A DNA stretch of 64,000 nt. Source: Terriglobus aquaticus (GTDB lineage: Bacteria > Acidobacteriota > Terriglobia > Terriglobales > Acidobacteriaceae). The notes under the pieces were generated by a model, which did no database searches, was not told where the DNA came from, and worked only from the letters and a program-made list of their open reading frames with translations. Positions 1 through 64,000 of this stretch are shown here, piece by piece; position 1 is the stretch's first letter, and the number at the start of each line of letters is the position of its first letter. The translations under genes were made by a program, and so were the position numbers. The stretch is from NCBI RefSeq assembly GCF_025685415.1, contig NZ_JAGSYB010000001.1, positions 3,720,001-3,784,000 on the forward strand. The letters run 5' to 3'.

Positions 1-158
1 TGGTAGTGTTCACCCTGTTGACGGTGGCTGACTTTGCGCGCATCCGGGCGGGTGGCAACGGCCAGCGTGCCACGGTGCTGGCGCTGACCATTTATCTGGA
101 CGGCATCAACATCTTTTTGGCCGTGCTGCAGTTGATGGGCGGACGTCGCCGTGACTAA
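1..158 (+). CDS. Bax inhibitor-1/YccA-like membrane protein, C-terminal fragment
   Basis: Only the last 51 codons lie in the window, open at the left edge in the frame that starts at base 3 and ending with TAA at 156-158. The peptide is a hydrophobic tail containing IYLDGINIFLAVLQLMGG followed by a basic end, GRRRD. A final membrane segment written as YLDxxNxFLxxL(x)xxG is characteristic of Bax inhibitor-1/YccA family integral membrane proteins, which are proposed calcium or proton leak channels. Assignment rests on this tail only. The gene runs toward the flippase gene on the opposite strand, and a shared hairpin separates them. Confidence 0.6.
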   Translation, partial: VVFTLLTVADFARIRAGGNGQRATVLALTIYLDGINIFLAVLQLMGGRRRD

Positions 159-178
159 CGTCCAGCGACAACGAGCAA

Positions 179-211
179 AGAGCCGGTCTGCCTAGACCGG
201 CTCTGCTGTTT
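179..211. terminator. Bidirectional Rho-independent terminator
   Basis: A perfect 11-bp stem (179-189 pairs with 194-204) with a GCCT loop is followed on the plus strand by GCTGTTT. It lies between two convergent genes. The stop codon of the minus-strand flippase gene (192-194) sits in the loop and at the stem edge, so the hairpin overlaps the end of that coding sequence. Confidence 0.75.
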
Positions 212-1721
212 GCAGGCGCCGACGCTGGATGCGCTCGCGCAGGATCTGGACGAGTTCGCCCATCTGAAACGTGGGCCAGGCGGCCGCAGCCAGCAGAAGC
301 GATGTGCCGACGGCCGCCGCCACACCCACCGGCAGCGACCAGTGCGCCTCGCGCAGGGCCGGCCAGGCCACCGCGGCAAAAGCAACCACGATGAATCCAC
401 AGAAGCGCCACAGCAGGCCCTTGCCGAACTGGTATTCGACGGGAAAGAGGCGTGTGTTCAGGCGGACAACGCCGGCGGTCTGGATGATCTCCCACGTGAG
501 CCAGGTGACGATGAACCCTGGCAGGCCGAAACGGTGCATCACCGGCACAGCGACCGCGAGCATGACCGAATAGCCGATGAGGATGAAAGTCGAGAGCTCC
601 TCGTGTTCGTTGGACGAGGACTGGAACTGCGTCTTGTGCTCCTTCAGGCCGAGCACCGCGGAGACGAGCGCCATCAGGAAGCAGAGCTCCGGCTGGTACA
701 GGTGCCGCTTGTGCAGCCACACGGTAAACAGCAGCGGGCACATCAGCAGGCTGCCGATCGAGACCACCGGGATCAGGAACAGGACCAGGCGTTCGGAAAG
801 GTCGTAGAGGCGGCGCAGGCGCGGCCAGTCCTGGCGACCGACCATCAGCGTAATGTCCTGCGCGAACACCGAGGACGCCATGCTGAGCAATTGGCGCGAC
901 ATCTGGAAGACCACCCGGACCACGCCGAACAGGGCGACCGTCCCTGGGCCCATTACGCGTTGAATGACGAGAATCGGTCCTTGCCAGGTGAGAAAGCCTG
1001 CAATGGAGATCAGGCCGAAGTGTCCGCTGGGCTTCAGGATGGCGCGAACCGTGCTCCACGATCCGGCAGAAAGGCTGGGCACCAGCGCGGGTGCGATGCG
1101 CCGCAGGTCGACCAGGGCGAAGAGCAGGAACACCAGGTACGACGCCAGTTGCAGCCCCGCCAGCACCGGGAACGACGCCCGGAAGAAGATCGCGGCCGCC
1201 ATGCTCAGGATCATCAGCAGGCGTTGCGCGCTGGAGATGTAGTTGCCGCGATGCAGAAGGCCGACCGCCATGTAGCTGTTCGTAAGAAGGCTAAGGAACA
1301 TGTTGCCGCTGATCTGGAGAATGATGAGGTACAGCGTGACGGCGGCGGCACTGGGCGTGACGTGGTGCAGGCGCAGCCAGCCGGCCACCGGCAGGACGAA
1401 GACGATGAGGCCGCCGATCGAGAAAACGGACGCGATCAGGAGCAAGAGGCGAAAGGCGCTGGCCTGGATCGTGCGGGCGCCAGGGAGGTCGCCACCGTTG
1501 TACAGGATGGTGATCTGGTTCGAGGCGTAGGTCTGGATGCCGTAATTCAGGGTGTTCAGGTAGCTGACGGCAGCGGTCAGAGCCAGCCATTCGCCGTAGG
1601 TCTCGATGCCGGACGGGTAGAACTTGAAGAAAAAGGGTGGGACAAGAAGCTGGGTGAGGACGGTCAGCCCCTGGCCGACGAAACCGGTCAGCAGGATCTG
1701 CAGGAGGCGCCTGAGGCTCAT
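192..1721 (-). CDS. Polysaccharide flippase, Wzx/MATE-like (509 aa)
   Basis: This is an integral membrane protein of about 12-14 predicted hydrophobic segments, with the usual length (about 500 aa) of lipopolysaccharide or O-antigen flippases in the MOP superfamily. The N-terminus (MSLRRLLQILLTGFVGQG) enters the first membrane helix directly, and segments alternate with short basic loops through to a basic tail (LRERIQRRRL). Such proteins translocate undecaprenyl-linked oligosaccharide repeat units across the inner membrane. No polysaccharide polymerase or glycosyltransferase lies beside it, so its substrate cannot be inferred. The ATG at 1721 has no strong ribosome-binding site. The gene diverges from rpoD, and 285 bases separate the two. 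Confidence 0.7.
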   Translation of the reverse strand: MSLRRLLQILLTGFVGQGLTVLTQLLVPPFFFKFYPSGIETYGEWLALTAAVSYLNTLNYGIQTYASNQITILYNGGDLPGARTIQASAFRLLLLIASVFSIGGLIVFVLPVAGWLRLHHVTPSAAAVTLYLIILQISGNMFLSLLTNSYMAVGLLHRGNYISSAQRLLMILSMAAAIFFRASFPVLAGLQLASYLVFLLFALVDLRRIAPALVPSLSAGSWSTVRAILKPSGHFGLISIAGFLTWQGPILVIQRVMGPGTVALFGVVRVVFQMSRQLLSMASSVFAQDITLMVGRQDWPRLRRLYDLSERLVLFLIPVVSIGSLLMCPLLFTVWLHKRHLYQPELCFLMALVSAVLGLKEHKTQFQSSSNEHEELSTFILIGYSVMLAVAVPVMHRFGLPGFIVTWLTWEIIQTAGVVRLNTRLFPVEYQFGKGLLWRFCGFIVVAFAAVAWPALREAHWSLPVGVAAAVGTSLLLAAAAWPTFQMGELVQILRERIQRRRLQTAEPV

Positions 1722-1770
1722 GGGCTTGAGTGTACCGGGCCGCTTCCCGGGGCGGGTGCATCTTTCTGGC

Positions 1771-1801
1771 TTGGAGAACGTCCTATAAAGTGTGCTATTC
1801 T
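1771..1801 (+). promoter_or_regulatory. Possible promoter in the 285-base gap upstream of rpoD
   Basis: The gap between the divergent flippase and rpoD genes (1722-2006) contains an A/T-richer patch. TTGGAG (1771-1776) lies 19 bases before TATTCT (1796-1801), and an overlapping TATAAA is at 1784-1789. Both are imperfect sigma-70 matches. If used, rpoD would have a leader of about 200 nt. Nothing else recognisable lies in this gap. Confidence 0.25.
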
Positions 1802-2006
1802 ACACAACGCTGGAGAAATGCGCCCAGATGGTTCGGTCCTTACACGGCCGCTAACCTTGCGCCGCGGACCTTAGAGCCGCACAGAGTTTCGTCCAGCCAA
1901 CTGGCACACGACGTATTGACTGCAACAGGCTACGTGTCTCGCGGGTGGGAACGGCGGGTCCGTTTGAACCTGTATCTCCGTCCTGTTGCACTAACTTTTA
2001 GCAAAT

Positions 2007-3725
<1,719 letters not shown>

Positions 3726-3788
3726 GCAATCGACGTTGCAGGGCGCGCAAGCGCCTGAACAGCAACCTACTGCTGACTACAGTAGAAA

Positions 3789-3818
3789 GGCTCACCGGTT
3801 CCGGTGAGCCTTTTGTTT
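3789..3818 (+). terminator. rpoD terminator
   Basis: A 10-bp GC-rich inverted repeat (3789-3798 with 3801-3810) centred on GGTTCC is followed by TTTTGTTT. It lies 63 bases after the rpoD stop codon and before the convergent minus-strand gene, so it may serve both. Confidence 0.85.
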
Positions 3819-3842
3819 GCGTTCTGCAACGGCCCGCCGTCG

Positions 3843-4205
3843 TTAGGGGCGCGGGGTTCCAGGTTGCGACGTGCTGTTGGGATTGCCCGTGGCGGTTGCT
3901 CCTGTGCTGGGCAGGGCCGTGGTATTGGGAGCGGCACCGTTGTTCGGGCTGAGCGATCCGTTGGATGTGCTGTTCCCGGGTAGCGCTCCGTTGTTCATGG
4001 TGGAACCCGTGGTGTTCTGGCCCGTGGAGTGCTTGTGCCGACGATGGGTGGACCGCGTCGTGGTGCTGCTGTTCGTGCCGGTGCTGCTGTCCATGCTGGA
4101 GCCGGTCTGGCTGCCGGTGCTCTGGGAAGTGCTGGGCGACTGCGCAAAGCCGATGGTTGCGACGGTGCTGAGGGCGAGGATTGCTGCGGAGCGACGAATA
4201 TTCAT
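3843..4205 (-). CDS. Low-complexity Ser/Thr/Asn-rich secreted protein (120 aa)
   Basis: I recognise no family. The ATG at 4205 is preceded at good spacing by GAGAGG. The protein starts with a Sec signal peptide (MNIRRSAAILALSTVATIGFAQ, cleavage likely after GFA). The mature chain is about 95 residues of Ser, Thr, Asn, Gly and Pro, with a short basic island HRRHKH near the middle and no cysteines. Such chains are usually disordered and may be envelope-associated or spacer-like. It is oriented head-to-head with the cupin gene downstream of 4350, and the 144-base gap probably holds both promoters. A longer frame extending to 4622 exists but overlaps the cupin gene and lacks the signal-peptide logic. 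Confidence 0.65.
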   Translation of the reverse strand: MNIRRSAAILALSTVATIGFAQSPSTSQSTGSQTGSSMDSSTGTNSSTTTRSTHRRHKHSTGQNTTGSTMNNGALPGNSTSNGSLSPNNGAAPNTTALPSTGATATGNPNSTSQPGTPRP

Positions 4206-4349
4206 AAGAACCTCTCGCCTTGTTAGGATGCCGCAACGAACCTGGGGCGGGCGTCCAGGTCGTGTCCAAGTCGCGCCGTGAGCGTGCGGCCAAAGCAGCC
4301 GGGCATGGATTGCGGCACTGCGGTGACGCGCTTCCGGTAGGCTGCTGCC

Positions 4350-4772
4350 ATGGCTGATGAGACGATCTTTGACATCGCGGAGCTGGCGGCAACTCTGCCA
4401 GCCACCAGTGAGACGATGCTGCGCGACCTTCGCCTGGTCGATCGTGAAGCGGCGAGCTGCCGCATCTTCCGTACCTACCGGCCTGTGCCGCTGCACTTCC
4501 ACGTGAGCTGCGACGAATACCTGTACGTCCTGCAGGGCCGAGCTATGTTTCAGATCGGCGATGCGGAGCCACGCGAGGTAGGCCCGGGCATGCTGATTTA
4601 CTTTCCAAAGCGCACCGTGCATGGCATGCCGGCGCTGCTGGAGGAGCCCTTCGTGGTGCTCGCAATCGATACACCGCGCCGGCCGATTGACGATGTCACC
4701 TTTGTCGACCCAGCCGACGGTGATGCCAAGACGTTTATCGCGACGAATGCATTGGAGAGAATCTACGGGTGA
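4350..4772 (+). CDS. Small single-domain cupin protein (140 aa)
   Basis: This is a one-domain cupin (Cupin_2 type). The first cupin motif is PLHFHVSCDEYLYVLQG near residues 47-63, with two His and a Glu as likely metal ligands. The second is the PGMLIYFPKRTVHG segment with its single His near residue 91. Cupins of this size bind a divalent metal and serve as isomerases, dioxygenases or sugar-binding sensors, and nothing nearby fixes the substrate. The ATG at 4350 follows the last bases of a divergent promoter region without a clear ribosome-binding site. It is convergent with the MarR gene, whose stop lies 15 bases downstream. Confidence 0.75.
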   Translation: MADETIFDIAELAATLPATSETMLRDLRLVDREAASCRIFRTYRPVPLHFHVSCDEYLYVLQGRAMFQIGDAEPREVGPGMLIYFPKRTVHGMPALLEEPFVVLAIDTPRRPIDDVTFVDPADGDAKTFIATNALERIYG

Positions 4773-4787
4773 ACCCGCGCGTTTGTC

Positions 4788-5195
4788 TCAGGAGGCAGCC
4801 TCCTCCAGCTTCTTGAGTGATCGCATCATCTGCGCAAGAGGCCGGTTCAGACGGGCTGCCATCTTCGACTGTGCGGTGGCCCAGTGAGGTTCGGCCTTAC
4901 GAAGCAATGCTGCTCCGGAAGACGACAGGCAGTACAGGATCTGGCGCGCATCGCTGCTTCCGGGGCGCGATCTGACAAGGCCGGCCGCCAGCAGCAGTTT
5001 CAAATTGCGAGACACAGTTGTCGTGTCCAGTGAGAGCATGCGGGCAATTGCCCGGCCGTTGCACTCGTGGTGGCGCAGCAGCGTGAGCACTTCAAACTGC
5101 GCCACTGTGAGGCCAACTCGACCGAGCTCCGCTTCGTACACAGACGTGAGCAAGCGAGCGGCTCGCCGCGTCTGCGCGCATAAACACTCGTTCAC
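4788..5195 (-). CDS. MarR-family transcriptional regulator (135 aa)
   Basis: A winged helix-turn-helix repressor of the MarR type, 135 residues, the normal size. Helices of the dimer interface flank a DNA-binding segment containing MLSLDTTTVSRNLKLL and a wing with RSRPGSSDAR. The GTG start at 5193-5195 overlaps the TGA of the upstream gene in a GTGA arrangement, which implies translational coupling. The longer open frame to 5387 is only the overlap with that gene. MarR proteins usually repress their own operon and respond to phenolic, oxidant or antibiotic ligands. A palindrome at 5620-5639 just upstream of the operon is a good candidate operator. Confidence 0.85.
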   Translation of the reverse strand: MNECLCAQTRRAARLLTSVYEAELGRVGLTVAQFEVLTLLRHHECNGRAIARMLSLDTTTVSRNLKLLLAAGLVRSRPGSSDARQILYCLSSSGAALLRKAEPHWATAQSKMAARLNRPLAQMMRSLKKLEEAAS

Positions 5196-5608
5196 TTGGC
5201 TGGCTCGACAGACCCGGCGGTGTCGAGCAAGAAGCGCAGCGGGTTTAGAGGTCCTAGCGGAATCAGTTGAAATTCCATCTGCCTCGCAACGCCGAGCGGC
5301 AGTGCTTCCAGCAGCGTGTGTGCTTCTTCGGTTGTGGGTACATTCATCACGAAGACGACGCCAGCCTGGTCTTTGCGTGAATACCACTGGTCAATTTTCC
5401 CGCCCAGGTATAGCTGCACCGTTTCGCGCACCTCCTTGGGCATGGTTGCCCGCAGTGTTGCGGACGGTGCTCCTGTGAGATGACCGATGGCAAGCACTTT
5501 CGTAGTGGGGCCCTGTGCCATGGACGCAAGCCCTGGGGCTGGATTGGGTGAGGTTTGCGCGGATGCAAGTGCGGGGATCGTGAGGGCAAGCAAGGCGGCA
5601 CGAAACAT
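5192..5608 (-). CDS. Secreted muconolactone-isomerase-like protein (138 aa)
   Basis: The ATG at 5608 is preceded by GGAG at a six-base spacing, and the protein begins with a Sec signal peptide (MFRAALLALTIPALASAQ). The C-terminal half carries AHTLLEALPL followed by a MEFQLIPL strand. This matches the pattern of muconolactone delta-isomerase and related dimeric alpha/beta-barrel (ferredoxin-like) proteins. Those enzymes are cytoplasmic, so an exported version probably has a different task. It is co-transcribed and translationally coupled with the MarR regulator downstream. The fold call is by motif only and no catalytic residues could be verified. Confidence 0.6.
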   Translation of the reverse strand: MFRAALLALTIPALASAQTSPNPAPGLASMAQGPTTKVLAIGHLTGAPSATLRATMPKEVRETVQLYLGGKIDQWYSRKDQAGVVFVMNVPTTEEAHTLLEALPLGVARQMEFQLIPLGPLNPLRFLLDTAGSVEPAK

Positions 5609-5619
5609 GTTCGTCTCCA

Positions 5620-5639
5620 ATCGTTGCATCTACAACGAT
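5620..5639. promoter_or_regulatory. Candidate MarR operator palindrome
   Basis: ATCGTTG (5620-5626), six spacer bases and CAACGAT (5633-5639) form a perfect 7-bp inverted repeat. Its inner core, TTG-N6-CAA, has the form typical of MarR-family operators. It ends 12 bases upstream of the start codon of the first gene of the two-gene operon encoding the regulator, directly beside the ribosome-binding site, as expected for autorepression. Confidence 0.55.
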
Positions 5640-5679
5640 CGCAGGATAGCACCGGCGGCACTAGCAGGAGCTGCATTTT

Positions 5680-7152
5680 TCAAAATTCGCGTAGATGCTG
5701 AAGTGTGACCGGAGGGAGATAGGTGCCGAGCAACTCGCGGGTCCACCATGCCCCAGTCGAGCGCTTCGTCTGCGGGTCGGTGTAGCGATACCAGTAGAAG
5801 AGCGCGCGGATGTGGGTAGGGGGAGCTTCGGAAAACGGGTTGTGGCCCATGAGTCCCAACGTCGAGGCGTCGTTGCGCAGGAGCTTCTGGATCAGGCGAA
5901 CGAACCAGAGTTCGTGGCCGGACACGTAGATGCCGCGAGGCAGCACCTGCACACTGAACGGCAGAAACCAGATCATCCAATCCAACCGCAGGTGATAGGG
6001 AGCAATCTGCGGTGGGCGGCGGTACACATCGCCCGGCTTGGCTTTGAAGCCATATTCCTGCCACTGTGTTGCCGGTGTCAGCACGCTGTCGCGGGTGCCT
6101 TCCAGCACGATCTCAAACCGCTCCTTGCCAACGGTTCCGAACGCGCCATAGCTGTTCACCAGGTGGTAGCGGTTGTAGCTGTAGTTCATCTTTTGCTGCC
6201 GAGACAGCAGGTTTAGTACCGGTTGCACGCTAAGCGCGGCCACAGCCACAGCGAGCAGGTACAGCAATCCATGTAAGGCCGGAGGCATCGGAGCCGCAAC
6301 TGCGGAGAGGTGCAACGGCAAGACGTGTTGCAGGACTTCGTCCGAGAAGCCAGCAATGCCGAGTAGGGCTGTCAGCCAGTTGAGCCACGAGTAGTTCCCG
6401 CTGACGATGAGCCAGATCTGCTGAAACGTACACAGCGCCGCGGCAATGGCCGCAACCGGTTGAGGCCCGAAGAGACCGAACGGCACCACCACCTGGACGA
6501 AGTGACTGAAGATAACGCCGAACCGGTGCGAGGCCTTGGGTAGCCGATGAAAATACCAGCTCAGCGGGTTCGGTAGCGGCTGGGTTTCGTAGTGGTAGTA
6601 CAGGGCGGTCAAGTCTTTCCAGACGCGGTCGCCTCGCAGTTTGATCAGGCCCGCGCCCAGTTCCGTGCGAAACAGCATCCAGCGGAGGATGAGCACGGGG
6701 ATGACGCTGGGCTGGATGTGAGTGGGACCGAGGAACGCCGTGAAGAAGCCGGCCTCCAGCAGCATGGATTCCCAACCGAAGCCGAAGAAGCGCTGGCCGA
6801 CGTTCTGCACCGACAAATACAGCACGTAGAGCAGGAGCCACGCCGTGACGGAAAGCCAGATCGGGCCCGCCTCGGTCAAACCTAGTGCCGCGCAAGCCGC
6901 TACAACAATGCCAGTCCAGGCGACGGCATCGAGCAGCCGGTCCGAGTAGCGCCAGTGAAACAGGCTCGGCGCGTCCCTGAAGCGAACGCGCTGCAGAAAC
7001 GCTGGAATCGGGGACAAGCCGTGCTCGCCCAGCAGCGGCTTGCCCTGGTTCTTTACCGTGAGAAAGGCGAGGAGGTACAGCAACGCCATGCCCCGCTGCA
7101 GCACGAGCCGAGCGACGGAAACATGGCCGACGTACTGGTCTGCAAACGCCAT
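5680..7152 (-). CDS. Lipase maturation factor family membrane protein (490 aa)
   Basis: A polytopic membrane protein with about eight to ten hydrophobic segments. It carries hallmark motifs of the lipase maturation factor (LMF/DUF1222) family: FFGFGWESMLLEAGF near residues 120-135, GAGLIKLRGDRVWKD near 165-180, and YHYETQPLPNPLSWYF just after. In vertebrates LMF1 assists folding of dimeric lipases in the endoplasmic reticulum. The bacterial proteins are uncharacterised. The ATG at 7152 is fixed by an in-frame TGA a short distance upstream. It lies 47 bases downstream of rhaM on the same strand, so co-transcription is possible. Confidence 0.8.
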   Translation of the reverse strand: MAFADQYVGHVSVARLVLQRGMALLYLLAFLTVKNQGKPLLGEHGLSPIPAFLQRVRFRDAPSLFHWRYSDRLLDAVAWTGIVVAACAALGLTEAGPIWLSVTAWLLLYVLYLSVQNVGQRFFGFGWESMLLEAGFFTAFLGPTHIQPSVIPVLILRWMLFRTELGAGLIKLRGDRVWKDLTALYYHYETQPLPNPLSWYFHRLPKASHRFGVIFSHFVQVVVPFGLFGPQPVAAIAAALCTFQQIWLIVSGNYSWLNWLTALLGIAGFSDEVLQHVLPLHLSAVAAPMPPALHGLLYLLAVAVAALSVQPVLNLLSRQQKMNYSYNRYHLVNSYGAFGTVGKERFEIVLEGTRDSVLTPATQWQEYGFKAKPGDVYRRPPQIAPYHLRLDWMIWFLPFSVQVLPRGIYVSGHELWFVRLIQKLLRNDASTLGLMGHNPFSEAPPTHIRALFYWYRYTDPQTKRSTGAWWTRELLGTYLPPVTLQHLREF

Positions 7153-7199
7153 TCCTGGCTGGTTTGGATGCGTTCACGCAAAGCAGGGAAGAGCAGTCG

Positions 7200-7538
7200 C
7201 TAGGCGTTGAACTGGAAGACGCTCTCCAGCAGCACCCAGCGTTTGCTGGCGTCCGTGTCGGCGTCGTCCACTTGCTGGAACTTCGCCATCTCTTTCTCCC
7301 ACTGCATCACGGTCGGGTTGGCTTGATCCATGGCGGCCTTGCGCTCAAAGCTGAAGTCATCCGTGGTATCCAGAACCATGAAGAGCTGATAGCCGTTGCG
7401 GAAGATCTCGCTTCTCACAATGCCGCTGGCGCGCAGAGATTCGAGCACACCCGGCCACACCTCACGGTGACGCTGAACATATTCTTCCGCCAGCGCCGGG
7501 TCAGGGCGAAGCTGTAACGTGAGCACGAAGCGCTGCAT
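7200..7538 (-). CDS. rhaM: L-rhamnose mutarotase (112 aa)
   Basis: Encodes a small cytoplasmic enzyme interconverting alpha- and beta-L-rhamnopyranose. The family signature RHREVWPGVLESLRASGI and the strand RNGYQLFMVLDT are present, and the length (112 aa) is close to the roughly 104 aa norm. The ATG at 7538 has GGAG eight bases upstream. The longer open frame to 7652 would add 38 residues that are out of character and is rejected. No rhamnose isomerase, kinase or aldolase gene is adjacent, so this is an isolated copy. Confidence 0.85.
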   Translation of the reverse strand: MQRFVLTLQLRPDPALAEEYVQRHREVWPGVLESLRASGIVRSEIFRNGYQLFMVLDTTDDFSFERKAAMDQANPTVMQWEKEMAKFQQVDDADTDASKRWVLLESVFQFNA

Positions 7539-7636
7539 ACTCGGGTCTCCGAGAACCATTCTCTCGTAGAACACAGCCGCCGCGGGGCGGCAGTCAGGGC
7601 CGCAGAGCAGGCGTCGAGCTCGAACCCAGAAGCTCT

Positions 7637-8893
7637 CTAGCTGGAATGCCACTCATTGGTGGGATCGTTCAGCATGTCGGCCAGGATGTTATCGGGCGGC
7701 ACGTAGCGTTTGGCAAAGCCGCGCATACCCTCCTGCAACCTGTTACGGATCATGATGATGTCCGTTGCGGCGGCCGACTCGAACGAGTGCTGCATCGAGT
7801 GGTTCGTGCCGCCTTCCACGTAGAACCGCTTGGTCCCACGAGCGATCTCATGCTCCAGGTGAAAGCTGCGCATCGCCGTAACGATCGAGTGGCGCTGCAA
7901 TCCGCTTCGGTTCAATTGCCAAAGGATCTCGGTCGAGTCGCCGTAGCGTCGCCCAGCGATGACGCTGAGCCAGCGGCCATCGCCATCCTGCAGTCCCATC
8001 AGATAGGGCGAGCGCAGCTTGGACTGCACTGCCAGACGCCAGCGCAGAACACGCTCCGGCAGGGGGAAGCTCGAGTCCCGATTAAAGTCGGCGAGGTCCT
8101 CCGCCTTGATGTTCAAATCCGGCAAAAAGCGGCAACGCAGCTCCGATTCCGCGCGACGGCGATAGTACCGCAGGTTGGCCCGCGTCTTTTGACCCAGCCG
8201 AGCGAGCGTTCCTTCGTAGGTGTCGCTCAGGTCCAGGTGAGACGGTTGCTGACGGTTGCGGACCGCCCAACGCACACCAGGAACGGACCTGCCCCAGCCG
8301 CTCATGCTCGGTGAACTCTCAGACTGAACGGTGAGCAGAACCATCTTGGCACCTTTGCGAAACAGCAGGTCGGATGCGCGAAGCGCGAACCGCAACCGCT
8401 GCTGCGGAGCTCCCAGCAGAACACCGCGGCCCGACCGGTCGTTGCTGGCAAAGACACGGGAGGGAACACCAAACGGCCGGAACTCATGGATCAGTAGAGC
8501 TCCCACCGGAGTGGAAGAGCCTCTCTGCCGCGATGTATCCCGCATGAGAACTAGGTGCGGCGTGCGCCGCATCAGGCCGGGTTTCTCCAGGAAGTAACTC
8601 AGGTCTTCAACGGAGTCCCGCTGGCCGCTTGCCTCAGCAAGCGCACTCAGGGCAGGCCGTGCAGCAAGCACCTCCTCATGCCCCACCAGGTGCTCGAACG
8701 CCATCTCCTGCGGAGCCGATCTGCGCTCGTACTGGACGAAGGGCACTCGGCTGTTGCGAAGCCGTCCAGCCAGCCCGATCGTGCTTGTTTGGAATGTGCG
8801 AAAAGCCCGAAGTCCACTGGGCGAGAGGACGGGGCTGTTAGGAGCGCCGTCCGTGTCGAAATGAGTTGTCTCCGTGCCGTTCAACGTAGCCAC
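7637..8893 (-). CDS. GNAT-fold acyltransferase, BioF2/CelD-like (418 aa)
   Basis: The architecture matches Acetyltransf_6 (FemAB/CelD-like GNAT) proteins, which transfer acyl or aminoacyl groups to cell-envelope or polysaccharide substrates. The C-terminal GNAT half contains LGQKTRANLRYYRRR near residue 235 (the usual KTRxNLRR helix of the family) and the acceptor segment KRFYVEGGTNHSMQHSF near 360. The start is uncertain. GTG at 8893 gives a full-length protein, while the first ATG would remove 63 residues. It is the first gene of a same-strand run with rhaM and the LMF-like gene, with gaps of 98 and 47 bases. Confidence 0.7.
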   Translation of the reverse strand: MATLNGTETTHFDTDGAPNSPVLSPSGLRAFRTFQTSTIGLAGRLRNSRVPFVQYERRSAPQEMAFEHLVGHEEVLAARPALSALAEASGQRDSVEDLSYFLEKPGLMRRTPHLVLMRDTSRQRGSSTPVGALLIHEFRPFGVPSRVFASNDRSGRGVLLGAPQQRLRFALRASDLLFRKGAKMVLLTVQSESSPSMSGWGRSVPGVRWAVRNRQQPSHLDLSDTYEGTLARLGQKTRANLRYYRRRAESELRCRFLPDLNIKAEDLADFNRDSSFPLPERVLRWRLAVQSKLRSPYLMGLQDGDGRWLSVIAGRRYGDSTEILWQLNRSGLQRHSIVTAMRSFHLEHEIARGTKRFYVEGGTNHSMQHSFESAAATDIIMIRNRLQEGMRGFAKRYVPPDNILADMLNDPTNEWHSS

Positions 8894-8997
8894 CCGTCAG
8901 GGTTAGCTTATCGACCGACATGCAATGAAGCAACGTCATACTGTGCCAGTTCGAGACATTCTGGTGAAAAGCGTTGTCATTTAGCTACACAGAATTT

Positions 8998-9029
8998 GCG
9001 CTGAAGGAAGAGCTCTCTTCCTTCAGCGC
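8998..9029 (-). terminator. Hairpin at the end of prfA
   Basis: A perfect 15-bp inverted repeat (8998-9012 with 9015-9029) begins seven bases beyond the prfA stop codon. On the minus strand it is followed by AAATTCT, a poor U-tract. It is probably a terminator or a 3'-end stabilising stem. Confidence 0.6.
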
Positions 9030-9036
9030 GCTCGGC

Positions 9037-10110
9037 TCAAGCTGCGGTAGCTTCCGCTTTCAGCCTCTCCGCAGTGTCATGCGCGATCAGGGCGTCCACC
9101 ACCGGCTGCAGCTTGCCCTGCATCACGTACTCCAACTGGTGCAGCGTCAGGCCGATACGGTGATCGGTGAGCCGATTTTGCGGGAAGTTGTAGGTGCGGA
9201 TCTTTTCGGAGCGATCACCCGAGCCTACCTGCGACTTGCGGGCGCTGGCCTGAGCCTGGTGCTGCTTCTCCATCTCCACTTCGTAGAGGCGCGCACGCAG
9301 AACGCGCATCGCCTTTTCGCGGTTCTTGATCTGCGACTTCTCGTCTTGGCAGCTCACCACAGTGTTCGTGGGCAGGTGGGTGATGCGGATCGCCGAGTAG
9401 GTGGTGTTGACCGACTGTCCACCCGGACCGGACGAGCAGAACGTGTCGATGCGCAGATCCTTCTGCTCCACCTTCACGTCTACCTCTTCTGCTTCGGGCA
9501 GTACCGCTACCGTGATGGCGCTGGTATGGACGCGGCCCTGTGTTTCCGTGGCCGGAACCCGCTGGACGCGATGCACGCCGGACTCGTATTTGAGTGAAGA
9601 GTAGACGCGGTCGCCTTCGATCAGCGCCGTCACGTCTTTCATGCCGCCCACCGAGGACTCGGTTTCCGAGAGGATCTCGACCTTCCAACGGTGTAGCTCG
9701 GCATAGCGCAGGTACATGCGAAAGACCTCCGCGGCGAACAGGGAGGCCTCGTCACCGCCGGTCGCGGCGCGGATCTCGAGCACGACGTTCTTTTCGTCGT
9801 TCGGATCCTTGGGCAGAAGCATGATCTTGAGCTGCTCTTCGATCTCGGGCAGACGGCCTTCCAGCGCGGTCAGCTCCTCCTGCGCCATGGCACGAATGTC
9901 CGGATCCGATTCGGTCAGCATGACCTTGGCGTCCGCGATGCCGGTTTGCACCTGCTTGTACTCGCGGTAGCGCTCGATCACCGGCTCCATGTCGCGGTGC
10001 TGCTTGGCCGTCTTTTGGAAGCGCTGCTGGTCGCTAATAACGGACGGATCGGCTAGGTCTTTTTCAAGTTCCTTGTAGCGTTCTTCGAGCTGTTCCAGAC
10101 GATCAAACAT
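9037..10110 (-). CDS. prfA: Peptide chain release factor 1 (357 aa)
   Basis: RF1 recognises UAA and UAG in the ribosomal A site and triggers peptidyl-tRNA hydrolysis. The catalytic GGQ lies near residue 230 in [20 protein letters not shown]. The tripeptide anticodon region reads [12 protein letters not shown] near residue 185, the RF1-type PxT rather than the RF2-type SPF. Length is standard. The ATG at 10110 has GGAG eight bases upstream. The usual partner prmC is not downstream, where a hairpin ends the gene instead. Confidence 0.97.
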
Positions 10111-10276
10111 GGTGCGGACTCCTCGCGCGCGGGCGCAGGCATGGTGCAGAGAGAATGTAGGGGAGGGCGCGGCAGGGCCGCAGCGGGACGCGGAGGGGCG
10201 AAGCTAATGCCGCGGAGGCGCCAGGTCGAGCGCGGCAGTGCTCAGACGGAAGCACGAGTTGGCTGCGGAACGGCGC

Positions 10277-10298
10277 ATCATCCTGCTGATTGGATGAT
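10277..10298. repeat. 7-bp inverted repeat in the prfA/cupin gap
   Basis: ATCATCC (10277-10283) and GGATGAT (10292-10298) are perfect inverted arms with an 8-base spacer, within the 222-base gap upstream of prfA (10111-10332). No U-tract follows on either strand, so it looks more like a binding site or stem than a terminator. I see no other structure in this gap. Confidence 0.3.
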
Positions 10299-10332
10299 AG
10301 CGCGGCCGCCGGGATGCGCGCGCCGGCGGTTC

Positions 10333-10920
10333 TCAGGTCCGTCGCCACTGCGTAAGGAGCGGGCCGCTGCTTCCCGAAACCGGATCGGAGGCGGGAAACG
10401 GGAGCGACGCCATCCGCTTGCGTGCGGCTGCGTCTGGTGCAGCGCGGCAGATATCCCAGTGCTGGCCGGGCGGGTAGGCGCCGATCACCTGGAAATCTGC
10501 CGAGCAGGAGAGTTCGCAATGACCGGTACCGGCCGGCAACGCAAGCACATCGCCAGCCCGGATCTCGAACTCGCGGCCGCCCTCGCCACCCAGCACCAGC
10601 CGGGCATGGCCACGAGTGAAGCCGAGCACTTCGTGCGCGGTGGAATGGTAGTGGTGAAAGGTGTATACGCCGTTGCGCCACTGTGCCGGCCAGCCGTTCG
10701 CCCCGAACAGGGTTTCGCACGCGCTCGCGGCATCTCCGGAAGTCTGCAGCACGCCGCGGTACAGCAGCACGGGAAGTACTGAATTGTTCGGCATCCACCC
10801 GTTTTCGTGCAGCAGGGTCGGTTCGGCAGAGGGGGTCCCGGCAGACATGGCGTGCGTCGCTCCAGCGGCTGCGACCGAGGCCATAGCGGCGTTGCGGGCG
10901 AAACGGCGTCGGCTCAGCAT
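10333..10920 (-). CDS. Tat-exported YjlB-type cupin (195 aa)
   Basis: The cupin core matches the YjlB family. [20 protein letters not shown] leads into [12 protein letters not shown], giving His, His and Glu metal ligands, and [11 protein letters not shown] supplies the last His. Uniquely, the ATG at 10920 opens with [20 protein letters not shown], a twin-arginine-like signal (SRRRFAR then a hydrophobic stretch and AMSA cleavage site). YjlB homologues are normally cytoplasmic. A Tat signal would fit export of a protein already folded around its metal. It is divergent from the membrane-anchored gene at 10978, with a 57-base shared promoter region. The open frame continues upstream to 11658, but that part is antisense to the neighbour. 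Confidence 0.75.
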
Positions 10921-10977
10921 AAGCCGTTGGATGCGCGCGCCAGCGATGGTGCGCGGCGGACGCGGTAAGCTGCTGCC

Positions 10978-11610
10978 ATGCTCGATGTGCATCCGCCGGA
11001 ACACGCGCCGCACGGCGTGCGCGACTTCTTCCTCCACATCTTCACCATCACCGTGGGCCTGCTGATCGCTCTGGGCCTGGAGTCCTTGGTGGAATGGCGG
11101 CACCATGTGCATTTGGGGCACCAGGCGGCTGAAACGATGCGACGGGAACTGGAAGCGAACCGTAAGGATCTGGCAGAGGCCTTGGGGCATGTACCGGAGG
11201 AGCAGCGTAACCTCAAGGACCTGCTGCAGTTCTCCAAGCAGAAGGAGAAGGGCACAGCGACAAATCTGAGCTCGATCCGCATGGGCATGAGCATCGCCAC
11301 CCTGCACGATGCAAGCTGGCAGACTGCCAGTGCGACCGGCGCTTTGAGTTACATACCTTACGAAGAAGCGGAACGGTTTGCCGCTGCCTACACCCTGCAG
11401 AAGCAGTTCCTGGAAGTGCAGAATGGTGCACTGCAGCCGGCCATTGCACTGGAGGCTTTGCTCGGCACGGAAGATCCGAACAGCATGGAGGCCGGCCACG
11501 CGAGAGAGGTGAGCGCAGGGATCAGAACTATGATGGCGAGCATTGAGACGCAGCGGGAGATTGGCCACGACCTGGATAAGGTGTACGACGAGGCATTGCG
11601 GGAGCAGTAG
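10978..11610 (+). CDS. Membrane-anchored protein with HPP...RDFFLH N-terminus (210 aa)
   Basis: I know this only as an unnamed family common in acidobacteria and some proteobacteria. After a short segment ([17 protein letters not shown]) comes one hydrophobic helix ([20 protein letters not shown]) and a conserved HHxxL. The remaining 160 residues are charged, mostly helical and rich in Glu/Gln/Lys, with no cysteine motif or catalytic signature. Topology is probably a single-span inner-membrane protein with a long soluble coiled-coil-like domain. The start ATG at 10978 is the first after the divergent promoter. Nothing nearby identifies its role. Confidence 0.6.
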
Positions 11611-11723
11611 GTCAGGGCCGGTTCCGCTTCCGCACGAAGCGCACGAACACTCGCTCAATCACCTAAGTGTTAAGCATCGGAAGTGACCGATAGCAGGGCG
11701 TGCTTGCCACTGTGGTCTGCCCG

Positions 11724-12596
11724 CTAGCGGGTTGCGATCGGAAGGGAGTACGGCTCGCCCGCAGGAATAAAGTCAACGCGCTCACCCGGTAGCACCGTGC
11801 GCAGCCACTCTGCCAGGTTCTTGGACCCCGCCTCTTCCGACGTGTAGTGCCCCAGCAGGATCATGGCTTTGTGCCTTCCTTGCTGGCTCGCATCCCAAAC
11901 GTAAGAGATCGTCTCCCACTCGGGGATTTCGCCTGCGACGAGTACCTCAACGTCATCCCGTTCTAGCGCCTGGATCTGTCGCGCCTCGCCGGGAGAGCCA
12001 GGTCCGTACGCGATCCTGGTTACGCGCAGGTTTGGATCGCCAACGATGCGCATCACCTTGGCGCCGGTGGCGGCCTCCAGTTTGCGCGCCAAGTCCCCCA
12101 CGGTGATCGGCGCGGAGGTGTACAGCAGCGGGCCACCGGGCACCCGATGCGCTGCTGTCCAGCCAGCCTGGTGCGCCCAGCCTTCCATGATGAAGTCGGG
12201 ATCGCGCTGGTGCGCTCCGTCGTGAAAGCGGAAGATGACCAGTTTGTGCTCGCGAATGTACTGCAGCTTTTCGCGATACACCGGGTCGTTCACGAACAGG
12301 GTGTCCGCGTCCTGGTGGTTATAGAAGGTCGGCTCGTGCGTGATGACCAGGTTGTCTCCAGCTGCGACAGCCTTGCGCAGCACGTCCATGGTGGGCGAAA
12401 TCGTCGTTGCAATCCCGGTGACGACCGTAGTGGGATCTCCTGCCTTGATGGTGTCAACGGTGCCAGGTTGTATTGAGACATGTGCGGCCTCGCGCATGCG
12501 GGCGATCACCTGTTCGGCAGTGAGCGGAGCCTGTTGTGAGTGCGCGGGCAGGCCGCAGGCAAGCAGAAGCAACGGGAGCAGGGAAGAAGATCGCAT
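11724..12596 (-). CDS. Secreted NIF3/DUF34-like protein (290 aa)
   Basis: The fold call rests on NIF3-like (DUF34) motifs: TGIATTISPTMDVLRKA, then THEPTFYNHQD near residues 85-98, RFHDGAH, and a late GHYTSEEAGSKNLAEW in which the His and Glu correspond to family metal ligands. NIF3 proteins bind two metal ions and have been linked to GTP cyclohydrolase I regulation. They are normally cytoplasmic. This one starts at the ATG at 12596 with a Sec signal peptide (MRSSSLLPLLLLACGLPAHSQ), so it is predicted periplasmic. A frame extending to 12665 would bury the signal. It sits downstream of acnA on the same strand, but a strong terminator separates them. Confidence 0.75.
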   Translation of the reverse strand: MRSSSLLPLLLLACGLPAHSQQAPLTAEQVIARMREAAHVSIQPGTVDTIKAGDPTTVVTGIATTISPTMDVLRKAVAAGDNLVITHEPTFYNHQDADTLFVNDPVYREKLQYIREHKLVIFRFHDGAHQRDPDFIMEGWAHQAGWTAAHRVPGGPLLYTSAPITVGDLARKLEAATGAKVMRIVGDPNLRVTRIAYGPGSPGEARQIQALERDDVEVLVAGEIPEWETISYVWDASQQGRHKAMILLGHYTSEEAGSKNLAEWLRTVLPGERVDFIPAGEPYSLPIATR

Positions 12597-12654
12597 CCGC
12601 AACAGTCTGGCTTGTAGAGGTGCTGCGGGGCAAGCCGGCACCTTTGCGATGCGG

Positions 12655-12690
12655 AAAAACGACAAGGGTCCGGCGAACCGGACCCTTGTG
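12655..12690 (-). terminator. acnA terminator
   Basis: A perfect 12-bp stem (12662-12673 with 12678-12689) with a UUCG loop on the minus-strand transcript is followed by CGTTTTT. It lies 24 bases after the acnA stop codon. Confidence 0.9.
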
Positions 12691-12712
12691 TCTTTTGTCT
12701 ATGGTTTGATGG

Positions 12713-15595
<2,883 letters not shown>

Positions 15596-15685
15596 GCAGC
15601 GTTGTCCTTGGTCGCGTTCTTGCACGCAGGTTGGCCGCGCATGGGGCGCGGCAAATCTTGTCGGGAAACAGAGTCTCAGGACGAA

Positions 15686-15760
15686 TTAGCGGCTGGCGAA
15701 CTTACCGCGATCGCGCTTGCCACGACGGAAACGCTTCAACCTGATGCGGGAGCGATTCAT
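15686..15760 (-). CDS. Possible 24-aa very basic peptide upstream of acnA
   Basis: A tiny open frame from ATG at 15760 to TAA encodes MNRSRIRLKRFRRGKRDRGK followed by FASR. Twelve of the 24 residues are Arg or Lys. It lies 90 bases upstream of acnA on the same strand. Composition resembles the smallest ribosome-associated proteins, but I cannot match it to bS22, Thx or bL34. GGG directly abuts the ATG, so ribosome-binding spacing is poor. It could equally be a chance frame in the acnA leader. Confidence 0.25.
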   Translation of the reverse strand: MNRSRIRLKRFRRGKRDRGKFASR

Positions 15761-15942
15761 CCCTTTATTGTAGCTCCGCCCACCATGGCGAAAGCGCACA
15801 TGCGTTCCGGCGAAATGCCACCATCGTGGGACTGCAAGACGGCTGAAAATCAAGGCCGGGTCACAACCTTTTTCGCAAAAGGTGTCCCTATAAACAGAGG
15901 CATTTGCGGCGTCTCTCCGCTGCGGTGCCGGGAGGTAGCAGA

Positions 15943-18006
15943 GTGACGAAAATGCGCACGATCCATGCAGTTGCGCTGACGAGAGGACTGGCTGCCGCTG
16001 CCATTGGCACGGCGTTGGCGATGGCGTCCGTGGGATGCAAGAACGGGCAGGTCGGCCAGCAGGCGCCGATTGTGGATGGCAATGCCGCCAACGACCCCTC
16101 CATGCAGAATCTGGCTGACCCGAACGCCGCGAACGCAGCTTACGCACAAGGTGGTGCGCAGCCGGGCTACCCGGCCAACAGCGGCGCAGTGACGTACGCG
16201 CGGAGCACGGCCCCGGTAACCCGGGTAAAGGGGCAGGCGTTCACCAACTCTGGCTATGGCGACGGGCAGAACTATGCCCCGCAATACGGCCAGAACGAGT
16301 CCAGCAACTACCAGTATCAGCAGGGTTACGATCAACAGGGCTACCAGCAGGTTTACGATCCAAACGCGACCGTGCAGGACGATCAACTGTACGCGGAGCT
16401 GCTGGATCCGAACACGCCTGCGGCGCCACAGCCTCCGCCGGAACTGCCGGTGTATGAGCAGCCGCCCGCGCCCGGGCCAGACTACCTATGGACGCCCGGC
16501 TACTGGGACTACGCACCCACCGGCTACTACTACGTTCCGGGCAACTGGGTCTCGGCGCCGTTTGTCGGCGCGCTGTGGACGCCCGGATGGTGGGGACACT
16601 ACGGTAACGGCTACCGCTGGCACCACGGGTACTGGGGGCCGCACGTGGGCTACTACGGTGGCATCAATTACGGCTTCGGGTTCATCGGCTTCGGCTACCA
16701 GGGTGGCTACTGGAACCGCGACCACTTCTACTACAACACCTACGTGAACCATGTACGGCCCGAGGTGGTGAACAATTACGTGTACAACCGGCGAGTGACC
16801 GTTGTGAACAACACGTACGTGAACAACACGCGTGTCAGCTACTACGGCGGCCCCGGTGGTTTGCAGCGCCGTCCTGCCCCGGCAGAGTTTGCTGCCGTGC
16901 GCGAGGCCCGCATCGCGCCTTTACCTGGACAGATGTTTGCGCGCCAGCAGGCAGCCCAGAACCGGTCGCAGTTCTTTGCCGAGAATCACGGCCGTCCCAA
17001 CATGCTGTTTGCCAGCAACCCGATCGTGCAGCATAACGTTGCCGTACCTGCGCAACTGCAACACCTGCAGCCAAATCCGCAGGCGTTCCAGCAGCGCATT
17101 CAGGCGGAGCAGCAGCGGCAAGGGCAGAACCAGGCCTTCCGCAACAACGAACAGCAGCAGCGGTTCCAGCAACAGCAGCAGAACCAGCAGTTCCGTGCGA
17201 ACGAGCAGCAGCAGCGCATCCAGGCGGAGCAGCAACGGCAGGGGCAGAACCAGGCCTTCCGCAACAACGAACAGCAGCAGCGGTTCCAGCAACAGCAGCA
17301 GAACCAGCAGTTCCGCGCAAACGAGCAGCAGCAGCGCATCCAGGCGGAGCAGCAGCGGCAGGGGCAGAATCAGGCCTTCCGCAACAACGAACAGCAGCAG
17401 CATATTCAACAGCAGCAGCAAAATCAGCAGTTCCGCGGAAATGAGCAGCAGCAGCGCATGCAGGCGGAGCATCAGCGGCAAGGGCAGAACCAGGCCTTCC
17501 GTAACAATGAACAGCAGCAGCGTATTCAACAGCAGCAGCAGAACCAGCAGCTTCGCACGAACGATCAACAGCAGCGGCAACAGGCTGATCAGCAGCGCCA
17601 ACAATTTGACCAGCAGCGCCAGCAACAAATGAATCAGCAGCGTCAGCAGGCGGATCAACAACGGCAGCAGTTCGCAAACCAGCAGCGGCCACAGTTCGAT
17701 CAGCAGCGCCAGCAACAAGTAAACCAGCAACGTCAGCAGGCCGATCAGCAGCGGCAACAGTTCGAACAGCAGCGTCAGCAGCAGATGAACCAGCAACGTC
17801 AGCAGGCTGACCAACAGCGCCAGCAGCAGATGAACCAACAGCGTCAGCAGGCGGAGCAGCAGCGGCAGCAATTCCAGCAGCAACGCCAGACTGCACCCCA
17901 GCCGCAGCGTCAGGCTGCACCCCAGCCGCAGCCCCAGCACGCCGCACCTCCGCCACACATGGACGCTCCGCACGGGCAGCCCCATGATGGCGGTCACGGC
18001 CGGTAA
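15943..18006 (+). CDS. YXWXGXW-repeat, glutamine-rich lipoprotein-like envelope protein (687 aa)
   Basis: The GTG start at 15943 follows GGAGG with seven bases between; ATG at 15952 is the alternative. A signal peptide ends in MASVGC, a probable but imperfect lipobox. Residues about 170-270 carry Tyr/Trp/Gly/His-rich repeats of the YXWXGXW type (LWTPGYWDY, YYYVPGNWV, LWTPGWWGHYG, YRWHHGYWG), a domain widespread in exported proteins. The C-terminal half is extremely rich in Gln, Arg and Asn. It contains four 40-residue tandem units and then shorter degenerate units, ending in a Pro/His tail. It is probably a disordered surface or periplasmic polymer-binding protein. No enzymatic domain is seen. 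Confidence 0.8.
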   Translation: MTKMRTIHAVALTRGLAAAAIGTALAMASVGCKNGQVGQQAPIVDGNAANDPSMQNLADPNAANAAYAQGGAQPGYPANSGAVTYARSTAPVTRVKGQAFTNSGYGDGQNYAPQYGQNESSNYQYQQGYDQQGYQQVYDPNATVQDDQLYAELLDPNTPAAPQPPPELPVYEQPPAPGPDYLWTPGYWDYAPTGYYYVPGNWVSAPFVGALWTPGWWGHYGNGYRWHHGYWGPHVGYYGGINYGFGFIGFGYQGGYWNRDHFYYNTYVNHVRPEVVNNYVYNRRVTVVNNTYVNNTRVSYYGGPGGLQRRPAPAEFAAVREARIAPLPGQMFARQQAAQNRSQFFAENHGRPNMLFASNPIVQHNVAVPAQLQHLQPNPQAFQQRIQAEQQRQGQNQAFRNNEQQQRFQQQQQNQQFRANEQQQRIQAEQQRQGQNQAFRNNEQQQRFQQQQQNQQFRANEQQQRIQAEQQRQGQNQAFRNNEQQQHIQQQQQNQQFRGNEQQQRMQAEHQRQGQNQAFRNNEQQQRIQQQQQNQQLRTNDQQQRQQADQQRQQFDQQRQQQMNQQRQQADQQRQQFANQQRPQFDQQRQQQVNQQRQQADQQRQQFEQQRQQQMNQQRQQADQQRQQQMNQQRQQAEQQRQQFQQQRQTAPQPQRQAAPQPQPQHAAPPPHMDAPHGQPHDGGHGR
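17101..17580 (+). repeat. Four tandem 120-bp repeats inside the Gln-rich gene
   Basis: The units start at 17101, 17221, 17341 and 17461, each exactly 120 bases (40 codons). Each begins QAEQQRQGQNQAFRNNEQQQ (the fourth with H for one Q). The third and fourth differ most, mainly in their second half. Behind them (17581-17890) the sequence decays into shorter QQRQQ(A/F)(D/E/N) units. Copies 1 and 2 are nearly identical, which suggests recent expansion by slippage or recombination. Confidence 0.95.
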
Positions 18007-18032
18007 CTAAGCTGGGTCGCTTCACAAAAGGG

Positions 18033-18060
18033 GCAGAGCTTAGGCTCTGCGCCTTTTCTT
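18033..18060. terminator. Bidirectional terminator
   Basis: GCAGAGC (18033-18039), loop TTAG and GCTCTGC (18044-18050) are followed on the plus strand by GCCTTTTCTTT. On the minus strand they are followed by CCCCTTTTG. The hairpin lies between the convergent Gln-rich gene and mntH. Confidence 0.75.
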
Positions 18061-18074
18061 TGCCCGGGCCCCCG

Positions 18075-19391
18075 CTAACCGGCGAACGTTTGCCACAGCA
18101 ACAGTACGTTCAGCGCGATGATGAGCCCGGCCACGGTCCACCCGGCAACCGCCGTGCTGCGCCGGTTTACGAACTCCTTCATCACGCCAAACCTGCCGGT
18201 AAGCAGAAGCAGCGGCACCAGCGCAAACGGAATACCGAACGAAAGCACAGCCTGCGACAGCAGAAGAATTTTCACCGGGGACAGTCCCAGTGCAATCACC
18301 ACCACGGCCGGCACCACGGTGATCGCGCGGCGCAGGTAGACCGGGAACTTCACTTCGAGGAAGCCCTCGATGATTACCTGGCCTGCCAGCACGCCGATGG
18401 TCGAAGATGACAGGCCGCTGCACAGTAGCGCCACTGCGAAGGCCAGGGCGGCAAGCCCGCCCAGCAGGGGACCGAGTGTGGCGTGTGCGTCCTCCAGGAT
18501 CGTGTCCGGGTTCAGGCCGGGCCGGTGCAGAAACGCAGCGGCAGCCAGCATCAACATGGCTCCGTTGATGAACCAAGCGCCGTTCATGGCGACCAGGATG
18601 TCGATGGTTTCAAACCGCAGATAGCGGTGGCGGAAGCTGGCAAGGCGCGCTGGATTGGCGCTGATGCTGCGATCCACAAAGGCCTGCATGCGTGGCTGCA
18701 TTAGGGCGGAGTGCAGGTAGATCACGTGCGGCATCACCGTTGCTCCCAGCATGGTCACCGCCAGGTACACGGTGTTGCGGTGCAGTTGCGGAACCAGGGT
18801 GTCGTGCAGGGCAAGGTGCCAATTCGGATGGACGAGGAAGATCTCGACGCCGTAGCAAATACCGATCAGCGAAACAAAGCCGATGATCACGCCTTCAAAG
18901 TGGCGAAAGCCGCGCTGGTTCAACGCCAGCAGAACAAAAACAGCAACCGTGGTGAGCAGGGCTGCCACCAGCATGACTGCGGTGCGCCCGATGCCATGCG
19001 CAAGCAGCAGCGGACCGCATAGCAGGTAGGCTCCCAGCGCTGCTCCCAGGAACTCGGCAAGGTCGGTGGCGACCGCGCTGATCTCTGCCGCAATCCACAG
19101 CAGAAGCACAACTGGGCGAGAGAAGTGCGCCCGGCAGTTGGCAGGCAGACTCAGGCCGGTTGCGATGCCCAGCTTGGCCGAAAGGTACTGCACCAGGATC
19201 GCCATCAGGTTGGACCACAGCAGAACCCACAGCAGCGTATAGCCGTGTTGGGCACCGCCGACGATGTTGGCGCCGAAGTTGCCGGGATCGATGTACGCCA
19301 CGCTGGCAACAAACGCAGGGCCGAAGTAGGTCCAAAGCTCTCGCAGGCGCGAACGCCGCGTGGGCGGAACTAGATGGTCGGTCCTGCTCAT
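18075..19391 (-). CDS. mntH: Nramp-family divalent metal (Mn2+/Fe2+) transporter (438 aa)
   Basis: A proton-coupled inner-membrane importer of manganese and iron. The two metal-binding unwound helices are visible: DPGN at residues 35-38 in the first membrane segment and MPH near 220-222 in VMPHVIYLHSAL. About eleven membrane segments and a 438-residue length are normal. The segment GVIIGFVSLIGICYGVEIF fits TM5. The ATG at 19391 lacks a strong Shine-Dalgarno sequence. A DtxR/MntR-type palindrome ends 14 bases upstream of the start, so expression is probably repressed when metal is replete. Confidence 0.93.
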   Translation of the reverse strand: MSRTDHLVPPTRRSRLRELWTYFGPAFVASVAYIDPGNFGANIVGGAQHGYTLLWVLLWSNLMAILVQYLSAKLGIATGLSLPANCRAHFSRPVVLLLWIAAEISAVATDLAEFLGAALGAYLLCGPLLLAHGIGRTAVMLVAALLTTVAVFVLLALNQRGFRHFEGVIIGFVSLIGICYGVEIFLVHPNWHLALHDTLVPQLHRNTVYLAVTMLGATVMPHVIYLHSALMQPRMQAFVDRSISANPARLASFRHRYLRFETIDILVAMNGAWFINGAMLMLAAAAFLHRPGLNPDTILEDAHATLGPLLGGLAALAFAVALLCSGLSSSTIGVLAGQVIIEGFLEVKFPVYLRRAITVVPAVVVIALGLSPVKILLLSQAVLSFGIPFALVPLLLLTGRFGVMKEFVNRRSTAVAGWTVAGLIIALNVLLLWQTFAG

Positions 19392-19401
19392 AACGCAAGT
19401 C

Positions 19402-19421
19402 TAAATTAGGCAAGCCTAAAT
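19402..19421. promoter_or_regulatory. DtxR/MntR-like metal-repressor box upstream of mntH
   Basis: TTAGGC (19406-19411), AA and GCCTAA (19414-19419) form a perfect 6-bp inverted repeat with flanking TAAAT copies on both sides. Read on the minus strand, it matches about 14 of 19 positions of the classical DtxR consensus. It lies immediately upstream of mntH, a standard target of the manganese-sensing DtxR-family repressor MntR. Confidence 0.65.
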
Positions 19422-19535
19422 CGCGTCCGGAAGGGCACGGGCGCTGGGTCGATCGACATTGCCCCTCGCGAACGTTGGCCGGGCTGTGCGCCTGGTTTCA
19501 GCAGGTTCGCCGGGCTGAAATGCTAGCCTTGGCCC

Positions 19536-20789
19536 ATGCGGGTCCTGGTCATTGGCGGCGGCGGTCGTGAACACGCGTTGTGCTGGTCGTTGCGCAAGTC
19601 GGCGCGGGTGTCTGAACTGTTTTGCGCTCCGGGCAATGCGGGTATCGCGGAGATCGCCACCTGCCTTACCGTGGAGCAGACCAGCCTGCTCGACATGTTG
19701 CGCGTGGTGCACGAGGTGGCTCCGGAACTGGTCGTTGTAGGCCCGGAAATCCCGCTCGGTGTCGGCATTGTGGACGCGCTGAACGCGGAAGGCGTGCGTG
19801 TCTTCGGACCCACGCAGGCCGCCGCCCGTCTGGAAGGCTCGAAAAGCTTTGCGAAGCAGTTTATGCAGCGTCACCGCATCGCGACCGCGCGATACACCGT
19901 GTGTCAATCGCTCCTTGAGGTTCGCGATGCGCTGCCGGACTTCACCGCGCCCATCGTCGTGAAGGCCGACGGCCTGGCCGCGGGCAAAGGCGTCGTGATC
20001 GCTGCGGACCATGCCGAAGCCGAAGCCGCCGCGGTCGATCTACTCACTCTGGGCGGAACGCTGGTGCTGGAAGAGTTCCTCGAAGGCGAGGAGCTATCGT
20101 TCTTTGCTCTGTGCGACGGAACCACCGCCGTTCCGATTGCCGCCGCGCAGGACCACAAGCGATTGCTGGAAGGCGATCAGGGGCCAAACACCGGCGGCAT
20201 GGGCGCGTACTCCACGGACGATCTGCTGCCGAACGCCCTCAGGGACGACCTGCTGCGCGAGGTAGCGCAGCGCGCCGTGGACGGCATGCGCGCGGAGGGC
20301 ACGCCGTTTCGCGGAATCCTCTTTTGCGGCATGATGCTGACCGAGCGCGGACCGATGGTGCTCGAGTTCAACACGCGCTGGGGCGACCCAGAGACGGAAG
20401 CCATTCTGCTGCGCATGGAAACCGACGTGCTCGATCTGATCGACGCGTCGATTGACGGCACTGCCGACCGGCTGCACATTCGCATGCGCCCGGGTGCCAG
20501 CGCGTGCGTCATCGCGGCCAGCGCAGGGTATCCCGCCAGCCCGCGCAAGGGCGACCTGATCCACGGGCTCGATCTCGCCCTGCCGGACGATGCTGTCATT
20601 TTTCATGCAGGTACCACGGCGACTCCCGAGGGCGTGGTGACCGCTGGTGGCCGCGTGCTGGCCGTCACCGCTGCCGCTGCGTCTCTGCGGGATGCGCTAT
20701 CCGGCGCCTACGGGGTGATCAACCAGATTCATTTCAAAGGTATGCAGTTTCGGCGTGACATCGGGCATCGCGCCCTGTCCAACGGATAG
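19536..20789 (+). CDS. purD: Phosphoribosylamine-glycine ligase (417 aa)
   Basis: Catalyses the second step of purine synthesis, joining 5-phosphoribosylamine and glycine with ATP. The N-terminal motif VLVIGGGGREHAL is diagnostic. The ATP-grasp core contains VVKADGLAAGKGVVIA, DHKRLLEGDQGPNTGGMGAY and LEFNTRWGDPETEA with metal-binding Glu and Asn. The length is normal, with a slightly extended tail. The ATG at 19536 has no strong ribosome-binding site. No other pur gene is adjacent. The next gene begins 110 bases further on, on the same strand. Confidence 0.96.
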   Translation: MRVLVIGGGGREHALCWSLRKSARVSELFCAPGNAGIAEIATCLTVEQTSLLDMLRVVHEVAPELVVVGPEIPLGVGIVDALNAEGVRVFGPTQAAARLEGSKSFAKQFMQRHRIATARYTVCQSLLEVRDALPDFTAPIVVKADGLAAGKGVVIAADHAEAEAAAVDLLTLGGTLVLEEFLEGEELSFFALCDGTTAVPIAAAQDHKRLLEGDQGPNTGGMGAYSTDDLLPNALRDDLLREVAQRAVDGMRAEGTPFRGILFCGMMLTERGPMVLEFNTRWGDPETEAILLRMETDVLDLIDASIDGTADRLHIRMRPGASACVIAASAGYPASPRKGDLIHGLDLALPDDAVIFHAGTTATPEGVVTAGGRVLAVTAAAASLRDALSGAYGVINQIHFKGMQFRRDIGHRALSNG

Positions 20790-20899
20790 CGGCAGAAGCA
20801 GCGGTCTGAGGCGCGGGAGCAACACTGTGCGCTCGATTCGTCATCTGTCCAAGGACACCGTTGCCCCGGCTCCTCCGGCGCAAGGCGGGGAGCGTACGT

Positions 20900-23800
20900 T
20901 TGAGCACTGCAGAGATCACACGTCCCATTCCGAAGCGTCGCAAGCCGGGTTCCGCGACGGATCCGCTCTGGTACAAGGACGCGATCATCTATGAGCTGCA
21001 CGTCAAGGCGTTCAACGACTCGAACGGCGACGGCTACGGCGACTTCCAGGGCATCATCCAGAAGCTGGACTACCTGCAAAGCCTCGGTGTGACGTGCATC
21101 TGGGTGTTGCCGTTCTTTCCGTCGCCGCAGCGCGATGACGGATACGACATCAGCGATTACATGTCGGTGAACCCCAATTACGGGACCATCGACGATTTTC
21201 AGCAGTTCCTCGATCAGGCTCACGCCCGCGGTATGCAGGTGATGATCGAGCTGGTCATCAATCACACCAGCGATCAGCACCCGTGGTTCCAGGCGGCACG
21301 CAACTCGCCCAAAGGCTCGCCCGAGCGCGAGATGTATGTCTGGTCCGACACGGACAAGCTGTACTCCGGCGTTCGCATCATCTTTACGGATACCGAGAAG
21401 TCCAATTGGACCTGGGATCCGGTTGCGGGACAGTACTACTGGCATCGCTTCTTTTCGCACCAGCCCGATTTGAACTTCGACAACCCGCGCGTGATGGAAG
21501 AAGTGCTGAATGCCATGCGCTTCTGGATGGACATGGGCGTGGATGGTCTGCGCCTCGACGCGATTCCGTACCTGGTGGAGCGCGACGGTACCAGTTGCGA
21601 GAACGTGCCCGAAACGCACGTGGTTATCAAGCAGATCCGCGCGGCTATTGACGCGGAGTACGAAAATCGCATGGTGCTGGCCGAGGCAAACATGTGGCCA
21701 GACGACGTGCGTCCCTATTTCGGCGACGGCGACGAGTGCCAGATGGCGTTCCACTTTCCGTTGATGCCGCGCATCTACATGGCACTGCGGCAGGAAGATC
21801 GCCTGCCGATCACGGAAATCATGGCGCGTACGCCGGAGATCCCGGCGAACTGTCAGTGGGGCCTTTTCCTGCGGAACCATGACGAGCTGACGCTCGAGAT
21901 GGTCACGGACGACGAGCGTGACTACATGTGGTTGGCCTACTCGGCCGACCCGCGCATGCGCATCAACGTCGGCATCCGCCGCCGCCTGGCTCCGCTGCTC
22001 GACAACAACCGGCGGCGCATCGAGCTGCTGAACTCGCTACTGCTGTCGTTCCCGGGCACACCGATCCTCTACTACGGTGACGAGATCGGTATGGGCGACA
22101 ACATCTACCTGGGCGACCGCAACGGCGTTCGTACACCCATGCAGTGGAACAGCGATCGCAACGCCGGCTTCAGTCGCGCCGTTCCGGCCATGCTGTATTC
22201 GCCCGTGATCATGGATCCGATCTGGGGCTATGAGGCGATCAACGTCGAAGCGCAGGAGAGCGACACCAGCTCGTTGCTGCACTGGACGCGCAACATGATC
22301 GCGCTGCGCAAGCTGTTCCAGGTGTTCGGTCGTGGCACGCAGGAGTTCCTGAAGCCGGAAAATCGCAAGGTGCTCGCCTATCTTCGCGAGTACGAAGGCG
22401 AGCACGTAGTGTGCGTCGCCAACCTGTCCCGCTTTGCGCAGCCCGTCACGCTGGACCTTTCGCGCTTTGCCGGAATGGTGCCAGTCGAAATGCTGGGCTA
22501 CGTCCCATTTCCCAAGATCGACTCCACGCCGTACGCTCTCACCCTGGCGCCCTATGGGTTCATCTGGCTGGAACTGCAGCCGGCCCGGACGGTCGAAGAA
22601 GAGGGCGGCACGCCCGAGCAGATTGCAAAGGAAGTAACCTTGCCCGCCAACGACATCGAAAGCGTGCTGACCGGTGCCGGCGCCCAACTGCTGCAGGAGT
22701 CATTCCTGCCGCGGTATATCTGCGGCCAGCGGTGGTTCGGAGCCAAGTCGCGCCAGATCCGCAACGTGTGCATTCTGGACTCCATTCGACTGGATTCCAC
22801 CGACGCGGCGCTGCTGCTGCTGGAGGTGCAATACAGCGACGGCGGACCGCACGACCAGTACACGCTTCCGCTAGCGGTGCGCCGCGTGGCGGGAGATGTC
22901 AGCTATCCGGAAGCCTCTGTGGTCGCAAAGCTCTACAACCCGGACTACTCGGGCGTTCTTCTGGACGGCCTGATCCTGCCGGAAGTGCGCGATTACTTCC
23001 TGCAGGCGATTGGCGCCGGTGTGCAGCAGCAGACGGCGCACGGCGGCACGCTGCAGGGCCTTGCCAGTTCTGCCTTCTCGCGGCTGCGGGGCGACGGCTT
23101 GCTGGAATCGCGCAAGAGCTCGGCCGAACAGAGCAACAGCAGCATGTTCTTTGGCGACCGGCTCATTCTGAAGCTGTTCCGCCGTCTGCAGCCAGGGGAA
23201 AATCCGGACGCAGAGATCGGCCGATTCCTGACCGAAGTCGCGCACTACGAACACATCGCGCCCTTCGCCGGCGAACTGGTGTACACGCCGGCCGACACCG
23301 ATGGCGTTGCCGGCCAGCCAACCACGGTCGGCCTGCTGCAGGGCCTAGTCAAGAACAACGGCGATGGCTGGTACTGGACGCTGGACCAGATCAAGGATGG
23401 CAGCGCCACCTACAACGACGCGGCACGTCTGCTGGGCCGTCGCACTGCGGAAATGCACCTGGCTTTGGCAACGCCCACAAACAACGCAGCGTTTGCCGCG
23501 GAAGCCACAACGGCAGAGGCCCTGGCAGCCGATGCGGAACGACTGGAGGCGCAGATCGCTGCGGCTCTGCAGGCCGTGCGGTCGCGCATGACGACGTTGA
23601 GCGAAGACCTGCTCACGCCCGCAGCTACGCTGATCGCACATCGGAACGATTTGCACGCCGTGGCAGCGCAGCTTCGCACGCTGAACCCGCAGGAAGCTGG
23701 CATGCGCACCCGCATTCATGGTGATTACCACCTGGGCCAGGTTTTGCGTACGGAAAGCGACTTCGTTCTGCTCGACTTCGAGGGTGAGCCAGCCCGGTCG

Positions 23801-24145
23801 CTCGAAGAGCGTCGGGCCAAGCAGTCGCCGTTGCGCGATGTCGCTGGAATGCTGCGCTCGTTCTCTTACGCGGGTGTGGCTGGTTTCGGCGTTGACACCG
23901 AGCGCGAGGAGCAGCGCCGCAGATGGGAGCAGGACGCCTCGGCCGCGTTCCTGGCGGGATATCGCGAAGCGTATCCGCAGGGGTCCGATCACACGGGCAG
24001 CGCGGCTGTTGCGCCGCAGTTACTGCGCGCGTTTCTGCTGGAGAAGTCGCTCTACGAACTCATGTATGAATTGAACAACCGGCCTGATTGGATCAGCATT
24101 CCCTTGCAGGGCATTCTGGAGCTGCTGGAGCAACGCGAAAGGTAG
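20900..24145 (+). CDS. treS: Trehalose synthase-maltokinase fusion, TreS-Pep2 (1081 aa)
   Basis: The N-terminal GH13 domain (about 1-570) interconverts maltose and trehalose. Its triad is visible as D220 (in DGLRLDAIPYL), E262 (LAEANMWP) and D328 (FLRNHDEL). The C-terminal part (about 600-1081) is a maltokinase making maltose-1-phosphate with ATP. It shows RWFGAKSRQIRN, the catalytic-loop HGDYHLGQVL at 940-949 and the metal site DFEGEP at 959. The fused form feeds the GlgE alpha-glucan pathway. TTG at 20900 is chosen because GGGGAG lies seven bases upstream. A TTG at 20861 would add 13 unconserved residues. The next gene starts three bases after the stop. Confidence 0.93.
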   Translation: MSTAEITRPIPKRRKPGSATDPLWYKDAIIYELHVKAFNDSNGDGYGDFQGIIQKLDYLQSLGVTCIWVLPFFPSPQRDDGYDISDYMSVNPNYGTIDDFQQFLDQAHARGMQVMIELVINHTSDQHPWFQAARNSPKGSPEREMYVWSDTDKLYSGVRIIFTDTEKSNWTWDPVAGQYYWHRFFSHQPDLNFDNPRVMEEVLNAMRFWMDMGVDGLRLDAIPYLVERDGTSCENVPETHVVIKQIRAAIDAEYENRMVLAEANMWPDDVRPYFGDGDECQMAFHFPLMPRIYMALRQEDRLPITEIMARTPEIPANCQWGLFLRNHDELTLEMVTDDERDYMWLAYSADPRMRINVGIRRRLAPLLDNNRRRIELLNSLLLSFPGTPILYYGDEIGMGDNIYLGDRNGVRTPMQWNSDRNAGFSRAVPAMLYSPVIMDPIWGYEAINVEAQESDTSSLLHWTRNMIALRKLFQVFGRGTQEFLKPENRKVLAYLREYEGEHVVCVANLSRFAQPVTLDLSRFAGMVPVEMLGYVPFPKIDSTPYALTLAPYGFIWLELQPARTVEEEGGTPEQIAKEVTLPANDIESVLTGAGAQLLQESFLPRYICGQRWFGAKSRQIRNVCILDSIRLDSTDAALLLLEVQYSDGGPHDQYTLPLAVRRVAGDVSYPEASVVAKLYNPDYSGVLLDGLILPEVRDYFLQAIGAGVQQQTAHGGTLQGLASSAFSRLRGDGLLESRKSSAEQSNSSMFFGDRLILKLFRRLQPGENPDAEIGRFLTEVAHYEHIAPFAGELVYTPADTDGVAGQPTTVGLLQGLVKNNGDGWYWTLDQIKDGSATYNDAARLLGRRTAEMHLALATPTNNAAFAAEATTAEALAADAERLEAQIAAALQAVRSRMTTLSEDLLTPAATLIAHRNDLHAVAAQLRTLNPQEAGMRTRIHGDYHLGQVLRTESDFVLLDFEGEPARSLEERRAKQSPLRDVAGMLRSFSYAGVAGFGVDTEREEQRRRWEQDASAAFLAGYREAYPQGSDHTGSAAVAPQLLRAFLLEKSLYELMYELNNRPDWISIPLQGILELLEQRER

Positions 24146-24147
24146 CC

Positions 24148-25398
24148 ATGGCACTGGAGCAAACAATCACCGCAGAGCAGGAATCGCACGACCAGGCACA
24201 CGTCTCGGGCAGCAACACAGAGGTGCCGTTTGTGATCGCTCTGGGGACGTCCTACCTGGACGCAGCGCCGGAACAGATCGCGGCGCTGCTGCCCTGGCTA
24301 CGCACGGTGGTCGGGGCCACCCAGCGTGAGGTGCTGGTCGGGTATCCCGTGACCCACAGCGGTGCGACCTCCGAGCAGCAGGACGGGTTTCTACTGCAGC
24401 CGTTTGTGGCGAATGCGGGTGCCGCCGACTCCGTGGTGCAGACCGCAAACGCCTGGCTTAGTGCGTATGAACTGGTGCGTGCACACGGAGCTCGTTGCTG
24501 CCTGATTCTGGGCGGCGAAGCGCAAAGCCTGGATGCCCAAGCGGCCGCATCGCTGCTGGATGCCGTGAGCAGCGGTGGCGCCGACTTGGCGGTGCCGCGT
24601 TACAACCTGCCCACCAACCAGGGCTTGCTCAATGCGGCGGTGCTATCGCCGCTCTCACGCGCGGTATTCAACGCAGATCTGCGGTTCCCGCTGGCGCTCG
24701 ACTTTGCCTGCTCCGCTCGCATGGCGGAACGCATGGCCGCCGCAGCGCAGCGGTTCACCTCCAACGCTCAGCCGGACGCCGTTCTGTGGCCAGTGGGCGA
24801 GGCGGCCGTGGCGGGCTATACGCTTGCTGAGATCGCTGCCGGACCGAGGGCGCTTCCCCAAGTCGACCAGGATCTCGGTACCATTCTCATCCGCGTCGCC
24901 GGTTCCATGTTTGCGGATGTAGAGGCAAAGGCCACCTTCTGGCAGCGCACGCGGCCGGCGACTCCGGTGCTTCGGGCCGATGGCGGCCTGTCCACCGCAC
25001 CAGCGTTGGCCGACTCGCCTTCCGCGGAAGAAATCCAGTCTCTGGTGGAAAGCTTCCGCGTGGGCTACAGCAATCTGCATGAGATCTGGTCGCTCGTGCT
25101 GCCGCCCAACACTCTGGTCGCGCTGAAGCGCCTGTCTGCCGCGCCGGTGGAGTCCTTCCAGCTACCGGACAGCACCTGGGTCCGCATTGTGTACGACTTT
25201 GTGCTGGCGCATCGGCTCAGAACTATCGCTCGCAACCACCTGATGGGCGCCTTTGCCCCGCTCTATCTGGCGTGGGTGGCTTCGCACCTGGCGCAAAGCC
25301 GGGGCGATGCGCACGTAGAAGCTTTGGCCCGCGCCTTTGAGGCGGACAAGCCATACCTGGTATCTCGCTGGCGCTGGCCCGACCGGTTCAACCCGTAA
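24148..25398 (+). CDS. Degenerate glycosyltransferase-like protein linked to treS (416 aa)
   Basis: The overall layout resembles GT81-type glucosyl/mannosylglycerate synthases. These share a Rossmann-like N-terminus, a mid-section with LPTNQGLLNAAVLSPLSRAV, the strand LRFPLALDFACSARMAE, and the C-terminal helical segment TWVRIVYDFVLAHRLR...PLYLAWVAS. However, the metal-binding D-x-D expected near residue 122 reads GGE. The usual GGDF element reads ALDF (D185). It may be a catalytically altered or non-catalytic relative. ATG at 24148 has AAAGG upstream and lies two bases after treS, so the two are co-transcribed, pointing to trehalose, glycogen or compatible-solute metabolism. Confidence 0.5.
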   Translation: MALEQTITAEQESHDQAHVSGSNTEVPFVIALGTSYLDAAPEQIAALLPWLRTVVGATQREVLVGYPVTHSGATSEQQDGFLLQPFVANAGAADSVVQTANAWLSAYELVRAHGARCCLILGGEAQSLDAQAAASLLDAVSSGGADLAVPRYNLPTNQGLLNAAVLSPLSRAVFNADLRFPLALDFACSARMAERMAAAAQRFTSNAQPDAVLWPVGEAAVAGYTLAEIAAGPRALPQVDQDLGTILIRVAGSMFADVEAKATFWQRTRPATPVLRADGGLSTAPALADSPSAEEIQSLVESFRVGYSNLHEIWSLVLPPNTLVALKRLSAAPVESFQLPDSTWVRIVYDFVLAHRLRTIARNHLMGAFAPLYLAWVASHLAQSRGDAHVEALARAFEADKPYLVSRWRWPDRFNP

Positions 25399-25468
25399 GT
25401 TGTCGAGCGCGCCGGAACTGATCTGAAGCCCATCCGCTAACCGCCACATGGTGGCGAGGAGACAAACA

Positions 25469-26197
25469 ATGCTTTCCCAGATGAAAGACGCACTCGTCGG
25501 GTCTACACAGAGCGTGCTTGTAAAGCTGGCGAACTTCCTGCCCGCCGCGCTCGCACTTCTGATCGCGATTGCTCTGTTTGCCCTGATCGGCGCGGGGCTC
25601 AGTTGGCTTGTGCGGCGCCTGCTTGGCCGCGTCAAATTCGACGAGCGCGCGGACCGTGGTACAGTCGGCGTCTCGGACTGGTCGCCCTCGCACTCGCCCA
25701 CGCTGCTGGTCGGTCGCATCGTGTTCTGGGCCTGCACGCTCCTGGGCGTCGTCGTTGGTATCTCCGCCTTTGACGCCGCTTCGTCCACCTACAATCTCAC
25801 ACCCTTCTTCCTGCCCTACCTGGCGCATGGTGTTGGAGCGTTCCTCATCGCGGTCGCCGGCATCATCGTCGCGCGGTACCTGTCGCGTTCCATCCTGATC
25901 AACGCGTCCAACGCCAAGCTGCAGTATGCCCGCCTGCTTTCCCTGGGGGCGAAGTACCTGGTGCTGGTCTTTACCGGCGCCATGGTGCTGGATCACATCG
26001 GCATTGGTGGAACCATCGTGGACCTTGGCTTCGGCATCCTCTTCGGGGGCATGGTGCTGACGCTTGCGCTTGCCGTGGGTCTTGGCTCTCGCGAAGTCGT
26101 TGCGCGATCCATTGAACGGAGCGCCGACCGCTCCACGCCCATCGACACCGCGGCACGCACCTCGGCCGATCCCGCACGCACCATCCGCCACTTCTAG
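25469..26197 (+). CDS. Mechanosensitive-channel-like TM-helix repeat protein (242 aa)
   Basis: A membrane protein with about five hydrophobic segments. The central and C-terminal repeats (LVFTGAMVLDHIGIG...GILFGGMVLTLALAVGLGSRE) match the conserved TM helix found in small MscS-related proteins. The Gly-rich GLGSREVV after the last segment resembles the pore-helix end, but the cytoplasmic beta domain of MscS is missing. ATG at 25469 has GAGGAG at good spacing, and an ATG seven codons upstream is less likely. It lies 70 bases after the treS-linked gene and three bases before the PIG-L gene, so it may belong to the same transcript. An osmotic role is a plausible inference. Confidence 0.65.
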   Translation: MLSQMKDALVGSTQSVLVKLANFLPAALALLIAIALFALIGAGLSWLVRRLLGRVKFDERADRGTVGVSDWSPSHSPTLLVGRIVFWACTLLGVVVGISAFDAASSTYNLTPFFLPYLAHGVGAFLIAVAGIIVARYLSRSILINASNAKLQYARLLSLGAKYLVLVFTGAMVLDHIGIGGTIVDLGFGILFGGMVLTLALAVGLGSREVVARSIERSADRSTPIDTAARTSADPARTIRHF

Positions 26198-26200
26198 CGG

Positions 26201-26896
26201 ATGGGTGTGATCGTTCCAATCACCTTAGAGCCCGAGTGGCAGGCAGCCCTTTCTGCAGTGCCCTCCTGGCAGCCGCCGCTTGTGCCCACTGTGGTCGTCG
26301 CGCCCCACCCGGACGACGAAACTCTGGCCGCCGGGGGCCTGATCGCCCACCTGCGCGAGCGGGAAACAGACGTCCGCGTCATTGCCGCGACGGACGGCGA
26401 ACACGCGTATGAGGGCGAGACCGGGCTTGGCCCCATCAGGGAAGTGGAGCAGCAGCAGGCGCTTGAGCGGCTCGGTGTCGAGGCGAACTCGATCCACCGT
26501 CTCCGCCTCTGCGATAGCGGCTTGTCTGCCCTTGAGACGGAGTTGGCACTAGCGATGGAGCCACTCCTCCGGGATGCCCGCCACATCGTGGCGCCATGGC
26601 CGCATGACTTCCACCCGGACCACGAAGTCACAGGCCGTGTTGCCCTGGCCTTGGCGAACCGGCTTGGCATCCCGCTCACTTGGTACTTCTTTTGGACGTG
26701 GCACCGCGGCCGGCCCGATCTACTGCACGGACTTCCGCTGCGAAAGCTCCTGCTGAGCGCTGCGGAACAGCAGGCCAAGCGCGAAGCACTCGCTTTCCAT
26801 GTCTCGCAACTGCAACACAGCAGCGGAGAGCCCATCTTGCCTGAGAACCTGCTGGAGCCTGCCTGGAGATCGTTTGAGGTATTTTTACCCGCATGA
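26201..26896 (+). CDS. PIG-L family deacetylase (231 aa)
   Basis: A zinc-dependent deacetylase of the LmbE/PIG-L family, which removes acetyl groups from N-acetylglucosamine-containing molecules. The metal-binding and catalytic motif APHPDDET is at residues 34-41, and the second motif FHPDHEVTG (H138, D140, H141) completes the site. Length is typical. It starts three bases after the preceding stop codon. Its last codons overlap the next gene in an ATGA arrangement, so it is the first member of a translationally coupled set with a methyltransferase, a GT2 and an acyl-CoA-dehydrogenase-like gene. Confidence 0.9.
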   Translation: MGVIVPITLEPEWQAALSAVPSWQPPLVPTVVVAPHPDDETLAAGGLIAHLRERETDVRVIAATDGEHAYEGETGLGPIREVEQQQALERLGVEANSIHRLRLCDSGLSALETELALAMEPLLRDARHIVAPWPHDFHPDHEVTGRVALALANRLGIPLTWYFFWTWHRGRPDLLHGLPLRKLLLSAAEQQAKREALAFHVSQLQHSSGEPILPENLLEPAWRSFEVFLPA

Positions 26897-27477
26897 TCTT
26901 CCGCAAAAAGCTCGACCCCTCCAGCGCGAGTTTTTTTGAGCAGAAGTACAGGAAGACCGCCGATCCCTGGAACTTCGAAAAGAGCCAGTATGAGCAGGCG
27001 CGCTACGACGCCATCATCGCTGCCCTGGCAGGCAGGCGCTATCACAAGGCGTTCGAGCCCGGGTGTTCCGTGGGAGCTCTCACAGCCAAGCTGCTGACCG
27101 TCTGTGATCAGGTGGAAGCGATCGACTTTGCTGCTTCCGCGATCGCAACCGCGCGTCAGCGTAATCCCGATCCGCGAGCGCATTTCCAGGTGATGAGCTT
27201 GCCGGAACGTTTGCCGCTTCTCGGCTTCGACCTGATCGTGCTCAGCGAGATCGGATACTACTTCACGGCCGAGCAATGGAGTGAGTATGTCGACTCCATC
27301 GTCTCGACTTCGGCGCCCGGTTCCACTCTCATCGCAGCACACTGGCTTGGTGTTTCACAGGATCACCGTTTGTCCGGAGACGAGGTCCACGCCACTCTGC
27401 GAGCGCACCCCAACTTGCATCTACAGCACGAGGAGCGCCATCCGGCGTTTCGCTTAGATCGGTTGGAGCGCAGTTGA
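26893..27477 (+). CDS. NodS-like SAM-dependent methyltransferase (194 aa)
   Basis: A class I methyltransferase resembling NodS, which N-methylates the deacetylated end of chitooligosaccharides. The N-terminal segment FFEQKYRKTADPWNFEKSQY is highly characteristic of that family. The SAM-binding loop is FEPGCSVGALTAKL, followed by an acidic VEAIDFA strand and the LPLLGFDLIVLSEIGYYF motif. The start overlaps the PIG-L stop (ATGA). GT2 starts directly after its TGA. The deacetylase-methyltransferase order parallels NodB-NodS chemistry, but the substrate here is unknown. Confidence 0.85.
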   Translation: MIFRKKLDPSSASFFEQKYRKTADPWNFEKSQYEQARYDAIIAALAGRRYHKAFEPGCSVGALTAKLLTVCDQVEAIDFAASAIATARQRNPDPRAHFQVMSLPERLPLLGFDLIVLSEIGYYFTAEQWSEYVDSIVSTSAPGSTLIAAHWLGVSQDHRLSGDEVHATLRAHPNLHLQHEERHPAFRLDRLERS

Positions 27478-28218
27478 ATGAGTCGAAACGGTAAGCCTGC
27501 TCAAGGCTGTGCAGACTTGCGTCACGTGGCAGTCCTGATTCCAGCGCGCAATGAGGAACAGTTACTTCCGCGCTGTCTGCGATCTGTTCAGATCGCACGC
27601 ACGTCGCTGCCGTCCGATTTCACAAGCGATGTGGTCGTGGTCTCCGATCGCTCCAGCGACCGAACGCGCGAGATTGCCGAAGAGATCCTTGGACATTCGG
27701 GTGCAGTCGTCTGCACCAGCGCGGGTGTGGTTGGCATGGCGCGCGCATTGGCCGCACGCGTTGCACTGCAGCGCTTTAGCGGTCTGGCGGCAGGATGTTG
27801 GTTCGCCAACACGGACGCGGACTGCGAGGTGCCGCCTACCTGGCTAACCGATCAACTGCGCCTTGCCCGTGACGGCGCCGACGCGGTCGCAGGCATTGTC
27901 GACGTGCATGACTTCTCGGAACACCGGGCACATGTTGCGCTTCGCTTTCGTGACACGTATTGCGTCAACGCAGACGGAACTCATCCGCATGTTCACGGAG
28001 CCAACCTCGGCGTCCGGGCGGATGCCTACTTGCGGGCCGGCGGCTGGGCGGCCATTGCCACTGCCGAAGACCACGATTTGTGGGGCCGGTTGCACGGTAG
28101 CGGTCATGCGCGCGTGAGCGATGCCGCTCTGCAGGTGATCACCAGCGGGCGACGCGTAGGCCGCGCGCCGCACGGCTTCGCCGATGCCCTGGCAGCACAT
28201 AACGGCTGCGCCGCGTGA
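27478..28218 (+). CDS. Family 2 glycosyltransferase (246 aa)
   Basis: A GT-A glycosyltransferase. The nucleotide-binding N-terminus is VAVLIPARNEEQLLPRCLRS, the metal-binding D-x-D is in NTDADCEVPPTW, and HGANLGVRADAYLRAGG plus the EDHDLWGRL acceptor loop complete the catalytic set. There are no membrane segments, so it is a soluble or peripheral enzyme rather than a processive synthase. It starts immediately after the methyltransferase stop codon. Its own stop overlaps the next start in GTGA. Nucleotide sugar and acceptor cannot be predicted from sequence. Confidence 0.88.
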   Translation: MSRNGKPAQGCADLRHVAVLIPARNEEQLLPRCLRSVQIARTSLPSDFTSDVVVVSDRSSDRTREIAEEILGHSGAVVCTSAGVVGMARALAARVALQRFSGLAAGCWFANTDADCEVPPTWLTDQLRLARDGADAVAGIVDVHDFSEHRAHVALRFRDTYCVNADGTHPHVHGANLGVRADAYLRAGGWAAIATAEDHDLWGRLHGSGHARVSDAALQVITSGRRVGRAPHGFADALAAHNGCAA

Positions 28219-29165
28219 CGTCGCAAGCGGCGTTCCTGGAACGCGTGCGAGCCGTGTGCGATCGTAGCCTGCCGCACCTCGGCGGTGGCGAAACGCCGCA
28301 GCGTCACGCGGTTCTCTTTGACATCGGCGAAGAGGACCTGAGTCTGGCCAAGATCGCCGAGGCTCATTTCGATGCCCAGGCCATCCTCGACGAAGCCCGC
28401 TTGTCTCCGGAAGACGGAGCCATTTACGCGGTGTGGGCCAGCGAGGTGCCCGGCCAAGGCCTCGAACTGCTGCGCGGGATCGGCTCAGCGGATTGCATCA
28501 CCGGTGGAAAGCCGTTCTGTAGCGGAGCCACGCTGGTCGATCGAGCGCTGGTCACCGTAGCGCATCCAGAGCCGCTGCTGGTGGAAGTGGACCTGCGTCG
28601 CGCGCGCGGAACAGTCGATTGGGATCTGTCCCAATGGAGCACCGAAGCCTTCCGCCTGACATGCACGGGAGCGGTGCGGTTTCAGCAGACTTCTGTGGAG
28701 CGTGTCGTTGGGGCTGCCGGCTTCTATCTCGATCGGCCCGGCTTCTGGCACGGTGCCTGCGGTCCCGCAGCGTGCTGGGCGGGCGGAGCAGCGGGCCTGC
28801 TTCACTTTGCGCGGCAAAGCAAGCGAAACGACGCACACACGGTCGCACATCGTGCGGCCATGGAGGCTAACGTCTGGACGATGCGCACGCTCCTGACGCA
28901 GGCCGGTGTTGAGATCGACCAAGCACCCGGCGACCGCGGAGCAGCACACGTGCGAGCTCTGCGTTTGCGCCACATGGTGGAGCAGCTTGCCGACGACACG
29001 TTGCAGCGATTCAGCCGCGCATACGGTCCACACCCGCTTGCCATGGACCCCGCGATGAGCCGGCGGTGCGCGGAGCTGAATCTGTTCCTACGGCAATGCC
29101 ATGGCGAGCGCGACCTGGAAGCACTGGGCCGTGCCGAGGCGGAGTTGCAAGCCGCTCGAGCGTAG
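28215..29165 (+). CDS. Acyl-CoA-dehydrogenase-like protein (316 aa)
   Basis: This resembles acyl-CoA dehydrogenases (LRGIGSADCITGGKPFCSGA, then a beta domain and a C-terminal helical bundle with MEANVWTMRTLLTQ). At 316 residues it is about 60 shorter than typical enzymes, chiefly at the N-terminal helical domain, and the catalytic Glu could not be located. FAD-linked desaturation of an acyl chain is the family reaction, and a divergent or non-catalytic role is possible. The GTG start overlaps the GT2 stop. It ends the plus-strand module, seven bases from the convergent acyltransferase. Confidence 0.7.
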   Translation: MTSQAAFLERVRAVCDRSLPHLGGGETPQRHAVLFDIGEEDLSLAKIAEAHFDAQAILDEARLSPEDGAIYAVWASEVPGQGLELLRGIGSADCITGGKPFCSGATLVDRALVTVAHPEPLLVEVDLRRARGTVDWDLSQWSTEAFRLTCTGAVRFQQTSVERVVGAAGFYLDRPGFWHGACGPAACWAGGAAGLLHFARQSKRNDAHTVAHRAAMEANVWTMRTLLTQAGVEIDQAPGDRGAAHVRALRLRHMVEQLADDTLQRFSRAYGPHPLAMDPAMSRRCAELNLFLRQCHGERDLEALGRAEAELQAARA

Positions 29166-29172
29166 TCCCGGT

Positions 29173-30333
29173 TCAGCTGAAGCGTCGCTTCAACACACTC
29201 TGGATCTTCGGATCGATCCACAGCGCAAGCAGCGTGGCCAGGGCAAAGATCGTGAGCACCGCGCACGCGAAAGCGCCGTACCATCCCAACGCTGGATGCA
29301 GCTTCATGGTGATGGAGTAGCCGAGACGATTGTGCAGCAGGTATAGCGGGTAGGTGACCAGGCCCATGGCACGCAACGCGCTTACACCGCGCTTGCCGAG
29401 TCGATGCTGCAGGGCCCCGTTGTATCGCACGGAAGCCCAGATCATTCCCACGGTGCCAATCCAGATAGCTTCGGCGCCCCACTGCGGAAACCACATCTCC
29501 AGGTAGGGCTGAGCGATCGTTGCGTGATACCAGATTTCCATCAGGCAACCGGCAACGCTGATCGTCAGCGCGAGGGCGTGCTTCCAGCCGGCCCGGTACC
29601 CCGGCCGCAGCATGGCATCCCACACCAGCACGCCTGTTGCGAAGAAGCATCCATGCAGAATCAGCAGGCTTGGGTAAAACGAGAGATGCTGCAGCGACTT
29701 GTGAACGATCGTCCAAATGCGTCCCGACCAGAAGGGATCTGCCGTGACAAACGACCAGTACACAAAGCTAACGGTGCCAACCACCGTCATCGCGCGAGGT
29801 AGCCAGCGCAACCGCCTGCTTGCGATCAGGAGGAACACAAGCAGATAGAACGCGACCTCAACCGGCAGGGTCCAGAACGGATCGTCGATGTACTCGGTCA
29901 CGTGGCTGCCCGGCGTAAACACGATCGTTTCCAGCACGTCGCGGAACACTGCCGGCAAGGTCAACGCATGCATCCACAGTGCCGCGCCAGCGGCGACCAG
30001 GGCACACAGAACGCACATGGGCCACAACCGAAAGAAGCGATACTTCGCAAACTTCGCCGCTGAGACACTCTGCGCCGAGTACGCAATCACGAAGCCCGAG
30101 ATCACAAAGAAGATCTCAACGCCGATCCACCCGTAGCAGAACACGGGACGCAGTGGCATGAATGCCGTGGTCGGCATCACACCGCCATTGCGGCTGCGCA
30201 GCCACGAAGACACGATCAGGTGTGATCCCATCACCAGCAAGGCCGCTAGGAGGCGGAGCGCGTCGATGCCCACCACCTGCTTGCGCAAGGGTTGGTGTAC
30301 CGGCAGATCGTGGGAGGGAGGTTGCGACCTCAT
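29173..30333 (-). CDS. Acyltransferase family 3 membrane protein, OafA-like (386 aa)
   Basis: An integral-membrane O-acyltransferase with about ten hydrophobic segments. GIDALRLLAALLVMGSHL near the N-terminus contains the conserved His of the first helix. GWIGVEIFFVISGFVIAYS is the family's signature, and YPLYLLHNRLGYS is the C-terminal YxxHxxx-type element. Such proteins acetylate or acylate surface sugars such as O-antigen or Nod factors (NodX). The ATG at 30333 overlaps the TGA of the upstream acyltransferase (ATGA), so both are translated from one message. It is convergent with the GT2/PIG-L module across a seven-base gap. Confidence 0.85.
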   Translation of the reverse strand: MRSQPPSHDLPVHQPLRKQVVGIDALRLLAALLVMGSHLIVSSWLRSRNGGVMPTTAFMPLRPVFCYGWIGVEIFFVISGFVIAYSAQSVSAAKFAKYRFFRLWPMCVLCALVAAGAALWMHALTLPAVFRDVLETIVFTPGSHVTEYIDDPFWTLPVEVAFYLLVFLLIASRRLRWLPRAMTVVGTVSFVYWSFVTADPFWSGRIWTIVHKSLQHLSFYPSLLILHGCFFATGVLVWDAMLRPGYRAGWKHALALTISVAGCLMEIWYHATIAQPYLEMWFPQWGAEAIWIGTVGMIWASVRYNGALQHRLGKRGVSALRAMGLVTYPLYLLHNRLGYSITMKLHPALGWYGAFACAVLTIFALATLLALWIDPKIQSVLKRRFS

Positions 30334-31343
30334 CGGCTCAGGGACCACCTTGGGAAGACGAATAGAAAGCGTGCATGCAGATCGTCGCGGTGGTGATAGA
30401 CCCAACCTCCAAACAGCACTGCGGCCAGCGAAGGAAGCAGCAACTGCACCGTCTTGCCTGTCAGGTGCACGTGCAACAGCAGGGTGCGCACCGCTACCTG
30501 GGCGTACGGCGCCAGCAGAAAAATGCCAATGGAGGCCTGGCCACACCAGGCGAGCCAGTGTCCGCCATCGGTTCCGTCGACGACGCGGGCGGCGAGCAGC
30601 AGCATGCCTGTACCCGCCAGCGCCAGCAGCAGCGAGCCGAAGTAGTTCCACTCCCAATGACGGGCTGTGCCGTGCCAGATCAGCCAGGCGATGCTCGCCG
30701 CCAGCACCGAAGAAATGACCCGCGGTATGCGCACGACCTGCTGCACTCTTCCTCCAACGATCGCGCCCAGGATGACCATGGGCAGGAAGAAAAGCCCCGC
30801 AGCGACGAAGTTGATCGGGATTGCCAGGCAGTACTTGCGCACTACTAGCGAAATGGCTAATAGCAGGATCATGGGCACAGAGACGGGCAGACTGATCACG
30901 ATCGCGAACACAGCAAGCGCGAAGAACAGCGTGGGCAAGAACCACGCACCCGCCGCGGTGAAAAACGTCCAGGCGACCGCGGTCCACGCAGGCTGAAGTT
31001 TGTGGGTGACGTGTGCGCCCACGCGGAAGATCACCAGGTTCAGCAGCTCAAACAAGAAATAAGGCCATAGCAGGGTCGAAACACGGTCCCGCAGAAATCG
31101 AGGCAGTCCGCGTTTGCGCAGACTGCCGGTGGCAAACAGTCCAGCCAGGAAGAAAAACGCCGGCATGTGAAAGCTGTACATCCACTCATAGATCCGTACA
31201 TCCAGGCTGGATCCCTGCCACAAGCCGCGGCTCGTCATCCCCTGACTGGTATGGCCGATCACGACCAGGATGATGGCCAGTCCGCGCGCCGCGTCGATCA
31301 ACTCCGAGCGCGCCGCCGGCTCGCCGGCTGTAACAGGCTGCAT
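30330..31343 (-). CDS. Acyltransferase family 3 / fucose 4-O-acetylase-like membrane protein (337 aa)
   Basis: A second acyltransferase-3 family protein, similar in layout to the fucose 4-O-acetylase group. ELIDAARGLAIILVVIGHT carries the conserved His in TM1, and YSFHMPAFFFLAGLFATGS is a second family motif. About ten membrane segments are visible and there is no periplasmic SGNH domain. ATG at 31343 lies eight bases after the upstream CRTAC1 stop, and a possible weak ribosome site overlaps that stop. It is coupled to the downstream acyltransferase by a four-base overlap. Confidence 0.85.
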   Translation of the reverse strand: MQPVTAGEPAARSELIDAARGLAIILVVIGHTSQGMTSRGLWQGSSLDVRIYEWMYSFHMPAFFFLAGLFATGSLRKRGLPRFLRDRVSTLLWPYFLFELLNLVIFRVGAHVTHKLQPAWTAVAWTFFTAAGAWFLPTLFFALAVFAIVISLPVSVPMILLLAISLVVRKYCLAIPINFVAAGLFFLPMVILGAIVGGRVQQVVRIPRVISSVLAASIAWLIWHGTARHWEWNYFGSLLLALAGTGMLLLAARVVDGTDGGHWLAWCGQASIGIFLLAPYAQVAVRTLLLHVHLTGKTVQLLLPSLAAVLFGGWVYHHRDDLHARFLFVFPRWSLSR

Positions 31344-31352
31344 ACTCTAACG

Positions 31353-33230
31353 CTAACGCCTCGGACCGTTCATATCGACGGATCGCAGGATTTTGCCGCC
31401 CTCCTGCACCACGTAAAGCTTGTTCGCAGCCAGGGCCTTCAACGAGTCGCGCGCCCCGCTGGGCCAATGAATCTCAACATCGGCCGTTGCAGCCGAACCC
31501 AGGCCGAAGTGGACGCGGGGATCGTTTTGGGAGAAGTAGCTGCCGCCGCTGCGCACCTCGTCGATCTGTTTCAGCGGAGCTTTCGACGCGGGATCGTATT
31601 GCGTCCCGGTCTGTGCGGTCACGGTCAGGCGTGCGCCAATGCCGCTGCGATTGCTCTTCGTTCCGACCAGCCGCAGCTTTAGGAAGTTCACGTTCTTTGC
31701 GTCGGCGGTGCGGTCACATCGCAGCAGTTGCGGCGGCGCGTTCACGCAGTTCACCACCACGTCGATGTCGCCGTCATTATCAAAGTCTCCAAAGGCGCAA
31801 CCGCGTGCCGGCACGCTGGCGGTAATGCCGGAGCCCGCACGGTCGGTCACCTCCTCAAATTGGCCGTCGCGAAGGTTGCGGTACACGTACTTGTGCTCGG
31901 CATACGGCGAGTCGATGTGCGTGCCGTCCACCTCCGGGTACACGTGGCCGTTGCTCATGAACAGGTCAGGCCACCCATCGTTATCCGGATCGAAGAAGCC
32001 CACGCCCCAACCGAGAAAGCGGGTGTTCACGCCCAGCCCGCTCAGGTAGGTGTGGTCTTCGAAGTTGCCATCACCCAGATTCTGGTAGAGCGAGTCGGTA
32101 TCGCCGGCGAAGTTCGTCTTCACGATGTCGAGCAGGCCGTCACGATTGAAGTCGCCCACGCTCACGCCCATACCCGCCTGGGGCCGGCCGTCGGGCGAGT
32201 ACGCAATGCCGCTCTCAATCGCTTCGTCCTTGAAGGTGCCGTCCTTCTGGTTGTGGTAGAAGGTCGCCGCGGTGGAATCGTTCGCAACGTAAATGTCCGG
32301 CCAGCCGTCGTTGTCCAGATCGGCCACGCTCACGCTCAGAGCGTATGTGCCGATCGTGTTCAGCATGCCCGCTCTCTCACTCACGTCAGAGAAGGTGCCG
32401 TCGCCGTTGTTGCGGTACAGGATGTTCTTGCCGCCGTTGAGCCCGGGCGGGCCGCAGGCCACCTGGATGCCCTTATACGCGCAACCGGCCGCTTCCGGCA
32501 GTGGCGCGGTCTTGATGTCGAAGTCGATGTAGTTCGCGACAAACAGATCGAGATGACCGTCGCGGTCGTAGTCGAGAAACGCGCATCCGGTGTTCCAGCG
32601 CGTTGTCTTCTGTGAAAGGCCCGCTTTCGCCGTCACGTCGGTAAAGGTGCCGTCCCCGTGACTCTTGTAGAGCACGTTCTGGCCGTAATACGTGACGAAC
32701 AGATCGTCCAGGCCGTCGTTGTCGTAATCGCCAACGCAGCAGCCCTGGCCCCAACCCGTGCGAGTCATGCCGCTCTTCGCGGTGACGTCGGTAAAGGTAC
32801 CGTCGCGATTGTTCTTGAACAGCCGCGACATCGGTTCCTGTCCCTTTGGAAAGCCCTCAATGCGGCTGCCGTTCACCAGGAAGATGTCGACCCAGTCATC
32901 GTGATCGAAGTCGTAGAAAGCCACGCCGCATCCCGTGGTCTCCAGCAGGTAGCGATTCTTGTGTTCGCCACCATAGATGGTCTTCGCGTTCAAGCCGCTT
33001 TGCTTCGCCACGTCCAGAAAGGTGTAGCCCAGGGGGGCGCCCAGAACGGGCGACGGGTTCAGCTTGGCGGCGCGTGGCTTCACGTCGTAGGCCTGGCGCG
33101 AGTTGCCCGACGGCGCCTGTTGCTGCGGCCCCATCTGCGCGGGCATCGCCAGCGACAGCACATCTTCCAGGGAAAGCACCAGCGCGGTGCGGGACAACGA
33201 CTTCAGAAATCTTCTGCGGTCAGCCCGCAT
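31353..33230 (-). CDS. Tat-exported CRTAC1 (FG-GAP/ASPIC-UnbV) protein (625 aa)
   Basis: A predicted periplasmic beta-propeller. The start MRADRRRFLKSLSRTAL is a textbook twin-arginine signal (RRRFLK). Six or seven FG-GAP-like repeats follow with the calcium-binding D-x-D-x-D(G)D form, for example DFDHDDWVDIFLVNG, DYDNDGLDDLFVTYY, DLDNDGWPDIYVAND and DFNRDGLLDIVKT. The C-terminal ASPIC/UnbV domain ends with RSGGSYFSQNDPRVHFGLG. Such proteins are often found with cytochromes or TPR proteins in acidobacteria and their function is unknown. A Shine-Dalgarno GAGGTG precedes the ATG at 33230. It follows the TPR gene by 108 bases on the same strand. Confidence 0.88.
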   Translation of the reverse strand: MRADRRRFLKSLSRTALVLSLEDVLSLAMPAQMGPQQQAPSGNSRQAYDVKPRAAKLNPSPVLGAPLGYTFLDVAKQSGLNAKTIYGGEHKNRYLLETTGCGVAFYDFDHDDWVDIFLVNGSRIEGFPKGQEPMSRLFKNNRDGTFTDVTAKSGMTRTGWGQGCCVGDYDNDGLDDLFVTYYGQNVLYKSHGDGTFTDVTAKAGLSQKTTRWNTGCAFLDYDRDGHLDLFVANYIDFDIKTAPLPEAAGCAYKGIQVACGPPGLNGGKNILYRNNGDGTFSDVSERAGMLNTIGTYALSVSVADLDNDGWPDIYVANDSTAATFYHNQKDGTFKDEAIESGIAYSPDGRPQAGMGVSVGDFNRDGLLDIVKTNFAGDTDSLYQNLGDGNFEDHTYLSGLGVNTRFLGWGVGFFDPDNDGWPDLFMSNGHVYPEVDGTHIDSPYAEHKYVYRNLRDGQFEEVTDRAGSGITASVPARGCAFGDFDNDGDIDVVVNCVNAPPQLLRCDRTADAKNVNFLKLRLVGTKSNRSGIGARLTVTAQTGTQYDPASKAPLKQIDEVRSGGSYFSQNDPRVHFGLGSAATADVEIHWPSGARDSLKALAANKLYVVQEGGKILRSVDMNGPRR

Positions 33231-33338
33231 CCACCCACCTCAAATCCCACACCGTTCGCATGGGCAGTATAGAAACCGGCGCAACGCGGCGGCAATGCTG
33301 CTTAAACAGTGGAGTGCATCCGCCGTGCTGCGGAAGCT

Positions 33339-35117
33339 CTACTGCTTGCTTTGCAGAGCCTTGCCCCGCGCCCGCTCCACGTCCGCCTCGGCCTTCGCAC
33401 CTAGGTGGTCCAGCGCATCGGCCAGAGCAAGGTGTGGGGCGGCATCGGTTGGGTCGGCGGCAATCGCGTTGCGAAACTGAGTACTGGCCTCGGCAAACTG
33501 GCCGCGTTGCAACAGAACGTTGCCGCTATCCAGGGCGAAGCGCTCCTTCTGCTTTGCGGTGGCGGCTCGGCTCAACTCGGCCGCCTGCTTCCGCTCGGCC
33601 GCCGCGCCCTCGCGATCGCCTAACTCGATCAGCACGCTGGCCAGATTCACATGATTGCCTGGCTGGCCCGGGTCCAGCGCAACGGCGCGGCGCAGGGCCT
33701 CGGCAGCCTCCTTCGGCTTGCCGTCCTGCTTCAGCACCGAGCCCAGCATGCCCCACATCTCTCCGTTGTCGGGCCGCAGCGCCACCGCCTGCTGCAGCGC
33801 ACTGGCAGCCTTGCTGAAGTCACCCTGCTGCATGTACAGCACACCCAGCGAATAGGGTGCGTCCGCAAGCTGCGGATCCAGCGAACGCGCCTTCTCAAAC
33901 GCCGCGATCGACTCTGCAAAGTGATCCTTCAACTTGTAGGCAAGGCCCAGGTCGTAGGCGATTTGCGCGCTATTCGGGTCCAGTGCGCTGCTCCGGGCGA
34001 ACTCGGCAATCGCGTTGTCCAGGTCGCTCTGCTGCAGGTACGCGACACCCAGGTCCTGGTGCAGCGTGGCATCGTTGGGTGCCAGCTTGACCGCGCGCGT
34101 GTACAGCGGCAGCGCCTCGCGCGCTTTGCCGGTTTGCACCAGCGCCAGGCCATAGTTGGTCAAAATGTCGGGGTCGTCAGGCCGTGCCGTGAGAGCCTGC
34201 GCGAAGAGGGGCACGGCCTCCTGATTGCGGCCCAGGCTTTCCAGCGTCAACGCCAGCTGATAGGCCGCCTGGCTGTTCCGCGGATCCTGCTCGAGCGCGT
34301 GGCGCAGCGTCGCGAGCGCACCTGCTTCGTCGCCAGCCTGGAACTGGGCGGAACCCAACTGAATCTGGATCGCCGTGTTGTTCGGCCGCAGCGATGCTGC
34401 CTGCTGCAACAGGGAGAGCGCGTCCGTCGCGCGGCCCTCATCTACCAGGTCTGCACCAAGGTGCAGCAGAATGGCTGCCAGAGTGTCGGAACCGGCCGGT
34501 GCTGCGGCAAGCGCTGCCCGAAAGTGCGGCTCGGCCTCGGCAAAATGCTTCTGTTGCGCCAGCAGAATGCCCTCAGCATCCTGCAGCGTGGGGTCGCTCG
34601 GCGCCGCGGCCAGTGCGGCCTCCAGCGTCTGCGCCGCGTCCGCGGGCTGCTGCTTCGCCATGTAGAGCTGCGCGAGCGCGATCGAGGAATCCGGCGGCAA
34701 CGCCGTTCCGTGTTGCGTTCGCCACGCCTGCAGCGCGGTGATCCCTTCCTCAACCTGCGCCGAGGTTCCCGCGGAGGTGCCCAGCACGGCCGCCGACGCC
34801 GTGCCTAGGTTCAACTGCGCTGCGCCATCGTTCGGATCCATCTGCAGGGCTCGCCGCAGTTCCGGCAGGGCATCGCCGCTGCGGCCTTCCTGCACCAGGA
34901 CGGCGCCCAGCGCGCTGTGGCCGGCCGCAATACCCGGAGCAAGCCGAACCACGGCACGGAATTTTTGCTCCGCCAAGGTCAATTGATGAGCCTGGGTAGC
35001 CGCAACGCCTTCGCGGAACGCCTTACCGGCCGCGTCCACGCCAGTCTGCGCCGATCCCGCGGCACAGGAGGCGGTCAGGACCAGTAGAGAAAGGCGGCGG
35101 AGCGTCACGGCTCCCAT
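33339..35117 (-). CDS. Secreted TPR-repeat protein (592 aa)
   Basis: A Sec signal peptide (MGAVTLRRLSLLVLTASCAAG) is followed by about fourteen 34-residue tetratricopeptide repeats. Repeats are recognisable by the recurring A..LG..L...G....A...L..A....P pattern from about residue 30 to the end (for example DLGVAYLQQSDLDNAIAEFA and YSLGVLYMQQGDFSKAASAL). TPRs are scaffolds for protein-protein interaction. No catalytic domain is present. It precedes the Tat-exported CRTAC1 gene and probably shares its message. TPR-CRTAC1 pairing suggests a periplasmic complex. The start at 35117 has no clear Shine-Dalgarno sequence. Confidence 0.85.
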   Translation of the reverse strand: MGAVTLRRLSLLVLTASCAAGSAQTGVDAAGKAFREGVAATQAHQLTLAEQKFRAVVRLAPGIAAGHSALGAVLVQEGRSGDALPELRRALQMDPNDGAAQLNLGTASAAVLGTSAGTSAQVEEGITALQAWRTQHGTALPPDSSIALAQLYMAKQQPADAAQTLEAALAAAPSDPTLQDAEGILLAQQKHFAEAEPHFRAALAAAPAGSDTLAAILLHLGADLVDEGRATDALSLLQQAASLRPNNTAIQIQLGSAQFQAGDEAGALATLRHALEQDPRNSQAAYQLALTLESLGRNQEAVPLFAQALTARPDDPDILTNYGLALVQTGKAREALPLYTRAVKLAPNDATLHQDLGVAYLQQSDLDNAIAEFARSSALDPNSAQIAYDLGLAYKLKDHFAESIAAFEKARSLDPQLADAPYSLGVLYMQQGDFSKAASALQQAVALRPDNGEMWGMLGSVLKQDGKPKEAAEALRRAVALDPGQPGNHVNLASVLIELGDREGAAAERKQAAELSRAATAKQKERFALDSGNVLLQRGQFAEASTQFRNAIAADPTDAAPHLALADALDHLGAKAEADVERARGKALQSKQ

Positions 35118-35136
35118 GGTAGCCCGGCAGGCTGGG

Positions 35137-35697
35137 TCAGCGTGGCGATAGGGTGGCGTACTGCCGCCCCAGGTAGAGCCGGAATCCGCTGCCCTCTGCC
35201 GTCATCTGCAAGGGGCGGGGCCGCCGCAGTTCCTTGTCCTCCGTCACAGCGGTCCGGCCAATCTCGTTTCCGGCCACGTCCAGCAGGACAAAGTTGTTGT
35301 CGCTCAGAAAGCCGCCGCCGTAGATGCCGGGTTGCACCGTTAGCGTGCCCACGGTCAGCGGCAGCTCCGTAACGAAGTAGAACTGGTACTTCTCGCGGAC
35401 CCCGGTCGAGTAGCCGGAGGTGTCCACCAGGCCCGCCCAGACCATGCGCCCCGCCGCATTGCGGAATCCAGCGCTGTTGCGTAGCTGCAGCGGAGCACTC
35501 TGGCCGCTGAAAAAGACAGTGGCCGGCAGAAGCCGCTCCAGGTCAGCAGGCGACAGCAGCCCTGTGGCCGTGGTGGAAACCTGTGGTGCGGACGCCATCT
35601 GGACGGGAAAGCCGGCAGGGAACGCCGGGGCTGCTGGCCCGGCAGATGGGAGCGCGGCCAAGGAACCCGCCAGCAGGAACGAAGTGAAGAAATGCAT
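35137..35697 (-). CDS. Secreted protein of unknown function (186 aa)
   Basis: I do not recognise the family. The chosen ATG at 35697 follows AAAGGA and opens with a signal peptide (MHFFTSFLLAGSLAALPSAG). The mature protein is about 160 residues with a SADLERLLPATVFFSGQ segment, then beta-rich stretches (KYQFYFVTELPLTVGTLTVQ, GFLSDNNFVLLDVAG) and a final GFRLYLGRQYATLS. No cysteines occur after the signal, and there are no obvious metal or catalytic motifs. It lies 19 bases upstream of the TPR gene start and is probably co-transcribed. An open frame to 35871 is rejected as it lacks a signal. Confidence 0.6.
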   Translation of the reverse strand: MHFFTSFLLAGSLAALPSAGPAAPAFPAGFPVQMASAPQVSTTATGLLSPADLERLLPATVFFSGQSAPLQLRNSAGFRNAAGRMVWAGLVDTSGYSTGVREKYQFYFVTELPLTVGTLTVQPGIYGGGFLSDNNFVLLDVAGNEIGRTAVTEDKELRRPRPLQMTAEGSGFRLYLGRQYATLSPR

Positions 35698-35923
35698 GAG
35701 GAATGAATCCTTTGGGGCGGAGCCACAGCCCGCGACACATCGTTCCACGAGATCGGAGCCTCGCGCAAGCTTTCCCGTCCCACCCGCACGGCCCCTCTGC
35801 TGTTTTCTGAAACCGATGTCACGTCGGGGCATCCCATAACGGAGCCGGACAATGAAAGTGGTAGCCCACAACGGTACGACCGGGGGGTGCGATCCGCTTG
35901 TTTACGTGGTTGTGAGGTGGGTT

Positions 35924-37030
35924 TTGCTAGTAAATCAGGTGTGTTCTCGTGTTCACCGCGTTCTTGTGGCGCTTGCAGCCGCGGGCGTCGTGCTGCTGTC
36001 TGCGGGTTGCCACCGCGAAGCGCCTCCGGCGGCAGCGGCGGCCATGCAGGCCATGCCGGTGCAGGTATCGCCGGTGCAGCCGACGAACGTGCCGGAATCC
36101 GATACGTACGTGGCGACGGTCAAGAGCCGCCGGTCCTCCACCATGCAGCCCCAGGTAGACGGCAACGTCACCAAGATCCTGGTCAAGAGCGGCGACCACG
36201 TCCGGCCCGGCCAGGTGCTCATGCAGATCGACCCGCTGAAGCAGGTTGCGGCCGTGCAGGCCCAGCAGGCAGCCGAGATCCAGACGCGCGCCCAGTTCCA
36301 GTACAACCAGAGCGACCTGCAGCGCCAGAAGCAGCTGTTTGAAGCGGGCGTGATCAGCCGCCAGGCCTACGACCAGGCTGTCCAGAACATGGGCACGTCG
36401 CAGGGCGCGTTCACCGCTTCGCAGGCGCAGACCTCGACCCAGCGCACCCTGCTCAGCTACTACCAGATTCGTGCACCATTTGCCGGTGTCGTGGGCGACA
36501 TCCCCGTTCACATCGGCGATTACGTCTCGCCGACCACGCTGCTGACCACCGTGGACCAGGTGACCGACCTGGAGGCTTACATCTACCTGCCCACCGACCG
36601 CGCTGCGGATGCGAAGACCGGGTTGCCGGTCGAGCTGCTGAACGAAGATGGCAAGAAGCTGGCCTCCTCCAGCATCTACTTCGTCTCGCCCGAGGTCGAT
36701 AACGGCCTTCAAGGCATCCTGGCCAAGGCGCCGGTGCCTGCGAACAGCAACCTGCGCAACGGCCAGATCCTGAATGCTCGGGTCACCTGGCAAACCCGCA
36801 ACGCCCCCGTCGTGCCGGTGCTTGCGGTCACGCGCATCGGCGGCCTGCCGTTCGTCTTCGTCGCGCAGCCGTCAGGCAACGGGTTCATCGCGCACCAGAA
36901 GAACGTGCAGCTCGGCGAGCCGGTCGGCAACAACTACCCCGTTCTGGGTGGCCTCTCGCAGGGAGACAAGGTCATCGTCTCCGGTCTGCAGATGCTGCAG
37001 GAAGGCATGCCGGTGAAGCCGCTCGGATAG
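35924..37030 (+). CDS. RND efflux periplasmic adaptor lipoprotein (368 aa)
   Basis: Membrane-fusion adaptor for the RND pump encoded next. A lipobox (VVLLSAGC) at the end of the signal peptide marks a lipoprotein. The biotinyl-lipoyl half-motif VDGNVTKILVKSGDHVRPGQ precedes an alpha-helical hairpin rich in Gln/Ala. The returning half-motif is YYQIRAPFAGVVGDIPVHIG. A beta-barrel and a membrane-proximal domain then end in LQEGMPVKP. Start codon uncertain: TTG at 35924 has GAGG upstream, GTG at 35939 is an alternative, and the ATG at 35852 would add 24 unlikely residues. Confidence 0.9.
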   Translation: MLVNQVCSRVHRVLVALAAAGVVLLSAGCHREAPPAAAAAMQAMPVQVSPVQPTNVPESDTYVATVKSRRSSTMQPQVDGNVTKILVKSGDHVRPGQVLMQIDPLKQVAAVQAQQAAEIQTRAQFQYNQSDLQRQKQLFEAGVISRQAYDQAVQNMGTSQGAFTASQAQTSTQRTLLSYYQIRAPFAGVVGDIPVHIGDYVSPTTLLTTVDQVTDLEAYIYLPTDRAADAKTGLPVELLNEDGKKLASSSIYFVSPEVDNGLQGILAKAPVPANSNLRNGQILNARVTWQTRNAPVVPVLAVTRIGGLPFVFVAQPSGNGFIAHQKNVQLGEPVGNNYPVLGGLSQGDKVIVSGLQMLQEGMPVKPLG

Positions 37031-37115
37031 CGGCTTTCCTCCACGCACGGTCCACCCTCTGATCTGTGCCGCCATGGCACACCCCTTGTACTGCCGCCGC
37101 TAAGAGAGTTTCCGC

Positions 37116-40100
37116 ATGGTTGAGTTTTTCATCCGACGTCCCATCTTCGCCACGGTCTGCGCTCTGCTGATCATCCTGGCTGGCGCGGTGTCGGTGCCGT
37201 CCATTCCGATTTCGCTGTATCCGCAGCTCGCACCGCCGCAGGTGGTCGTCGCCTGTAACTACGTTGGCGCCAACTCTTCTACCGTCGAATCGGCCGTCAC
37301 CATTCCGTTGGAAACCGCGATCAACGGCGTCGAAGGCATGCGGTACATGAGTTCCACTAGCTCCAACGACGGCACCAGCACCATCACCATCACCTTCCAG
37401 ACCGGCTACGACCTGTCCATCGCCGCCGTCGACGTGCAGAACCGCGTCGCCACGGCACAGGGCCGCCTGCCTGCCACGGTCAACAACACCGGCATCAGCA
37501 TCACCAAGGCCAACAGCAACTTCGTTCTTGCCGCCGGCTTCTTCTCGCCGGATAAGAGCCTGTCGCAGGCCTTCATCAGTAACTACCTGGACGTCTACGT
37601 CTCGGACGCACTGAAGCGCGTTCCCGGCGTGGGCGCGGTCGTCATCTTCGGCGAGCGCAAGTACGCAATGCGCATCTGGCTTGACCCGTCGCAGTTGGCT
37701 GCCCGTGGTCTGACCGCGCTGGACGTGCAGAACGCACTGCAGGAACAGAACGTGGAAGTTGCGGCCGGTCAGCTTGGCCAGCCTCCCAGCGTCAAGGGCC
37801 AGCAATACGCGATGGCTGTCCGCGTTGTGGGCCGTCTTACGGACCCGCGTGAGTTCGACAACATCATCCTGAAGAACGCGACGGGAACCGGCGGCACGGT
37901 GAACAGCAATGGCACGGCAAACAGCGGCCTGGTGCTGCTGCGTGACGTGGGCCACGCTGAAGTCGGCGCCGAAAATTACAACACCGATCTTCAATTCAAC
38001 TTCGGCAACCAGGGTGGCGAGGCCATCGGTCTCGGCATTCAGCAGCTCTCCAATGCCAACGCACTCGATGTGGAACGGCAGTGCCTGGCTGTGCTCGCCG
38101 AGCTGCAAAAGCAGTTCCCGCCGGGCATGAAGGGCGTCGTCGCCGTCGACACCACGACCGTCGTTTCCGACTCGATCAAGGAAGTGCGCTCGACCATCAT
38201 CGAGGCGATCATCATCGTCATCCTGGTGATCTTCCTCTTCCTGCAGGACTGGCGATCCACGGTCATCCCGTCGATCACTATCCCGGTTTCGCTCATCGGA
38301 ACGTTCGCCTTCATCAAGGTCTTCGGCTTCTCCATCAATTCGCTTACGCTCTTCGGCATCACGCTGGCCACCGGGTTGGTGGTCGACGACGCCATCGTCG
38401 TGATTGAAAACGTGCAGCGCCACCTGGAAGAGGGCGTCGCCGACTCTCGCAAGGCGACCAGCATTGCCATGTCCGAGGTGACCTCTGCCGTGATCGCGAC
38501 CTCGCTGGTGCTCATCAGCGTGTTTGTGCCGGTCAGCTTCTTTCCGGGCACCACGGGCATTTTGTACAAGCAGTTCTCTCTGACGATCGCCTTCTCCATC
38601 GCGATCTCCGCGTTCAACGCGCTTACACTCACGCCAGCGTTGTCGGCCATCCTGCTGCACCGGGACAAGCAGCTTCTGCCGAACATCCTCAAGCCGATCA
38701 GCTTCGTCCTGCAGAAGCCGGTGGGCTGGTTTGAAACCGGTCTGCAGCGCGTGATTAAGGCATATGCGCGCATCGTGACCTTTGTGGTCGCTCACCGCTA
38801 CGTTCTGCTGCTGCTCTTCGTCGTGCTTCTGGGCGCAACGGTCTTCATCTACAACGCCGTGCCAACGGCCTTCGTTCCGCAGGAAGACCAGGGTTACTTC
38901 CTTGTGATCGTGCAGACGCCCCCGGGCGCATCGCTGGACTACACGCGTGACGTCGCGGCAAAGGGCGCGGCCCTCATTCGGCAAGACGACGACGTGTTCG
39001 GCACCTTCTCCGTCATGGGCTTCTCGCTGGCCGGTGGATCGTCTCCGAACTCGGGCATCATCTTCGCTCCGCTAAAGCCGGTGGATGAGCGTACGAAGAA
39101 GGGTGCCGGCCACGATGCCGCCTCCATCGTCGGCCGCATCCGTCCCCAGCTCTTCGGTGTTCCCGGCGGTGTCCTGTTCGCCACGGAGCCGCCCGCCATC
39201 CAGGGCATCGGCACCGTCGGCGGCTTCCAGTTCATCCTGCAGGACCAGGGCCGCAACACCTTCGCCGACATCGATCGTGTCGCTCACCTCGCCGTGGCCC
39301 GCTCGACTGCGCCCACCTCCGGCCTGGTCGGTCTGAATACGCAGTTCACCGCAAACGACCCACAGCTCTTCGTCACCATCGATCGTGAAAAGGCGAAGGC
39401 CATGAGTGTTCCGCTGTCGCAGATCACCACTGCGATGGGCGTCTACATGGGGTCCGCGTACATCAACGACTTCGACTTCAACAACCGGTCATACCGCGTC
39501 TACATCCAGGCCGATCAACAGTTCCGCCGCAACGCATCCGACCTGCGCCAGTTCTACGTAAAGAGCGACGCCGGCCAGATGATTCCGTTGGACAACCTGG
39601 TGGCGTTGAAGGAAACCAGCGGTCCGCAGGTCATCAACCACTACAACATCTTCCGCTCGGCGGAAATCGACGGTTCACCGGCTCCGGGCCAGTCCTCCGG
39701 TCAGGGTCTGGACAACATGGTCAAGCTGTTCAACCAGGTCAAGATGCCGGGCATGATGTACTCGTGGACCGGCCTGGCGCTGGAAGAAACGGAATCGGCC
39801 GGCAAGACGGCGATTATCTTCGGCCTGGGCATCCTAGTGGTCTACCTCACGCTGGCTGCGCAGTACGAGAGCTTCGCCCTGCCGTTCATCATTCTGCTCG
39901 CCGTGCCGACCGCCATCCTGGGTGCACTCGGCCTGGTGTCTCTGCGCGGCCTTACGGACGACGTGTACGTGCAGATCGGCATGGTCATGCTAATCGGCCT
40001 GTCGGCAAAGAACTCGATTCTGATCGTCGAGTTCGCTGAGGAGATCCGCCACAAGGGTGCCAGCGTCATCGACGCCGCGATCCAGGCCTCGGAACTCCGG

Positions 40101-40397
40101 CTGCGCCCGATCTTGATGACGAGCTTCGCTTTCATCCTCGGCGTGCTGCCGCTCTACTTCGCCACCGGTGCGGGTTCGAACGGCCGGCACTCGGTGGGAA
40201 CGGCGGTCGTCGGCGGCATGCTTGCCTCCACGCTGCTCAACCTGTTCTTCATCCCGGTGCTGTACGTCATCCTCAGCAGCCTGCTGGAGCGGTTCCGTCG
40301 CAAGCCGGGCAAACCGCACTCGGGCGAGCCAGCCGTGGGCGAGACCGTTCCGCTGCTTGATCCCAGCCACGAACTGCCTCCGCCGCACGAGGCGTAA
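37116..40397 (+). CDS. RND multidrug efflux permease, HAE1/AcrB type (1093 aa)
   Basis: An inner-membrane proton-driven efflux pump of the hydrophobe/amphiphile family. Twelve transmembrane segments surround two large periplasmic loops. The first helix is in RRPIFATVCALLIILAGAV, and the proton-relay pair D424-D425 lies in TGLVVDDAIVVIENV. The N- and C-terminal halves show the expected internal duplication (AAQYESFALPFIILLAVPTA, GLSAKNSILIVEFAEE). Length is slightly above the AcrB norm because of a C-terminal extension. It starts 85 bases after the adaptor. No TolC-like outer-membrane gene follows. A terminator ends the operon. Confidence 0.95.
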   Translation: MVEFFIRRPIFATVCALLIILAGAVSVPSIPISLYPQLAPPQVVVACNYVGANSSTVESAVTIPLETAINGVEGMRYMSSTSSNDGTSTITITFQTGYDLSIAAVDVQNRVATAQGRLPATVNNTGISITKANSNFVLAAGFFSPDKSLSQAFISNYLDVYVSDALKRVPGVGAVVIFGERKYAMRIWLDPSQLAARGLTALDVQNALQEQNVEVAAGQLGQPPSVKGQQYAMAVRVVGRLTDPREFDNIILKNATGTGGTVNSNGTANSGLVLLRDVGHAEVGAENYNTDLQFNFGNQGGEAIGLGIQQLSNANALDVERQCLAVLAELQKQFPPGMKGVVAVDTTTVVSDSIKEVRSTIIEAIIIVILVIFLFLQDWRSTVIPSITIPVSLIGTFAFIKVFGFSINSLTLFGITLATGLVVDDAIVVIENVQRHLEEGVADSRKATSIAMSEVTSAVIATSLVLISVFVPVSFFPGTTGILYKQFSLTIAFSIAISAFNALTLTPALSAILLHRDKQLLPNILKPISFVLQKPVGWFETGLQRVIKAYARIVTFVVAHRYVLLLLFVVLLGATVFIYNAVPTAFVPQEDQGYFLVIVQTPPGASLDYTRDVAAKGAALIRQDDDVFGTFSVMGFSLAGGSSPNSGIIFAPLKPVDERTKKGAGHDAASIVGRIRPQLFGVPGGVLFATEPPAIQGIGTVGGFQFILQDQGRNTFADIDRVAHLAVARSTAPTSGLVGLNTQFTANDPQLFVTIDREKAKAMSVPLSQITTAMGVYMGSAYINDFDFNNRSYRVYIQADQQFRRNASDLRQFYVKSDAGQMIPLDNLVALKETSGPQVINHYNIFRSAEIDGSPAPGQSSGQGLDNMVKLFNQVKMPGMMYSWTGLALEETESAGKTAIIFGLGILVVYLTLAAQYESFALPFIILLAVPTAILGALGLVSLRGLTDDVYVQIGMVMLIGLSAKNSILIVEFAEEIRHKGASVIDAAIQASELRLRPILMTSFAFILGVLPLYFATGAGSNGRHSVGTAVVGGMLASTLLNLFFIPVLYVILSSLLERFRRKPGKPHSGEPAVGETVPLLDPSHELPPPHEA

Positions 40398-40418
40398 GGA
40401 ACGCGCAATCCGCAACAC

Positions 40419-40448
40419 AAGAGCCTCCACCTTTGGGTGGAGGCTCTT
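40419..40448 (+). terminator. Terminator of the RND pump operon
   Basis: A 13-bp stem (40419-40431 with 40436-40448) with a TTTG loop begins 21 bases after the permease stop codon. The 3' side ends in CTTCTAC with a weak U-tract. Confidence 0.8.
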
Positions 40449-40508
40449 CTACATCGCTCAGAGCTATCCCTACGACCTAACCCGCAGGTACGATCTGGGC
40501 TGGTCTTC

Positions 40509-42737
40509 ATGCGCCGCCTTTCTCCACATTTGAGTGTTGCGATCCTAGCGATCCTGGTCGCCCTGGCCGCCGTGTTTGTGCTGGCTCGGCCCCAGCGCGC
40601 CAGTGCCGGCAGCGACGCCGAGGCGGCCGCGGAAGCGCGGCACGTGTACAACGAGAAGATTGCGGCCAAGTACAACTTCCACTACGGCAAGCAGAGCCCC
40701 TTTCTTCCGTCGAACATGACCACCGACACCGGCGAGTTCATCGATCCCAAGAACTTCCCAACCGCGAACTATTGCGGGCACTGCCACCAGGAAGCGCACC
40801 AGCAATGGCGCGAGTCGGCTCACTCCAATTCAAACCGCCCGCCGTGGTACCTGAAGAATGTCGCCCTGCTGAACGACGATAAAGACAAGGGCATCGCGTT
40901 CTCACGCCATTGTGAAGGCTGCCACGATCCCATTGCTGTAGCGGCGGGTGCGCTGACCGAAGGCTCCGCCAAGAAGCGGCCCTACGACCAGGACGGCATC
41001 ACCTGCAGCGTCTGCCACTCGATCCAAAAGGTCGACACGCGCGGCACCGGCTCCTATGTGCTGGGAGTGCCTGCGGTCCTCGTCGACGAAAACGGCAAGC
41101 CGATCACGCGTCCCGTGCAGGACGCGGAAATCTTGGCACACCTCGATCGCCACTCCGCCGCCGTCATGAAGCCCTTCTACCGGACCAGCGAATACTGCTC
41201 CAGCTGCCACAAGGCCGCACTGCCGCAGACGCTGAACGGCTACAAGTGGCAGCGCGCCATCTCGCTCTACGATGAGTGGCAGAACAGCTCCTTCGCCAAG
41301 GAATCGCCGCTGCCGTTCTATACCAAGGACTCGGTCAGCACCTGCCAGACCTGCCACATGCAGCGCGAGGCGCTCACCGGCACCGACCCAGGCGCGAAGC
41401 ACGGTCAGCTTGCCTCTCACCGCTGGCTCGGCGCAAACACGATCATCCCGCAGTACTACAAGTTCGATGAGCAGTCGAAGCGCATTGCAGAGTTCCTGAA
41501 GAACAGCGTCTTCAACGTCGACGTCTTCGGCATCGAGCGCGGCTCCGCCAATCCGGAGAAGCCGAACGCGAACCTGACCGCACCGCTTGGCAATGTCAGC
41601 TTCGGCCTTCGCGCGGGCGAGCCCGTCGTCGTCGACGTAGTCATCCAGAACAAGGGCATCGCGCACTCGCACGTGCCCGAGCAGCGCGATATGTACGAGT
41701 CGTGGACTGCATTCACGGTCAAAGACTCGACAGGCAAAGTGATCTTCGAGAGCGGCGGTCTGCAGCCCAACGGAGAACTGGAGCCGAGCGCGCACAGCTT
41801 CACCAATCGGCTCGTCAACGTGCATGGCACGCTCAACGAGCGCCACGAAGTCTGGAACAACCGCATCGTTGCGTACAACAATTCCATCCAGAGCGGCCGC
41901 TCCCAGGTGGTGCGGTACGGCTTCACAATCCCGCAGAACGCAACGGGCGACCTCACCATCACCGCGACCGTGAAGTACCGCCGCTTCATGCAGCACTTCA
42001 TCGACTTCGCGCTGAAGCCGCACTACGAGCAGCCCATCGTGGACATGGTCAGCACCACTCGCACGCTGCACCTGGGGGACAACCATGCCACGCCCGACCT
42101 GCCCGGCCAGAACAAGGAGTGGATGCGCTGGAACAACTACGGCATCGCCTTGCTGGACGCGCAGCAATACGCCGCATCCGTAGACGCCTTCGCACGCGTT
42201 GCAAAGCTGCGTCCCGACTACGCGGACGCCTACACCAATCAGGCTATCGTCGAGATCGCCTGGGAACGCTACGACGACGCCCGCCCGAACCTCGCCAAGG
42301 CGCTTAGCCTGTCTCCCAACAATGCTCGCGCTCTGTATTACCGCGCGCTGGTCGAGCGCAATGGAGGCGAACTCGACGCAGCGGTCGCCGATCTGCAGCA
42401 GGTGGCAAAGCAGTTCCCGCGATCGCGCGACGCGCACCGCGAGCTTGGCTTCAGCTACTACCAGCAGCACAAGTATCCTGACGCGCGCACGGAGTACGAA
42501 GCCGTGCAGTCCATCGATCCGGACGACCTGGCCGCGCATTACATCCTGTCGATTCTTTACCGCCGCCTCGGCATGAAGCCCGAAGCCGCTCGCGAAGCTG
42601 CCGCTTTCGCCGACCAGAAGGACGATCCCACGGCAAATACCTACGCGCTCGAGTACCTTCGCACGCACCCTGAGGTGGCAAACGAGTCCGTGGCCTGGCA
42701 CGTGGATGCGCTGCAGCCGGTCACGGCCAAGCCGTAG
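40509..42737 (+). CDS. Pentaheme cytochrome c with C-terminal TPR domain (742 aa)
   Basis: After a signal anchor (HLSVAILAILVALAAVFVLA) come five CXXCH haem motifs: CGHCH at 89-93, CEGCH at 135-139, CSVCH at 166-170, CSSCH at 230-234 and CQTCH at 279-283. Their spacing suggests a cytochrome c554-like multihaem module. A beta-rich middle section (about 330-540) follows. The end (about 560-720) consists of TPR repeats with the typical A..L.P pattern. The protein is presumably periplasmic and passes electrons among partners. It begins an operon with a monohaem cytochrome and a CRTAC1 protein. The ATG at 40509 has only a weak ribosome site. A frame opening at 40437 would add 24 residues inside the terminator. 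Confidence 0.85.
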   Translation: MRRLSPHLSVAILAILVALAAVFVLARPQRASAGSDAEAAAEARHVYNEKIAAKYNFHYGKQSPFLPSNMTTDTGEFIDPKNFPTANYCGHCHQEAHQQWRESAHSNSNRPPWYLKNVALLNDDKDKGIAFSRHCEGCHDPIAVAAGALTEGSAKKRPYDQDGITCSVCHSIQKVDTRGTGSYVLGVPAVLVDENGKPITRPVQDAEILAHLDRHSAAVMKPFYRTSEYCSSCHKAALPQTLNGYKWQRAISLYDEWQNSSFAKESPLPFYTKDSVSTCQTCHMQREALTGTDPGAKHGQLASHRWLGANTIIPQYYKFDEQSKRIAEFLKNSVFNVDVFGIERGSANPEKPNANLTAPLGNVSFGLRAGEPVVVDVVIQNKGIAHSHVPEQRDMYESWTAFTVKDSTGKVIFESGGLQPNGELEPSAHSFTNRLVNVHGTLNERHEVWNNRIVAYNNSIQSGRSQVVRYGFTIPQNATGDLTITATVKYRRFMQHFIDFALKPHYEQPIVDMVSTTRTLHLGDNHATPDLPGQNKEWMRWNNYGIALLDAQQYAASVDAFARVAKLRPDYADAYTNQAIVEIAWERYDDARPNLAKALSLSPNNARALYYRALVERNGGELDAAVADLQQVAKQFPRSRDAHRELGFSYYQQHKYPDARTEYEAVQSIDPDDLAAHYILSILYRRLGMKPEAAREAAAFADQKDDPTANTYALEYLRTHPEVANESVAWHVDALQPVTAKP

Positions 42738-42812
42738 ATCTGCATGCGCCACCCACCTGCCCGGTCCTCTTCCGAGCGCAGCCGTCGCGCTGCTACTCTG
42801 AACACCACTTCT

Positions 42813-43199
42813 ATGCGGCTTGCACCAGTTCTTCTCTGCGCCACTCTTTGCGCATTCGTAGTTGCCCCACCTCTACACGCCGCGGATAAGGAAAGCCGCG
42901 CCGCCGGCGAGGCTACCTACCACTCCGCCGGCTGCGAGCGTTGCCACGGTGCAGACTGGAGCGGCACCGACCGTGGGCCCGACCTGCGCGGCATCGGCAA
43001 GCGCCTCAAGCGCGATGAAATCGACCGCCAGATTCGCGCGGGCGGTGGCGGCATGCCCGCCTTTGGTGACGTGCTCACCGACCCGCAAATCGTTCAGCTT
43101 GTCGATTTCCTTGAGGCGCAGAAGAAGGCGCCCAAGCAGAGCAAACAGACCGCACCCGCGCCACCGCCGGACAAGCCCAAGCCGGCCGATCCTGAATAG
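42813..43199 (+). CDS. Small monohaem c-type cytochrome (128 aa)
   Basis: A class I cytochrome c. The signal peptide MRLAPVLLCATLCAFVVAPP...HAAD is followed by one haem motif, CERCH at residues 41-45, preceded by the usual GEATYHSAG helix. The likely axial methionine is M81 in GGGMPAFGDVLTD. The C-terminus is a Pro/Lys-rich tail. It lies 75 bases after the pentahaem gene and 27 bases before the CRTAC1 gene and is probably co-transcribed. It may shuttle electrons between the pentahaem protein and another membrane complex. Confidence 0.88.
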   Translation: MRLAPVLLCATLCAFVVAPPLHAADKESRAAGEATYHSAGCERCHGADWSGTDRGPDLRGIGKRLKRDEIDRQIRAGGGGMPAFGDVLTDPQIVQLVDFLEAQKKAPKQSKQTAPAPPPDKPKPADPE

Positions 43200-43226
43200 C
43201 CAGACCGCTTCCTGAGCCGACCCGAC

Positions 43227-45056
43227 ATGCCGTTTACCCTGACCAGACTTCTTCTCGCAACGTGCCTGCTGAGCGGCACGGCACTCGCGCAAACGCCACA
43301 AAGCGGCAAGCCCGTTGAGGGCTCGCAGCCAGCCGCTTCTAGTGGTTCCTCCACCGGCGGAGCGCACACGCCCGTGCTCGATGCGCAGCGCCGTCCGATC
43401 ACGGCGGGCGGCTTCGTCAAGACCGGTCCGGTCATCTTTCAGGACATCGCGGAAAAGGCTGGCCTCGCCAGCTTCCATCACAAAGTCGGCACGGCAGAGA
43501 AGAGCTACATCATCGAGACGCTCGGCTCCGGCGTGGCGCTGCTGGACTACGACAACGATGGGTGGCTCGACATCTACCTGGTCAACGGCAGCACCTATGA
43601 GGCGCAGAAGGGAACTGCCGCGCCGCCGCACGCTGCCCTGTTCCACAACAACCACGACGGCACGTTTACCGACGTGACGGAGAAGGCCGGCGTCGCCAAC
43701 GAGCGCTGGGGGATCGGCGCTGTCAGCGCGGACTATGACAACGACGGCTGGCCCGACATCTTCGTTTCGAATTACGGCAAGAGCCGCCTGTACCACAACA
43801 ACCACGACGGCACCTTTACCGATGTCGCGCAGAAGGCGGGCGTCACCTTCGACGGCTGGGCCACCGGTGCTACCTGGGGCGACTACGACGGCGACGGCAA
43901 GCTCGACCTGTTTGTGCCCGGCTACGTGCACTTCGAGATGCCCGAATCGAAGAACCCCGGCAAGCCTGCCGAGGCGAACCTCGCCTTCTGCTCCTTCCGC
44001 GGCGTGGCAACCATGTGCGGTCCACACGGTCTGAAGGGCGAGTCCGACAAGCTCTTCCACAACAACGGCGACGGCACCTTTACCGACGCCTCCGAGAAGG
44101 CCGGCGTCGCCGACAAGCGCGCCTACTACGGTCTGGCCTCACTCTTCATCGACGTGAACGGCGACGGCAAACCAGACCTGCTCGTCGCAAACGACTCTAC
44201 GCCCAACTACCTGTACCTGAACAAGGGTGACGGCACCTTTGAAGATGCCAGCTACGCCAGCGGTTACGCCTTGAACGAAGGTGGCCGCGAGACCGCCAGC
44301 ATGGGCATCGCCGCTGGCGACTATCTGCACAACGGCCGCATCGACCTGTACAACACCACCTTTTCCGACGACTATAAGCCGCTGTATCACAACGACGGCG
44401 ACGGCAACTTCACTGACGTCTCGTTCCAGATGGGCATCGCCGAGCCGACGGTGCCATTTCTCGGCTGGGGCACGGCCTTCTTCGACTACGACAACGACGG
44501 CTGGCTCGACCTGTTCACTGGCAATGGCCACGTCTATCCCCAGGTTGATCGCAACAACTGGGGCACCAGCTTCAAGCAGCGCGTTCTGCTGATCCACAAC
44601 AACAAGGGCAAGCTTGAGTTCGTTCCGCCGGTGGAGGGCACCGGCCTGGCCAAGCTGCAGGCGGCGCGTGGCCTAGCGTTCGGCGACCTGTTCAACAACG
44701 GCCGTGTCGATGTCGTCACCAACAACCTCGATGACACACCGTCGCTCTTCCAGAACGTCACCGACACCAAGCATCACTGGATCGAACTGAAGCTGCAGGG
44801 CACGGGCAAGTCCAATCGCGACGCCGTGGGCGCCAGCGTGCTTCTAACCGCGAACGGCTTCACGCAGCGCGGCGATGTGATCGCGGGCGGCTCCTTCGCA
44901 TCCTCCCCGGACAAGCGCGTGCACTTTGGCCTGGGCGATGCAACGGCGATCGACAAATGCGAGATTCAGTGGCCCGACGGTACGAAGGAAACGATCAAGC
45001 TGGAAGCCGTCGACAAGATCGTCACCGTTGTCGAGGGGCAGGGCGCCGCTCACTAG
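43227..45056 (+). CDS. Sec-exported CRTAC1 (FG-GAP/ASPIC-UnbV) protein (609 aa)
   Basis: Paralogue of the Tat-exported protein at 31353-33230, but opening with a Sec signal peptide (MPFTLTRLLLATCLLSGTAL then AQ). FG-GAP repeats with calcium-binding loops include DYDNDGWLDIYLVNGST, DYDNDGWPDIFVSNY, DYDGDGKLDLFVPGY, DVNGDGKPDLLVAND and DYDNDGWLDLFTGNGHVYP. The C-terminal ASPIC/UnbV domain carries RGDVIAGGSFASSPDKRVHF then GLGDATAIDKCEIQWPDG. It is third in the operon after two cytochromes. DUF503 follows only four bases after the stop. Confidence 0.88.
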   Translation: MPFTLTRLLLATCLLSGTALAQTPQSGKPVEGSQPAASSGSSTGGAHTPVLDAQRRPITAGGFVKTGPVIFQDIAEKAGLASFHHKVGTAEKSYIIETLGSGVALLDYDNDGWLDIYLVNGSTYEAQKGTAAPPHAALFHNNHDGTFTDVTEKAGVANERWGIGAVSADYDNDGWPDIFVSNYGKSRLYHNNHDGTFTDVAQKAGVTFDGWATGATWGDYDGDGKLDLFVPGYVHFEMPESKNPGKPAEANLAFCSFRGVATMCGPHGLKGESDKLFHNNGDGTFTDASEKAGVADKRAYYGLASLFIDVNGDGKPDLLVANDSTPNYLYLNKGDGTFEDASYASGYALNEGGRETASMGIAAGDYLHNGRIDLYNTTFSDDYKPLYHNDGDGNFTDVSFQMGIAEPTVPFLGWGTAFFDYDNDGWLDLFTGNGHVYPQVDRNNWGTSFKQRVLLIHNNKGKLEFVPPVEGTGLAKLQAARGLAFGDLFNNGRVDVVTNNLDDTPSLFQNVTDTKHHWIELKLQGTGKSNRDAVGASVLLTANGFTQRGDVIAGGSFASSPDKRVHFGLGDATAIDKCEIQWPDGTKETIKLEAVDKIVTVVEGQGAAH

Positions 45057-45060
45057 TCGT

Positions 45061-45354
45061 ATGCCGATCGCGCAACTCATCGTGGAACTCGGCATCGAGC
45101 ACGCGCAGTCCTTGAAGGACCGTCGTCAGGTAGTCCGCTCGCTGAAAGACAAGCTTCGCCACGGCTTCAACATCTCCGTTGCCGAGCTGGACGAGGCGCT
45201 CGTCTGGAACCGCGCCACGATCGGCGTCGCCGCCATCCACGGCTCGCGCGACTACCTGCTTGGCCAGATGCAGGAAGTCGAAAAAGCCGCCGAGCGCATT
45301 GTTCTTGCGCTGGGCGGCTCTATCCTCGACAGCCAGGTGGACGTAATCGACTAG
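45061..45354 (+). CDS. DUF503 (YlxP-like) protein (97 aa)
   Basis: A small cytoplasmic protein of the YlxP/DUF503 family, usually found beside infB and rbfA and suspected to take part in ribosome biogenesis. Recognised by LIVELGIEHAQSLKDRRQVV then RSLKDKLRHGFNISVAELDE and the helix EKAAERIVLALGGSI. The ATG at 45061 lies four bases after the CRTAC1 stop. It is not in the rbfA operon, which starts 1.8 kb away, but ends the cytochrome operon. Its stop codon overlaps the convergent DUF4252 gene's stop. Confidence 0.85.
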   Translation: MPIAQLIVELGIEHAQSLKDRRQVVRSLKDKLRHGFNISVAELDEALVWNRATIGVAAIHGSRDYLLGQMQEVEKAAERIVLALGGSILDSQVDVID

Positions 45355-45992
45355 TGGTGGTTCAGCTTCAGGTCGTCCTTGTTCGGCGCATCGCCCTTGG
45401 TCTCGCTCCGCATCAGCCCACCGAAGTTCTTCATGTCGGCCAGCGTTACATTGCCCTTCAGGTGGACCAGGCTGATCTCCTTCGGCTCGGCAGAGATGAT
45501 GACCATCTCCTTGGTCACGCCTTCGTTGTCCTGCCGGATGCAGATGTCGGTCATCTCCCGGTTTTCGCGCGTGCGTACCAGGTGCTTCCACCCGCTCTCA
45601 TCCAGTCGCTTGAAGATGGGCTTCAGGTCGTCGATGTTGTATTCGTTCTCGTGCGCAAACTCGTAGTTGCGCACCACAATGTAGTCCAGCTTCTGCGCCA
45701 GGTCGCCTTTTTCGCCGCCCTTGCGCGCGGCCAGGCCCAGCATGCTCTTGTCCAGGTTCACCTCGTTCGAGCTCTTTGCCTTCGCGCCCAGTTTGTCGAT
45801 GGCGTCAAACAGGTGATCGTCCGCCTGCGTGCCGTCTTCGGCGCTGTCCGCAGGAGCGGAGGCAGGTTGAAGAGTGACGATCCGTTTGCCGGCGTCTTCG
45901 GTTGTCGACGACGCATACGCCGGGCGCGCCACCAGTGTTCCGCCCAGTACTGCTACCGCTGCCAGGCTTGCCATCCACTCCATCCGCTTCAT
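45351..45992 (-). CDS. DUF4252 domain secreted protein (213 aa)
   Basis: Sec signal peptide MKRMEWMASLAAVAVLGGTL ending in AYAS. The C-terminal part (about residues 90-200) has the alpha/beta DUF4252 layout with LDYIVVRNYEFAHENEYNID and IRQDNEGVTKEMVIISAEP. Function is unknown, but DUF4252 genes often sit next to ECF sigma factors. Here it is last of three minus-strand genes behind a sigma factor and an anti-sigma-like protein. Its start shares a base with the preceding stop (TAATG). The TAG at 45351-45353 overlaps the convergent DUF503 stop. Confidence 0.75.
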   Translation of the reverse strand: MKRMEWMASLAAVAVLGGTLVARPAYASSTTEDAGKRIVTLQPASAPADSAEDGTQADDHLFDAIDKLGAKAKSSNEVNLDKSMLGLAARKGGEKGDLAQKLDYIVVRNYEFAHENEYNIDDLKPIFKRLDESGWKHLVRTRENREMTDICIRQDNEGVTKEMVIISAEPKEISLVHLKGNVTLADMKNFGGLMRSETKGDAPNKDDLKLNHH

Positions 45993-46432
45993 TACCGGCC
46001 TCCTCCATTTGCTTCCAGGGCGCGTTGGACTGCGCCGAATTCTGTTGTCTGCAGTTTGGCGCTCACCTGGTCCAGGGCATGGTTCGTCACCTGGATCGCC
46101 GTGTCGAACTGCGCAGCGGCTGCATCGGCTTTGCGCTGTTCCGCGCGGGCATGTTCCACGTGCAGCGCGCCGGCGCTGATCGCAAGCATTGCGGCCGCGG
46201 CGTAGGCGAGCCGCCAGGCCGGTTGAGTCATCCGCACCAACACACCCCGGCCTCCGCCCTGCTTCGCTCGTTGCGCCCGCGTCTCGGGCAGGGCCTCCAC
46301 GCGCGCCATAAGCCGCTCGGTGAAGCCATTCGGGGCGTCCACTCGGCGCAGAGCGGCCCGCACCTGTTGCTCGGCCAAGATATCCATTGCCGGGTCGTTT
46401 TTCGTCACGTCCATGTTTTTGTGATCAGGCAC
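45992..46432 (-). CDS. Anti-sigma-factor-like single-span membrane protein (146 aa)
   Basis: The GTG at 46432 has a perfect AAGGAG at seven bases, inside the sigma gene, and its first codons overlap the sigma stop at 46425. ATG at 46414 is an internal alternative. The cytoplasmic N-terminus (about 1-70) has a basic helical segment VRAALRRVDAPNGFTERLMARVE. One membrane span (AWRLAYAAAAMLAISAGALH) and an exposed Gln/Ala-rich C-terminal helix follow. No HxxxCxxC zinc anti-sigma motif is visible. Position directly after the ECF sigma factor suggests a regulator, but the anti-sigma function is inferred. Confidence 0.6.
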   Translation of the reverse strand: MPDHKNMDVTKNDPAMDILAEQQVRAALRRVDAPNGFTERLMARVEALPETRAQRAKQGGGRGVLVRMTQPAWRLAYAAAAMLAISAGALHVEHARAEQRKADAAAAQFDTAIQVTNHALDQVSAKLQTTEFGAVQRALEANGGGR

Positions 46433-46985
46433 GAACAAACTCCTTCAGCAGAACTTCACTTTTTCGTCGCAGCAGGGCCATTCCCCGCTGCAGATTGCTC
46501 TTCACCGCCGGCACCGTATCGCCCGTTACACGGGCGATCTCGTCTGGCGACAGATCCTCCTGGTACCGCAGCACCACGGCAGCGCGCTGCGACTCCGGCA
46601 GCGTCAGCAGGGCCCGCTCCAGTTGCGCGCTGAGCGAAACAGAGCCTTCCTTCCCCCGTCCCACACCGCTGCCACCTAATACCGCGCGGTCGAAACTCTC
46701 TTCCCACTCCTCGGCTGCCGCCTCCGGTCGCAATTTTCGCCGCCGAATAGCGTCGGTCGCGCGGTGGGAGGCGGTCCGGCGAAGCCAGAAGGTGACGTGC
46801 GCCTCGCTCTCCAGCCGATCCAACCAGCGATACAATTCCAGAAACACGTCCTGAGCTACCTCCTCGGCGATGCCGTAGTCGCCCAGCATCCGGTATGCGA
46901 TGGAGAACACCATGGATTTGTGCCGGTCTACCAGGACGCGAAACGTTTCCGTACTGCGATCTGCCGGCTTGCCGTCTCCGACCAT
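46425..46985 (-). CDS. ECF-type RNA polymerase sigma factor (186 aa)
   Basis: An extracytoplasmic-function sigma factor with only regions 2 and 4. Region 2 (about 15-80) contains VLVDRHKSMVFSIAYRMLGD, the core-binding AEEVAQDVFLELYRW and FWLRRTASHRATDAIRRRK. Region 4 (about 120-180) contains LLTLPESQRAAVVLRYQEDL and the helix-turn-helix VPAVKSNLQRGMALL. The ATG at 46985 has GGAAGG six bases upstream. It heads a three-gene operon with an anti-sigma-like and a DUF4252 protein. ECF operons are usually autoregulated, but I could not identify a convincing target promoter. Confidence 0.92.
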   Translation of the reverse strand: MVGDGKPADRSTETFRVLVDRHKSMVFSIAYRMLGDYGIAEEVAQDVFLELYRWLDRLESEAHVTFWLRRTASHRATDAIRRRKLRPEAAAEEWEESFDRAVLGGSGVGRGKEGSVSLSAQLERALLTLPESQRAAVVLRYQEDLSPDEIARVTGDTVPAVKSNLQRGMALLRRKSEVLLKEFVRA

Positions 46986-47128
46986 TTCAGGCCTTCCTTC
47001 GCATTTGCGCTAACCACCTATACGCAGGTCCGGTCTGACTGGCATCTACTATTTTTGAGAAACAGGTAAACACCGCGTCGAACCTCCCGCCCGGTTTTCC
47101 TATTCTCCAGAACCAACAGGGTCTCCGT

Positions 47129-47518
47129 ATGCCGCAGCAACGTGGAAGAGAACATCACAGGAACCGCGTTGCCGAAACGTTGCGGGAGGAGCTTGCAGTC
47201 ATCATTGAAGGCGAGCTATCCGATCCCCGTGTCGGCTCCGTCCATGTAACAGAAGTCGTCTTGGCTCCGGGCGGCAAGAGTGGCCAGGTGTACGTGTCGG
47301 TGCTGGGCGACGAACAGCAGGAAGAGCAGACCCTGGATGGCCTGCTTGCCGCTCGCGGCTACATCCGGGCCGAACTGCTGGAGCGCATGGGCGTGCGGCG
47401 CATCCCAGACCTTACGTTCCACATCGACCGGTCCGAAAAGATTGGTGAGCGCATGGACACGCTTCTGCATCGCATCAAAAAGCGTTCCCGCAAAGCGGAG
47501 ACTGCGACCGCGCCGTGA
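47129..47518 (+). CDS. rbfA: 30S ribosome-binding factor A (129 aa)
   Basis: A KH-fold factor for late maturation of the 30S subunit. The N-terminal RVAETLREELAVIIEGEL, the DPRVGSVHVTEVVL strand and the conserved RIPDLTFHIDRSEKIGERMD are all present, with a basic tail (RIKKRSRKAE). Length is normal. The ATG at 47129 lacks a strong ribosome site. Its final codons overlap nrnA (GTGA). infB, often the neighbour, is not next to it. Confidence 0.93.
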   Translation: MPQQRGREHHRNRVAETLREELAVIIEGELSDPRVGSVHVTEVVLAPGGKSGQVYVSVLGDEQQEEQTLDGLLAARGYIRAELLERMGVRRIPDLTFHIDRSEKIGERMDTLLHRIKKRSRKAETATAP

Positions 47519-48561
47519 CTTCCGCCACCGCCTCCATACCCGAGCTTCCGCTGCCGATCGTCGCCCTACCTGTCGGGTGCTATGGCGCCTCTGCCGACCT
47601 GTCGACCATGGCAGCGGCAATTCTTGGCTTCCAGACATTTGTTGTTACCTCGCACGCCCGTCCGGATGGCGACGCGGTCGGCTCGGCGCTTGCCTGCGCG
47701 GAAATGCTGCGCTACCTCGGCAAACAGTGCGACGTCGTCTTTGCCGACCCCATTCCGCAGGTCTATCTCACCCTGCCCGGGGTGGAGAACATCATCCACG
47801 CCGGGCGTGTCGATCCCGATCGCTACGACTGCGCGATCGTCCTGGAGTGCGACAGCACCGCCCGCACCGGCCTGCGTGATCTTCAGCTGCTTCCGCTGCT
47901 CAATATCGACCACCACATCACGGGCTGTAATTTCGGCGCACTCAACTGGATCGATGACGCCGCGGCTGCGGTCGCCTGCCTCGTGTACCAACTGGCGCGC
48001 TTCCTGCAGGTGCCGGTGACACCGGCCATGGCTACCTGCCTGTATACGGCCCTGTTTACCGACACCGGCGCGTTCACCTACCCCGGCACGGCTCATGGAG
48101 CATTCCCCGTCGCACAGGAGCTGATCGCCTGCGGTGCCGATGCCGATCGCATCGCCCGCGACGTGCTGTACTCCGTTTCCACCGCACACATCCGCCTCCT
48201 TGGCACCGCCCTGTCCCGCATGCAGGTGCACGGGGCGACCGCGTGGAGCTACATCACTCTGCGCGATCTGGCAGCGTTCGACGCGACCGACGAAGACAGC
48301 GAAGGCACGGTGGACTACCTGATCAGCATCGCCGGCGTAGACGCGGCTCTATTTCTGCGCGAAGTGCCGCACGACTCCGGGCCGCAACGCTTCCGCGCGT
48401 CTCTGCGCTCCAAGAGCGACCTCGACGTCTCCTCGGTTGCACTCGAATATGGCGGCGGCGGCCACCAGCGGGCTGCCGGATGCTCGATAGAAGGATCCTT
48501 GGAGAACGTCTCATCCGCCTTGCTGCAGGGCCTGCAGCAGCGGCGCGGCGCGCTGGGCTGA
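47515..48561 (+). CDS. nrnA: DHH-family oligoribonuclease/pAp phosphatase NrnA-like (348 aa)
   Basis: A bifunctional nanoRNase and 3'-phosphoadenosine-5'-phosphate phosphatase of the DHH-DHHA1 family. The N-terminal DHH domain has SHARPDGDAVGSALA near residues 46-60 and the eponymous NIDHHITGCNFG. The DHHA1 domain ends in GGGGHQRAAGC. The GTG start overlaps the rbfA stop in GTGA, indicating coupling; rbfA-nrnA adjacency is common. About 35 non-conserved residues precede the first motif. Confidence 0.9.
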   Translation: MTSATASIPELPLPIVALPVGCYGASADLSTMAAAILGFQTFVVTSHARPDGDAVGSALACAEMLRYLGKQCDVVFADPIPQVYLTLPGVENIIHAGRVDPDRYDCAIVLECDSTARTGLRDLQLLPLLNIDHHITGCNFGALNWIDDAAAAVACLVYQLARFLQVPVTPAMATCLYTALFTDTGAFTYPGTAHGAFPVAQELIACGADADRIARDVLYSVSTAHIRLLGTALSRMQVHGATAWSYITLRDLAAFDATDEDSEGTVDYLISIAGVDAALFLREVPHDSGPQRFRASLRSKSDLDVSSVALEYGGGGHQRAAGCSIEGSLENVSSALLQGLQQRRGALG

Positions 48562-48643
48562 CTTCCAGGAACGCGTTCCAACAGCTTTTGCGCAAAGGCG
48601 CATCCAACTCCGACAGGGCGGCAAACTATGCCGACGTGGAGTT

Positions 48644-49657
48644 GTGAGCTTGGCGGAACCTACACCACCATCTTCCGGTCCCGGAACGCACGCCAGCCAT
48701 GAGCGCTTGCATTCTTTGGAGCAAGCCGTCTGGACGCATGTTTCGCATAACCCGATTTCGTCCATGTGGAACCTGCAGGGCGTTTCCGTCAAGGAAGTCG
48801 CGAAGCGCACCTGGCAGGGAATCGATGAGGACAACCTCTTCGGGCGCGCTTCACAGTTGGCCTACTCGTTCTTCTCCGCGATCTTCCCGGCCCTGATCGC
48901 CATGAGCTCGATCATGGGGCTGATCGCGAAGTCTTCCGGCCATCTTTACGTCCTGCTCCTGCACAAAATCGGAGCTCTGATTCCGCCCTCCGCGTTTCAG
49001 CTTGTGTTGCAGACGTTCCAGTCGACGACCAGCGCCAGTACCGGTTCCAAGGTTCTCGTCGGCGTCGTGGTGGCCCTGTTTTCCGCCAGCACAGGGGTAG
49101 CCGCCGTTCAGGACACGCTCAACACGGTCTACCGGGTGAAGGAGACACGTCCCTTCTGGAAGTCGCGTCTTGAGGCTGCGGGCCTCACTGTCCTTGTCGC
49201 TGCGATCGTGATCTTCGCGACCCTGACCCTGTTCTCCGGCGATCTGGCAGCAAACTGGCTGGATCACCGCTTCATCGGCAGCTTTGCCCTCGCCATCGTG
49301 GTGCGTATTACCGCCTGGTCTCTCGCTTCGCTGCTGATGGTGCTTTCCTTCGAGGTGATGTACTACTACTGCCCCGACGTAAAGAACAAACGTTGGCGCT
49401 GGTTCACGCCCGGCGGCCTGGTCGGTCTGCTGGGGTGGGTCATTGGATCGCTCGCCCTGCGCATCTACCTGCACTGGTTCGGCAACTACTCCGCAACCTA
49501 TGGCACGCTCGGTGCGGTCATCATCCTGCTGCTGTGGTTCTATGTGACCGGAGTGATGATTCTGCTGGGCGGTGAAGTCAACTCTGAAATCGAGCACGCC
49601 GTGGCCGAACGCATCGTGTTGCAGGGTGCGCCCGTGGAAGCTGCAGCAAGCAAATAG
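48644..49657 (+). CDS. YihY/BrkB family integral membrane protein (337 aa)
   Basis: Inner-membrane protein of the YihY family (formerly RNase BN, incorrectly). After a soluble 60-residue N-terminus come about six membrane helices, beginning with RASQLAYSFFSAIFPALIAM. These are separated by an amphipathic loop (DTLNTVYRVKETRPFWKSR) and end in ILLLWFYVTGVMILLGGEVN. Function is unresolved, although transport and toxin-related roles have been proposed. GTG at 48644 is only two bases from GGAG. The TTG two codons later (48650) has better spacing and may be the true start. Confidence 0.85.
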   Translation: MSLAEPTPPSSGPGTHASHERLHSLEQAVWTHVSHNPISSMWNLQGVSVKEVAKRTWQGIDEDNLFGRASQLAYSFFSAIFPALIAMSSIMGLIAKSSGHLYVLLLHKIGALIPPSAFQLVLQTFQSTTSASTGSKVLVGVVVALFSASTGVAAVQDTLNTVYRVKETRPFWKSRLEAAGLTVLVAAIVIFATLTLFSGDLAANWLDHRFIGSFALAIVVRITAWSLASLLMVLSFEVMYYYCPDVKNKRWRWFTPGGLVGLLGWVIGSLALRIYLHWFGNYSATYGTLGAVIILLLWFYVTGVMILLGGEVNSEIEHAVAERIVLQGAPVEAAASK

Positions 49658-49689
49658 GGCCTCGCTCGTTTTTCCCGAGTTGAAAAGAA

Positions 49690-49713
49690 TTGAAGTGTTG
49701 TTACTTTTATGTT
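49690..49713 (+). promoter_or_regulatory. A/T-rich promoter-like patch before the GT4 pair
   Basis: The gap 49658-49811 contains an A/T-rich island, unusual for this GC-rich region. Candidate elements are TTGAAA (49680-49685) or TTGAAG (49690-49695) with T-rich -10-like sequences near 49702-49713. No element is close to consensus. It likely drives the glycosyltransferase pair. Confidence 0.25.
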
Positions 49714-49811
49714 GCCCAGTAACCGTTGCCGCGAGGCATCCAAGCTGGCAAGGTGATTCCAGTCCGTCTCTTACAACTTTCTCCTGTGTCTCGGTCTGTG
49801 CTGCGTTCGTC

Positions 49812-50960
49812 ATGAAAATTCTGCACCTCATCCGGTCCATGCGCCGCGAAGGCGGCGGCCCGGCAGAAGGGGTCCGCGTTCTTACAGACGTCTACCGGCA
49901 ACTCGGTCATTCCGTTGAGATCGCCACGCTGGACCCGCCCGGAGAAGCTGCCGCAGACCTCGATGTGCCCGTTCACGCCCTGGGCCGCCGTAGCAGCGGT
50001 TACGGCTATTCGCCCCATCTGCGTCCCTGGCTGCGCGACAACGCCTCCCGCTTTGATGGAACGATCGTGGATGGCCTGTGGCAGTATCACGGCCTTGCCG
50101 CCCTGCGTGAACTGCGCGGACGCTTCCCCTACGCCGTCTTTCCTCACGGCATGCTCGACCCGTGGTTCAACCGCACCTACCCTTGGAAGCTGCTGAAGAA
50201 AGTGCCTTACTGGGCTCTCGTGGAAGGGCCCATGCTCCGCGGCAGCCGGGCAGTTCTGTTTACCTGCGTCACCGAGCGTGAGTTGGCACCGCGCAGCTTT
50301 TCAAACAGCGTTTGGAACTCGGTCGTCGTGCCGTACGGTACGCTCGGCCCCCCGGGCGACGCTGCCGACGAGATTGATGCCTTCCACCGCGCTCTGCCGC
50401 AGCTCAAAGACAAGCCCTTTCTACTGTTCGCCGGCAGGCTGCACCCGAAGAAGGGTTGCGATCTGCTACTGCGGGCGTATGCAGCGGTCGCGGCGAAGCA
50501 CGCTTTGCCCACGTTGGTGTTCGCCGGTCCAGACTCGGTCGGGCTTCAGGCCAAGCTGATGCGCCTGGCCCAGGACCTGCGGATTGCCGACCGCGTCGTG
50601 TGGGCTGGCATGGTCGTGGGGCCAGCAAAGTGGGGAGCCTTCCGGGCCGCGGAAGCACTCATCCTTCCGTCGCACCAGGAAAACTTCGGCATTGTGGTGG
50701 CAGAAGCGCTCAGTTGCGGAACCCCGGTTCTCATCTCCGACCAGGTCAACATTGCGCAGGAAGTGCTGCAGTGCGGCGCCGGATTCGTAGAGCAGGACAC
50801 CGTGCCCGGGACGGAGCGCCTGCTGCAACGCTGGGTGGCGCTGGACGATCTCGGGCGTGAGCAGATGCGGGAAAAGGCGCTTGCGTGCTGGCAAGGTACC
50901 TTCAATAGCCTCCGCACCGGCGCGTGCATCGCGGACCTGTTTCGCAGCGCTGGCGCCTAA
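49812..50960 (+). CDS. Group 1 (GT4) glycosyltransferase, first of a tandem pair (382 aa)
   Basis: A GT-B glycosyltransferase of family 4. The N-terminal acceptor domain starts MKILHLIRSMRREGGGPAEG. The C-terminal nucleotide-sugar domain has LLFAGRLHPKKGCDLLLRAY, a GPDSVG turn and the diagnostic E-x7-E motif, HQENFGIVVAEALSCGTPVL near residues 296-315. ATG at 49812 starts directly on the conserved strand. The open frame extending 80 codons upstream overlaps the YihY gene and is rejected. It shares extensive identity with the next gene (GLWQYHGLAALRELRGR, PHGMLDPWFNRTYP), a clear tandem duplication. Confidence 0.9.
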   Translation: MKILHLIRSMRREGGGPAEGVRVLTDVYRQLGHSVEIATLDPPGEAAADLDVPVHALGRRSSGYGYSPHLRPWLRDNASRFDGTIVDGLWQYHGLAALRELRGRFPYAVFPHGMLDPWFNRTYPWKLLKKVPYWALVEGPMLRGSRAVLFTCVTERELAPRSFSNSVWNSVVVPYGTLGPPGDAADEIDAFHRALPQLKDKPFLLFAGRLHPKKGCDLLLRAYAAVAAKHALPTLVFAGPDSVGLQAKLMRLAQDLRIADRVVWAGMVVGPAKWGAFRAAEALILPSHQENFGIVVAEALSCGTPVLISDQVNIAQEVLQCGAGFVEQDTVPGTERLLQRWVALDDLGREQMREKALACWQGTFNSLRTGACIADLFRSAGA

Positions 50961-51051
50961 GCACCGTACAACACTGAATCTCGCAGTCACCTGACCAGGT
51001 GACACTCGTAACCATTACAATGTCTGCTACTCGCTCCGCTCCAACGGAAGT

Positions 51052-52269
51052 GTGCCCAATAAGGGAGTACGTCTGCGCTTCTTACACGTGATCCGATCCA
51101 TGCGCCGGGAAGCAGGAGGTCCGGCGGAAGGCCTGCGGCTGTTGCTGCGCGGCTACTGCCGGGACGGTCACGAAGCCGAGGTCGCGACTCTGGACCCACC
51201 TTCGATGCAAGTGGAGGATGTATGCGCTCGGACGCATACGCTCGGTCGGAAGACCTTCGGTTACGGATATAGCTCTGCCCTGTCCGACTTCTTTCGCCAG
51301 GAAGCGGCGCGCTTCGACGGTGTGGTGATCCACGGCCTGTGGCAGTACCAGGGGCTGGCCGCCCTACGGGAGCTTCGCGGGCGGCATCGTTATGCGGTGT
51401 TTCCCCACGGCATGCTCGATCCCTGGTTCAACCGCATGTACCCGTTGAAAATGATCAAAAAGCTGCCGTACTGGTTCCTCGTCGAGCGGGATCTGTTGCG
51501 CGGAGCCGATGCCGTGCTCTTTACCTCCTCGGCGGAGGCCCAACTTGCCCGCACCAGCTTTCCCGGCTCCCAGTGGCGTGCGGAGGTGGTGCCCTACGGC
51601 ACGCTGGGCCCACAGGGCGATCCGGGTCGGAATCACCAGGCATTTCTGGAGCGTGTGCCTGCCCTGCGTGGCCGCCCATTTCTGCTGTACGCCGGCCGCA
51701 TGCACGAGAAGAAGGGCTGCGACCTGCTGCTGAGCGCGTATGCAGAGCTGCGCCACAAGCTCGATCTTCCATGCTTGTTGATGGCTGGCCCGGACGAAAC
51801 CGGTTTGACCGGCACGTTGCAGGCCATGGCCGCGCGGCGCGGTGTGCAGGACGATGTGCTGTGGCCTGGCATGCTGACGGGAGACGCGAAATGGGGCGCT
51901 TTTGCGGCGGCGGACGCGTTTGTCCTGCCCTCGCACCAGGAGAACTTCGGCATCGCCGTCGCCGAGGCACTCAGTTGCGGAACGCCCGTGCTCATCTCCG
52001 ACCAGGTCAATATTCACGGCGACATCTCCGCCAGTGACGCCGGCCTGGTCGAGCCTGACACGCTGGACGGCGTGCAGCGTCTGTTGCGCCGGTGGTCCGC
52101 TATGACGGACTCAGAGCGGAAGGACATGCGCGGCAAGGCTCTGCAGTGCTGGCGCAACCGCTTCGATAGCGCCGGAACCTCGCGGGCGATCGCGCGCCTC
52201 TTCCAGGAACGCCGCGCGGCGGCCGCGGAAGGTCCGCCGCCCGGCGTACCCGACCGCCGCCGCGCCTGA
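51052..52269 (+). CDS. Group 1 (GT4) glycosyltransferase, second of a tandem pair (405 aa)
   Basis: Paralogue of the preceding gene with the same motifs (GLWQYQGLAALRELRGR, PHGMLDPWFNRMYP, LLYAGRMHEKKGCDLLL, HQENFGIAVAEALSCGTPVL). The two probably act in one polysaccharide pathway, on successive sugars or with divergent specificity. Start uncertain: GTG at 51052 is used, but GGGAG at 51063-51067 is five bases before a CTG at 51073 that aligns with the first codon of the paralogue. The C-terminus has an extra Ala/Pro/Arg-rich tail of about 20 residues. The gap to the first copy is 91 bases. Confidence 0.9.
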   Translation: MPNKGVRLRFLHVIRSMRREAGGPAEGLRLLLRGYCRDGHEAEVATLDPPSMQVEDVCARTHTLGRKTFGYGYSSALSDFFRQEAARFDGVVIHGLWQYQGLAALRELRGRHRYAVFPHGMLDPWFNRMYPLKMIKKLPYWFLVERDLLRGADAVLFTSSAEAQLARTSFPGSQWRAEVVPYGTLGPQGDPGRNHQAFLERVPALRGRPFLLYAGRMHEKKGCDLLLSAYAELRHKLDLPCLLMAGPDETGLTGTLQAMAARRGVQDDVLWPGMLTGDAKWGAFAAADAFVLPSHQENFGIAVAEALSCGTPVLISDQVNIHGDISASDAGLVEPDTLDGVQRLLRRWSAMTDSERKDMRGKALQCWRNRFDSAGTSRAIARLFQERRAAAAEGPPPGVPDRRRA

Positions 52270-52355
52270 CCTTCGCAGGCCTTCGGAGCCCGCATGCTGT
52301 TGCGGGCGATACACTTTGGGCAATCTTCCGCAGACTGGCACCCAACCCACAGCCC

Positions 52356-53801
52356 ATGAATCTATACGCCGTTGTTCTTCTGCTCATTGTTCTGACCCTG
52401 CTGGGTGTGTCCCTGTCCAGGCTTCGCCAGACCCGGACCCGCGCCGATTACCTGGTCGCCGGTCGTACTCTGCCTGCAGCCGTGCTGGTGTTCACGCTGC
52501 TCAGCAGTTGGATCGGCTCCGGATCCCTGCTGGCCGGGGCTGAGAACGGCTATAGGCATGGGTTCGCCGCGCTCTGGCAGGGCGGAGGTGGCTGGGCCGG
52601 CCTCCTGCTGATCTACTTCATCGCTCCCCGCGCCCGCAAGTTTGCGCAGTTCACCATTCCAGATCTCCTGGAGGCTCGTTACAGCCAGACTGCTCGCGTT
52701 CTTGGCGTGGTCGCCGTTCTGTTTACCTATACGGCCATCACCAGCTACCAGTTCATCGGCGGCGGCGACATCCTTCACCTGATCTTTCCAGGGGTCGATG
52801 CCGTTACCGGCCGATACATTCTGGCCGGCTTCGTCGTTCTGTTCACGGCCATCGCGGGCATGGCGTCGGTCGCATATACCGACGTTGCCATTGGTATCCT
52901 CGCCACCGTTACCATGTGCGCCGCGCTTCCGCTGCTTGTCCATCGCGCTGGCGGCTGGGGTGCCGTCCATGCCGCTCTTCCGGCCACGCACTTCCAGGTC
53001 TTTGGCGACATCACGCCCATCCAGGCGCTGGAGCTCTTCCTGCCGACCTGCCTCCTGCTCCTCGGCAACCAGTCGATGTACCAGAAGTTCTTTTCGGCGA
53101 AGAGCCAGCGCGATGCGCAGCAGGCAGTTGTCGGCTGGATTATCGGGACGGTGATCCTGGAGACCGTGATCATCGCACTCGCTGTGACCGGCTCGGCGCT
53201 CTTTCCCACGGGCGAAGTCCACGAGCATCCGCGAGAGATCCTAGCCTACGCCGCCACGCATGGCTTTCATGGCAACGCTGGCGTGCAGTTGTTGGGCGCT
53301 CTGCTGATGGGCGCGATCTTCGCCAAAATCATCTCCACTGCAAACAACTGGCTCTTTTCGCCCGCAACGAACCTGGTCAACGACATCTTTGTGCGATACC
53401 TGAGGCCCCGCGCCGCGGATCGCGAAGTCCTGCTAGTCAGCCGGCTCATGGTGGTTTTGCTGGGCGTCTGGGCGCTGTGGCAGAGTCTTCACACCGAAAG
53501 CGTTCTGAAAAAGAGCCTGTACGCCTACACCATTTATTCCGCCGCACTCACGCCGGTGATCCTGGCAGCATTCTTCTGGAAGCGGGCCACGGCGGCCGCC
53601 GCGGTCGCCTCGATTGCTGTGGGTACGCTGGTGACCATCACCTGGGACATGAGCTGGAAGAATGTACTGCCGCGCGCCGTCGCCGAGCGCGACGCCATCG
53701 TCCCCGCCCTGCTTTGCTCGCTGGTGGCGCTGGTGATCGTCAGCCTGCTGACGCCTCCGCCGTCGCCGGCGCAACTCCAAACGGTGAGCGAGGCCGCCTG
53801 A
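52356..53801 (+). CDS. Sodium:solute symporter family transporter (481 aa)
   Basis: A Na+-coupled transporter of the SSS family (LeuT fold) with about thirteen hydrophobic segments. Landmarks are the start MNLYAVVLLLIVLTLLGVSL, an early SRLRQTRTRADYLVAGRTL segment, ENGYRHGFAALWQGGGGWAG, and the sodium-site stretch LLMGAIFAKIISTANNWLFS. Length and topology are normal. Substrate (sugar, amino acid, acetate) cannot be assigned. It is separated from the glycosyltransferases by 86 bases and may be independently transcribed. Confidence 0.88.
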   Translation: MNLYAVVLLLIVLTLLGVSLSRLRQTRTRADYLVAGRTLPAAVLVFTLLSSWIGSGSLLAGAENGYRHGFAALWQGGGGWAGLLLIYFIAPRARKFAQFTIPDLLEARYSQTARVLGVVAVLFTYTAITSYQFIGGGDILHLIFPGVDAVTGRYILAGFVVLFTAIAGMASVAYTDVAIGILATVTMCAALPLLVHRAGGWGAVHAALPATHFQVFGDITPIQALELFLPTCLLLLGNQSMYQKFFSAKSQRDAQQAVVGWIIGTVILETVIIALAVTGSALFPTGEVHEHPREILAYAATHGFHGNAGVQLLGALLMGAIFAKIISTANNWLFSPATNLVNDIFVRYLRPRAADREVLLVSRLMVVLLGVWALWQSLHTESVLKKSLYAYTIYSAALTPVILAAFFWKRATAAAAVASIAVGTLVTITWDMSWKNVLPRAVAERDAIVPALLCSLVALVIVSLLTPPPSPAQLQTVSEAA

Positions 53802-53856
53802 CTCGGCTCAAGCATTCGCTCCTACGCCCGATAAGAGCACTGGGCGGTGATTCAAA

Positions 53857-54567
53857 GTGCTACATGCTTCAAACAGAAACACACGCGCCGCGGCCATGGG
53901 CCTGCTGCTCCTGGTGAGCGCGGGCACGTCGCTGGCGCAGACCAGCTTCCAATCGGCCATGCTTCGCTCCGCAGCGCCTGTCGCCGGGACGACGGAGAGC
54001 TCCACAGGGGCCTCGCCCTCTACCAACGTCGCTTCGGCGCTGCAACAGGTCGCCGCACAAGCTGGCGTCATCTTCACCGGCAGTGTTGCCGAAGTGCAGC
54101 CTGACAGCAGCGGCGGTGCTCGCGTGACCTTCCAGGTCGAACGCGGCATCCGCGGCATTGCCGCAGGCAGCGCTTACACGATGCGCGTTTCGCCCTGGGC
54201 CGGCGGCCTGGACCGTTTCTACGCCGGCGAACGCGCCCTGTTTATGCTGACCGCGCCGGCTGCTTCGGGATTCAGCGCGCCGGTCATGGGCGAGCGCGGC
54301 ATCGTGCCTCTTTCGGGCGACCAGCTTGTCGGCAATCTCGACCTTCGCTGGATCGCGGCAGACGTGCAACGCGGCAGCGCTAACATCGTCTCCTCTGCCC
54401 CACAGGTACGCTCCGCTACCGTGTCGGCCTCCGCTGCTCCGGAACGCAGTGCCGCATCCGCGGACGCGACGACAAACAGTCTTGCCCTGCCAGACGTTCA
54501 CGCCATCGATCGCGATCTGGTGCTCGATCTCTTGCGCTCTGCCGGCGCCGGACAGGCACGCTCATGA
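53857..54567 (+). CDS. Secreted protein of unknown function upstream of the pseudo-matrixin (236 aa)
   Basis: I do not recognise a family. GTG at 53857 (GGTGAT seven bases upstream) gives an n-region with two Arg, then a signal peptide MGLLLLVSAGTSLAQ. ATG at 53896 is an alternative. The core (about 60-150) is beta-rich: GVIFTGSVAEVQ, GGARVTFQVERGIRG and YTMRVSPWAGGLDRFYAGER. This resembles small secreted domains that carry a conserved tryptophan and a GER/ALFML strand. The rest is Ala/Ser-rich and disordered. Its last codons overlap the start of the next gene (ATGA), so the two are coupled and probably work together. Confidence 0.65.
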   Translation: MLHASNRNTRAAAMGLLLLVSAGTSLAQTSFQSAMLRSAAPVAGTTESSTGASPSTNVASALQQVAAQAGVIFTGSVAEVQPDSSGGARVTFQVERGIRGIAAGSAYTMRVSPWAGGLDRFYAGERALFMLTAPAASGFSAPVMGERGIVPLSGDQLVGNLDLRWIAADVQRGSANIVSSAPQVRSATVSASAAPERSAASADATTNSLALPDVHAIDRDLVLDLLRSAGAGQARS

Positions 54568-57443
54568 CGCGCCGCATTTTCCTACTGATCGCAGGCTGCA
54601 TGCTACTTCTCCCAGTCCTGCGTGCCGCCGGCCCACGCTGGGTCGCCAGCAACGGAGCCGGTTGGCAAAACGACGGCTCCCCGATCACGTGGTACCAGAA
54701 CAACGTCAGCTACTTCATCGACGCCGGCCCGCTCAGCAGCAGCGTAAGCAATGCCGCTGCCACCCAGATCGTGAACGCGGCCGCGCAGGTGTGGAACATC
54801 CAGTACAGCAATCTTGTGCTGTCCAACGGCGGGTCGCTCAACGAAGACGTGAGCTCCAGCAACGTCTACCTCGGCTCCAACGGTCCCATCTGGCCTGCCG
54901 ACGTCGACAGCTCCAACTACGCAGCCAAGCAGATTGCGGTGGTCTTCGATGCGGACGGCACACTGATCGACATGCTGCTGGGCTCGGGTGCCAGTTCGCC
55001 GTCCGCCTGCCGCCAGAACGCTGCCGTGGAGAACGTGGACAAGTTCATCCAGCCCGGCAACATCGCGCACGCCATCATCCTGCTCAACGGCCGCTGCACC
55101 GGGCCGGCGCCTGAGCAGCAGTTGCAGATGCAATACCAGTTGATGCGCGTCTTTGGCCGAGTCATCGGCCTGGCCTGGTCCCAGGTGAATGACAACGTCT
55201 TCACCGGTGCGCCGCAGCCCACCTATCAGCAGCAACTGCACTGGCCCATCATGCACCCCATCGACATCGTGTGCGGCACGTACACCTACCAGTGCCTGCC
55301 CAATCCGTTCACCCTGCGCGACGACGACCGCTGCTCCGTCCACCTGCTGTATGGCCTGGGAGCCTACGCCTCCACCGACGGCGAGTACCTGACCGGCTTC
55401 GTGAAGTTCCCCACGGGCGAAGGCATGGACGGCGTGAATGTAACCGCGACCCGCCAGGGCGTGCAGGGCCAATACGGCGTGGAGGGCTGGCAGACCACCT
55501 CCGCCGTCACGGGAGCTCTGTACCGGCGCAGCAGCGGCAATCCCGTCGCGGGCGGCCTCTCCGGGTTTCCGGCGGTCCAGGGCACGTTGAACTCGAATTA
55601 CCAGGGCTACTGGACCATGGCGGAGGTGCCGGCCATTCCGACTACCTCCTGGAACAACGTGATCGTTGCCGCAGAGTCCGTGAACCCGTTGTACCGCGGC
55701 AGCTATGCCGTGGGTCCCACTTCGGCGGGCATGATCCTGCCCTCCGGAACAGTTGGCCCCTCGGTGTTCAGCGTGGTCGGCCGATACGGTGCACAGTCCA
55801 CCACCAACATCGTCTCCACCGCCTCGTCCGACTGCTCCACCGGCAGCGACGGCACGGAGTCCGCGCCGGCAACGGTCGCCCCCAGTGGCATGTGGAGCGG
55901 CAAAATCTGCGGCTACGGCCATACCTCCTGGGGCTCAATCACGGTGCAGGCAGGCCGCACCGCCACGCTGGAAGTAATAGCGCTCGACGAGAACAACAGC
56001 GCCTCGATGGCCAAGATGCAGCCGGTACTGGGCCTGTGGCACGGCTCGGACCCGACAGGAACTCGGCCCACTATTGCTGCGACAGGGACCGCCTTCAACG
56101 GCCGGCAGAATGGGACGACCCAGCTCACCGCCACGTTCACCACCTCTGAGACGGTGCGCTTCGTGGTCGCCGACCAACGCGGCAGCGGACGCCCCGATTT
56201 CGCCTACAGCGCGCGCCTGCTGTATGCAGACTCGGTTCGTCCGGCTCGCCTGGGCAACAACGGCGGCACGGTCACGATCACCGGTGTCGGCTTTCAGCCG
56301 GGAAACACCGTAACCGTCGGTGGTGTCGCAGCCTCGGTGGTCAGCCTGTCTCCCACGCAGATTGTGGTCAACGCACCTACTTTGTCTGCGCTGAACGGTA
56401 ACACCACCAACGATGTGGTCGTGTCCGATCTGCGGACCGGAGGCACGTCGACCATCACGGGTGGCCTGCTCTACGGCAGCAGCACCGGCGACGTGCTCAC
56501 AGTGGTGACCGCGCCTCTCGCCACCACGGATGTGGGCGCGGCGAACACGTTCGCCGTGCGCCTGACGAACAGCAGCAACGCTCCCGTCGCTGGCGTGACG
56601 ATCACGGTTCGCGTCACGGCGGGTTCGGCAACGCTTGCTCCCTGCGGCGCCACTACCTGCACGGTGCTCACCGACGGAACCGGCCTGGCCCGTGTGCAGG
56701 CCGCCGCGAGCGCGGCTGGATCAATCACCTTGCTGGCCACGACCACCTCCGGTGCGCAGGCGTCCGCCCAGTTCAGCGCCACGCTCACTTCGCAGAGCCT
56801 GTCGCCCGTGCGACCGGTCGAGTACATCGCGGCCACTGCGAACGCGCCCTTTTCGCCAGAGGTGATGGTCCTGCGCAACGGCCTGCGCATCTCCGGCCAG
56901 CCAGTGCAGTGGACGGTCGGCTCCGGAGCGGTGCAGCTCGCCTCGACGCAGAACTCGGCCCAGAGCACCAGCATGGCGGACGGATCGGCCATCGTTTCCG
57001 CGACCGGTGCGCTCGCGGCCGGAGCGCAGGCAACAGTGCAGGCGTGCGCGTGGACCAATGCGTGTACCAGCCTCACGCTGGTCGGCGTGTCGCCGGACGC
57101 GTTCCGGCTGCAGGGAATTGCGGGCGACGCACAAGTGGTTCAGAGCGGATCTCGCCTTGGCGCCATCACGCTCCGAGTGGTCGATGCCGCCGGAAACGGC
57201 GTTGCCGGCGCGGCTGTTTCCATTCGCCAGCAGGTTACGGCCTGGCAGCCGCCCTGTCCCGCCACCGGACGTTGCGCCGTTCCGCCGGTCTACGGCAGTG
57301 CGGTCACGTCCGCCATCAGCGATGACGATGGCCTGCTGTCCATCGCTCCCATGCAATTCGACGGCACCGCCGCGACTACCCAGATCGTGGCAGCGACGGG
57401 CACCAGCGGCTTCTTCTCGGTTTCGCTGGTCAAGGAGCCCTAG
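54564..57443 (+). CDS. Large secreted pseudo-matrixin with IPT/TIG and Ig-like domains (959 aa)
   Basis: After a signal peptide (MTRRIFLLIAGCMLLLPVLR) the N-terminal 280 residues follow a matrixin-type metalloprotease layout (GWQNDGSPITWYQNNVSYFI, a long Asn/Ser-rich region, a Met-turn-like PIMHP around M230). The zinc motif HExGHxxGLxH is replaced by R195-V-F-G-R199-V-I-G-L-A-W205, so all three His and the catalytic Glu are gone. Further on an IPT/TIG domain (NNGGTVTITGVGFQPGNTVT near 562) and two or three bacterial Ig-like domains follow. It is probably a surface or exported adhesin. Translation is coupled to the previous gene by ATGA. Confidence 0.75.
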   Translation: MTRRIFLLIAGCMLLLPVLRAAGPRWVASNGAGWQNDGSPITWYQNNVSYFIDAGPLSSSVSNAAATQIVNAAAQVWNIQYSNLVLSNGGSLNEDVSSSNVYLGSNGPIWPADVDSSNYAAKQIAVVFDADGTLIDMLLGSGASSPSACRQNAAVENVDKFIQPGNIAHAIILLNGRCTGPAPEQQLQMQYQLMRVFGRVIGLAWSQVNDNVFTGAPQPTYQQQLHWPIMHPIDIVCGTYTYQCLPNPFTLRDDDRCSVHLLYGLGAYASTDGEYLTGFVKFPTGEGMDGVNVTATRQGVQGQYGVEGWQTTSAVTGALYRRSSGNPVAGGLSGFPAVQGTLNSNYQGYWTMAEVPAIPTTSWNNVIVAAESVNPLYRGSYAVGPTSAGMILPSGTVGPSVFSVVGRYGAQSTTNIVSTASSDCSTGSDGTESAPATVAPSGMWSGKICGYGHTSWGSITVQAGRTATLEVIALDENNSASMAKMQPVLGLWHGSDPTGTRPTIAATGTAFNGRQNGTTQLTATFTTSETVRFVVADQRGSGRPDFAYSARLLYADSVRPARLGNNGGTVTITGVGFQPGNTVTVGGVAASVVSLSPTQIVVNAPTLSALNGNTTNDVVVSDLRTGGTSTITGGLLYGSSTGDVLTVVTAPLATTDVGAANTFAVRLTNSSNAPVAGVTITVRVTAGSATLAPCGATTCTVLTDGTGLARVQAAASAAGSITLLATTTSGAQASAQFSATLTSQSLSPVRPVEYIAATANAPFSPEVMVLRNGLRISGQPVQWTVGSGAVQLASTQNSAQSTSMADGSAIVSATGALAAGAQATVQACAWTNACTSLTLVGVSPDAFRLQGIAGDAQVVQSGSRLGAITLRVVDAAGNGVAGAAVSIRQQVTAWQPPCPATGRCAVPPVYGSAVTSAISDDDGLLSIAPMQFDGTAATTQIVAATGTSGFFSVSLVKEP

Positions 57444-57555
57444 CGCAGCCGCCCGCACCCTCGCTTGCGGCGAGGCGCCCGGCAGGTTCTTCCGGACCAC
57501 GGCGAGACGGAGCCCATCCATCCCGCATCTGAATCCGTGAAACGCAGGAGAGAGC

Positions 57556-58896
57556 ATGGCGGCGGCGGATGTTACAGGTGGTGTGCGGAAACGGGTGTTG
57601 ATCGTCGGAGCAGGCTTTGCCGGTCTGCGCGCGGCGGAAGCGTTGGAGCACGCCGAGGTCAACGTCACGATCGTCGACAAGAAGAACCACCACACGTTTC
57701 AGCCCCTGCTCTACCAGGTCGCCATGGCCGTGCTGTCTGCGGCGGATATCGCTCAGCCCATCCGCACCATCATCCGGTCGCCGAACACCCAAGTGCTGAT
57801 GGATGAGGTGGTGGGCTTCGACGTGGACCATCGCCGGGCTCATCTGCGCAGCGGCACAGAGCTGCAGTACGACTACCTGATCCTCGCCACTGGCTCGACT
57901 CATAGCTACTTCGGCAAGGAAGAGTGGGCTTCGCTCGCACCTGGGCTAAAGACGATCGAAGACGCCGTGGAAATCCGCCGCCGCGTTCTGCTGGCCTTTG
58001 AAAAAGCAGAGGGCGAGATGCTGGAGACGGGCAAGCACCCGGCGCTAAACTTCGTCATCATCGGTGGGGGGCCAACGGGCGTGGAGCTTGCCGGCGCTAT
58101 TTCCGATATCGCCAAGCTGTACATCCGTAAAGACTTCAAACACATCGACCCGGCCTCGGCGCGCGTGCTAATTCTTGAGGGCTCGCCGGCTATCCTCGCC
58201 GCCTATCCGGAGGATCTGCAGAACAGCGCGCTGCAGCAGCTTAAGGAACTGGGCGTGACGGTACGCACCGGCCAGCGCGTGACAGATGTTCAGCCCGGCT
58301 ACGTGATGGTAGGCGACCAGCGCATCGATTCCGTGGTCACGCTGTGGGCCGCCGGGGTGCAGGCCAGCCCGCTGGGCAAGATGCTGGGCGTGGAGTGCGA
58401 CAAGAAGGGCTGTGTGATGGTGGATGAATACCTCCACCCCAAGGCGCATCCGGAGATCTTCATCTGCGGCGACCTGGCTCACGCCATGAGCGACGGAAAG
58501 CCGGTCCCGGGAGTGGCGCAACCCGCCATGCAGATGGGAACCTATGCAGGAAAGTCCATCGCGCTGGAGGTGGAGGGCGGCCGCATGAAGAAGCCCTTCC
58601 ACTACTTCGACAAAGGCGACCTTGCGACCATCGGACGCAGCGCCGCCGTGGGCAATGTGAAATGGCCGTTCCGGGCGCACATGAGCGGTTTTATGGCCTG
58701 GCTCACGTGGCTGGTGGTGCACATCTTCTTCCTGATCGGATTCCGCAATCGCTTCTCCGTGTTCCGCAGTTGGGCGTTCACCTATCTGTTCTTCCAAGAG
58801 GGCGTCCGTCTCATCACCGGATCGCAGGAACTTCCCGGATGGGGCGTCGAAGACACGCCCGTGGGCGAACTCACGACTCAACCAATCGAGCCCTAG
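57556..58896 (+). CDS. ndh: Type II NADH:quinone oxidoreductase (446 aa)
   Basis: A single-subunit FAD enzyme that passes electrons from NADH to quinone without pumping protons. FAD-binding RVLIVGAGFAGLRAAEALE, the LLYQVA motif near residue 55 and NAD-binding VIIGGGPTGVELAGAISDIA are visible, with FICGDLAHAM near residue 310 for FAD. A C-terminal membrane-associated segment (MAWLTWLVVHIFFLIGF) anchors it to the inner membrane. ATG at 57556 follows AGGAGAGAGC, a good ribosome site. It is monocistronic. Confidence 0.92.
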   Translation: MAAADVTGGVRKRVLIVGAGFAGLRAAEALEHAEVNVTIVDKKNHHTFQPLLYQVAMAVLSAADIAQPIRTIIRSPNTQVLMDEVVGFDVDHRRAHLRSGTELQYDYLILATGSTHSYFGKEEWASLAPGLKTIEDAVEIRRRVLLAFEKAEGEMLETGKHPALNFVIIGGGPTGVELAGAISDIAKLYIRKDFKHIDPASARVLILEGSPAILAAYPEDLQNSALQQLKELGVTVRTGQRVTDVQPGYVMVGDQRIDSVVTLWAAGVQASPLGKMLGVECDKKGCVMVDEYLHPKAHPEIFICGDLAHAMSDGKPVPGVAQPAMQMGTYAGKSIALEVEGGRMKKPFHYFDKGDLATIGRSAAVGNVKWPFRAHMSGFMAWLTWLVVHIFFLIGFRNRFSVFRSWAFTYLFFQEGVRLITGSQELPGWGVEDTPVGELTTQPIEP

Positions 58897-58977
58897 ATCA
58901 AGCGGAGCCCACTGGCCGAATCTGTCGCGCCCACGGCAAAGCATCTCAGCTTTCCCGTGGGATCGTCTGACGCGGAT

Positions 58978-59577
58978 ATGAACATTCGCGCTGCAGCGTG
59001 GCTGACGCTCGCTTTGATTTCCGTTTCGTGTGCGATGCCGGCCCACGCCCAGACCTTCCTCCTTCCGCTCGACAGTGACGGGTCTGGTCAACAGTCCACG
59101 CCTGCAGCGAAGAAACCCACTCCGATCGGCACGATCAGTGTGGGGTATGCATACCTGTGGGCCGACCAGGGCGGCTATCATCGCAACCTGAATGGCTGGC
59201 TGGCAAAGCCGACCTTCAATCTCGCGAACGGCTGGGCCGTTTACGCGGACGCCTCCAACTACTACGGTGCAAACCGGAAGGGCAGCGTCAACGCGCACAC
59301 CTACACGCTGGGTGTGTCCAAGGAAATTCTGCCAAAGCCGAAGCTGAAGCCGGCGCTGTTTCTGCAAATGGGTGATTCGCGCAATTCCAACGCGGGCTCG
59401 GTGGTAAACGCATACGCTCTGTTGACCGGCATCAATGTGACTACGCCTCTCACGAAATGGGTATCGCTCTCGATCATCCCCGCCGAGTACGTCTATACGC
59501 ATCCGGACGGTGAGAACCGGAACAGCTATAACGCAAAAGTCGCCCTCGTCTTCCCATTCGGCAAAAAGAAGGGCTGA
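58978..59577 (+). CDS. Predicted outer-membrane beta-barrel protein (199 aa)
   Basis: A signal peptide (MNIRAAAWLTLALISVSCAM...AHAQ) precedes alternating amphipathic strands: GTISVGYAYLWADQGG, GWAVYADASNYYGANRK, HTYTLGVSKEILP, KPALFLQMGDSRNS, VSLSIIPAEYVYTH and a final NAKVALVFPFG. This is the pattern of small outer-membrane beta-barrels of the OmpA/OmpW size class, about eight strands. The ATG at 58978 has weak ribosome-site evidence. A GTG start at 58957 would add seven residues. No operon partner is present. A terminator follows. Confidence 0.65.
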   Translation: MNIRAAAWLTLALISVSCAMPAHAQTFLLPLDSDGSGQQSTPAAKKPTPIGTISVGYAYLWADQGGYHRNLNGWLAKPTFNLANGWAVYADASNYYGANRKGSVNAHTYTLGVSKEILPKPKLKPALFLQMGDSRNSNAGSVVNAYALLTGINVTTPLTKWVSLSIIPAEYVYTHPDGENRNSYNAKVALVFPFGKKKG

Positions 59578-59597
59578 ACGAAAACCAGGCAGCAGAG

Positions 59598-59630
59598 AGG
59601 GGCACGGCTCTCGCCGTGCCCCTTCTTACT
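59598..59630. terminator. Bidirectional terminator
   Basis: An 11-bp stem (59598-59608 with 59613-59623) with loop TCTC is followed on the plus strand by TCTTACTG. On the minus strand it is followed by CTCTGCTGCC and then TGGTTTT. It lies between the convergent beta-barrel gene and typA. Confidence 0.8.
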
Positions 59631-59649
59631 GTGTGGATTGCTTGTCTGC

Positions 59650-61461
59650 TTACGCTTCCTGCAACTGCTGGCGGCGCGGCCGGCGATTGGCCTGCAGCAC
59701 CTTCTTGCGCATGCGCAGCGACTTGGGTGTGACCTCGACCAGCTCATCGTCAGCGATGAACTCGATGCACTGCTCCAGCGTTAGCTGCTTGTACGGCACC
59801 AATCGCAAAGCTTCGTCAGCCGACGAAGCGCGCATGTTGGTCAGCTTCTTTTCGCGGACCGCGTTCACGTCCAGATCGTTGTCGCGGCTGTTCTCGCCCA
59901 CGATCATGCCTTCGTACACCTCGACGCCTTCGCCCATGAAGAGCACACCGCGCTCCTGCAAGCCGTTCAGCGCGTAGGTGGTGGTCACGCCAGCGCGATC
60001 GCTGATCAGCGCGCCCGTGGGCCGCTGCGGAATCTCACCCTGGTACGGCATGTAGCCGTCGAACAGCGAGTTCATCACGATCGTGCCCCGCGTTTCGGTC
60101 AGCATTTCGCTGCGCAGACCGATCAGGCCGCGCGACGGAACCTTGAACTCCATGCGTACGCGGGCATCGCCGTGCATCTTGACCATCTCGCCCTTGCGCG
60201 GCCCAAGCTTCTGGATCACGGTGCCGCTGAACTCGTTCGGCACGTCGATGGTGACGTACTCAACCGGCTCCATCAGCACGCCATCGATGCGCTTGGTGAC
60301 GATCTCGGGACGGCCCACCTGCAGTTCGTAGCCTTCGCGACGCATCATTTCGATGAGCACGGCAAGCTGCAGTTCGCCGCGGCCCAGCACCTTGAAGGCG
60401 TCCGGTGAGCCGGTCTCTTCCACGCGGATGGAAACGTTGGTCTGCAGCTCCTTGTCCAGGCGCTCACGCAGATTGCGGCTGGTGACAAACTGGCCTTCGC
60501 GGCCTGCAAACGGCGAGTTGTTCACGCTGAACTGGATCGCGATGGTCGGCTCGTCGATGACGATGGGGGGCAGGGGCGCGGGGTTCTCGAGCGAGGTGAT
60601 CGTCTCGCCGATGGTCAGGCCGCTGACGCCCGCGATTGCGACGATGTCGCCCACTGTGGTCTCTTCGATATCCGTCCGCTTCAGGCCGCTGAAGCTGAAC
60701 AGCTTGGTGATCTTGACCGGCTGCAGCGACCCGTCCAGGCGCGCCACGTTCACGGTTTCGCCGGTCTTCAGCGTTCCGTTGAAGACGCGGGCGATGCCGA
60801 GGCGGCCAAGGTAATCGGAGTAGTCCAGGTTGGTGACCAGGATCTGCAGAGGGCCGTCGGCATCGCCCTTGGCCGGCGGGATCGTCCCGACGATTGTCTC
60901 AAACAGCGGCTTCAGGTCGGTGCCGGGCTGATCCATGTCCAGCGTCGCGGTGCCCGCCTTGCCGTTGGTGTACACGACGGGGAAGTCGAGCTGCGACTCA
61001 TCGGCGTCGAGGTCGATGAACAGGTCATAGACCTCGTTCAGAACTTCCTGCACGCGAGCGTCAGGACGGTCGATCTTATTGATAACGAGGATGGGCGTGA
61101 GGCCGCCGGCAAGCGCCTTCGACAGCACGAAGCGGGTCTGCGGCAGCGGACCTTCCGAAGCGTCCACCAGCAGGACGACGCCGTCGACCATCTTCAACGC
61201 GCGCTCCACTTCGCCGCCGAAGTCGGCGTGGCCCGGCGTGTCGACAATGTTGATCTTGCCATCGCCGTAGTGCACGGCGGTGTTCTTGGCCAGAATGGTG
61301 ATGCCGCGCTCGCGTTCCAGGTCGTTGGAGTCCATGACGCGGTCGGCCACGGCTTCATTGGCGCGGAACGTTCCGCTCTGCTTCAGCATGGCGTCCACGA
61401 GTGTGGTCTTGCCGTGGTCAACGTGGGCGATAATGGCGATGTTGCGAATAGTCTGGCTCAC
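59650..61461 (-). CDS. typA: Translational GTPase TypA/BipA (603 aa)
   Basis: A ribosome-binding GTPase related to EF-G. The GTPase domain carries [14 protein letters not shown] (P-loop), [19 protein letters not shown] and NKIDRPDA. The rest shows the beta-barrel and EF-G-like domains with [20 protein letters not shown] and the C-terminal TypA-specific [20 protein letters not shown]. The GTG start at 61461 ([18 protein letters not shown]) places the P-loop at the usual distance. The open frame continues to 61569, but those extra residues are non-conserved. It is followed by a shared terminator. Confidence 0.95.
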
Positions 61462-61652
61462 AGCGGTGCTCGGTCCTGTTCTTCGGGGCTGAATTGCGAA
61501 TGGGTCTTGCAAACGGGCGCCAAACGAGGGTTCGGCACTCCCGGTGCGGCAAAAGGCGCACAAAAGCAATGCTTCCAGTCTACAGGAGCGGGTGCCCAGC
61601 GCGTTTCCCGGGCGCGGCAGAGCCTGTTGCTTTCCGGTAAACTTCTCGGAGC

Positions 61653-62771
61653 ATGTCCACTGCCGTACAGCCCGCGTCAGCAGACGCCAAGCCGAAGCCC
61701 GCGTTCCAGATGAAGCCAGGGCACCGGCCCATGCCGCTGCGGCGACAAGCGAGGCTCGCCACGTTGCGCGTGCGGGAACTGCTAAGCATCGGTTACGCGC
61801 TGGTGCACACCGGCCACCCCTACATGGCTCAGATCGTGCCCATGCGCCGCTGCAACCTGGCCTGCACGTACTGCAACGAGTTCGATAACCACTCCGACCC
61901 GGTGCCGATCGAGGAGATGGACCGGCGCATCGACGCCCTAGGGCGGCTGGGCACGTCGGTCATTACCATTTCCGGTGGTGAACCCACGCTGCATCCCGAC
62001 CTGGACCGCATCATCGCGCGCATTCGCAAGACTGGTGCAATTGCCGGCATGATCACGAACGGCTACAACCTGAACCGCGAGCGCATCGAGCGGCTGAACA
62101 AGGCCGGCCTGGACCACCTCCAGATTTCAATCGACAACGTGATGCCCGACGAGGTCTCCAAGAAGTCGCTCAAGGTGCTGGACCAGCGCCTCTTGTGGCT
62201 GGCGGAGTACGCAGACTTCCACGTCAACATCAATTCCGTCGTCGGCGGCGGCATCCCGAATCCGGAAGACGCTTACGTGGTGAGCACGCGCGCTCTGGCA
62301 CTCGGTTTCTCCTCGACCATCGGCATCATCCACGACGGCAGCGGGCAGTTGCGGCCGCTGGGTGGAGCGGAGCGCAATGTGTGGGAGCGGGTCCGCGGTC
62401 TGACGCGACGCAGCTATACGCGTTTCAACAAGTTTCAGGAAGCGATCGCGAACGGCGAGCCGAACGACTGGCGCTGCCGGGCGGGTTCGCGCTACCTGTA
62501 TGTGTGCGAGAACGGCTTGGTGCACTACTGCTCGCAGCAGCGCGGCTACCCGGGCGTTCCTCTGGCGCAGTACACCACCGCCGACGTAAAGCGCGAGTTC
62601 CTGACGGAAAAGGGATGCGCGCCCAATTGCACCATCTCGTGCGTGCACCAGGTGAGTTACATCGATCACTGGCGCGCACCGCAGCACGCCGATCCGGCTC
62701 CTCCGCGCGCGCAAAGCGGGCACGGAGCAGGGCGGCCTTCCGGGCCGGCCGACCTCGTTCAGATCACCTAG
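61653..62771 (+). CDS. Radical SAM protein with SPASM-like C-terminus (372 aa)
   Basis: The SAM-cluster motif is C67-x3-C71-x2-C74 in [13 protein letters not shown]. It is followed by the radical-SAM segments [20 protein letters not shown] and [20 protein letters not shown]. The C-terminal region carries six more cysteines (C275, C285, C293, C322, C326, C330), consistent with auxiliary Fe-S clusters of the SPASM/Twitch type. No peptide precursor is adjacent, so peptide maturation, hopanoid-like or glycan chemistry are all possible. GGAG ends one base before the ATG at 61653, giving poor spacing. Confidence 0.8.
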
Positions 62772-62876
62772 CGCACCTGACCGATTCGCACGGATGCAGT
62801 CTGAAAAAGCAACTCCGTGTTGCTGGACTGAGTGGCGTCCCGGGCTCCCCCTGCATCGAATCAAGCAGGAGATTGT

Positions 62877-63164
62877 ATGAGCTTCAATCGCGTTCGACCT
62901 CTTCTGTTGTGTGCCCTGATGTGTGGCATGGTTGCCGTTCCCGTACGGGTGCTGGCCCAAACCCCGCAGGCTGCGAGTTCCGATGCCAACGCTCCCGTGA
63001 CCTCGAAGGGTCAGGAAGACTCGCTGAAGAACGAGGAAAAGGCCAACAAGCAGCGCGCCAAGGCGGCCAAGGAGCAGCGCAAGGCGTTGCGGGCCCAGGA
63101 CAAGGCAGCGAAGGCCGAAAAGAAGGCGGGCGTAAGTCCGGCAGCGACCACTACGCCACAGTAG
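62877..63164 (+). CDS. Small secreted Lys/Ala-rich protein, copy 1 (95 aa)
   Basis: ATG at 62877 has AGGAG at five bases. A signal peptide (MSFNRVRPLLLCALMCGMVA through VLAQ) precedes a mature chain of about 65 residues. Its central part is Lys/Ala/Glu/Gln heptad-like (NKQRAKAAKEQRKALRAQDK), which suggests one charged helix or coiled coil. No family is recognised. It is very similar in design to the next gene (signal peptide, RKAL, DKA, ADKK units), indicating a tandem duplication. No cysteines occur in the mature part. Confidence 0.65.
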   Translation: MSFNRVRPLLLCALMCGMVAVPVRVLAQTPQAASSDANAPVTSKGQEDSLKNEEKANKQRAKAAKEQRKALRAQDKAAKAEKKAGVSPAATTTPQ

Positions 63165-63277
63165 GTCGTGGCGCGTTTCGCCGATGTGCGCGGAACGAGG
63201 TGGTAGCGGCCCGGTCTGGGACTGCGCTGCTACGTTGGCGTTCCGTATGTCTTGATCGACAAGCAAGGAGAAACTCG

Positions 63278-63544
63278 ATGCGAATGATTCAGGGACTAGC
63301 GGTGGTTTCGCTACTGGTGGGAATGAGTGCGCCGGTGGTGGCGCAAATGGCCTCGCAGGACACGGCTGCATCCCGCGACCAATTGAAAGCGGACTCGCAC
63401 GCCAGCAAGAAGGCCTCAAAAGCCGACAAGGAACAGGCCAAGGCGGACAAGAAGCAGCGCAAGGCGCTGGGAACGCACGAGCAGAAGGAAGCAGACAAGG
63501 CACAGGACAAGGCCGACAAGAAGGCCGCCGAAGTTCCGCAATAA
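63278..63544 (+). CDS. Small secreted Lys/Ala-rich protein, copy 2 (88 aa)
   Basis: ATG at 63278 follows AAGGAG at seven bases. A signal peptide (MRMIQGLAVVSLLVGMSAPV then VAQM) is followed by a Lys/Asp/Ala-rich helix-forming chain (ADKEQAKADKKQRKALGTHE) and a short tail (VPQ). Copy 1 ends 113 bases upstream. The pair share composition and the RKAL and ADKK motifs but little other alignment. Extracytoplasmic, probably a helical charged peptide of structural or ligand-binding function. A terminator follows. Confidence 0.65.
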   Translation: MRMIQGLAVVSLLVGMSAPVVAQMASQDTAASRDQLKADSHASKKASKADKEQAKADKKQRKALGTHEQKEADKAQDKADKKAAEVPQ

Positions 63545-63565
63545 ACCTGGGACAGTAAAAGTCGA

Positions 63566-63597
63566 AACGGCACGCCGCAGGCGTGCCGTTCAGTTTT
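63566..63597 (+). terminator. Terminator after the Lys-rich pair
   Basis: An 11-bp stem (63566-63576 with 63580-63590) with loop GCA is followed by CAGTTTT. It lies 22 bases after the second gene's stop and before the convergent DsbA-like gene. Confidence 0.85.
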
Positions 63598-63614
63598 AAG
63601 CTACTTGCTTCGTA

Positions 63615-64000
63615 CTACTTGTGGGTGGTGCGGGCCACGGTATGGACGGCGGCGGGAGCGGAGTTGTGAGTCTGCTTCAGAGCGGCGTCTATGACCGGGA
63701 ACAGACGGTTCGGATCGGCGCCACCGGTCTCGTTGCCGCTGATGGTCTCGTAGTGGCCATTGTTCTCCACCACAAAAATTGTCGGGGTGCGAGTGACGTT
63801 CAGGCGGAGACCCACGCCGTAGTCGGCCTTGACCTCTCCGGCGAGCTTACCGCCCGGATCGACGACGAACGGCATCGCCTGTCCATGCTTCTGCATGAAC
63901 TGCTTGGTGAAGTTCTGCAGGTCGTCCTTGCTGGCGATGCTGATCTGGTTGCGGAAGACCTGGGTGCGGTACTCGTCCGCTAGGGCGGGGTTGACCTTGT
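63615..64000 (-). CDS. DsbA/thioredoxin-fold protein, C-terminal fragment
   Basis: The gene continues past the right edge. The visible 127 codons contain a helical insert (KVNPALADEYRTQVFRNQ) and a helix NFTKQFMQKHGQ. Then comes the thioredoxin-fold strand with the cis-proline loop NVTRTPTIFVV (the TP in TRTP), and an Ala/Thr-rich tail (HTVARTTHK). This is the C-terminal half of a DsbA-like thiol oxidoreductase (Thioredoxin_4 group). The active-site CXXC would lie upstream, outside the window, so redox function is inferred. It is convergent with the Lys-rich gene pair. Confidence 0.7.
   Translation of the reverse strand, partial: KVNPALADEYRTQVFRNQISIASKDDLQNFTKQFMQKHGQAMPFVVDPGGKLAGEVKADYGVGLRLNVTRTPTIFVVENNGHYETISGNETGGADPNRLFPVIDAALKQTHNSAPAAVHTVARTTHK

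Follow-up and report, generated by a model that had tools for sequence, protein, structure and literature searches.

A conserved four-gene cassette, probably for an amino-sugar compound, in Terriglobus aquaticus and across three bacterial phyla

The stepwise building of modified amino sugars is well illustrated by the Nod-factor genes nodC, nodB, nodS and nodA, whose logic includes glycosyltransfer, de-N-acetylation and N-methylation, and in which the deacetylase NodB has the polysaccharide-deacetylase fold. A shorter version is found in the mycothiol and bacillithiol pathways (MshA-MshB and BshA-BshB, respectively), where a small glycoside is formed by a glycosyltransferase of family GT4 and then deacetylated by a PIG-L enzyme. 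Here, we describe a four-gene cassette of Terriglobus aquaticus, located in a 64,000-nucleotide stretch of contig NZ_JAGSYB010000001.1 (positions 3,720,001 to 3,784,000), hereafter the window. A literature search found no published description of this four-gene set, and its product is probably an amino-sugar compound that is apparently undescribed.

Organisation and conservation of the four-gene set

The cassette lies on the plus strand. It encodes a PIG-L (LmbE-like) deacetylase of 231 aa (26201..26896), a NodS-like class I SAM methyltransferase of 194 aa (26893..27477), a soluble family-2 (GT-A) glycosyltransferase of 246 aa (P0003, 27478..28218) and P0004, a short, monooxygenase-like flavoprotein of 316 aa assigned to the ACAD fold from a predicted model and a profile (28215..29165). 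The deacetylase and methyltransferase genes overlap by ATGA, the methyltransferase stop TGA is followed without a gap by the ATG of the glycosyltransferase, and the latter overlaps P0004 by GTGA. These coordinates and junctions are as described in the initial annotation of the window.

The four genes are a conserved unit. All of them stand on one strand within 4 kb or less at 76 of 92 loci anchored on P0004 relatives, a count that leans toward close relatives because 80 of the loci, taken from genome contigs, are the best 80 of at least 565 confirmed relatives. The cassette-bearing loci belong to Acidobacteriota, Actinomycetota and Pseudomonadota, and since the genes stay together at so many loci across three phyla, their grouping is above chance. 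Gene order at 74 of the 76 complete loci is a rotation of one cyclic order, although these orders follow taxonomy and the loci are not independent. The initial annotation had proposed a search of other genomes for the four families side by side, and that adjacency is what these loci display. At the remaining 16 loci, one or more genes are missing. Five have none of the three P0004 partners, and for five (L029, L049, L055, L088 and L101) the available sequence is a contig piece of 4.5-11 kb.

Gene fusions also connect the families. PIG-L is fused to the methyltransferase at three loci (L039, L076 and L081), and the ACAD-like protein is fused to the methyltransferase in two acidobacterial genomes, with PIG-L and the glycosyltransferase adjoining. 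The identity matrices of the four families correlate at 0.76-0.85 over 73 loci, and none of 500 permutations reaches the observed value for any pair; L019-L021 were left out of this comparison; L019 is a near-copy of L020, and L021 is not a demonstrated duplicate. Shared species history contributes to this correlation.

Predicted activities of the four proteins

The deacetylase scores 91 bits against PF02585 (cut-off 28.2) and belongs to this family; of the 82 relatives aligned, 81-82 retain its HPDDE motif (residues 36-40) and D136/H138/D140/H141. Compared with solved structures, its profile matches diacetylchitobiose deacetylases best, followed by MshB and BshB-type enzymes, yet it falls outside the NCBIfam MshB/BshB equivalogs (31.9-51.5 bits versus cut-offs of 182.5-224.35). 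The profile is nearest to GlcNAc-type deacetylases.

The methyltransferase is a member of the Pfam NodS family (PF05401, 58.4 bits versus a cut-off of 24) but reaches only 61.2 bits against the NCBIfam NodS equivalog, whose cut-off is 300; judged by these scores, it is a NodS relative but not NodS. Among PDB structures, its profile is closest to 4isc (227 bits, E 1.9e-66), a member of the same family labelled "Methyltransferase" with no stated function. NodS is the best functionally named match (104 bits), and phosphoethanolamine N-methyltransferases come next. Together with the PIG-L-methyltransferase fusions, this match strengthens the coupling of deacetylation to N-methylation in the pathway originally proposed.

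The glycosyltransferase carries only the Pfam domains Glycos_transf_2 (PF00535, 66.3 bits) and Glyco_tranf_2_3, and its DAD (113-115) and ED (197-198) motifs are kept in 79-80 of 81 aligned sequences. Its predicted model (pLDDT 94.2) gives GT-A structural matches, whose polysaccharide and teichoic-acid members are considered below. Hydropathy peaks at 1.51 (Kyte-Doolittle, 19-residue window), slightly below the usual membrane-segment threshold of 1.6. By its length, domains and hydropathy, the protein does not qualify as a processive membrane chitin synthase of the NodC type.

P0004 has no Pfam or NCBIfam match, including no Pfam ACAD domain at E<=0.01, so the description of this protein as acyl-CoA-dehydrogenase-like is valid as a fold only; the other three family calls of the initial annotation hold at the Pfam level. 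Among seven relatives, Pfam ACAD domains are absent from three, below the cut-off in two and above it in two, the latter being of a sibling type (L016 and L017). The predicted model of P0004 (pLDDT 96.2) adopts the ACAD fold and yields 280 PDB matches at E<=0.001 with Foldseek; the 50 listed are ACAD-superfamily enzymes by title or by known family. The top Foldseek ranks are mostly occupied by flavin monooxygenases and N-oxygenases, including KijD3 and DnmZ, while DszC/TdsC-type enzymes lead the functionally named PDB matches of the profile. KijD3 and DnmZ are described as N-oxygenases that modify glycosides (PMC5481743).

Alignment with DszC reveals a common CSG motif, and in the P0004 family C102 is kept in 88, S103 in 87 and G104 in 89 of 92 sequences. 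P0004 combines this motif with the fold, as DszC does. At the same site, the five usable comparison oxygenases have CTG (one) or SSG (four). By position in the P0004/DszC alignment, the serine is Ser163 of DszC, an important residue of that enzyme. In a tree of 16 of the 58 family rows with two siblings, five oxygenases and ten dehydrogenases, from which three of 18 comparison open reading frames (L113, L121 and L126) were omitted as apparently wrong frames, the P0004 family forms its own clade (0.99), joined to neither the oxygenases nor the dehydrogenases. By best profile and fold matches, P0004 is closer to ACAD-fold flavin monooxygenases than to dehydrogenases, and its predicted activity would be of the former kind. 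The name acyl-CoA dehydrogenase, given to P0004 relatives in 25 of 37 plasmid records, probably implies the wrong chemistry.

Genomic neighbourhood and distribution

Two membrane proteins of the acyltransferase-3 type (Acyl_transf_3, PF01757) are encoded on the minus strand, at 30330..31343 (102.6 bits) and 29173..30333 (77.5 bits), and the stop codon of the latter converges on that of P0004 with 7 bases between them, as had been annotated. The 29173..30333 protein has 386 aa when read from an ATG that overlaps the stop of the other gene as ATGA; the listed open reading frame has an earlier start in the same frame and 604 aa. Both had been proposed as pathway members, but phmmer finds no homologue of either at E<1e-3 in the other 91 loci, nor any at E<1e-5 in ten acidobacterial loci; the protein at 30330..31343 is weakly NolL-like (40.6 bits versus a cut-off of 425). 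Present in the window only among 92 loci, they are regarded as convergent bystanders and not as parts of the cassette. The acylation step of the NodA type that the initial annotation had implied is likewise unsupported, the fourth conserved protein being an ACAD-fold flavoprotein nearest to monooxygenases.

Upstream, and likewise on the plus strand outside the cassette, lie genes for a trehalose synthase-maltokinase (TreS-Mak, 20861..24145; TIGR02456 925 bits, TIGR02457 413 bits), a divergent glycosyltransferase-like protein (24088..25398) and, directly 5' of PIG-L, an MscS-like membrane protein (25448..26197; NF033912 47.4 bits with a cut-off of 100, PF05552 22.1 bits with a cut-off of 22). 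The glycosyltransferase-like protein has no Pfam match of its own, and its distant homologue at L153 (31% identical) matches PF21969 mannosylglycerate synthase at 27.0 bits, exactly the cut-off. In the window, the cassette is thus directly 3' of the treS unit. However, the trio stands together without the cassette in all three relatives fetched (L154-L156), and TreS is absent beside both same-genus cassettes fetched (L140 and L141), so treS was rejected as an ancestral partner.

A stress-gene neighbourhood, absent from the initial annotation, was observed at a minority of loci. A KatE-type catalase, the most recurrent neighbour, lies near 22 of 92 loci by raw count, corresponding to at most 20 distinct loci because some repeat a genome (L020 and L023 have contigs of equal length, and L019 is nearly identical to L020). 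Trehalose-related genes lie near seven of 92 by raw count, which includes L030, where the TreS-like match is 41% identical, and L036, which has GH65 only; a Comamonas plasmid carries the cassette between otsA and otsB. At most loci, the searched stretch contains no catalase and no trehalose genes, and the single catalase of the window genome is about 1.3 Mb from the cassette. Immediate neighbours are varied, with catalase accounting for four of 143 (from 144 selected open reading frames, some of them probably non-coding frames).

Distribution is patchy. Of 395 acidobacterial genomes, 10 have strong P0004 matches (at least 349 bits), including three of the seven listed from the same genus; any match at all is found in 128 of the 395, but, apart from four places at 94-140 bits, the rest score 41 bits or less and look like ordinary ACADs. 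P0004 relatives also occur on the 37 plasmid records, some of which, at 2.5-5.7 Mb, are chromosome-like.

Proposed pathway and comparison with known systems

We tentatively favour, with slightly less than even confidence, a horizontally mobile, self-contained set that makes an amino-sugar glycoside, small and soluble, with a role in surviving stress. The sequences show conserved clustering, gene fusions, conserved catalytic residues and, in a predicted model, the ACAD fold, together with a patchy distribution and stress genes beside a minority of the loci; the substrates, step order, oxygenase chemistry, mobility, protective role and product are what we infer. The soluble glycosyltransferase would place an N-acetyl-hexosamine on an acceptor, PIG-L would remove the acetyl group, and the NodS-like enzyme would methylate the freed amine. 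P0004 would then oxygenate the product using reduced flavin from a host reductase, with N-oxygenation of the amino sugar being favoured. A more specific version is doubtful: the metabolite would be an N-methylated and N-oxygenated (e.g., N-hydroxy or nitrone-like) cytoplasmic amino-sugar glycoside that may have trehalose or another compatible solute as its scaffold and that acts as a stress protectant with KatE and trehalose while its pathway spreads as an order-rotating cassette.

It is less probable that the target of the cassette is a lipid or an envelope glycan, modified to give an N-methylated aminoglycolipid or surface sugar, as in the broader reading of the initial annotation. Consistent with such a role, PF02585 is the GlcNAc-PI de-N-acetylase family, the structural neighbours of the glycosyltransferase include the polysaccharide and teichoic-acid enzymes K4CP, WrtF, RmlT and TarS/TarP, and four Pseudomonas loci have nearby a protein whose membrane domain is of the LPG-synthase type. 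Yet in none of the four cassette proteins does hydropathy rise above the threshold customary for membrane-like segments, and the window acyltransferases are unique among 92 loci. In addition, neither the 20 annotated neighbour clusters (of 22 found in at least four loci) nor the 25 families shown, out of 112, for the 143 immediate neighbours were seen to include a membrane acyltransferase, flippase or polymerase that recurs widely.

The same clusters and families include no carrier protein or CoA ligase, which argues against P0004 being a true dehydrogenase that acts on a carrier-bound or other intermediate to give an unsaturated or imine product. This activity, which we consider unlikely, would suit the ACAD fold, the separation of the P0004 clade from the oxygenases used and Glu298, which is kept in 80 of 92 sequences, three residues away from the position of the base in dehydrogenases. 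At that position itself, where six of ten aligned dehydrogenases have Glu, the EGT-type C-terminal loop (YEGT) is replaced by RQ(S/H/C)H, and dehydrogenases, although present, rank below monooxygenases in both the profile and fold lists. Least probable is a tailoring set for a specialised metabolite such as an antibiotic or signal. Patchy distribution, plasmid location and antibiotic-pathway enzymes among the nearest flavoproteins of P0004 would fit it, as would an MFS transporter 3' of the Acinetobacter cassette (MFS matches being two of 143 immediate neighbours) and an ABC ATPase cluster within 8 kb at five loci; however, PKS and NRPS are absent from those neighbour clusters and families, and the most recurrent neighbour is a catalase.

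A set kept across Acidobacteriota, Actinomycetota and Pseudomonadota, with catalase or trehalose genes close by at a minority of loci, points to a widespread small molecule, perhaps missing from present maps of bacterial stress physiology. Being small and, it appears, soluble, the core lends itself to a direct search for the product by expression of the four proteins.

Among known systems, KijD3, DnmZ and DszC/TdsC-type enzymes share the ACAD fold with P0004; however, their structures have roughly 365-410 aa, and P0004 has a short N-terminal helical part and a clade separate from the oxygenases tested. The Nod-factor genes provide three kinds of step found in the cassette, including NodS-related N-methylation, but use the NodB fold where the cassette has PIG-L. 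The cassette also has a conserved flavoprotein instead of a NodC-like membrane synthase and NodA, which had no Pfam or NCBIfam match among the ten window proteins scanned. With the low NodS score, this rejects the nod system, in agreement with the initial view that the locus is not a nod copy. Mycothiol and bacillithiol synthesis offers the same sequence of glycosyltransferase and PIG-L deacetylase, whereas the cassette core uses GT2 rather than GT4, has a PIG-L far below the MshB/BshB cut-offs, dispenses with ligase and thiol genes and adds a methyltransferase and a flavoprotein.

Conservation of the four-gene cassette

The cassette consists of four plus-strand genes at 26201-29165, each abutting or overlapping the next, as the initial annotation had observed. 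The PIG-L deacetylase (26201-26896), the NodS-like methyltransferase (26893-27477) and the GT2 glycosyltransferase (27478-28218) are confirmed by Pfam, and the fourth protein, P0004 (28215-29165), a short flavoprotein of the ACAD fold, itself matches no family in either Pfam or NCBIfam. Searching the genome collection with a P0004-family profile yielded at least 597 pattern matches, of which at least 565 were confirmed. The 92 loci compared comprise the best 80 of the 565, eight loci from a plasmid collection, three acidobacterial loci and the window. By domain-level profiles, 76 of these 92 (which include the best 80 of 565 relatives) have all four genes on the same strand in a span of no more than 4 kb, strengthening the four-gene core of the initial interpretation. 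The cassette is incomplete in the other 16, five of which hold the P0004 homologue (ACAD) alone.

Three gene orders predominate among the 92 loci, and they are rotations of a single cycle: ACAD-PIGL-MT-GT2 (37 loci, plus two with PIG-L fused to the methyltransferase, MT), PIGL-MT-GT2-ACAD (18 loci, among them the window, other acidobacteria and Legionella) and GT2-ACAD-PIGL-MT (16 loci, plus one fused); two complete loci deviate. Because the orders track taxonomy, they are not independent events. The identity matrices of the four families correlate at 0.76-0.85 over the 73 loci that all four alignments share, and none of 500 permutations was as high for any family pair, a correlation to which shared species history contributes. 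PIG-L and the methyltransferase are fused in Pseudonocardia, in a second member of the Pseudonocardiaceae and in Nesterenkonia. In a sibling branch, two acidobacterial genomes encode a single protein that joins an ACAD-like half to one resembling NodS-like methyltransferases (L145, 9090-10943, minus strand; L146, 8720-10822, plus strand), with PIG-L and GT2 adjacent on the opposite strand; these loci are a sibling version of the cassette.

Catalytic residues are conserved as well. In PIG-L, HPDDE and the Asp/His set further along are retained by 81-82 of 82 relatives. In the methyltransferase, D24, P25, Y33, E34, E55 and C58 are present in 80 of 82, and in the GT2, a plain GT-A enzyme, DAD and ED are found in 79-80 of 81. 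The 19-residue hydropathy peaks of the four proteins (1.09-1.51) are all under the 1.6 usually required of a membrane segment. Altogether, these data show a unit of four enzymes that are inherited together and whose catalytic residues are conserved. The closest profile matches of PIG-L are diacetylchitobiose deacetylases (88 bits), with MshB and BshB-type enzymes among the next; four further PIG-L genes lie elsewhere in the genome. For the methyltransferase profile, the best matches are 4isc (227 bits) and NodS (104 bits), followed by phosphoethanolamine N-methyltransferases, and N-methylation is therefore the best guess for the enzyme's reaction.

P0004 as dehydrogenase or monooxygenase

The model of P0004 (316 aa; pLDDT 96.2, pTM 0.93) shows an ACAD fold whose N-terminal portion is short. 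Among seven relatives, Pfam ACAD domains matched four, two of them above cut-off, and none matched the other three; a search of the organism's own genome with PF00441 found no acyl-CoA dehydrogenase. The top profile matches are 5gj7 and 5z8t, whose titles read putative acyl-CoA dehydrogenase and flavin-containing monooxygenase, then TdsC, DszC and MsuC; ordinary dehydrogenases rank below MsuC, as do KijD3, nitrososynthase and DnmZ. Foldseek ranks MAB_4123, TdsC, XiaF, KijD3, Rv3094c, DnmZ, MsuC and DszC at the top, with dehydrogenases interspersed, mostly lower. The EGT loop of dehydrogenases (Glu in 6 of 10 aligned) is RQ(S/H/C)H in the P0004 family, with Glu298 nearby. Family conservation extends to E49 and H51 (92/92), C102 (88/92), S103 (87/92), Q294 (91/92), H296 (89/92) and Glu298 (80/92). 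The family motif GxKxxCSGA aligns with GTKHFCSGA of DszC, whose serine, position 163 as counted on the alignment, is an important residue, and with GGKSFASGA of the sibling type L016, in which Ala replaces the Cys of the CSG motif.

P0004 is thus probably not an acyl-CoA dehydrogenase, and a monooxygenase is the better-supported reading. It falls short of proof because the tree places the family in a separate clade (support 0.99). DszC His391 assists flavin hydroperoxide formation, according to PMC11134501; KijD3 and DnmZ appear in PMC5481743 as glycoside-modifying N-oxygenases, and a preprint describes an ACAD-family protein for which a role as an N-oxygenase is proposed from similarity to KijD3 (PMC10849742).

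Distribution and genomic placement

Strong P0004 matches (at least 349 bits) occur in 10 of 395 acidobacterial genomes, all of the organism's own family and three of them among the seven own-genus genomes listed; four more places in the 395 genomes score 94-140 bits. A plain single-sequence search of 199 genomes found relatives in four. One acidobacterial genome carries three separate cassette copies (L142, L143, L144). In the plasmid collection, 37 records, a few of them chromosome-sized, hold a relative, with hosts including Acinetobacter, Cupriavidus, Comamonas, Legionella and Kitasatospora. Two records labelled Acinetobacter phage (232-306 kb) also hold one and may be bacterial contigs.

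Among the 92 loci (including the best 80 of 565 relatives), a KatE-type catalase lies within the fetched stretches of 22 (no more than 20 of them distinct), DNA ligase D near seven, topoisomerase IB near seven, ferritin-like genes near six, and TreS, OtsA, OtsB or a Legionella GH65 near seven. On a Comamonas plasmid the cassette is flanked by otsA and otsB, with ends overlapping or near-abutting; on an Acinetobacter plasmid it has a catalase on one side and an MFS transporter, then otsA/otsB, on the other. When 143 nearest-neighbour ORFs of 37 loci were scanned against Pfam, catalase again ranked first with just four members (MFS, two), so neighbourhoods are otherwise varied. In Novosphingobium (L016, 385-9033), a sibling cassette comes after a catalase and three extra glycosyltransferases within a single gene string.

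Upstream in the window lies a syntenic unit (20861-26197), shared with the acidobacterial relatives L154-L156, that encodes TreS-maltokinase, a divergent glycosyltransferase-like protein and an MscS-like protein. The glycosyltransferase-like protein resembles mannosylglycerate synthase via a distant homologue, the window copy lacking a Pfam match. Since this unit stands without the cassette in all three relatives fetched, and the two same-genus cassettes fetched have other surroundings, the cassette was apparently inserted downstream of an osmoprotectant operon. At third codon positions the cassette genes have a GC content of 66-74%, slightly under the 77-80% of TreS, purD and MscS.

Proposed pathway and known systems

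No description of the four-gene set was found in the literature searched. In the proposed scheme, the GT2 would transfer an N-acetylated sugar onto a soluble acceptor, PIG-L would expose the amine, the NodS-like enzyme would methylate it, and P0004 may then oxygenate the methylated product. This flavin oxygenation, probable given that P0004 is nearest to monooxygenases by profile and Foldseek, replaces the acyl step proposed initially. The two Acyl_transf_3 genes that converge on the cassette across a seven-base gap, one product being weakly NolL-like (40.6 bits against a cut-off of 425), are dropped as pathway parts. By tests of its features, the cassette is a member of neither the Nod system nor the MshA-MshB (mycothiol) system; its proposed mode of working resembles both the NodB-NodS pair and the logic of MshA-MshB.
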